This document shows, piece by piece, positions 1-24,736 of a stretch of 24,736 nucleotides of DNA. How positions within the stretch are numbered: position 1 is the first letter of the stretch; each line of letters begins with the position of its first letter. The notes beneath the pieces are model-generated. The model was given only the letters and a program-made list of their open reading frames with translations, did not search any database and was not told where the DNA came from. Origin of the DNA: a virus; IMG/VR virus record IMGVR_UViG_3300006929_000116, positions 1 to 24,736 of that record. The stretch is one strand, 5' to 3'. Made by a program: the position numbers and the translations under genes.

Positions 1-1
1 A

Positions 2-1885
2 GCTTTGTCTACTAAAGCCCAAATTAAGAGGTTGAAATCTACTGCGTATACTAATGGTATTACATCACAGAACTATACATTTTATGAAACCTATACGCCT
101 TCTCCATTTATTTCTGAAAACCTGCAAACAACTAGTGTTGATTTATTCTCAGGAAAAGAAGACTTTACTGTAAGGGCAATACAAGAAATAAATAGAAATC
201 CTCAACTATATGAGGACTTTGTTTATAACTCAATAACAACAGATAAGGTAGAAAAGTCTTTTAGTAACACTGTTAAAGATTTACTGCGAGGTAAAGTGGC
301 TTTAGATGGTAGACCTTTATCAAAAGTAGTTGCAGCAGCAGTTAAACAGTCTATAGTTTTTGATGAAGATAAGTTTTTCAATCAGCAAAACATTCAAGAC
401 TTAGTAGGAAACGGTGGGTTTAGCACGGTTGAAATAGTGAAGTCCACTTCACCAGCGACTAATAAAAAGAGAGCAGTAAATACTTTGATTAATAAATCAA
501 TAACCTTAGACCCTGATGAATATCACATTAAAAATAAAAATAGGCTGCTGAACTGGAAAATACTTGCGGAAGACATAAACAAGAGGCTAGTTTATAAAAA
601 ATCAGACTTAACCGAAGAGAATATTTATCTTCCTAACTCTGAGACTATTGCTGTTACTGACTCAACAGGTGCAGCACACACCTTAGAGATGCAGGATGGT
701 GATTACTTTACTGTTGATACCGTTGATGCTACGAATAGATTAACAGTTTTTTCTGATAGAGAGAAGGCTAAAATATTAAACTTGGAAGATACTGCAAGGG
801 CTTTTTATTTATGTGATAAGACGTATAAGATTGATATATCGTGCAGCACACCCCCATCATCCATTGTTGAATTAAACGTAGATCTATCCACCCCAAGAAA
901 TGATTACTACATTTTAACTCTAGATAAAAGCACTATTGAAGATCAACTTTCTACAGACCCGCTGTTCAAAAAAACAAAAGCAACATACAACTATGTCACT
1001 GATACAGCCACTATAGATTCTTTTATAAAGAACAAAGCTTTTCCGCATTTTACTGTGATGATTCGAGATGATGATATGTTTATAAACCATTTAACATCTA
1101 CAGGTAAAGTAACCGCAACCTTTGAAGACATGTCTTTGGATAACTTTGATAACACTCCTGATAGTTTATATGTAAGAAGGATGCCTTGGTTTTTCATTAT
1201 TGTGCCTTCTGATAAAACAAGTGCTGTTGTTAGCCATCAAAGATCCAAATTTGAAAGTTTCAATAACAGAGTTTTATCTATAATTCCAACACCGCAAAAA
1301 CAGAATAACCATACGGGAACATGGAGACAGGAGTTTATCACTGAGAAAGTTATCACCGAAGGAGGTGTTAATTTTGATGTTGACATTGAAAATGGTGTAT
1401 ACTATCAAGAGAATAGAGAATACTCAATTGATTATGATTCTTTAGCGGCTTTTGATAATTATGCTACGGGTGCTCCTACCCTACCTAGAAAAAGATTACC
1501 TGCTTGTAAAACCTTATTGGAGGTTTGCTCCATTAAATCAGATTTTGAATTAGGAGAGCGGGACTCACTTTCGTTTTACGATCTTTATACTCGACTAGAA
1601 CCAAAGTATTTTAGATCTTTATCTATTGATACTAATAACTTAGCGGCGTTTAAAAATAACTTGACGCGAAATACTGTATCGCCTGATAAAGAAATAAATA
1701 AAACTTACTTTACGAAGGTTAAAGAGATATCAAATATAGATAACAAAAAACCCACTATCTTAGTAGACACAGACGAAACCACAGCGGTAACAGTATTTAA
1801 TAAATCTAAAACAACCGCAGAAGCGGCGACAGGAGCAACCACAGCGCCTACTGATGCTAGTGACAGGCTTGGAGGAGGTTACTAA
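2..1885 (+). CDS. Large virion-type protein of unknown function (5' partial)
   Basis: The frame is open to the left window edge; the first possible start, a TTG at position 5, has no visible ribosome binding site within the window, so the true start probably lies upstream. At least 626 residues are encoded. I do not recognise the family. The protein is soluble-looking, without signal peptide or membrane segment, rich in Asp, Thr, Asn and short beta-type stretches, and has a low-complexity Ala/Thr tail (about residues 600-620) ending in GGGY. It sits directly upstream of a PAAR-like gene (TAATG overlap) and of the head operon, so a baseplate, tail or other virion role is inferred from context only. 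It is not a recognisable gp20 portal. Codon use is AT-rich, with about 28 of 33 Phe codons being TTT. Confidence 0.6.
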   Translation, partial: ALSTKAQIKRLKSTAYTNGITSQNYTFYETYTPSPFISENLQTTSVDLFSGKEDFTVRAIQEINRNPQLYEDFVYNSITTDKVEKSFSNTVKDLLRGKVALDGRPLSKVVAAAVKQSIVFDEDKFFNQQNIQDLVGNGGFSTVEIVKSTSPATNKKRAVNTLINKSITLDPDEYHIKNKNRLLNWKILAEDINKRLVYKKSDLTEENIYLPNSETIAVTDSTGAAHTLEMQDGDYFTVDTVDATNRLTVFSDREKAKILNLEDTARAFYLCDKTYKIDISCSTPPSSIVELNVDLSTPRNDYYILTLDKSTIEDQLSTDPLFKKTKATYNYVTDTATIDSFIKNKAFPHFTVMIRDDDMFINHLTSTGKVTATFEDMSLDNFDNTPDSLYVRRMPWFFIIVPSDKTSAVVSHQRSKFESFNNRVLSIIPTPQKQNNHTGTWRQEFITEKVITEGGVNFDVDIENGVYYQENREYSIDYDSLAAFDNYATGAPTLPRKRLPACKTLLEVCSIKSDFELGERDSLSFYDLYTRLEPKYFRSLSIDTNNLAAFKNNLTRNTVSPDKEINKTYFTKVKEISNIDNKKPTILVDTDETTAVTVFNKSKTTAEAATGATTAPTDASDRLGGGY

Positions 1886-2247
1886 TGGCATTTATAGCAA
1901 TTGACGGAGATACAGGTACAGGAATATGTACTTCTCCCGAACATAATGTGTTAGGAGTACCTGTCCCCATCACTGCCACCACTATCTTTGACGCTAAATT
2001 AGCTAAAAATGTTTTTATTAACAATGAACTTATTGTTTTAAGAGACTCTGAAGGGAGCGCCTCTTGTGGACACACTACGGCTGCCACTACAGGATCGAAC
2101 ATTTACATAGGTAGGTTATTTTGTGAAAACAAAGGGGTTCATTGTGACACTGAAGAGATGGGGTATGGTGAATTTAATCAAACGGGCTCATATCTTGTAG
2201 ACCCCGTTGTTGCTAGAAATGTTACATTAATTGCTGAACAGATTTAA
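1885..2247 (+). CDS. Small Cys/His-containing protein, PAAR-like spike-tip candidate
   Basis: The 120-residue product starts at an ATG overlapping the previous stop (TAATG), behind a near-perfect GGAGGAGGT ribosome binding site, so the two genes are translationally coupled. It is Gly/Thr/Val-rich and has several Cys and His residues: C15, H20, C61, H63, C80, H86, C87. The segment around C61-G-H63 followed by a Thr-rich stretch and SNIYIGR resembles the GH...(S/T)xNVxVNGxPAAR pattern of PAAR-repeat proteins, which bind a metal ion and sharpen the tip of contractile-tail spikes (gp5.4 in T4). The match is by eye and partial, so a different small virion protein is possible. Context beside a large virion protein fits a baseplate role. 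Confidence 0.4.
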   Translation: MAFIAIDGDTGTGICTSPEHNVLGVPVPITATTIFDAKLAKNVFINNELIVLRDSEGSASCGHTTAATTGSNIYIGRLFCENKGVHCDTEEMGYGEFNQTGSYLVDPVVARNVTLIAEQI

Positions 2248-2276
2248 TTTTTTTTGCACCTTGTTGTTGCAAGTAA

Positions 2277-2291
2277 GTACATACTCGTAGA
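2277..2291 (+). promoter_or_regulatory. Repeated promoter-like element upstream of the gp67-like gene
   Basis: GTACATACTCGTAGA here matches GTACATACTTATAGA at 4674-4688 in 13 of 15 positions. Both copies lie in short intergenic gaps ahead of prohead core genes, and both are followed by ACGGAGTT and an AT-rich run before the ATG. A late promoter or operator is inferred; no T4-type TATAAATA is present here. A weak hairpin (AGGG/CCCT, 2291-2304) follows. Confidence 0.3.
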
Positions 2292-2332
2292 GGGTTTTCG
2301 CCCTTATTCAATAATAACGGAGTTATAATATT

Positions 2333-2737
2333 ATGGATTTTAGTCAGGATGTAGACAAGGATTTTGTCAACACTATTCTTGAAAGTTCACTTTGGAAAAA
2401 AGCAAATGTTGACGTAAAGAAAAGTGAAGTTGTTAGCGAGTCAGCTAACGAGGGCGATATGGGTGTCATTGATGATTACCAAGACGGTATCGCAAATGAG
2501 TACGATGAGCCTACCACTCTAGATGGTGAAGTAGACCACTCACAGGATAGATTCTCTTTGGATGATCTTCAATATGTTCTTGATAACCTTGAGGAAGAAG
2601 ACCTCATGGAACACGCAATGAATATGCTTGATGTCTTTGACGTAGCATACGAGACTCTTTCTGAGTCTGGTGATGATGACGAAGAAGAAGAGGAAGAAGA
2701 GGAAGCCGAAGAAGAAGAGGAAACAGAAGAAGCTTGA
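2333..2737 (+). CDS. 67: Acidic prohead core protein, gp67-like
   Basis: This 134-residue protein is strongly acidic and ends in a low-complexity tail made almost wholly of Glu and Asp (about residues 112-134). T4 gp67, an internal core protein of the prohead, is also small with a Glu/Asp-rich tail, and its gene is upstream of 68, 21, 22 and 23, the same order as here. The core proteins act inside the assembling head and are cleaved by the gp21 protease. An ILE-S sequence (residues 15-18, fitting the (I/L)xE cleavage rule) is followed by W21, K23-A24 and V26-D27-V28, a motif repeated in the next gene. The ribosome binding site is GGAG, 11 bases before the ATG. Assignment rests on composition and gene order rather than sequence identity. 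Confidence 0.5.
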   Translation: MDFSQDVDKDFVNTILESSLWKKANVDVKKSEVVSESANEGDMGVIDDYQDGIANEYDEPTTLDGEVDHSQDRFSLDDLQYVLDNLEEEDLMEHAMNMLDVFDVAYETLSESGDDDEEEEEEEEAEEEEETEEA

Positions 2738-2739
2738 AG

Positions 2740-3234
2740 ATGAAAGAGATAGACATCGCAAGCTTTGCGGAAAATCTTCTTGAGGAAGAGGTATCTAAGG
2801 GTAAACCTGTGCAGTTCGCTGCTGCTCAGGCCCCTGATGCCCCTGATGTCTCAGACGTTGAAGTTCCCAATAACTTTGCCTCTCAAGTATTATCTGAGGG
2901 ACATTGGGCTAAGGCACATGTTGATGTAGGTACAGTTATTGTAGAGGAATCTACTCCTGCTCCTACTCCTAAAAAGAAAGCTCCTGTTTCTACCCCCAAG
3001 CTTGTCAATGAAGAAAGTGTTTATAAACAACATCTTCTAGTTGAATATAAGAAGAAGGTGGATGATTTAAAAGAGTTGGTTTCTTTGATGGAATCTTTAG
3101 GTATAGTTGGAACGGGATCCGCAACAGGAGCTACCTTTACAACTTCCTTGGGCACAGGTCCTATGGGCAAAAACCCACAAAAAAAGAAGAAAAAAACATT
3201 AAGGAAAAATGCCCCTCGTAGATCTAGTTATTGA
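2740..3234 (+). CDS. Prohead core-type protein of unknown family
   Basis: I take the ATG at 2740 as start (164 residues); an in-frame TTG at 2734, overlapping the upstream stop, is an alternative that adds two residues. The family is not recognised. An acidic N-terminal half is followed by a Pro/Lys linker, a likely helical stretch (YKKKVDDLKELVSLMESL) and a Lys/Arg-rich tail. Residues near 46-63 repeat the motif of the upstream acidic protein: F, an LSE-G sequence matching the (I/L)xE rule of T4-type prohead proteases, then W-x-KA-x-VDV. Its place between a gp67-like and a gp68-like gene suggests an internal core or scaffold protein processed during head maturation. The 3' end overlaps the next gene by 26 bases. 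Confidence 0.5.
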   Translation: MKEIDIASFAENLLEEEVSKGKPVQFAAAQAPDAPDVSDVEVPNNFASQVLSEGHWAKAHVDVGTVIVEESTPAPTPKKKAPVSTPKLVNEESVYKQHLLVEYKKKVDDLKELVSLMESLGIVGTGSATGATFTTSLGTGPMGKNPQKKKKKTLRKNAPRRSSY

Positions 3235-3580
3235 GTCTAAAAAACGTCCCGATAAGCGTGGTTCTTACCACACTCTAAAGGATGGGGTTGTATCCTCAAA
3301 GAAATCTAAAGTTGTGAACTACCCAAGTATTAAGGTAGCTCTTAGACGAGGATACCCTGGACAGATTTTTTCTACTAAAGGAGCAGCAAGACTATATGTT
3401 GTTAGTAAAGCAGGTTGGGGTAAGAAGAGTTCTGGCAAAATAGCTAAAGGATTTACCCCAGGCTCTGCTACTCCCTCTGCTAAGTGGGATAGTATCAAGG
3501 GTCATTCAGTCAGAACAATGAAGAAACACGGGAAACAGAAGTCCCGAAAATTTGAAAAATATAAGGTAAAAAAGAAATGA
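3209..3580 (+). CDS. Small basic protein, gp68-position prohead core candidate
   Basis: This 123-residue protein is very rich in Lys, Arg, Gly and Ser and ends in KVKKK; no membrane segment or catalytic motif is visible. An AAGGA ribosome binding site lies 4 bases before the ATG, inside the end of the upstream gene, and the stop overlaps the protease start (ATGA). In T4 the gene between 67 and 21 is 68, encoding a prohead core protein, so by position this could be its counterpart, perhaps pairing by charge with the acidic core protein or with DNA. Sequence similarity to gp68 cannot be judged by eye, so the name is withheld. A nucleic-acid-binding head protein is the main alternative. Confidence 0.5.
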   Translation: MPLVDLVIESKKRPDKRGSYHTLKDGVVSSKKSKVVNYPSIKVALRRGYPGQIFSTKGAARLYVVSKAGWGKKSSGKIAKGFTPGSATPSAKWDSIKGHSVRTMKKHGKQKSRKFEKYKVKKK

Positions 3581-4635
3581 TTTTAACAGATACATTTATC
3601 GTAGAAAGAGCCGAACTCATCACTGAAAGTAGGGGAGGCAGAAAGACACCTATCTTACGAGGTGTTTTTGGTCGTTGTGAAGAAAAGAATAACAACGGGC
3701 GTGTTTATTCCAAGTCTATTTTGGAAAGAGAAGTTACAAGGATTGGAGATGCGATGAATGAGAGACGTTTACTTGGTGAATTAGATCACCCAAGCCATGA
3801 CGCTGTTAAACTAACTAATGTTTCGCACCTAATCACCAACCTTAACTTTAAAAATAACGAACTTGTTGGTGAGTGTGAACTACTTGACACTCCAGCAGGT
3901 AAAGTTGCTCAAGCTTTAATTGAAGGCGGTGTAAAAGTCGGTATCTCTTCTAGAGGTATGGGAACTTTATCAGAAAATGCAGACGGAACTAAAAAGGTTA
4001 ATGATGATTTTAGATTAGTAACATTTGATTTAGTCGCTGATCCCTCTACTAGAGGCGCTTTTCCTGGAGTTTCAGAATCTACTCAATCCACTTTAGTGGA
4101 GGAGATTGTTAAAGATACTCTTGATAAAGCAGCAAAAGAAAAAGTCTTCACAACTCTTCTTAAGGACAAATTAAGAGAGAAGTCCGCTGAATTTGCTACT
4201 CAAGATCCAGGACCCATGGCTAAAGGTAAGCCTGTGTTGGTTAAGGTGGGTAAGAAGAAGCCTACTGCGGAAGACCCCTTCCGTAATTGGGAAGATTTTT
4301 ACGGAGCCTACACAGGAAAGCCAAGAGTTAAGAAAACTAGAGGCTATGATGATTTTGATACTGTGACTGCCCCTGAGAAATGCTACGAAAATAAGTTCGC
4401 TGCTCTTAAGGATGCTTTAACAGAGAATAAAAATATTTCCACTAGACAAGCAAAAAGAATGAGAGATGCGGGTTCAGTCACCGTAGGTAAGTCTCTTGGA
4501 GGTAGGTTAAAAGACACTATGGCTAGGCAGGGCTTTTTAGGTAAGAAGGCTGCTATAAAGGCAGGTAGAGAAGAGGGTAAGATGATAGCCCAGAAGGGTC
4601 CGTTAGGCACTAGAAAGTCCCCCTACAATAAATAG
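3577..4635 (+). CDS. 21: Prohead maturation protease, gp21-like, with long C-terminal extension
   Basis: The first 170 or so residues match T4 gp21-type prohead proteases (serine protease of the herpesvirus-assemblin fold): NGRVYSKSILEREV at 40-53, GELDHP with the probable catalytic His71, GISSRGMG at 122-129 with the nucleophile Ser124 or Ser125, and a DFRLVTFDLVADPSTRGA block at 144-161. The enzyme would cleave scaffold, core proteins and the gp23 N-terminus after (I/L)xE inside the prohead. T4 gp21 is about 212 residues; this protein is 352. The extra C-terminal part (about 185-352) is Lys/Arg-rich and of unknown role; T4 gp21 also loses its C-terminus on activation, so this may be a propeptide or a fused core protein. 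The start overlaps the previous stop (ATGA); gp22 and gp23 follow. Confidence 0.9.
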   Translation: MILTDTFIVERAELITESRGGRKTPILRGVFGRCEEKNNNGRVYSKSILEREVTRIGDAMNERRLLGELDHPSHDAVKLTNVSHLITNLNFKNNELVGECELLDTPAGKVAQALIEGGVKVGISSRGMGTLSENADGTKKVNDDFRLVTFDLVADPSTRGAFPGVSESTQSTLVEEIVKDTLDKAAKEKVFTTLLKDKLREKSAEFATQDPGPMAKGKPVLVKVGKKKPTAEDPFRNWEDFYGAYTGKPRVKKTRGYDDFDTVTAPEKCYENKFAALKDALTENKNISTRQAKRMRDAGSVTVGKSLGGRLKDTMARQGFLGKKAAIKAGREEGKMIAQKGPLGTRKSPYNK

Positions 4636-4654
4636 AAAAATTTAGAAAAAAATA

Positions 4655-4673
4655 GCCTCTTTTTTTAAGAGGT
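4655..4673. other. Intergenic hairpin between gp21 and gp22 genes
   Basis: A six-base-pair stem CCTCTT/AAGAGG with a U5 loop, extendable by one G-U pair. On the plus strand no T-run follows, so it is not a standard terminator there. On the minus strand it is followed by TATTTTTTTC, which looks terminator-like, although no minus gene ends here. It may be an RNA processing or stability element. Confidence 0.25.
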
Positions 4674-4688
4674 GTACATACTTATAGA
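4674..4688 (+). promoter_or_regulatory. Repeated promoter-like element upstream of the gp22-like gene
   Basis: GTACATACTTATAGA, the second copy of the element at 2277-2291. It lies 14 bases before the ATG of the scaffold gene, directly followed by the ribosome binding site region ACGGAGTT. TTATAGACA (4682-4690) recurs at 5337-5345 in front of gp23. Probable transcription start region for late head genes; inference only. Confidence 0.3.
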
Positions 4689-4702
4689 CACGGAGTTTAA
4701 AT

Positions 4703-5329
4703 ATGAGTAAATTCGATAGTATTTCGCAGCTTCTTCCTGAAGGATTAACAGAGGAGACGGTTTCTGAGATCGCCACACTTGTTAATGAGGTTATTTCAGA
4801 AGAGGTTGGGAACAAAGTTAAAGATTTAGAAAACAAAGTTCATGGTTTTCTTCGGATGAAGATTGATGAGGTAAAATCTCATGCCATGAATGAGCTTGAG
4901 CAAGAAAACGAGACATTTAAGAACGCTCGCATCTTTGAATCACTTAAGGCTTTGATGGCTTTAGAGCTTAATAGCGGTGATGAGGATAATGCAGTTTCAC
5001 AAACTAGAAAAGAGTTTGATGAAATTCAAGAAGAGAACAGTGTTCTTATTAGAGAGTTAAACTCAGCATTAACTGAGTGCTCAAAATTAGAAAACACCTT
5101 AAGGGTTTTATCTGAAAAGGTAGAGATTCTTGAGGATGATAAGGAAAACCTTCATGAGGCTGTAGTGGCTTTAGAAGAGTCCGCTAGGCTTCCTTTTGAA
5201 AGTAATGAAAAGGCAGTCGTTATCTCTGATCAAGTAGATGAAGAGATACACAAAGAAATAGTTGAACCTCATGATGGTAATGAGTTTATCAACGAAAACA
5301 TGATGGCTTTTATGCCCTTTAAAAAATAA
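4703..5329 (+). CDS. 22: Prohead scaffold protein, gp22-like
   Basis: This 208-residue protein is acidic and almost entirely helical and heptad-like, as expected of the T4 gp22 scaffold that forms the core on which gp23 assembles and is then degraded by gp21. The N-terminus (about residues 5-40, ISQLLPEGL then ETVSEIATLVNEVISEEV) has the character of gp22-family N-termini, and a coiled-coil stretch covers about residues 105-160. Several (I/L)xE sites are present, for example LPE at 11-13. It is shorter than T4 gp22 (about 269 residues). Position between the protease and the major capsid gene is the canonical T4 order and is strong support. A GGAG ribosome binding site lies 8 bases before the ATG. 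Confidence 0.8.
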   Translation: MSKFDSISQLLPEGLTEETVSEIATLVNEVISEEVGNKVKDLENKVHGFLRMKIDEVKSHAMNELEQENETFKNARIFESLKALMALELNSGDEDNAVSQTRKEFDEIQEENSVLIRELNSALTECSKLENTLRVLSEKVEILEDDKENLHEAVVALEESARLPFESNEKAVVISDQVDEEIHKEIVEPHDGNEFINENMMAFMPFKK

Positions 5330-5345
5330 TTGGAGATTATAGACA

Positions 5346-6974
5346 ATGGAAATTAACGTCAATGGCGATGTAGCCAACGAAACAGTCCAGAAGTGGTCTC
5401 CTGTATTGGAAGGAATAGAAAGCGAGTACACAAAGAGAGTAACTGCTCAACTTTTAGAAAACCAAGCAAAGGCAATCATCTCCGAAAAAGTTCGGATGGA
5501 TGAGGATGTTGCTCAGGGTATCGGTGGAACAACCACCACAACCCGTCTAGGTGCTTTCCAAAAGTTTGCGTTCCCTCTTGTTCGTCGCGTCTATCCTGAG
5601 CTAATCGCCAACAATATCGTTGGGGTTCAGCCCATGCAGGGTCCCGTTTCCCAGATTTTCTATCTTGGAAACTCACGCAGAGATGGACTTGCTGGTACAC
5701 CCGAGCAAGCAATTTACAGTAAGTACAACCTCACCTACAGAGGTCTTACTGCTGGTCAGATCATGGCAAGTGGTACTGGAAACTTCCAGACCGATGGCAC
5801 TGCAACTGGCCCAGGTCTCCCTGATGGAGCCCCTGGTGTAGGATTTGATGTTAGTGACATCATGAACGCAACTTCTGGTGCGCCTTCAACCACCGTTGGT
5901 GGTAAAATCGCTGATTTCCCAACACCTGGGAAGATGCGCGGCGTAGCTACTGGTCCTGCAAGCCTTCTTGGTTTCAACGTCTCCGCTGGTGAGCGTCTTG
6001 AAGGATCTGGCATTCCAGAGATGATGTTCAACATCGAGCAGCAGCCCGTTGCCGCTCGTACACGCAAGATGAGAGCCCTTTGGACTCTTGAGGCTTCTCA
6101 AGACCTTCGCGCTTATCACAACCTTGACCTTGAGCAAGAGCTTACCGACCTTCTTGGTAAAGAGCTTCGCCTTGAGATCGACCGTGAAATCGTTGAAGAC
6201 CTTAGAATGCTTGCTTACGGTGTAGGCAAGATGGGTGAGTTCGGTAACGCTGGTACTGATGAAATGTGGAATGCAAGAAGCCTTGACCAGTCTTACGCAG
6301 GTGATACAGGAACTAACTTAAAGTTTGAGCCTGATTTCACTGGCGCAAGCAGCATGGATTATGATTTCACAGGTCGTTACGCTCATAAGAGACCTAAGGA
6401 TTACGACAACGTGTTCCTTATTGATTTCTCAGACAGCACTCTTGGTTTCGCACCACAGCATGTTGGTCACGTTTACGCTAACCTAATGGCACTTTGCCAT
6501 AGGGCAGCAACCGATATCTACAAGTCCACCCTTCGTGGTCCTGGAAACTTCATCGTCACTTCTCCAACCGTTGCCGCAATGCTTCACGCAGCAGCACGAA
6601 TGGAAGGTGGTGTTCAGAATGTTGACGGTCCCACAAACATGAACGGTGCCCGTGTTGAATATCGTGGTAAGCTTGGTGGTCAGTTCGACCTCTATGTTGA
6701 TCCCATGTATCCTGAGGACGAGATCATGGTTGGTTACAAAGGTGCCAACGCTATGGATTCTGGTTATGTATATGCACCATACATCCCACTCCAGCAGACA
6801 CCTACCATTACCGATCCTGAGACCTTCCAACCCAGAAAGGGTATCATTACCCGCTACGGTAAAGCCGCAGTTGCTCCCGCATCAAGATTCTACAGAATCA
6901 TTAGATTGATCGGTCCAACCGCCAACTACCTCTTCACACCATTCGTCGCTGTGAAGAACAACTCCTGGGCATAA
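5346..6974 (+). CDS. 23: Major capsid protein gp23
   Basis: The 542-residue product has the hallmarks of T4 gp23: KWSPVLEG near residue 16, LLENQAKA near 36, IVGVQPM near 91, the block ALWTLEASQDLRAYHNLD followed by EIDREIV, GNFIV, GGQFDLYVD, VGYKGANAMDSG with YAPYIPL, and DPETFQPRKGIITRYG near the C-terminus. It forms the hexamers of the head (HK97 fold). In T4 the N-terminal delta domain is removed by gp21 after an LTE sequence; here no (I/L)xE lies at the equivalent place (about 60-70), and candidates are E38 (LLE) and E47 (ISE). Codon use is distinct from its neighbours: 19 of 22 Phe codons are TTC, which suggests selection for high expression. The ribosome binding site is GGAG, 11 bases upstream, and a strong terminator follows. 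Confidence 0.97.
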   Translation: MEINVNGDVANETVQKWSPVLEGIESEYTKRVTAQLLENQAKAIISEKVRMDEDVAQGIGGTTTTTRLGAFQKFAFPLVRRVYPELIANNIVGVQPMQGPVSQIFYLGNSRRDGLAGTPEQAIYSKYNLTYRGLTAGQIMASGTGNFQTDGTATGPGLPDGAPGVGFDVSDIMNATSGAPSTTVGGKIADFPTPGKMRGVATGPASLLGFNVSAGERLEGSGIPEMMFNIEQQPVAARTRKMRALWTLEASQDLRAYHNLDLEQELTDLLGKELRLEIDREIVEDLRMLAYGVGKMGEFGNAGTDEMWNARSLDQSYAGDTGTNLKFEPDFTGASSMDYDFTGRYAHKRPKDYDNVFLIDFSDSTLGFAPQHVGHVYANLMALCHRAATDIYKSTLRGPGNFIVTSPTVAAMLHAAARMEGGVQNVDGPTNMNGARVEYRGKLGGQFDLYVDPMYPEDEIMVGYKGANAMDSGYVYAPYIPLQQTPTITDPETFQPRKGIITRYGKAAVAPASRFYRIIRLIGPTANYLFTPFVAVKNNSWA

Positions 6975-6995
6975 TAATCTTTAGGATGTTTTTAC

Positions 6996-7035
6996 GAGGG
7001 TGGGGGAAGTTTTCCTCCACCCTTATTTCTTTTTT
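6996..7035 (+). terminator. Rho-independent terminator after gp23
   Basis: An 11-base-pair GC-rich stem (GGGTGGGGGAA at 6998-7008 with TTCCTCCACCC at 7012-7022, one G-U pair, three-base loop) is followed by a T-rich tract, TTATTTCTTTTTT. It ends the head operon. The A/G just before and T/T just after can extend the stem. Confidence 0.92.
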
Positions 7036-7046
7036 AACTATATATA

Positions 7047-7295
7047 ATGTACAAATATCAAAGCAAATGTAAGTTTAGGATGCTAACTACTATAGGAGAT
7101 AAGATAGTAGAAATTAGACCTAAACAAATCATTGAGTCTTCTGTAAAGGTAGATAACCATTACTTGGTTCCTTTAACAAAGACAAGTGATGTTAATTATA
7201 AATCACAAAAGAAACAAGAAAAGAAGGATATAGATAATGCCAGACTACCAAGTAAACGAAAGAACGACCCCTCAGATACCCCGCCCCAAGCTTAA
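7047..7295 (+). CDS. Small hypothetical protein (neck operon leader)
   Basis: This 82-residue protein is basic and unrecognised. The central part (about 12-55) has alternating hydrophobic residues suggesting a small beta domain; the last 25 residues are Lys-rich and overlap the gp13 gene in another frame by 59 bases, so the C-terminus may be poorly constrained. The start at 7047 follows TATATA directly and has no ribosome binding site; an in-frame ATG at 7080 is an alternative. It is the first gene after the head terminator, leading the gp13-gp14-gp15 block. Confidence that it is real is moderate, because the gp13 gene needs a promoter in this area anyway. Confidence 0.5.
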   Translation: MYKYQSKCKFRMLTTIGDKIVEIRPKQIIESSVKVDNHYLVPLTKTSDVNYKSQKKQEKKDIDNARLPSKRKNDPSDTPPQA

Positions 7296-8136
7296 CGGTT
7301 ATGGAAGCAGCGATGGTATTTACGGAGGTGATGAGCTAACAGATTATGTCCAGCAGGGTGAGATTGATGCACCAAAACTTAATCGCTTAACTCTAGAAAG
7401 TGCAACAGAATTTAGCAACTTTGAAACAATAATAAAAGATTATGTTTTAGGAATGCTTGGATTTCCTATTGTTAGAGTTGAGTTAACTGATTTTCAACTA
7501 AAGCAAACAGTACAGGAATCAATAAATAGATTAAACTACCATGCGCCTCTTTGGAACTTACAATATGCTTCCTTTGATGCCTCTGCTGGGCAGAACATTT
7601 ATGAATTACCTTTATACATGATTCAAAATTTAGAGTATGTAGCCTATAGAAAAACCTTGTTAACTATTGCTGCTCAAGCAGGAACGCTAGAACAAGATTT
7701 CTTCATTAAGTACTTCCAAGATAACTTTTTATTTTCTAATATGCAAGTAGGTGAGTTTTATTTACTGCAACAGACATTAGAAATGTATAGAAAGATATTA
7801 GGTGGCGACGGTGGATTCAATATTGTTGGAGGGAAGTATCTGCAAATCTATCCCTCTCCAGCGATCACACCTGAACGTGTAATCATAGAGTATAGAGCTA
7901 TTGATTCTAATACAATTTTACCTGCGTATCTCAATTGGGCTCAAAGATACGCCTTGGCTGTGGCTAAAGGTATTTTAGCTCAAATACGAGGTAAATTTGC
8001 CTCTGTTCCATCCCCTGCGGGAGGGGCTACATTGAATGGACCGCAACTAGCACAGGAAAGCCAGCAAGAAAAAGAAGCATTAATCCAGGAATTATTGTCA
8101 GAGATTGAGGAGCCCCCTGCTTTTAGCACATACTAA
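7237..8136 (+). CDS. 13: Neck protein gp13-like
   Basis: The 299-residue product resembles T4-superfamily gp13 neck proteins: a helical segment with VLGMLGFPIVRVELTDFQL near residues 70-90 and a following VQESINRLNYHAPLW, a middle beta region, GGKYLQIYPSP near 210, and a C-terminal Gln/Glu helix. gp13 and gp14 form the ring that closes the filled head and joins it to the tail. The order gp13, gp14, gp15, gp18, gp19 is the canonical T4 order and supports the call. An AGGA ribosome binding site lies about 9 bases before the ATG, within the upstream small gene. The stop overlaps the gp14 start by one base (TAATG). Confidence 0.82.
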   Translation: MPDYQVNERTTPQIPRPKLNGYGSSDGIYGGDELTDYVQQGEIDAPKLNRLTLESATEFSNFETIIKDYVLGMLGFPIVRVELTDFQLKQTVQESINRLNYHAPLWNLQYASFDASAGQNIYELPLYMIQNLEYVAYRKTLLTIAAQAGTLEQDFFIKYFQDNFLFSNMQVGEFYLLQQTLEMYRKILGGDGGFNIVGGKYLQIYPSPAITPERVIIEYRAIDSNTILPAYLNWAQRYALAVAKGILAQIRGKFASVPSPAGGATLNGPQLAQESQQEKEALIQELLSEIEEPPAFSTY

Positions 8137-8708
8137 TGGTTAGAAAGAAAGAATTATTTGGAGTAACGACTCCTATGCCTCCTATCCCTGAAGTGGACGG
8201 GAAGAGTCAGCTATCATTTTTTGATCAAGAGAACGCTGATATAAACTTATTTAACCTTGTTGATGATGAGCTAATACGCATCTCTGGATCAGAGCTTTTG
8301 TATTACAAGTATTACATTGATCGAGATTACGATGAAGTATACTTAGAGGATAGATCAAAGAAAATTGCGACTGATCCTATCGAGGTCCACGGTCATTATG
8401 AGCCTAAACCTGTAGAACAAAACCTAACTGAGTTTGGTTTAGAGTTAACTAATGATCAGTTATTCGTATTTAATAAATCATATATTACCCAGAAGATTTC
8501 TAGGGTTCCCCAGGCTGGTGACGTTATCAAGCCTAAATTTCAAAATCAAAGGTATGAGATATTTGAGATTCAAGAGGACAGCTTTCAGTTGTATGGTGTT
8601 TATCACATTGTATGCGCTGCCAAACTCCTACGCGAAACAGAGGATATCGTTGACGAACACCTTACCAAAAAGAGTGAAGATGTTGGAGGCTACTTAGATC
8701 TACAATGA
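8136..8708 (+). CDS. 14: Neck protein gp14-like
   Basis: This 190-residue protein carries the conserved C-terminal half of T4-type gp14: GDVIKPKFQNQRYEIFEIQ, then DSFQLYGVYHIVCAAKLLRE and TEDIVDEHLTKKSEDVGG. An early stretch (ELLYYKYYIDRDYDEVYLED) is also typical. It pairs with gp13 in the neck. It is shorter than T4 gp14 (about 256 residues), as in many phages outside the T4 core group. It starts inside the gp13 stop (TAATG) and ends in an ATGA overlap with gp15, so the three genes are tightly coupled. Confidence 0.88.
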   Translation: MVRKKELFGVTTPMPPIPEVDGKSQLSFFDQENADINLFNLVDDELIRISGSELLYYKYYIDRDYDEVYLEDRSKKIATDPIEVHGHYEPKPVEQNLTEFGLELTNDQLFVFNKSYITQKISRVPQAGDVIKPKFQNQRYEIFEIQEDSFQLYGVYHIVCAAKLLRETEDIVDEHLTKKSEDVGGYLDLQ

Positions 8709-9460
8709 CACAAACTAATATAAGAACTGTAACCACCGAACAATCATTTAAAATAACAGATACAAATGCTTCAAGTTTATCTGATTTTAAAGGCTCTTCT
8801 AGAACTGCTCAACAATATTTATTAAATTTAATGTCGCAAATGGAAGGGAAAAGTGTTGTCCCTATTAATGCCTACAAAGAGATTGTTAGATTTTTAATCG
8901 CAAATTTTGATAAGATGGTTTATCTTAATAACGATTTAGAAAAAGTTGAGGTGAAGTGTAGATACGGAAACCCTGAAAGAACAATCGCAAAGCTGAATGA
9001 GCATGATAACATTGTTCTTCCTATGATAACTTTGTCCCAAAACTCTGTTGTAGAGGCAGACACCAGAAGAAGAAACAGTAGCCTTTTAATCCAGCGAACT
9101 TTATGGGATGAAGAATCTCAAAGAGCAGAAAGAATTGTAAGCTTTTGTGACCGTCCTGTGACACTACAATATGATTTGAATGTTTGGTGTAAATATATGG
9201 AAGACTTGGATCAATTAGCTCAACAGATTCGATTAGCTTTTAATCCTTCAATACCGCTGCTAACGGAGTTCTCCAAAGAAAGCCAAGCTTTTTTAGCTAG
9301 TGAGGCAAACAACTACAGTTTTGCTCTTGCTGATAGGGAAGATAGAATACTACAGAAAAAATTTACTGTTTCTGTTGAAACTTATATTAAGAGTCCCGCA
9401 TTTAAAATAACCTCTACTGGCAAGATAGAAGAGGTAAATGCAGAAATAACGGCACTCTGA
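8705..9460 (+). CDS. 15: Tail sheath terminator/stabiliser gp15-like
   Basis: The 251-residue product fits T4-type gp15, the ring that caps the sheath and joins the tail to the neck. The segment from about residue 85 onward has the family pattern: LPMITLSQNSVVEADTRRRN, then RPVTLQYDLNVWCKYMEDLDQLAQQI and FNPSIPLL, which correspond to the LPRI...YELxIFTRYxDDxxQIxEQIxPxFxP pattern of gp15. The position between gp14 and the sheath gene is canonical. The start overlaps the gp14 stop by four bases. A 59-base gap with a hairpin follows. Confidence 0.82.
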   Translation: MTQTNIRTVTTEQSFKITDTNASSLSDFKGSSRTAQQYLLNLMSQMEGKSVVPINAYKEIVRFLIANFDKMVYLNNDLEKVEVKCRYGNPERTIAKLNEHDNIVLPMITLSQNSVVEADTRRRNSSLLIQRTLWDEESQRAERIVSFCDRPVTLQYDLNVWCKYMEDLDQLAQQIRLAFNPSIPLLTEFSKESQAFLASEANNYSFALADREDRILQKKFTVSVETYIKSPAFKITSTGKIEEVNAEITAL

Positions 9461-9490
9461 TCTGATAATTTTTTCCCAAAAGCTACTCAA

Positions 9491-9514
9491 TACCTCTAAA
9501 TACAAATAGAGGTA
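9491..9514 (+). promoter_or_regulatory. Hairpin hiding the ribosome binding site, overlapping a late-promoter-like box
   Basis: A perfect 8-base-pair inverted repeat, TACCTCTA (9491-9498) and TAGAGGTA (9507-9514), with an 8-base loop. The 3' arm contains AGAGG, the ribosome binding site of the 58-residue gene starting at 9520. The 5' arm and loop contain TCTAAATA (9495-9502), 7 of 8 bases of the T4 late promoter TATAAATA. Transcripts starting upstream would fold and mask the site; transcripts starting near 9508 could not. No T-run follows, so it is not a terminator. Confidence 0.5.
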
Positions 9515-9519
9515 AAATC

Positions 9520-9696
9520 TTGAAATCAATTAAGAATGATTCGTTACAACGGTTAGAGCTTTATCTAACTACAAAAAAGGGCACTAAAAGAATATGGTTA
9601 ATGCCTAGAGAGACAGTTGTAGTCCCAAATTACTACCTTACAAAGCAGATTAATAATCTAGCAGAAAGAAGAATTCTTACGGTCAGGAGTGCATAG
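9520..9696 (+). CDS. 58-residue hypothetical protein between gp15 and gp18
   Basis: A TTG start at 9520 has an AGAGG ribosome binding site 7 bases upstream and opens a frame of 58 codons ending at TAG 9694-9696, 11 bases before the sheath ATG. The product (starting MKSIKNDSLQ, ending RRILTVRSA) is basic, with a likely beta-strand stretch (RLELYLTTK, then RIWLMPRETVVVP) and a helical end. No family is recognised. It fills an otherwise empty space between two structural genes, and its ribosome binding site lies in the perfect hairpin at 9491-9514, which argues that it is a real regulated gene. It could be a minor tail or sheath-assembly protein by position. Confidence 0.6.
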   Translation: MKSIKNDSLQRLELYLTTKKGTKRIWLMPRETVVVPNYYLTKQINNLAERRILTVRSA

Positions 9697-9707
9697 AGGA
9701 ATAAATT

Positions 9708-11984
9708 ATGGCAAATTTCGTTAGTCCAGGTGTTTATGTTGTAGAAAGAGATATTAGTGATTACACCCCAGCGGTTAATCCTACTGTGGTTGGTTTAGTT
9801 GGCTTCGCATCTAAAGGTGAGCCCAACAAAGCAAAGCTTATTACCAGCCAACAAAACTTAGTTAAAGAATTCGGTAGACCTGTCGAAGTTCTTCCTGGTC
9901 AAGCAATCGAAGGTGCGTTAGAGATTCTAGAAACCTGTAACCAGCTTTACTTTGTTCGTGCTTTGGACACTGCTACCGCATCTGATGCCAGCGCAATGGT
10001 CAATATGGGTGCTTGCCCTGCCCTGGGAGTATCCTCCGCAGGGTTAGGTGTTACAAGTAGTATGTATTTCCGTGTTCAAGTGACTGATAATGCAGGTACA
10101 AATCAATTTTCAACAGCAAAAACATACTCAGTTTTAGCTGGAACATCATATGGAGCAGGAACATCAGCCACCACACAGGCTCAAGCCATGGCCTCTGTCT
10201 TTGGCGCTGCATTAGATTCAACAAAAGTTGGATCTTATAACACAGCATCAGGAACAGACACCACTATCCCAGAGGTTGTAGGTAACTTTATTGTTGGAAA
10301 CTTCGCTGGTTCAGGTTCAACTTTAACCGTTGAGGCTTTTGGAGATTCTGCTTTAACTCAAAGATCACCAATTCTTTATCCCCTAGATCTTAGTGGTAAC
10401 ACAAGTGGTGTTTCAGGAGTTATTCCTGCAAATGCGACAATTGGTTTAGGCGTGGGTAATGGTGCAGGTGTTGCACCTATGAACTCATATGCAAACTCAG
10501 GTATCGGAGGTCCTTCTGGTCCAGGATTCGTTTCAGCAGTTGTTAGAGGTGTGAGCTTTGTAAATGGCTCTGGAACTAACGGACTAGGCTACTTAGCCCA
10601 ATCACTCTTTGAAGGTGCTGGTTACAACACATCAACGCTAACTGATGGAACTTTACTAGGTAACTCGATTACGGTTAAAGATTTAGGTAACTTCAACAAC
10701 ACCATTCAGGTAAATGAGGAAGGTGTGGCCTTAGAAAACTTCAAAGTATCCTTATTAAACTCAGGAAACTTTGTTGAAGATGTAATTAATACAGGTGAGA
10801 CCAACTTAACATCTAACATAATTAAAGGTAACCTCTACTCAGAGGGTGTTGATCTTGCAACAATCACGAAGTTTAATAATTATACTGATAAACTAGCAAA
10901 CCTAGGAACTCTTGGGGTTGTTAGAGGATCCAAAGGTGCTATGACAGTTAACCGTGGAGGAAATGTTGCAACTGACACATCTGCCGCAGAGTTAGATACA
11001 GACGGAAGGTACATGGATTCAAGATTTAACAAGTTTATCGCTGGCACTTACAGTATGTTCGACGGTGATAACGGAACAGGTGCAGACTCAGATGCTGAGA
11101 CCACTGCTCTCGTAGGAACTACTTCCCCAAGTAGAACAGGAATGCAAGTTTTTGATGATGACCTTGTTCCCATCACGCTTGCCGCTGTCCCAGGAATTAC
11201 CACTGCTGCCGTTCAAAACGCATTAGTTACACTAGCTGAGTCTACTGGTGATTTCTTATCAGTCTTTGGAGCACCTTACGGTGTTGGAAATGTTGGAGAT
11301 GCCATTGATTATAGTAATGGCTTAACCACTTACAGGGCAACACCTTTCAACAGTTCCTATGCTGCTCTATACTTCCCACACGTTAAGGTTTTCCAGACCT
11401 ACCTAGGGAAAGATATTTGGTTAGACCCCGCAATCTTTGCCATCAGGCAGATGGGATTCACTGACACTGTTTCAGATCTTTGGTTTGCTCCCGCAGGATT
11501 CCAAAGAGGTAGACTAACTAAGCCTACTGATGTTGAGATTCCTATTAACAGAGGTGACCGAGACTCCATGTACAGTGGTGGTAATGCAGTTAACCCAATT
11601 GTTAACTTCGCAGGACAGGGGATTACAATCTTCGGTCAAAGAACCACACAAAGAGAGCCCACTGCTCTAGACAGAATCAATGTTAGAAGGTTGATGGTTT
11701 ATGTGAAACGAGTTATTGAATCGGCAACAAGAAGATTTATCTTCGAACCTAATGATCCCGTCACTCAAGAAGCAATAACAAACCTTCTCAAGCCATTGTT
11801 CCAAGATATTAAACAACGCAGAGGTATCACTGATTTCAAGGTTATTTGTGATGAAACAGTAAATACTCCTGTGCGCGTTGATAGAAACGAGCTATGGTGT
11901 AAAGTAATTATCAAGCCCACTAAGACGGCAGAGATTTTAGTATTCGAGTTGAATATCACAAATCAATCCGCAAAGGTAAGCTAA
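9708..11984 (+). CDS. 18: Contractile tail sheath protein gp18
   Basis: The 758-residue product starts with the sheath signature SPGVYVVERD (residues 6-15) followed by VVGLVGFASKG and LVKEFGRP, and ends with the conserved C-terminal sheath domain (about 545-758): DIWLDPAIFAIRQMGFTD, LWFAPAGFQRG, NRGDRDSMYSGGNAVNPIV, DRINVRRLMVYVKRVIESATRRFIFEPND and DFKVICDETVNTP. It forms the contractile outer tube. T4 gp18 is 659 residues; the extra length lies in the Gly/Ser/Thr-rich middle (about 100-440), which probably forms surface domains. The ribosome binding site is GAGG, about 9 bases before the ATG. The gp19 tube gene follows after 17 bases. Confidence 0.96.
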   Translation: MANFVSPGVYVVERDISDYTPAVNPTVVGLVGFASKGEPNKAKLITSQQNLVKEFGRPVEVLPGQAIEGALEILETCNQLYFVRALDTATASDASAMVNMGACPALGVSSAGLGVTSSMYFRVQVTDNAGTNQFSTAKTYSVLAGTSYGAGTSATTQAQAMASVFGAALDSTKVGSYNTASGTDTTIPEVVGNFIVGNFAGSGSTLTVEAFGDSALTQRSPILYPLDLSGNTSGVSGVIPANATIGLGVGNGAGVAPMNSYANSGIGGPSGPGFVSAVVRGVSFVNGSGTNGLGYLAQSLFEGAGYNTSTLTDGTLLGNSITVKDLGNFNNTIQVNEEGVALENFKVSLLNSGNFVEDVINTGETNLTSNIIKGNLYSEGVDLATITKFNNYTDKLANLGTLGVVRGSKGAMTVNRGGNVATDTSAAELDTDGRYMDSRFNKFIAGTYSMFDGDNGTGADSDAETTALVGTTSPSRTGMQVFDDDLVPITLAAVPGITTAAVQNALVTLAESTGDFLSVFGAPYGVGNVGDAIDYSNGLTTYRATPFNSSYAALYFPHVKVFQTYLGKDIWLDPAIFAIRQMGFTDTVSDLWFAPAGFQRGRLTKPTDVEIPINRGDRDSMYSGGNAVNPIVNFAGQGITIFGQRTTQREPTALDRINVRRLMVYVKRVIESATRRFIFEPNDPVTQEAITNLLKPLFQDIKQRRGITDFKVICDETVNTPVRVDRNELWCKVIIKPTKTAEILVFELNITNQSAKVS

Positions 11985-12001
11985 CCAAGGAAAAATAAGA
12001 T

Positions 12002-12628
12002 ATGGCATACAAACAATATTTCGCAGGAACAGACCCTCTAGTTAATAGAAACATTACAGAAGGTGATGATGTTCCAAACATTTCAACTGACTTAGATTCA
12101 GTGAGAGCATATCAATGGGAGGTTAACTTCTTCTTTGATAAGCAGGGCGCAGGTGACGGGGGTACTCTTAACGGGAACCAAAAACCCTTAACCTTAGCAG
12201 CAAAGCAGGTTAATGGGATCGGTATGTCTGTTGAAGACATTGAAGTTAACAGAGTTAACGACAAGACTTACTATCCTGGAAGACCTAGTATGGAGGAGGC
12301 AGTTGTAACTTTCGATAACCTTTCTAGAACTAAAGTTGACCGAGTTCTTTATGAGTTATTTGGTAAAACATATGACCCAAGAAACGGACAAATGGGTGAT
12401 ATTGGAAGAGGCACAGCCAGCAAAGGTAGAATGGAACTCGTTCAGCTTCAACCAAACGGTGAGCCCAGAAACGTCATTCATTTAATAGGAGCGTATGCAA
12501 AATCAGTTACTCATGGAGAGTATAACTATAGCACAAACGAATTCCATACTATCGAAATGACCTTCCGTTACGATTACTTTGTTAACACTAATGATGCTGA
12601 CGGTGAAATTAGAACCACCATTGCATAA
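12002..12628 (+). CDS. 19: Tail tube protein gp19
   Basis: The 208-residue product is the expected inner tube subunit directly after the sheath gene. It has the mixed beta content and conserved C-terminal pattern of tube proteins: IEVNRVNDKTYYPGRPSMEEAVVTFDN in the middle (about 80-105) and HTIEMTFRYDYF near the end, comparable to the IQTFEVTLALDYW end of T4 gp19. T4 gp19 is 163 residues; the extra residues are mostly in the N-terminal third. An AGGA ribosome binding site lies about 11 bases upstream. A strong terminator follows, so the tail operon ends here. Confidence 0.88.
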   Translation: MAYKQYFAGTDPLVNRNITEGDDVPNISTDLDSVRAYQWEVNFFFDKQGAGDGGTLNGNQKPLTLAAKQVNGIGMSVEDIEVNRVNDKTYYPGRPSMEEAVVTFDNLSRTKVDRVLYELFGKTYDPRNGQMGDIGRGTASKGRMELVQLQPNGEPRNVIHLIGAYAKSVTHGEYNYSTNEFHTIEMTFRYDYFVNTNDADGEIRTTIA

Positions 12629-12649
12629 ATTATAGAGTTTAATAATTAA

Positions 12650-12688
12650 AAACCCAACTCGTTTGGATGCGGGTTGGGTTTCTTTTTT
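12650..12688 (+). terminator. Rho-independent terminator after gp19
   Basis: A 12-base-pair stem (AAACCCAACTCG at 12650-12661 pairing with CGGGTTGGGTTT at 12670-12681, one U-G pair) with an 8-base loop, followed by CTTTTTT. This is a strong intrinsic terminator of the neck/tail operon. Confidence 0.93.
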
Positions 12689-12691
12689 AGC

Positions 12692-12702
12692 TATGATATG
12701 AT
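12692..12702 (+). promoter_or_regulatory. TATGAT element abutting the start of the 854-residue gene
   Basis: TATGAT is followed by five bases and then the ATG at 12703, and no ribosome binding site is visible. The same TATRAT-N5-ATG spacing is seen at the minus-strand nuclease and gp55 starts. A -10-type element giving a leaderless or near-leaderless transcript is inferred. The region is AT-rich, so chance remains possible. Confidence 0.3.
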
Positions 12703-15267
12703 ATGGATTACTTTACTGAATTACTTGAGAGTTACTCACGTTTAAAAAAGCGAGAGCTTGTCTTATTGGAGAAGGAAGAGAAAAAAGAGAAGCCTGATAA
12801 AGTAATACAGGAATATACTCCTGAGCAGGTTCTAACGGCTGCTTTAGGAACCCCTGTCTCCACAGAACCTGTAGCAATTCCTGGACTCGTTACAAAAGAT
12901 AAAGATGGAAATGAAAAGGCAGCTACTGGATACCAGAAACCACCTGGAGAAGGTGAAATGCATGGAGAGGTCGTTGCTACTAATGCCACTAAAAATGCGA
13001 ACAGCGCAATAGTTGTTAACGCTGATGGAACACCTAAAGAACCTCAGTTTACCACATGGTTCGAAAGAAACTTTGCGGGTAAAGAAGCCCTTGAACAAGG
13101 GGCTGGGACAGGACTAGAAGCTGCGCGACTCCGTGTAGGAGAATCTCTAGGGCCTATTCTTTCAGATTCTGGGGTGGATGATTCAATGCAAGCTACGATC
13201 TTCTCCCAAGTCAGAAACATGCTAGAAATAGCAAGTGAGTTGGTTGTTTCAGCTAGAGATCAAGGAGTTAAACAGGCTTGGGCAGGATGGAAAGCTGGGG
13301 AAGATGAAGGCTCAGGCAGGTATGTCGGCAGAGGTGAAGATAATTCCGACGATCCTGAAATGACCAGGAGTGTAGGTTCTTATATCTCTGGCAGATCACA
13401 AAAGAGTATTGAGTATCAGATAGCTCACGGTAAAACAGTTGAGTTTGGAGAAGATACGGGAGCGGTGTTTGATACTTTGGCAAAAGACCCTATGCTTATT
13501 GAAGGTGCTTTAGATTCTGTGCAAGCTTTTATGGAGTTAGGCAAAGCAGAAGTCGCAGACCGAGAAACAAAATGCGATCAAATAGGAAGAAGAGTTAAAA
13601 GCAAGGGAGATCGTTTAGTTTTCTTTAGGAATGAAGATCCAAATCAAGGAATTGCCATCAAAAGAAGCGAGATATTTAAATTTATTGAAAGTCAAATTGA
13701 GGAATCTTGTCCTGAAGGTATCAAAGCTATACCACAAGGAACATATACAAACCAACAACTAAATGACATGCGAGGTAAAGGCATGGAGCAAGGCTCTGTT
13801 GCCGTAGGTATCCTTCCAAACATACAATCTCTTCCTTCTGGCTCACTTAAGAGTAAACTTTCCTCCATGATGGGCAAGATTCTACGAAGAGAGTTGTTAA
13901 AAGATCAAAAAAAATTCAGTGCTGCTTATAAACAATTGAAAGAATCTAAGCCTGGAGATGTAGCTTTAAGCTTAAGAGCATCTTTTGTTGTAGATGCTAT
14001 GGAACAACTAAACGTATTAACGAACACTCCTGAAAAAGCAAGAGCTTTCTTACAAAGATCTTTTGACATGGAGGCTCCTGTGGTGGAAGCTATTGGGTCT
14101 AAATTTACCTTTCCCGTAGGTAAGAAGACTGGGCTTGGCTATGCTGATGATCTAGAATACGCTTTCTTGGATGAAAACTCTGCTAAAAATGCGGCTAAAA
14201 CTATGAAGCTGCAAGGCGATGCTGTAAATGCAGTTAAGGTTTCAGACTTGATGAAAGAACAAGGCGAGTTGGGTTCGGTGTTCAAAGAGTTATACTCATT
14301 GTCAGATGAGGACACCGTACATCTGGTTGGAAGTGGTCAGAAATCTTATTTTAAAGACGGGACTTTAAAGTTTGGAGAAACCACACAAAGAAGCGGTGCA
14401 GTTAATGGCACCGCTGATAATATCGCACCTGGGTTCGAAGAAATTACCATGCAAAGATTAGGTATTAATGAACAAGAACTTGCTGGGTTAAGAGAGTACC
14501 AAGGTGAACTAGACCAATTAGATTCTACATTAGACACTATTCTTCCTGACGATGGGACTGTTTCTGTAAACTCCAACGGCAATAAGAACCCAATAAACTT
14601 TGAAACTGTAGCAACAATGGTGAACTCCTACTCTAAAAGACTGAGTTTAGACTCTGAGGTAAGAAGTAAATTAACCTCAGTCGTTCAAGATTATCAAGGA
14701 ACCTTAACTAATTTAAATGGTCCTGATAATTCTATACAACGTAGTGAGTTAAAAAATGAACTCTCTAGAGTGTTAACTGCCTCAAAGCAAATAAGTGATA
14801 TGAATAATACAGATGATCCTGAACTGGCGATGAGGGCTAGAAGAAACTTAGCTTACGCAATACACATGACTGGTGGAGTTCTGCGTGATGGTATACTAAA
14901 CAAAAAAGTATATGATGATAATACAGTCAGAGCAGGATCCCATATGTCTCCCTTGATTGAGGCAACAAAAGGGTTGTTAAACATGGATCCTGATCATAAG
15001 GTAAAAGGATCTAAGGGTATGATGAGTATTAACTTAATAGGTCCTAACGGACAGGCTGTAAGTTTTGGTGCAGAAAGAACCAGAACATCTGATGGTAAAG
15101 CACAAACAAGAAATACTATAGATGTTAACCTCCTAGCTCAAAACCAAAAGGATGGAGTAGGGTTAGAAGAAAAGGTTGATATTAGTGATTCAGTACAGGA
15201 TAGTTTAATGTTAAGCTTCTTAAAAGGTCAAGCAAAACTGCTTGAAGAATTATTAGCTAATAAGTAA
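12703..15267 (+). CDS. Very large unrecognised protein (virion or injected protein candidate)
   Basis: The 854-residue product begins MDYFTELLESYSRLKKREL and has no signal peptide or membrane segment. A charged N-terminal helix and Lys/Glu linker (1-40) is followed by a Gly/Thr/Pro-rich stretch to about 100, then a long helical, charged body with likely coiled-coil segments (for example about 395-470 and 610-735). No catalytic motif or family is recognised. It stands alone between the gp19 terminator and a convergent nuclease gene (11-base overlap at the 3' ends). Size and position next to tail genes suggest a virion-associated protein, such as a head internal or injected protein, but nothing in the sequence proves this. 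The portal (gp20) that follows gp19 in T4 is not present. Confidence 0.6.
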   Translation: MDYFTELLESYSRLKKRELVLLEKEEKKEKPDKVIQEYTPEQVLTAALGTPVSTEPVAIPGLVTKDKDGNEKAATGYQKPPGEGEMHGEVVATNATKNANSAIVVNADGTPKEPQFTTWFERNFAGKEALEQGAGTGLEAARLRVGESLGPILSDSGVDDSMQATIFSQVRNMLEIASELVVSARDQGVKQAWAGWKAGEDEGSGRYVGRGEDNSDDPEMTRSVGSYISGRSQKSIEYQIAHGKTVEFGEDTGAVFDTLAKDPMLIEGALDSVQAFMELGKAEVADRETKCDQIGRRVKSKGDRLVFFRNEDPNQGIAIKRSEIFKFIESQIEESCPEGIKAIPQGTYTNQQLNDMRGKGMEQGSVAVGILPNIQSLPSGSLKSKLSSMMGKILRRELLKDQKKFSAAYKQLKESKPGDVALSLRASFVVDAMEQLNVLTNTPEKARAFLQRSFDMEAPVVEAIGSKFTFPVGKKTGLGYADDLEYAFLDENSAKNAAKTMKLQGDAVNAVKVSDLMKEQGELGSVFKELYSLSDEDTVHLVGSGQKSYFKDGTLKFGETTQRSGAVNGTADNIAPGFEEITMQRLGINEQELAGLREYQGELDQLDSTLDTILPDDGTVSVNSNGNKNPINFETVATMVNSYSKRLSLDSEVRSKLTSVVQDYQGTLTNLNGPDNSIQRSELKNELSRVLTASKQISDMNNTDDPELAMRARRNLAYAIHMTGGVLRDGILNKKVYDDNTVRAGSHMSPLIEATKGLLNMDPDHKVKGSKGMMSINLIGPNGQAVSFGAERTRTSDGKAQTRNTIDVNLLAQNQKDGVGLEEKVDISDSVQDSLMLSFLKGQAKLLEELLANK

Positions 15268-15793
15268 ACCACTTTCCTCTGTGGTCAGCTATAATATCTT
15301 TTAATTTATAAATACTATAGGTATGTGCTGTTAATGTTTCTATATTGTCTTTAAATATAGTTATTGATGGAATCATTGTAGTAAACATATCTTTATAAGT
15401 AATTACTAATATATCTTTTCTATCTTGTTTATATATAATCATAGGTACTTTCTTCAATTTTTTTGCATCTGTTTCGCATTGTTCTATGAACTGCCATATC
15501 TTTGAATTATAATCTAACAAGCTATAGATTGATTGATCATTGTAGCCTTTCTTGCACTCGATACAGAACTTGAAGTTTAGTGGTGTAATTAAGTCCCCTG
15601 CGACTGTAATATGTTCAGGGAGATGTTGGTGAGTAGTGGCGAAAGCACCGCTTCCAGGGGTCCTATTGAACTCTTTGGTTTCAAACTGCTCGTTTAGCAT
15701 GTTGGCTATTTGTCTTTCAAATGCACCGCCTTTAGCTTTGCTATTTACACGTTTCTTTTTTTTCAACTTTTCTAGGTTAACTTTATCCTTCAT
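15257..15793 (-). CDS. PDDEXK-type nuclease, Holliday-junction-resolvase-like
   Basis: The 178-residue protein has a Lys-rich N-terminus (1-20), then KGGAFERQIANMLNEQF with E26, RTPGSGAF at 44-51, GDLI with D67, and IECKK with E79 and K81. This E...D-x(11)-E-x-K layout with an RTPxSGA segment is that of PDDEXK nucleases of the resolvase or restriction-endonuclease-like fold seen in many phages. It could cut branched DNA during packaging or recombination (T4 uses unrelated gp49 for this) or nick other DNA; the substrate is inferred. The gene lies on the minus strand, overlaps the 854-residue gene tail-to-tail by 11 bases, and starts only 20 bases from the divergent plus gene. Its start has TATAAT-N5-ATG and no ribosome binding site. 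Confidence 0.7.
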   Translation of the reverse strand: MKDKVNLEKLKKKKRVNSKAKGGAFERQIANMLNEQFETKEFNRTPGSGAFATTHQHLPEHITVAGDLITPLNFKFCIECKKGYNDQSIYSLLDYNSKIWQFIEQCETDAKKLKKVPMIIYKQDRKDILVITYKDMFTTMIPSITIFKDNIETLTAHTYSIYKLKDIIADHRGKWFTY

Positions 15794-15813
15794 GTACTAT
15801 TATACCTTGAGTC
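15794..15813. promoter_or_regulatory. Divergent promoter-like gap between nuclease and small acidic gene
   Basis: Only 20 bases separate the two start codons. They contain GTACTATTATAC, partly symmetrical. On the minus strand this reads TATAAT, five bases, ATG. On the plus strand TATTATA lies about 9 bases before the ATG at 15814. A shared bidirectional -10-type element is inferred. Confidence 0.35.
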
Positions 15814-16197
15814 ATGAAAGAAAAATTAATACTAGATTTCCAATCGTGGAATATTAAACAAATCGACAGGAGTAGAGACCGTATGAAACTACAGATAAAA
15901 CTAAGTAAGGACGAGGCACAAGCCTTTAAGAACTTCATGGGGATGGTAAAGCCCCCTGAAATTGCAGAGGAAGATTTTTTGAAAGGCATCTTTAAAATTG
16001 GTGTTGAGACAATGGAGATGAAGCTCATGGAGGCTGTTCAAAAACATGCCGAAGAAGAGGGTGTTGATCTCGAAAATCTGGCTCAAGAGACTGAAGACAA
16101 AACCGAAGAAGTAACCGTGCCCATTGTGGGTGAGGTTTCAGAACTTAAACCCTCTACAAAGAGTAGTGATGAAGTACAAGATAGTAAAACTGTCTAA
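15814..16197 (+). CDS. Small acidic hypothetical protein
   Basis: From the first ATG the product is 127 residues. An in-frame ATG at 15883 has a good AGGAG ribosome binding site 10 bases upstream and gives a 104-residue protein starting MKLQIKLSKDEAQAF, which looks like a natural N-terminus, so the shorter form may be the real one. The body is helical (about 30-95 of the long form) with a hydrophobic pattern in DFLKGIFKIGVETMEMKLMEAV; the last 35 residues are acidic and Ser/Thr-rich, probably disordered. I do not recognise the function. The 3' end overlaps the next gene by 29 bases if that gene starts at 16169. Its place near gp55 suggests an early or middle gene. Confidence 0.6.
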   Translation: MKEKLILDFQSWNIKQIDRSRDRMKLQIKLSKDEAQAFKNFMGMVKPPEIAEEDFLKGIFKIGVETMEMKLMEAVQKHAEEEGVDLENLAQETEDKTEEVTVPIVGEVSELKPSTKSSDEVQDSKTV

Positions 16198-16495
16198 AGA
16201 AAATGACCTCAACAGAGAGTTGAGGAGACAAAAGCGAGAGAGAGGTGAGCTTTCAATCCTCTTCGTATCCCCTTGGGACAAGTATTGCACAGCTTTGATG
16301 GAAAAGCTGGACAAGAAGTACCAGAACGCTGGCAAAGGTTCTAGGACTCTCTATGTTGTGGACAACTACAACATGCCTCACTCTTTTGTAATTTTCAAAA
16401 GCAGTGTTTTGCCTCATCTTGTTACCATTAAGCGTAACAAGGTTTTCTCGGAGGATTACCTCCCTATGGTATACAAAGAGCTTGACCTAGAGTAA
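16169..16495 (+). CDS. Thioredoxin-fold-like small protein with a degenerate active site
   Basis: I prefer the ATG at 16169 (108 residues); an in-frame start at 16124 would add 15 residues that only overlap the upstream gene. After a basic N-terminus (1-27) comes ILFVSPWDKYC at 30-40, which has the position and flavour of a thioredoxin WCxxC loop after a beta strand, but with Asp37 where the first Cys should be. A later VLPHLVTIK (80-88) resembles the cis-Pro strand of that fold. A redox role would need a single-Cys mechanism; a structural or binding role is equally possible. The stop overlaps the gp55 stop on the other strand by 9 bases. The fold call is by eye and moderate at best. Confidence 0.5.
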   Translation: MKYKIVKLSKENDLNRELRRQKRERGELSILFVSPWDKYCTALMEKLDKKYQNAGKGSRTLYVVDNYNMPHSFVIFKSSVLPHLVTIKRNKVFSEDYLPMVYKELDLE

Positions 16496-16828
16496 ATCTT
16501 TTTTAAGCTCGGTGTATGCGTCCAACTTCTCAAGGTACTTTTTATTTTTAGTGTACAGTAGTTTGAGATTGTTGAGTATAATGGTGGTGAAGTAGTTGAA
16601 AGCATTGCCCATCTCAGGGTTAAAGTTTTTGAGTGTTTTGAGTATTAACACAAAACACTCCTGCTTTGCGTCATCTTCTTCTAGGTTGAAGGAGAACCCC
16701 GTGAGTATGTTTGATATTAAGATATCAAACAATTTAAAAAGCTCATCCTCATGTTCCTTTGGATCTTGTTTGTATAGCTTTATTAGCTTCTCAAATTCTG
16801 CGTTGTTTATATAATGCTTCTCACTCAT
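16487..16828 (-). CDS. 55: Late-transcription sigma factor, gp55-like (short)
   Basis: The 113-residue product starts MSEKHYINNAEFEKL, comparable to MSETKPKYNYVNNKEL of T4 gp55, which supports the start. Residues about 53-97 form a sigma-70 region 2-like block: EDDAKQECFVLILKTLKNF, then NPEMGNAFNYFTTIILNNLK and KNKKY. gp55 directs host RNA polymerase to late promoters, which need only a -10 type box, and in T4 contacts the gp45 sliding clamp through a C-terminal hydrophobic tail. T4 gp55 has 185 residues. Here the protein stops soon after region 2 (ending TELKKDLL), and no SLDFLYE-like tail is visible. The gene is a single minus-strand gene overlapping the upstream plus gene by 9 bases and facing the polymerase gene across 12 bases. 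Confidence 0.85.
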   Translation of the reverse strand: MSEKHYINNAEFEKLIKLYKQDPKEHEDELFKLFDILISNILTGFSFNLEEDDAKQECFVLILKTLKNFNPEMGNAFNYFTTIILNNLKLLYTKNKKYLEKLDAYTELKKDLL

Positions 16829-16838
16829 AATATATTAT
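16827..16838. promoter_or_regulatory. Perfect 12-base palindrome between gp55 and polymerase starts
   Basis: ATAATATATTAT is a perfect palindrome overlapping the gp55 start codon on the minus strand and ending two bases before the polymerase ATG at 16841. On the minus strand it reads TATAAT, five bases, ATG. Neither gene has a ribosome binding site. It could serve as a two-way -10 element or as an operator controlling both gp55 and the polymerase. Confidence 0.4.
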
Positions 16839-16840
16839 AG

Positions 16841-17857
16841 ATGAATAACTTACACTCATTGTACGCCCAAGAAGAAGTGAAGTCCCATTGCAAGGACTGC
16901 TCTATCTTGCAAAAGAAAAAGCCTGTGTATTGTGTTGAGGATTATGAGCATTTACAGCCCTCAGATGTGCTTTTCTTATCTGATTCGATAAGGCATAGGT
17001 TCGGTAAGTCTCAAGCCTTTTCGAAGGCAGAACGTGAGATTATTTCTGAATTTTTTCCAGGAGAATCGTATCAAACAGCGGCTTCTGTGAAGTGTCCTTC
17101 CGTAAAAGAAGCAGACATGAGCCCCTCTAACATGGAGGCTTGTAGGAATTATTTACAAGAAACCATAGACAAAGTAAAACCTCGTCTTGTTTTTGCTTGT
17201 GGTAACTTGGCTATGAAGATGCTGATAAAGAAGAGTGGGATAAGCAGCAAGAGAGGGAAGTCCTATGAGTATACAACAGATGCAGAACACACATGCACTG
17301 TGGTTCCCATCTTCCATCCCTACTCTGTCGTTAAAGAGCCTAGGCACAGAGTTCTTTTTGAGACAGACATTAGGAATGCCTATGAGAAGTACATTCTAGA
17401 AAAAACCTATGAAGGTAAACTAGAGTATGAGGTATTAACAGAAATTGAAGATGTACTTGCGCTGGCTGAAAAGCTAAGAGATAGTGATGAAACTCTAGCC
17501 ATGGACATTGAAACAACAGGACTAAACTTCCTTAGAGATAGCATTCAAACCATAGCCATCTCATCCCGAGAAACTAACTGGGTAATCCCTTGCGATCATA
17601 AGGATTCGCCTTTTAAGAAAGGAGAACCCGATTATGGAAAGATGTGGAAGAGTTTGCGTCTCATTCTACAGAACCCTCGCAATAAGAAAGTATTCCACAA
17701 CGCTAAGTTCGACCTAAAGTTTCTTATCAATTATGGTATCCACACAAAGAATGTGTGGGACACTAAGATCATGCACCACCTATTGGATGAGAACCTACCT
17801 AAGAGCCTGATGGATCTGGTTAAGCTTTATTTTCCGACAGAGCTTGAGAGTCTGTAA
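16841..17857 (+). CDS. Family A DNA polymerase, part 1: UDG-like domain plus most of the 3'-5' exonuclease
   Basis: This 338-residue protein is the N-terminal piece of a family A polymerase. Residues about 10-185 look like a uracil-DNA glycosylase fold of the iron-sulphur families: C17-x2-C20 and C85-x15-C101 match the four cluster cysteines, and VVPIFHPYSV (H159-P160) matches the C-terminal HP motif. The usual GExPG motif near residue 47 is absent (LSDSIR instead). Residues about 195-338 are the proofreading exonuclease: ExoI MDIETTG (D222, E224) and ExoII FHNAKFDLKFL (D291), then WDTKIMHHLLDENLPKSLMDLV. The chain stops at YFPTELESL, before the ExoIII aspartate, which lies in the next plus-strand gene. 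The 3' end overlaps the minus lipoprotein gene by 38 bases. UDG-like N-termini are also found in SPO1-type phage polymerases. Confidence 0.85.
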   Translation: MNNLHSLYAQEEVKSHCKDCSILQKKKPVYCVEDYEHLQPSDVLFLSDSIRHRFGKSQAFSKAEREIISEFFPGESYQTAASVKCPSVKEADMSPSNMEACRNYLQETIDKVKPRLVFACGNLAMKMLIKKSGISSKRGKSYEYTTDAEHTCTVVPIFHPYSVVKEPRHRVLFETDIRNAYEKYILEKTYEGKLEYEVLTEIEDVLALAEKLRDSDETLAMDIETTGLNFLRDSIQTIAISSRETNWVIPCDHKDSPFKKGEPDYGKMWKSLRLILQNPRNKKVFHNAKFDLKFLINYGIHTKNVWDTKIMHHLLDENLPKSLMDLVKLYFPTELESL

Positions 17858-18320
17858 TCCTTTGCTCCAAAGCAGCAATCCTACTCTCATTATGCTTCAT
17901 AACCTGATCTTGTTCATCATCCCTTGCATCAATGTCTGCTTGGGAAACAGTATTGTGAATATCACCAAACTTCTTAAACCAATTTCTCCCATTCTTTCTG
18001 AAGAGGGGAAGGAACACAAAGAGGATTAACCACCAGTAGCCTAATGTTTTAATTAGTCCACCTGTTTCGTGTAGTGTAGAAGCAGTAGTTCCTTGTACTG
18101 GTCCTGCTCCTGCTACCTGACCGACGATGGCTGCTGGACTTGCGGAAGGCATGATAACTTCTGTAAGCATTACTCCTCCTGCTGCCCCTGCTGCGACTAC
18201 TGCTGGCTCAGGGACGAAAGCTGCTGCAATCCCACCACCCAAGGCACCCCCAACAGCGTGTTTGATGGTGCTGCAACTGGACAACACAACTAACATCAGT
18301 ATAAGTATTATATTTCTCAT
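17820..18320 (-). CDS. Lipoprotein with one membrane segment, inserted in the polymerase; spanin-like candidate
   Basis: The ATG at 18320 is chosen because AGGAGT lies 4 bases upstream on the minus strand; an ATG at 18335 would place that site inside the gene. The 166-residue product has a lipoprotein signal (1-16, hydrophobic core then LSSC with Cys16), a Gly/Ala-rich region (about 23-80), a membrane segment (about 93-107, LGYWWLILFVFLPLF) followed by basic residues, and a charged, probably coiled C-terminus (about 120-166). A lipidated N-terminus plus an inner-membrane segment is the layout of unimolecular spanins, which fuse inner and outer membranes at lysis, but the order of parts and the long cytoplasmic end are unusual. 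It may instead be another envelope protein. It separates two plus-strand pieces of the polymerase, and its last 12 codons are antisense to the polymerase. Confidence 0.7.
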   Translation of the reverse strand: MRNIILILMLVVLSSCSTIKHAVGGALGGGIAAAFVPEPAVVAAGAAGGVMLTEVIMPSASPAAIVGQVAGAGPVQGTTASTLHETGGLIKTLGYWWLILFVFLPLFRKNGRNWFKKFGDIHNTVSQADIDARDDEQDQVMKHNESRIAALEQRITDSQALSENKA

Positions 18321-18343
18321 GCTCACTCCTATCATATATAGCT
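18321..18343. promoter_or_regulatory. Divergent gap between lipoprotein gene and polymerase part 2
   Basis: The 23 bases hold the lipoprotein ribosome binding site (AGGAGT on the minus strand) and ATATATAGCT just before the polymerase ATG at 18344. TATATA is three bases from that ATG, and no plus-strand ribosome binding site is seen. This resembles the other divergent TATA-type gaps in the window. Confidence 0.3.
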
Positions 18344-18823
18344 ATGCTTACAATCCAAAACCCTAATAAATTTGATTGGGCCTCCATCCCGCTTGGAGAA
18401 TGCTGTGAAGGGAACGCTATGGATTCCTACTTCACACTTAAGCTTTTTGATTTAGTTCATGAGAAGCTAGACGAAGTGGGCGTACTTCCTTTTGTTGAGA
18501 GCATCTTCTCCGACGCTTTGCCTACTTTCGCAGAAATGGAGTATGGTGGATTGGAGGTCAGCGAGGAGAAACTAGGGCAGTTGGAGAAGGAACTAAACGA
18601 GCTAACTTTAAACCAAGAGGATAGCCTGTATTACTTTGATCAAATCCAGAAGACTGACAATCTATCATCTAACAATGATTTGATTGACATCTTTTACCTT
18701 AGAGAGGGTGGCTTTGAGTTTTATCCACCTGACAAAACCGCTAAAGGGTCACCTTCTGTTTCAGCACCAACCCTTAAGATTTTACTAGAGCAAATTAATG
18801 AAGAGATAGTGAGAAGATCATGA
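18344..18823 (+). CDS. Family A DNA polymerase, part 2: end of exonuclease and start of thumb
   Basis: The 159-residue product fits between the exonuclease and the thumb of a Pol I-type enzyme. Residues 15-40 (IPLGECCEGNAMDSYFTLKL onward) align without gaps to the ExoIII region of E. coli Pol I (IALEEAGRYAAEDADVTLQL), placing D27 at the catalytic ExoIII aspartate; the usual ExoIII Tyr is Gly here. Residues about 50-85 (LPTFAEMEYGGLEVSEEKL) match the helix after the exonuclease (MExxGIxID pattern), and PSVSAPTLKILLEQI at about 138-152 matches the PSTSEEVLEEL thumb segment. It is therefore a real polymerase part, not a remnant of another gene. It starts without a ribosome binding site and ends in an ATGA overlap with part 3. 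Its frame is congruent with part 1. Confidence 0.8.
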   Translation: MLTIQNPNKFDWASIPLGECCEGNAMDSYFTLKLFDLVHEKLDEVGVLPFVESIFSDALPTFAEMEYGGLEVSEEKLGQLEKELNELTLNQEDSLYYFDQIQKTDNLSSNNDLIDIFYLREGGFEFYPPDKTAKGSPSVSAPTLKILLEQINEEIVRRS

Positions 18824-19944
18824 GTGCAAAATGGCAACACAGGGATGAAGGTAAGAAGGTCAGCAAGAGCGTAGTCCGCTCTAAGTCTTTAGACGAATTA
18901 AAAGTAGCAGCTAAGTTTATAACTAGTTTGTTAGACCTACGCAAAGCAGAGAAGCTACAGAAGACTTATATCCACGGAACAAAAAAAGCTATAGATTACA
19001 ACGAAGGACATAAGCTGTATGTAGACTATAGACTAGATGGAACAGCAACAGGTCGCCTATCTTGCGCTGCTTACAATGCTGAAAAACCTATGGGTGTGTC
19101 TTTTCACACTCTTCCAAGAGAGACTAACAAGGCTAACATCAGGAGCATGTTTGTTGCTCCGAAAGGTAAAGCTTTTGTTACTGTTGATTATGCTGCCATG
19201 GAACTGAGAGTGCTTGCTCACATAGCTAAAGAGAAAAGTATGCAACATGCGTTTAACTCTGGAGCGGACCTACACACATACACGGGAAAACTACTCTTTA
19301 GTAAGGATGAGATCACAAAAGAAGAAAGGCAGATTGCAAAGACCGTATCCTTTTTGATTGTTTATGGTGGTGGTGCATTCAATCTCTCCGAAACTATGGG
19401 AATACCTTTGAATCGAGCAGAGGAGATAATTAAAAACTACCAAAGGGTTTACCCAGGAATATTCCGCTACATGGAGTTTATCAATAACTTCATTAAAGAG
19501 AATTCCTATGCGTATACTATTTTTGGCAGAAGAAGAAACCTTCCCGATGTCAATAGCAGAGACAGATCTGTCATCAACAGAGCCTTAAGACAAGGCTTGA
19601 ATTTTACCATCCAAAGTTCTGCATCTGACATTCTTTTATGTGGTTTGCTAGGTGTGTCCAACAGATTTAAAGAGAAGAGTTTAGACGCTCAGGTTGTGGC
19701 AACAGTTCACGACAGTCTTGAGATCATTTCCTCGGAGAAAGATCTCCCTGATTGCCTTGAGATCGTCTATGATGAACTAGTGAATTACCCAAATCTTCGC
19801 CGCTTGTTTGGGATTAATTTTGATGTCCCTTTGTCTGTTGATTTAGAGGTAGGTAGATCTTTTGGAGATGGTATTGACGTTGGTTTTACTGAGGGAAAGC
19901 CTACCAATTTAGATGAGATTTATACCTATCTTAATAATAACTAA
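18820..19944 (+). CDS. Family A DNA polymerase, part 3: rest of thumb, palm and fingers
   Basis: The 374-residue product carries the complete polymerase core: thumb end LLDLRKAEKLQKTYIHG (37-53), TGRLSC (77-82), motif A VDYAAMELRVLAHIA with D123, motif B RQIAKTVSFLIVYG with R170, K174, F178 and Y182, FGRRRNLPD (235-243), NFTIQSSASDI, and motif C VHDSLEI with H297, D298 and S299. The position equivalent to E. coli Phe762 is Phe (F178); the motif C Glu (HDE) is Ser. Parts 1 to 3 total 871 residues, near the size of a single Pol I-type enzyme. It starts in an ATGA overlap with part 2, so coupled translation is likely. T4 itself uses a family B enzyme (gp43), so this is an exchange of the replication module. 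Confidence 0.93.
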   Translation: MSAKWQHRDEGKKVSKSVVRSKSLDELKVAAKFITSLLDLRKAEKLQKTYIHGTKKAIDYNEGHKLYVDYRLDGTATGRLSCAAYNAEKPMGVSFHTLPRETNKANIRSMFVAPKGKAFVTVDYAAMELRVLAHIAKEKSMQHAFNSGADLHTYTGKLLFSKDEITKEERQIAKTVSFLIVYGGGAFNLSETMGIPLNRAEEIIKNYQRVYPGIFRYMEFINNFIKENSYAYTIFGRRRNLPDVNSRDRSVINRALRQGLNFTIQSSASDILLCGLLGVSNRFKEKSLDAQVVATVHDSLEIISSEKDLPDCLEIVYDELVNYPNLRRLFGINFDVPLSVDLEVGRSFGDGIDVGFTEGKPTNLDEIYTYLNNN

Positions 19945-19953
19945 ATGAATTAA

Positions 19954-20955
19954 ATGGTAAAGACTTTAATTATTGGAGACATACATATCTCCAACAAAAA
20001 TGCTGCTCTTCGTATGGCTCAAGAGGAATGCATTAAAAAAATATATAATAAGGAGAAGCCTGACGAGGTAATCCAGCTTGGAGATTTTTTAGATTTTAGG
20101 AAGCCTTCGCCAGAGGCTCTTCTTTCTGCCAAGAGAATGATTGACCATTGGAAAGAACGCTCCAATGTTGTGATTCTTAGGGGGAATCATTGCGCCAGCA
20201 CTAAAGCTGATGATGGAGTCACAGCGTTAAGTGTGTTTGATTCTAAGCAAACGAATGTAAACATAGTTACTCACACTTGGTACGACCATAATAAAAAACA
20301 TGCTTACATCCCTCACTATGAAAATGAAGAACGCATTAAAAAAGATCTCGCAGCGGTCCCTAAAGATTATACTGTTTTTGGTCACTTCGGTTATTTTGGT
20401 TGCCTTAATTCCGTTGGCGATCATGATTTTGATATTAACATTAATTGCTTTAGGAACGATACTTTTCTTGGTCATATTCACAGACAGAATGAACGATCAT
20501 TTATGTCAAACGGCCAAGAGAAATCCCTCTTAATCTTAGGCACTCCATATACCACTAATTTTGGTGAGACGGGTAAGGATAATTACTACGCAGTAATAGA
20601 AAACGGCGAAACAACCCTGCACAAAATCAACCATGGCCCAAGGCATATGTTGGTGAAAAATAAAGACTTACCTAAATCTATTAAAAAAATAAACAACAAA
20701 AATTATCACACCTTTCTGAGAATAGTTCTTGATGCAGGAGAAGCTTTAGTGGATATTAATGATATTAAGGCCGCTTCTGTTGATATTAAGTATGCTCCTG
20801 CGTTTGATGAAGAAGAAGTCTCTAATTATAAACCCAACCGAGATCTTTTTAGATTGAATGAGGTTATCATTGAAGACTATATAAAATCAGCTAATTCCAT
20901 TTTGGAAAAGGACAAGCTTATGGAGGGGTATCGCCTATTAAGGTATGAAGATTAA
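19954..20955 (+). CDS. 47: Recombination nuclease subunit gp47 (Mre11/SbcD-like)
   Basis: The 333-residue product has the metallophosphoesterase motifs of Mre11-type nucleases: GDIH (8-11), QLGDFLDF (D44), RGNHC (N78, H79), GHF (H144) and GHIH (H174, H176). The third motif is GNHC rather than the usual GNHD. With gp46 it forms the complex that resects DNA ends for recombination-dependent replication, as in T4. The length is close to T4 gp47 (339). It follows the polymerase after 9 bases, with a weak upstream site, and its 3' end overlaps the gp46 gene by 11 bases, which fits equal expression of the two subunits. Confidence 0.95.
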   Translation: MVKTLIIGDIHISNKNAALRMAQEECIKKIYNKEKPDEVIQLGDFLDFRKPSPEALLSAKRMIDHWKERSNVVILRGNHCASTKADDGVTALSVFDSKQTNVNIVTHTWYDHNKKHAYIPHYENEERIKKDLAAVPKDYTVFGHFGYFGCLNSVGDHDFDININCFRNDTFLGHIHRQNERSFMSNGQEKSLLILGTPYTTNFGETGKDNYYAVIENGETTLHKINHGPRHMLVKNKDLPKSIKKINNKNYHTFLRIVLDAGEALVDINDIKAASVDIKYAPAFDEEEVSNYKPNRDLFRLNEVIIEDYIKSANSILEKDKLMEGYRLLRYED

Positions 20956-22531
20956 GTCTTTAAAGATTCAAAACTTTTATTCTTTTGAGTCAGCGCAGGT
21001 TGATTTTGATAGGTTTAAGAATATTGTTCTGATTAAGGGGCAGAACAAAGATGCTAAAGGATCTAACGGTGCTGGAAAGAGTGCTTTTGTTGAGGCCATT
21101 TACTTTGGTTTAACAGGAAAAACTATTAGAAAAAGCACTGAGGATGCTATGGTTCATGTTAAGCACAAGAAGAAGTGCTGCATAGAACTAACCTTAGACA
21201 ACGGAACTAGAATTGTAAGGTGGAAAAAGCCCTCAAAACTACAGCTTTTTGTTGACGATAAAGAAGAAACAAAAGAAAGCATAGCCAAGACTCAGGAATA
21301 CATTGATACTATTCTTAACCTTAATTACAAGGTTTTGCTTTCCTCCATGTTTTTTGGACAAAGCAATACAACAACTTTTTTAGAGTGTTCTGCTGAAGAC
21401 AAACGAAATATCGTAAAGACTTTTTTAGATCTAGATGATGTTTTTGAAATGAGAGATAGAATCAAAAGCCATAAGGCTGGGTTCTGGAATACAATGAAAG
21501 AACAAGACTCCTTAATATCTGAACACAGATCAATGATTAGTGAGTTTGATACCAAGATAGAAAAGCTAAAGAAAGCAAAAAAATCCTTTTCAGAGTATGA
21601 TGCTTCCATTCTTGATCTATCTCTAAATGATATTCTTGATGCTGAAGAAACTGAGAGCGCAAGATCCTGGCAAGCAATACATGCAAGTAAGAAAATAGAC
21701 GATCTTGAAGGCGCGATAGAGAAGTTGAAACAAAACATCAAGTCCCCAGCATCTAACGGGGTTTGTGATAAATGTGGGCAAACTGTTAAGGAGCAGGTTA
21801 ACAAAGCTTTCCTACAGACAGAGCTTGCAAAAGCAGAAAAAGATCTAGTGGTACTATTGAACTCACAAGAAGAACTTGAAAACGCAAAAGTTAAAATACC
21901 TGTATCCTCTAAAGAGTTCTCTAAGGTACTAGCGTATAAAGAGTTATGCCGAGATGAGACTAACTATGAGGAGTTAATAACATCCTTTAAAGATAAAATA
22001 CAAATAAGGTCTGAGGTCAAGGCAGAGAACAAGCTAGACTATGAGGTGATGCGTTTCTGGGAGAAAGCCTTTTCTCAACAAGGAATCATAAAGTTTATAA
22101 TCAGGAATATATTAGAGTACCTTAACAATAAGGTTAACTATTATCTGTCTTTCTTAACAAACTCCAAGTATAGTTTATTTTTCGATGAAGAATTAAATGA
22201 AAAAGTAATCACCAATAATCAAGAGATACAGTATATATCCTTATCTGGTGGCGAAAAGAGAAAGGTGAACTTGGCTGTGACAATGGCTTTGAAAGATTTA
22301 TTGCTTCTTACTGACAAAGATCAAACCAACATTCTTTTTCTTGATGAGATAGCAGAGAATCTGGACGAAGAAGGCATTAACGGTTTATATAATTTACTAC
22401 AAGAAATTAAGAAAGACAAGCTTATCTTCATTATCACACATAACAAATACTTAAAAACACTACTGCATTCTGCGCCCCGTCTGTCTATAATTAAATCGAA
22501 AGGAGTTTCAAAAATAACAAAATGGCATTAG
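20945..22531 (+). CDS. 46: Recombination ATPase subunit gp46 (Rad50/SbcC-like)
   Basis: The 528-residue product has a Walker A motif GSNGAGKS (39-46), a short coiled coil with a zinc hook CDKC (C274, C277), the ABC signature LSGGEKRKVNLAVTMAL (from 433), Walker B ILFLDEIAENLDEEG (from 463) and an ITHN switch motif. Two coiled-coil arms flank the hook (about 165-265 and 285-340). It partners gp47 in ATP-dependent end resection. It is slightly shorter than T4 gp46 (560), mainly in the coiled coil. It starts within the gp47 end and overlaps the reductase gene start by 10 bases. Confidence 0.96.
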   Translation: MKIKSLKIQNFYSFESAQVDFDRFKNIVLIKGQNKDAKGSNGAGKSAFVEAIYFGLTGKTIRKSTEDAMVHVKHKKKCCIELTLDNGTRIVRWKKPSKLQLFVDDKEETKESIAKTQEYIDTILNLNYKVLLSSMFFGQSNTTTFLECSAEDKRNIVKTFLDLDDVFEMRDRIKSHKAGFWNTMKEQDSLISEHRSMISEFDTKIEKLKKAKKSFSEYDASILDLSLNDILDAEETESARSWQAIHASKKIDDLEGAIEKLKQNIKSPASNGVCDKCGQTVKEQVNKAFLQTELAKAEKDLVVLLNSQEELENAKVKIPVSSKEFSKVLAYKELCRDETNYEELITSFKDKIQIRSEVKAENKLDYEVMRFWEKAFSQQGIIKFIIRNILEYLNNKVNYYLSFLTNSKYSLFFDEELNEKVITNNQEIQYISLSGGEKRKVNLAVTMALKDLLLLTDKDQTNILFLDEIAENLDEEGINGLYNLLQEIKKDKLIFIITHNKYLKTLLHSAPRLSIIKSKGVSKITKWH

Positions 22532-24450
22532 CAAATTTAAATCAATTAGGGCAAGAGATTTTTGAAGCCCGATACGCCTACCCAGGCGAAACAAAGTGGG
22601 CCGAAAGAGCCAAGACCGTAGCAAAGGTTATGGCCTCAGCGGAGAAAGATGAAGACAAAGAAAAAATTGAAAAGATCTTTTACGATGCGGTCGGCTCTGG
22701 AGACCTCATCCCAGGGGGTAGAATTATCTTTGGTGCTGGGCGTAACCGTGGGCATCATAACCTCCTTAATTGTTATGTTATTATTCCAGAAGATAGTGTT
22801 GATTCCATTGGTAAAACTGTTCAAGATATGTATAGAATTTCTTGCGCGGGTGGGGGTGTAGGTTTTAATGTATCTAAACTTAGACCTAAAGGAGATCATA
22901 TTGGAAGTGTAAAGCACTCCGCACCTGGATCTGTCTCTGTTCTGAAAATGATAAACGAGGTAGGTGAACATGTTCGTGCAGGAAAGAATAGGAGAACTGC
23001 TCTCATGGGCATTCTTAATGTTACTCATCCTGATCTCCTGGAATTCTTGCATGTAAAGCTCGATCAAGGTGAGCTTAATAACTTTAACATTTCAGTAGCC
23101 ATAACAAACCGTTTCCTAGAGGCAGTTGAATTGGATGAAGATTGGTACTTCTCTTTCAACAATAAGGAGTATCATTCCTATGAAGTTGTAAGACATTGGA
23201 AGGACACCAATGGTGAAGTTGGAATTGGTGGAGCAGGAGGAGAATGCATACGAGTCGTAGGTTTAGATGAAGAAGATGCTTTAAGCCGTGCCAACAACTT
23301 TCATAAGAAAAACTGGACTGATTCCTTTGAGATGATTGGTCGAAAAGATATCAAGGCAAGAGACTTGTGGGATATTATCTGGAAGAACTCTGTTGAATCA
23401 GGTGACCCAGGGATATACAATATTGATCTTGCAAATAGCTACACTAATGTTTCTTATTTTGAAAGCTTGGACTCAACGAATCCTTGTGGTGAAATCTCAC
23501 TCCCCTCATACGGCAATTGCTGTTTAGCTAATGTGAATCTTAGCAACATGGTGCTTGATGACGGTACAGACATTGATTGGAAGCGTTTGGCTAGAACAGT
23601 TCGAACTGGTGTGAGATTTTTGGATAACGTGCTTACCGTAAATACTTTCCCAACAGAGGAGTGTAAGCTGGTTGGAGAACGCTCCCGCCGCATTGGTTTA
23701 GGTGTTACAGGCTTACATTATATGCTAATTAAAGTTGGCATTAAGTATGGCAGCGAAAAGTGTTTAGAATTGTTAGACAGGCTGTTCTCTACAATTAGGG
23801 ACGAGTCATACAAAATGTCGATTTACCTAGCTAGAGATAAAAAGCCTTTCCCTGAGTTTGATTATAAAAAGTACCTGAGTGAGGAGTTTGCAAAGACACT
23901 TCCTGCTAGAATTAGAATGTTAATCAAAAGATATGGGATTAGGAACGCTGTAATGTTGACCATCCCTCCTTGCGGAACTATTTCTATGTTGCACGGTGTA
24001 AGTAGTGGTATTGAGCCTATCTTTGCAGCTATGTACAATAGAAGATATCGTCATGCAAACATTTGGAAGGAGCAGTTAGTCGTAGATCCTTTATTTGAAG
24101 AGTATCATGAGTCTGGTAAGTCTTTGGAGAACTTTGTTGGAGCCTATGATGTCGAACCAGATGAACACATTAAGGTTCAGGCAACCATTCAGAAGTACAT
24201 TGATTCATGTATCTCTAAAACAATTAATCTTCCATCCACTTCAACCCCTGAAGACTTTTCTCAAGTTGCTTTGGACTATGCTCCATACTTAAAAGGGTTA
24301 ACCGTTTACCGAGCAGGAGCCAAAGAGGGAGAACCTCTTCAAGCTATCGCATTAACACCAAGTAACATAGATAAGTACATGAACAATGAAGAAAAAACTG
24401 CCTCTATTCAATCAGGTGACGCTTGCTCTCTTGCTGGAGGAGATTGCTAA
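22522..24450 (+). CDS. nrdJ: Class II (adenosylcobalamin-dependent) ribonucleotide reductase
   Basis: The 642-residue product reduces ribonucleotides to deoxyribonucleotides. It has PGGRIIFGAGR (64-74), LNCYVI with C84, SCAGGGVGFNVSKLRPKG, the active-site loop STNPCGEISLP with N320, C322 (thiyl radical cysteine) and E324, and NCCLANVNL with C333/C334 as the probable redox partner of C84. PPCGTIS (about 482) is also typical. The NPCGEI loop and the absence of an NrdB or glycyl-radical gene beside it point to class II, which makes its radical from B12 and needs no second subunit or oxygen. The C-terminus GDACSLAGGDC (C635, C642) fits the swinging cysteine pair that re-reduces the active site. 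The host or medium would have to supply cobalamin. The next gene starts in the stop (TAATG). Confidence 0.9.
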   Translation: MALANLNQLGQEIFEARYAYPGETKWAERAKTVAKVMASAEKDEDKEKIEKIFYDAVGSGDLIPGGRIIFGAGRNRGHHNLLNCYVIIPEDSVDSIGKTVQDMYRISCAGGGVGFNVSKLRPKGDHIGSVKHSAPGSVSVLKMINEVGEHVRAGKNRRTALMGILNVTHPDLLEFLHVKLDQGELNNFNISVAITNRFLEAVELDEDWYFSFNNKEYHSYEVVRHWKDTNGEVGIGGAGGECIRVVGLDEEDALSRANNFHKKNWTDSFEMIGRKDIKARDLWDIIWKNSVESGDPGIYNIDLANSYTNVSYFESLDSTNPCGEISLPSYGNCCLANVNLSNMVLDDGTDIDWKRLARTVRTGVRFLDNVLTVNTFPTEECKLVGERSRRIGLGVTGLHYMLIKVGIKYGSEKCLELLDRLFSTIRDESYKMSIYLARDKKPFPEFDYKKYLSEEFAKTLPARIRMLIKRYGIRNAVMLTIPPCGTISMLHGVSSGIEPIFAAMYNRRYRHANIWKEQLVVDPLFEEYHESGKSLENFVGAYDVEPDEHIKVQATIQKYIDSCISKTINLPSTSTPEDFSQVALDYAPYLKGLTVYRAGAKEGEPLQAIALTPSNIDKYMNNEEKTASIQSGDACSLAGGDC

Positions 24451-24554
24451 TGCGTAGAAATGATGATGTAACAGCGGTTATAATTTTTGAAGCCGTAGCG
24501 TGTATTATTCTTGGTAGTGCCCTCCTAATAGGTTTGATCAAGTGGTTAGGTTAG
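24450..24554 (+). CDS. 34-residue single-span membrane protein
   Basis: An ATG overlapping the reductase stop (TAATG), with a strong GGAGGAGA ribosome binding site 7 bases upstream, opens a 34-codon frame ending at TAG 24552-24554. The product has a short polar start (MRRNDD), one membrane segment (about residues 8-30, VTAVIIFEAVACIILGSALLIG) broken into shorter hydrophobic runs by Glu14, and a KWLG end. No family is recognised. The strong ribosome binding site and tight coupling argue it is translated; small phage membrane proteins of this kind are often unknown or lysis-related, but that is only a possibility. Confidence 0.55.
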   Translation: MRRNDDVTAVIIFEAVACIILGSALLIGLIKWLG

Positions 24555-24736
24555 TATTAGCATTAGGACTCAGCTTGGGATGCTTTCCTCCCCTCATTCA
24601 CAACACCTTCATGGTTAGTGAATTAGATTCAGGCTGGATTGCAACACCAGCAGATAATATCTGTGGAGTGAAAGAGCCTAGGATGGTAACGCAACCTGGA
24701 GTAGTGAACTGGCAGCAGTTGATGGATAGCACTCCA
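24542..24736 (+). CDS. Secreted or lipoprotein-like hypothetical protein (3' partial)
   Basis: A GTG at 24542, overlapping the end of the 34-residue gene, opens a frame that runs to the window edge (65 codons). The N-terminus, MVRLVLALGLSLGC, is a short basic and hydrophobic signal with a Cys at residue 14 in a lipobox-like LSLGC, although Ser at -3 is unusual; plain secretion is possible. The rest, including an ICGVKEPRMV stretch, is not recognised. Another start is possible, for example an ATG at 24613. The frame also continues upstream of the GTG, so the start is uncertain. Confidence 0.5.
   Translation, partial: MVRLVLALGLSLGCFPPLIHNTFMVSELDSGWIATPADNICGVKEPRMVTQPGVVNWQQLMDSTP

Follow-up and report, generated by a model that had tools for sequence, protein, structure and literature searches.

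A short stretch shared by two adjacent putative head-core proteins of an uncultured marine T4-like virus as a possible docking element

The DNA analysed here (the window; 24,736 bases) is one whole virus record, and its sequence reads as that of a T4-superfamily myovirus with a gp23-type capsid protein and a gp21-type prohead protease. The open reading frames (ORFs) past the major capsid protein (MCP) are presumably those of the tail sheath and tube, followed further on by replication and nucleotide genes. The head genes and the features within them are given below. Residues of the protein that we call the neighbour are numbered from the ATG at 2740; the ORF list begins it at the TTG at 2734.

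2333..2737, plus strand: acidic gp67-position protein of 134 aa, with an N-terminal motif, a linker, a helical domain and a Glu-rich tail (ORF; 59 distinct homologues; AF2 helices)
2363..2416, plus strand: motif copy 1, FVNTILESSLWKKANVDV, residues 11-28 of the acidic protein (conserved with synonymous codon changes in 12 relatives)
2375..2383, plus strand: I-L-E, residues 15-17 of the acidic protein, a possible protease site inside copy 1 ((I/L)xE in 30/59 homologues)
2657..2665, plus strand: L-S-E, residues 109-111 of the acidic protein, a candidate protease site directly before the acidic tail (conservation of E111)
2666..2734, plus strand: Glu/Asp-rich tail of the acidic protein, residues 112-134 (ORF)
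2740..3234, plus strand: the neighbour, a gp68-position protein of 164 aa with a Lys/Arg-rich C-terminus (ORF; alignment A4)
2755..2796, plus strand: predicted N-terminal helix of the neighbour, residues 6-19 (AF2; alignment A4)
2875..2928, plus strand: motif copy 2, FASQVLSEGHWAKAHVDV, residues 46-63 of the neighbour (second best of 9607 24-mers; AF2 helix 46-53)
2890..2898, plus strand: L-S-E, residues 51-53 of the neighbour, a candidate protease site (49/65 anchored homologues)
3209..3580, plus strand: basic 123-aa protein, conserved and without the motif (its N-terminal leader ends in an invariant Glu)
3577..4635, plus strand: prohead protease, gp21 type (Pfam Peptidase_S77, PF03420, E 1.4e-22; PHROG 207, head maturation protease, E 5e-52)
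4703..5329, plus strand: scaffold-position protein in the gp22 place (position; (I/L)xE enrichment)
5346..6974, plus strand: MCP, gp23 type (Pfam Gp23, E 2.1e-78)

The MCP matched 2487 phage records, every one at less than 60% identity, and the best 30 of these 2487 were 29.6-31.6% identical. The close kin of the window are IMG/VR contigs (the relatives' loci are numbered L and their records G). The whole region gave no match to phages by blastn, nor did tblastn against phage records match the basic, neighbour or acidic proteins (the last as residues 1-119) of the window at an E limit of 1, or those of distant relatives at an E limit of 0.1. No Pfam match above the curated cut-off and no PHROG match at E 0.1 or better was obtained for these three window proteins; below the Pfam cut-off, the neighbour matched DUF7073 (E 0.0019). 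The scaffold-position protein matched no naming family in Pfam or PHROG. A PDB search with the acidic-family alignment (A3) returned only two entries, both for the same nucleosome assembly protein (best E 0.027), a match that we took to reflect the acidic tail, and the basic-protein alignment (A1) returned none.

A reading of the window from its letters (the sequence-only reading) had called the acidic protein and its neighbour head-core proteins. The label rests on position: the genes adjoin those of a Peptidase_S77 protease and a Gp23 MCP in T4-like order, the protease gene being near the core genes with one basic gene between. It does not rest on homology, as profile comparisons gave none to T4 gp67 or gp68. 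The acidic protein resembles T4 gp67 in being small, in its Glu/Asp-rich tail, in the place of its gene ahead of those for gp68, gp21, gp22 and gp23, and in the Glu right before the tail, which is part of E-G in 6/8 T4-like gp67 and of LxE in A3; the other two of the eight, from Vibrio phages, have D-G and no acidic tail. It differs in that the eight T4-like gp67 lack the W motif and in that the window has no portal gene directly upstream. By hhalign, A3 against an 8-row gp67 family (A7) gave p 0.04 and a probability of 1.3%, aligning only the start of the acidic tail, and gp67 homology was found neither with single sequences nor with this family. The neighbour resembles T4 gp68 in its place between the gp67-place gene and the protease side and in its Lys/Arg-rich C-terminus, but an extra basic protein lies between it and the protease. 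Its alignment A4 against an 8-row gp68 family (A6) gave p 0.44 and no alignment, and single sequences likewise found no gp68 homology. No homology to gp68 was found for the basic protein or the acidic family either.

Unlike in T4, no portal gene was recognised between the tail tube and the core genes (window 1-6974 and 12002-12703); an 854-aa ORF comes after the tube gene, and the core cluster sits elsewhere. The gene ahead of the cluster differs among relatives: the window has a 626-aa ORF and a PAAR-like 120-aa ORF there (5-1885), and ORFs of 933-1215 aa lie upstream of the acidic gene in L065, L066, L067, L008 and L068.

The two motif copies lie where the sequence-only reading had placed them, at 2363-2416 (acidic residues 11-28) and 2875-2928 (neighbour residues 46-63), and share F, L6, W, K, A, V, D and V in register (8/18 identical). 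An (I/L)xE site at the same spacing, which had also been claimed, is off by one: ILE occupies motif positions 5-7 and LSE positions 6-8, so that the Glu stands four residues before the Trp in the acidic protein but three before it in the neighbour. The VDV agrees within the window pair, but its D is not conserved among relatives of either protein. That the two proteins are otherwise unlike was borne out by BLASTP, which matched them at E 7e-4 and gave no second significant match. The best ungapped local match of the pair scored 50 across 23 residues, a score reached in 1/1500 shuffles of both proteins, and the Gumbel p was 3e-4 with the acidic tail removed. An HMM of the acidic family matched the neighbour ORFs of L009 (1.2e-4), L006 (5.7e-4) and L067 (2.6e-3), and the window's own neighbour only at 0.046. 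At the DNA level the copies are identical at 28/54 positions. The resemblance of the two stretches is real and beyond chance; the earlier observation as a whole was confirmed in part.

Searches with an HMM of the 24-residue motif recovered the acidic protein from 11/13 records and, weakly, one neighbour place (G011, E 0.022); two records of the VLGTAAW type gave no hit. Because this HMM also missed the window's own neighbour, we used a position-specific matrix over all ORFs, which was built from 25 acidic segments and zero neighbour segments and slid over ORFs of at least 60 residues in 11 records or loci. In the window (9607 24-mers), the neighbour stretch came second at 24.8, and all further ORFs, among them those of the MCP, the protease and the scaffold-position and basic proteins, stayed at or below the next value of 9.2; the basic protein was not among the top scorers. 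The search of the phage and its relatives that had been proposed earlier thus recovered the acidic copy as top scorer in 11/11 records or loci (its own segment being inside the matrix for most), the neighbour copy in second place in 8/11 and, in the other window ORFs, nothing above 9.2. The eight second-ranked neighbours, at 21.7-32.1 against 6.7-15.3 for the next best, are those with the W; in G002, G003 and G005 the neighbours lack it and were not second, and the best other ORFs scored 9.3, 12.7 and 16.8. There is no clear third copy in the 11 records scanned. A larger matrix of 54 segments gave the same picture in the window (42.5, 18.6, then 14.1), apart from one more segment in G003, a borderline case that scored 17.6 and belongs to a 945-residue protein, and a profile scan with the acidic-clade alignment returned 14 loci, all within contigs already collected. 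In the T4 region (3370 24-mers), the motif matrix scored a gp23 segment at 13.2 and NKDDINTIVENML of gp68 second at 12.9; the apparent likeness of this gp68 segment to the motif helix is a weak lead only.

Relatives were collected with the adjacent basic protein as anchor, which gave 70 loci differing in the exact neighbour ORF (66 distinct by the last 90 residues of the neighbour) and, from these, 59 distinct acidic homologues found by their Trp. Ten of the remaining loci were inspected: a copy lies further upstream and is clear in L113 and L125, and is weak in L121 and L147; the sequences of L026, L032, L116, L126 and L128 are cut off; and none was found in L100, where the ORF first taken was left out. 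The acidic N-termini align as V-x3-F/Y/V/L-x3-L/I/V-L/I/V-x2-A/S-x-W-x2-A-x-V/I/L. Among 52 distinct segments picked by the Trp, which is therefore 52/52 by construction of the search pattern, 48 have Ala at W+3 and 51 have V, I or L at W+5. Likewise, W21 is the sole invariant column of the 28-row alignment A3, for which rows had been selected by this residue. Where the window has ILE, (I/L)xE occurs in 30/59 homologues and is missing from 29/59, all of which have the W and read, for example, LIKNAAW, LINNAAW or VLGTAAW. Within the window's clade the motif Glu is present in 12/12 and (I/L)xE in 11/12. Acidic homologues outside this clade (L013, L025, L130 and others) carry a conserved C-P-L-C (CxxC), often after a His, which is a possible metal site in a core protein; the window's clade lacks this segment.

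Among the 70 neighbours, 65 were anchored on D-I-S-x-V-x-V and five were not; one of these five, L088, reads LSES by eye and has no W. (I/L)xE followed by S/G/A/N/T/K/D is found in 49/65 anchored neighbours, and in 56/65 with any next residue. The W..A element occurs in 9/65, including L002, a near-identical copy of the window's locus. At the position ending at W-3, six of these nine have (I/L)xE and the others read FSE, VSE and FEE, the last with IFE one residue earlier; the Glu is present in 8/8 W-bearing neighbours when L002 is left out. The closest differing relative, L004/L068 (MCP 96% identical to that of the window), has a neighbour without the W element, in which TESFSV replaces SEGHWAKAHVDV and the flanks remain alike. 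On a tree of the protease and basic protein, the W element needs 6 changes, of which at least 2 are forced (mean with shuffled labels 5.9); 9/13 inner branches of this tree are unresolved, and row L042 seems to have been built from the wrong ORF. Since the W element is missing in a close relative and looks scattered on this poorly resolved tree, it is dispensable in those neighbours. The N-terminal helix predicted for the neighbour (FAENLLEE; GDFAxxLLxQE in distant relatives) echoes the F-A/V-x2-L-L pattern of the motif helix.

A comparison of the profiles of the acidic and neighbour families aligned 20 columns (E 7e-5, probability 63%). Because 9 of the 27 rows of A4 carry the W, the comparison was repeated without them, and with the remaining 18 neighbour rows the helix part, V-x3-F-x3-I-L, aligned in the same position over 18 columns (E 2e-4, probability 46%). 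The helix is thus common to both families, and W-x-K-A-x-[VI]-x-V is a feature of the acidic family and of a subset of neighbours. In 12 relatives, acidic L16, E17, S18, S19, W21, K23 and V28 are fixed (12/12) and the codons other than that of the W vary, as at S18 (AGT/AGC 6:6). The pN/pS was 0.27 for acidic residues 10-28 (66 pairs of the 12 relatives) and 0.35 for the W-to-V part of 8 neighbours, with synonymous sites near saturation (pS 0.74). The motif of the closest pair, window and L004, has 4 non-synonymous changes over 45.7 sites and 2 synonymous over 11.3, and purifying selection is not evident from this pair alone. AF2 predicted helices at 9-16, 20-23, 76-84 and 88-111 of the acidic protein (mean pLDDT 62.7, pTM 0.24), with the motif helices in blocks at pLDDT 65-75 and the linker behind them at 45. 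For the neighbour, it predicted helices at 6-19 and 46-53 (mean pLDDT 65.3, pTM 0.23), with block 41-50 at 80 and then two blocks at 67 and 54 that hold the W part. The C-terminal helices were predicted with more confidence, but both models as a whole are weak.

Passages of PMC9026906 give L/I-x-E as the T4 prohead protease rule, as the sequence-only reading had stated, and both ILE/S and LSE/G conform to it. We tested 20 window proteins for an excess of (I/L)xE. It occurs 7 times in the neighbour against 1.3 expected (0/1000 shuffles as high), 9 against 3.2 in the protease (1/1000), 14 against 5.9 in the scaffold-position protein (2/1000) and 10 against 4.6 in the first, 626-aa ORF (5/1000), is marginally enriched in an 82-aa ORF (40/1000), and is not enriched in the acidic protein (4 against 2.6, 251/1000) or the remaining proteins tested; in coiled-coil proteins, the enrichment may partly stem from heptads. 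When S/G/A was required next, the shuffles per 1000 were 10 for the scaffold-position protein, 32 for the neighbour, 78 for the acidic protein and 144 for the protease. T4 gp21 is described as cutting gp22, gp67 and gp68 to small peptides (in passages of PMC9026906 and PMC9958956), and by analogy the enrichment is in line with a core-protein role for the neighbour, which would be cut at several places. In the acidic protein, the pre-tail L-S-E is conserved better than ILE as a candidate protease site: E111 is at least 90% conserved in the 28 rows of A3 and invariant in the 12-row A5. We relied on this aligned column, as the pattern count of pre-tail sites (53/59) is inflated by Glu-rich composition. 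For the giant phage 201phi2-1, cleavage sites are said in passages of PMC9026906 to have extremely few determinants besides the Glu. Each site in the two proteins could be cut independently, the acidic Glu being 12/12 in the clade and the neighbour site 49/65.

We infer from these patterns that the stretch serves core proteins as a short linear docking element, with putative cleavage sites beside it, a reading to which we give about even weight. The element would have two layers, an amphipathic helix (V-x3-F/V-x3-I/V-L) in both families and, behind it, W-x-K-A-x-[VI]-x-V. In the acidic gp67-position core protein it would be N-terminal, with an old and conserved helix and Trp, and in part of the window's clade the complete element would also lie inside the adjacent gp68-position protein. 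Most likely it would fasten both proteins to one common partner during prohead core assembly, for which the scaffold, the protease, the inner shell face and the portal are candidates, and the contact would be undone at maturation when a gp21-type protease cuts the (I/L)xE sites beside the element. We favour docking because E and W are separable, 29/59 acidic proteins having the W without (I/L)xE and most W-free neighbours keeping (I/L)xE, and because the T4 core uses signals of this kind, the capsid targeting sequences (CTS) of its internal proteins. It is also supported by the matrix ranks, by the alignment of the helix part between the families with and without W-bearing neighbours, by motif residues that are fixed while codons vary synonymously (pN/pS 0.27 and 0.35) and by the predicted helices at 9-16 and 46-53. 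Against docking, the W element of the neighbour is dispensable in L004/L068 and looks scattered on the poorly resolved tree; the Glu is as fixed as the W in the window's clade (12/12), which would be expected of a cleavage tag; synonymous sites approach saturation and the closest pair alone shows no purifying selection; and the AF2 models are weak, with low pLDDT in the W part of the neighbour. The docking site for protease, scaffold or shell suggested earlier is the best fit, each of these being a candidate partner; the earlier interpretation as a whole is partly supported.

As described in passages of PMC9026906, the CTS of T4 IPII and IPIII occupies the extreme N-terminus, spans 10-19 residues and is removed by cleavage; targeting depends on residues 4 and 7, and processing on residues 8 and 10. 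The present element is likewise short and near an N-terminus, with putative targeting residues and then processing residues, and would similarly bring a protein into the prohead core. A CTS ends in an (L/I)-x-E site cut by gp21; a possible site of this type is present in both window copies, but of the acidic homologues 30/59 keep it. The element differs in occurring in gp67- and gp68-position proteins and in that its W-x-K-A-x-[VI]-x-V part follows the possible cut. Moreover, the acidic copy lies at residues 11-28 and the neighbour copy is internal, at 46-63. Because its position falls outside the CTS definition, we did not file the element as a CTS; at most, it may work like a CTS-type signal.

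The sequence-only reading had also proposed a common cleavage tag, for which the protease would read (I/L)xE together with the downstream W-x-K-A-x-V-x-V and remove the N-terminal parts of both proteins. Both sites fit the T4 rule in the passages of PMC9026906, the Glu is found in 12/12 acidic proteins and 8/8 W-bearing neighbours of the clade (L002 not counted), and the neighbour, protease and scaffold-position protein contain more (I/L)xE than expected. The sites, however, are one residue out of register; 29/59 acidic proteins lack (I/L)xE though the W stays, as do 3/9 W-bearing neighbours at the aligned place (W-3); no other window ORF scores above 9.2 with the motif matrix; and, according to the same source, 201phi2-1 sites have extremely few determinants beyond the Glu. 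The proposal is not supported as stated, given the register, the retention in 30/59 acidic proteins and the matrix scan, and we consider such a tag unlikely. The stretch might instead be the relic of an old tandem duplication in which the genes or their N-terminal parts share an ancestor, with no shared partner required. The adjacency of the genes and the helix part, which aligns across the families with and without W-bearing neighbours, would suit this origin, but nothing besides the helix and motif aligns by BLASTP or profile comparison, the 28/54 identity of the DNA speaks against recent copying, and a W part in only 9/65 neighbours suggests gain or exchange and not original inheritance. 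We hold a duplication relic to be decidedly unlikely.

Self-association, in which the core would be built through binding of the acidic protein and its neighbour to each other, or of each to itself, by way of the motif, draws on the occurrence of the motif in two adjacent genes whose products are probably made together, and on the short predicted helices. Since there are genomes in which the neighbour has no W part and the acidic protein still has the motif, we judge it very improbable. A chance resemblance might be suspected from so short a stretch with just 8/18 identities, but only 1/1500 shuffles scored as high, the stretch ranks second of 9607 24-mers with a wide gap to the next, and eight further loci with a W-bearing neighbour have it too, one of them almost the same as the window. 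Chance is already refuted at the level tested (shuffles, matrix rank and recurrence), and the probability left to it is negligible.

If the docking reading holds, the stretch might be a second class of T4-superfamily core-entry signal. This signal, helix plus W-x-K-A-x-[VI]-x-V, would be distinct from the protease site. A large uncultured marine lineage would use it in the gp67-position protein, whereas the gp68-position protein would have gained or lost it repeatedly, the segment just after the protease site there being apparently exchanged between close relatives. We offer this wider proposal tentatively and think it doubtful. How proteins come to be placed inside the T4 prohead core is still mysterious according to a passage of PMC9958956, and among the papers listed for related terms no title or abstract opening describes this motif. 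Conserved, shared by two core genes and naturally separate from the protease site, the motif is a small, testable candidate for a placement signal, and it marks three core gene families (acidic, neighbour and basic) of an uncultured marine T4-like lineage.

Two further leaders were noted. The 854-aa ORF (12703-15267) starts with the leader M[DN]Y[FY]xxLLESYxxLK[KR]R (window 12703-12765), which recurs in large ORFs of relatives, 850-995 aa where complete. Four of these, matched by BLASTP (L010, L178, L169 and L183), are 25-43% identical to that of the window; the remaining ones were found by a pattern for the leader itself. This leader looks more like the T4 CTS than the motif does, and the 854-aa protein may be an internal or ejected head protein. 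The basic protein (3209-3580) is strongly conserved throughout the lineage, and its short leader ends in E9, which is invariant in 13/13 rows of A1, and 11/13 rows fit (I/L)xE, the window and L009 having VxE; the protein is possibly a counterpart of the T4 internal proteins. Its alignment also matched QCKN01000003.1 (L187), a contig of the Prochlorococcus single-cell assembly AG-409-P03, which is a lead to the host or reflects a co-sorted virus.
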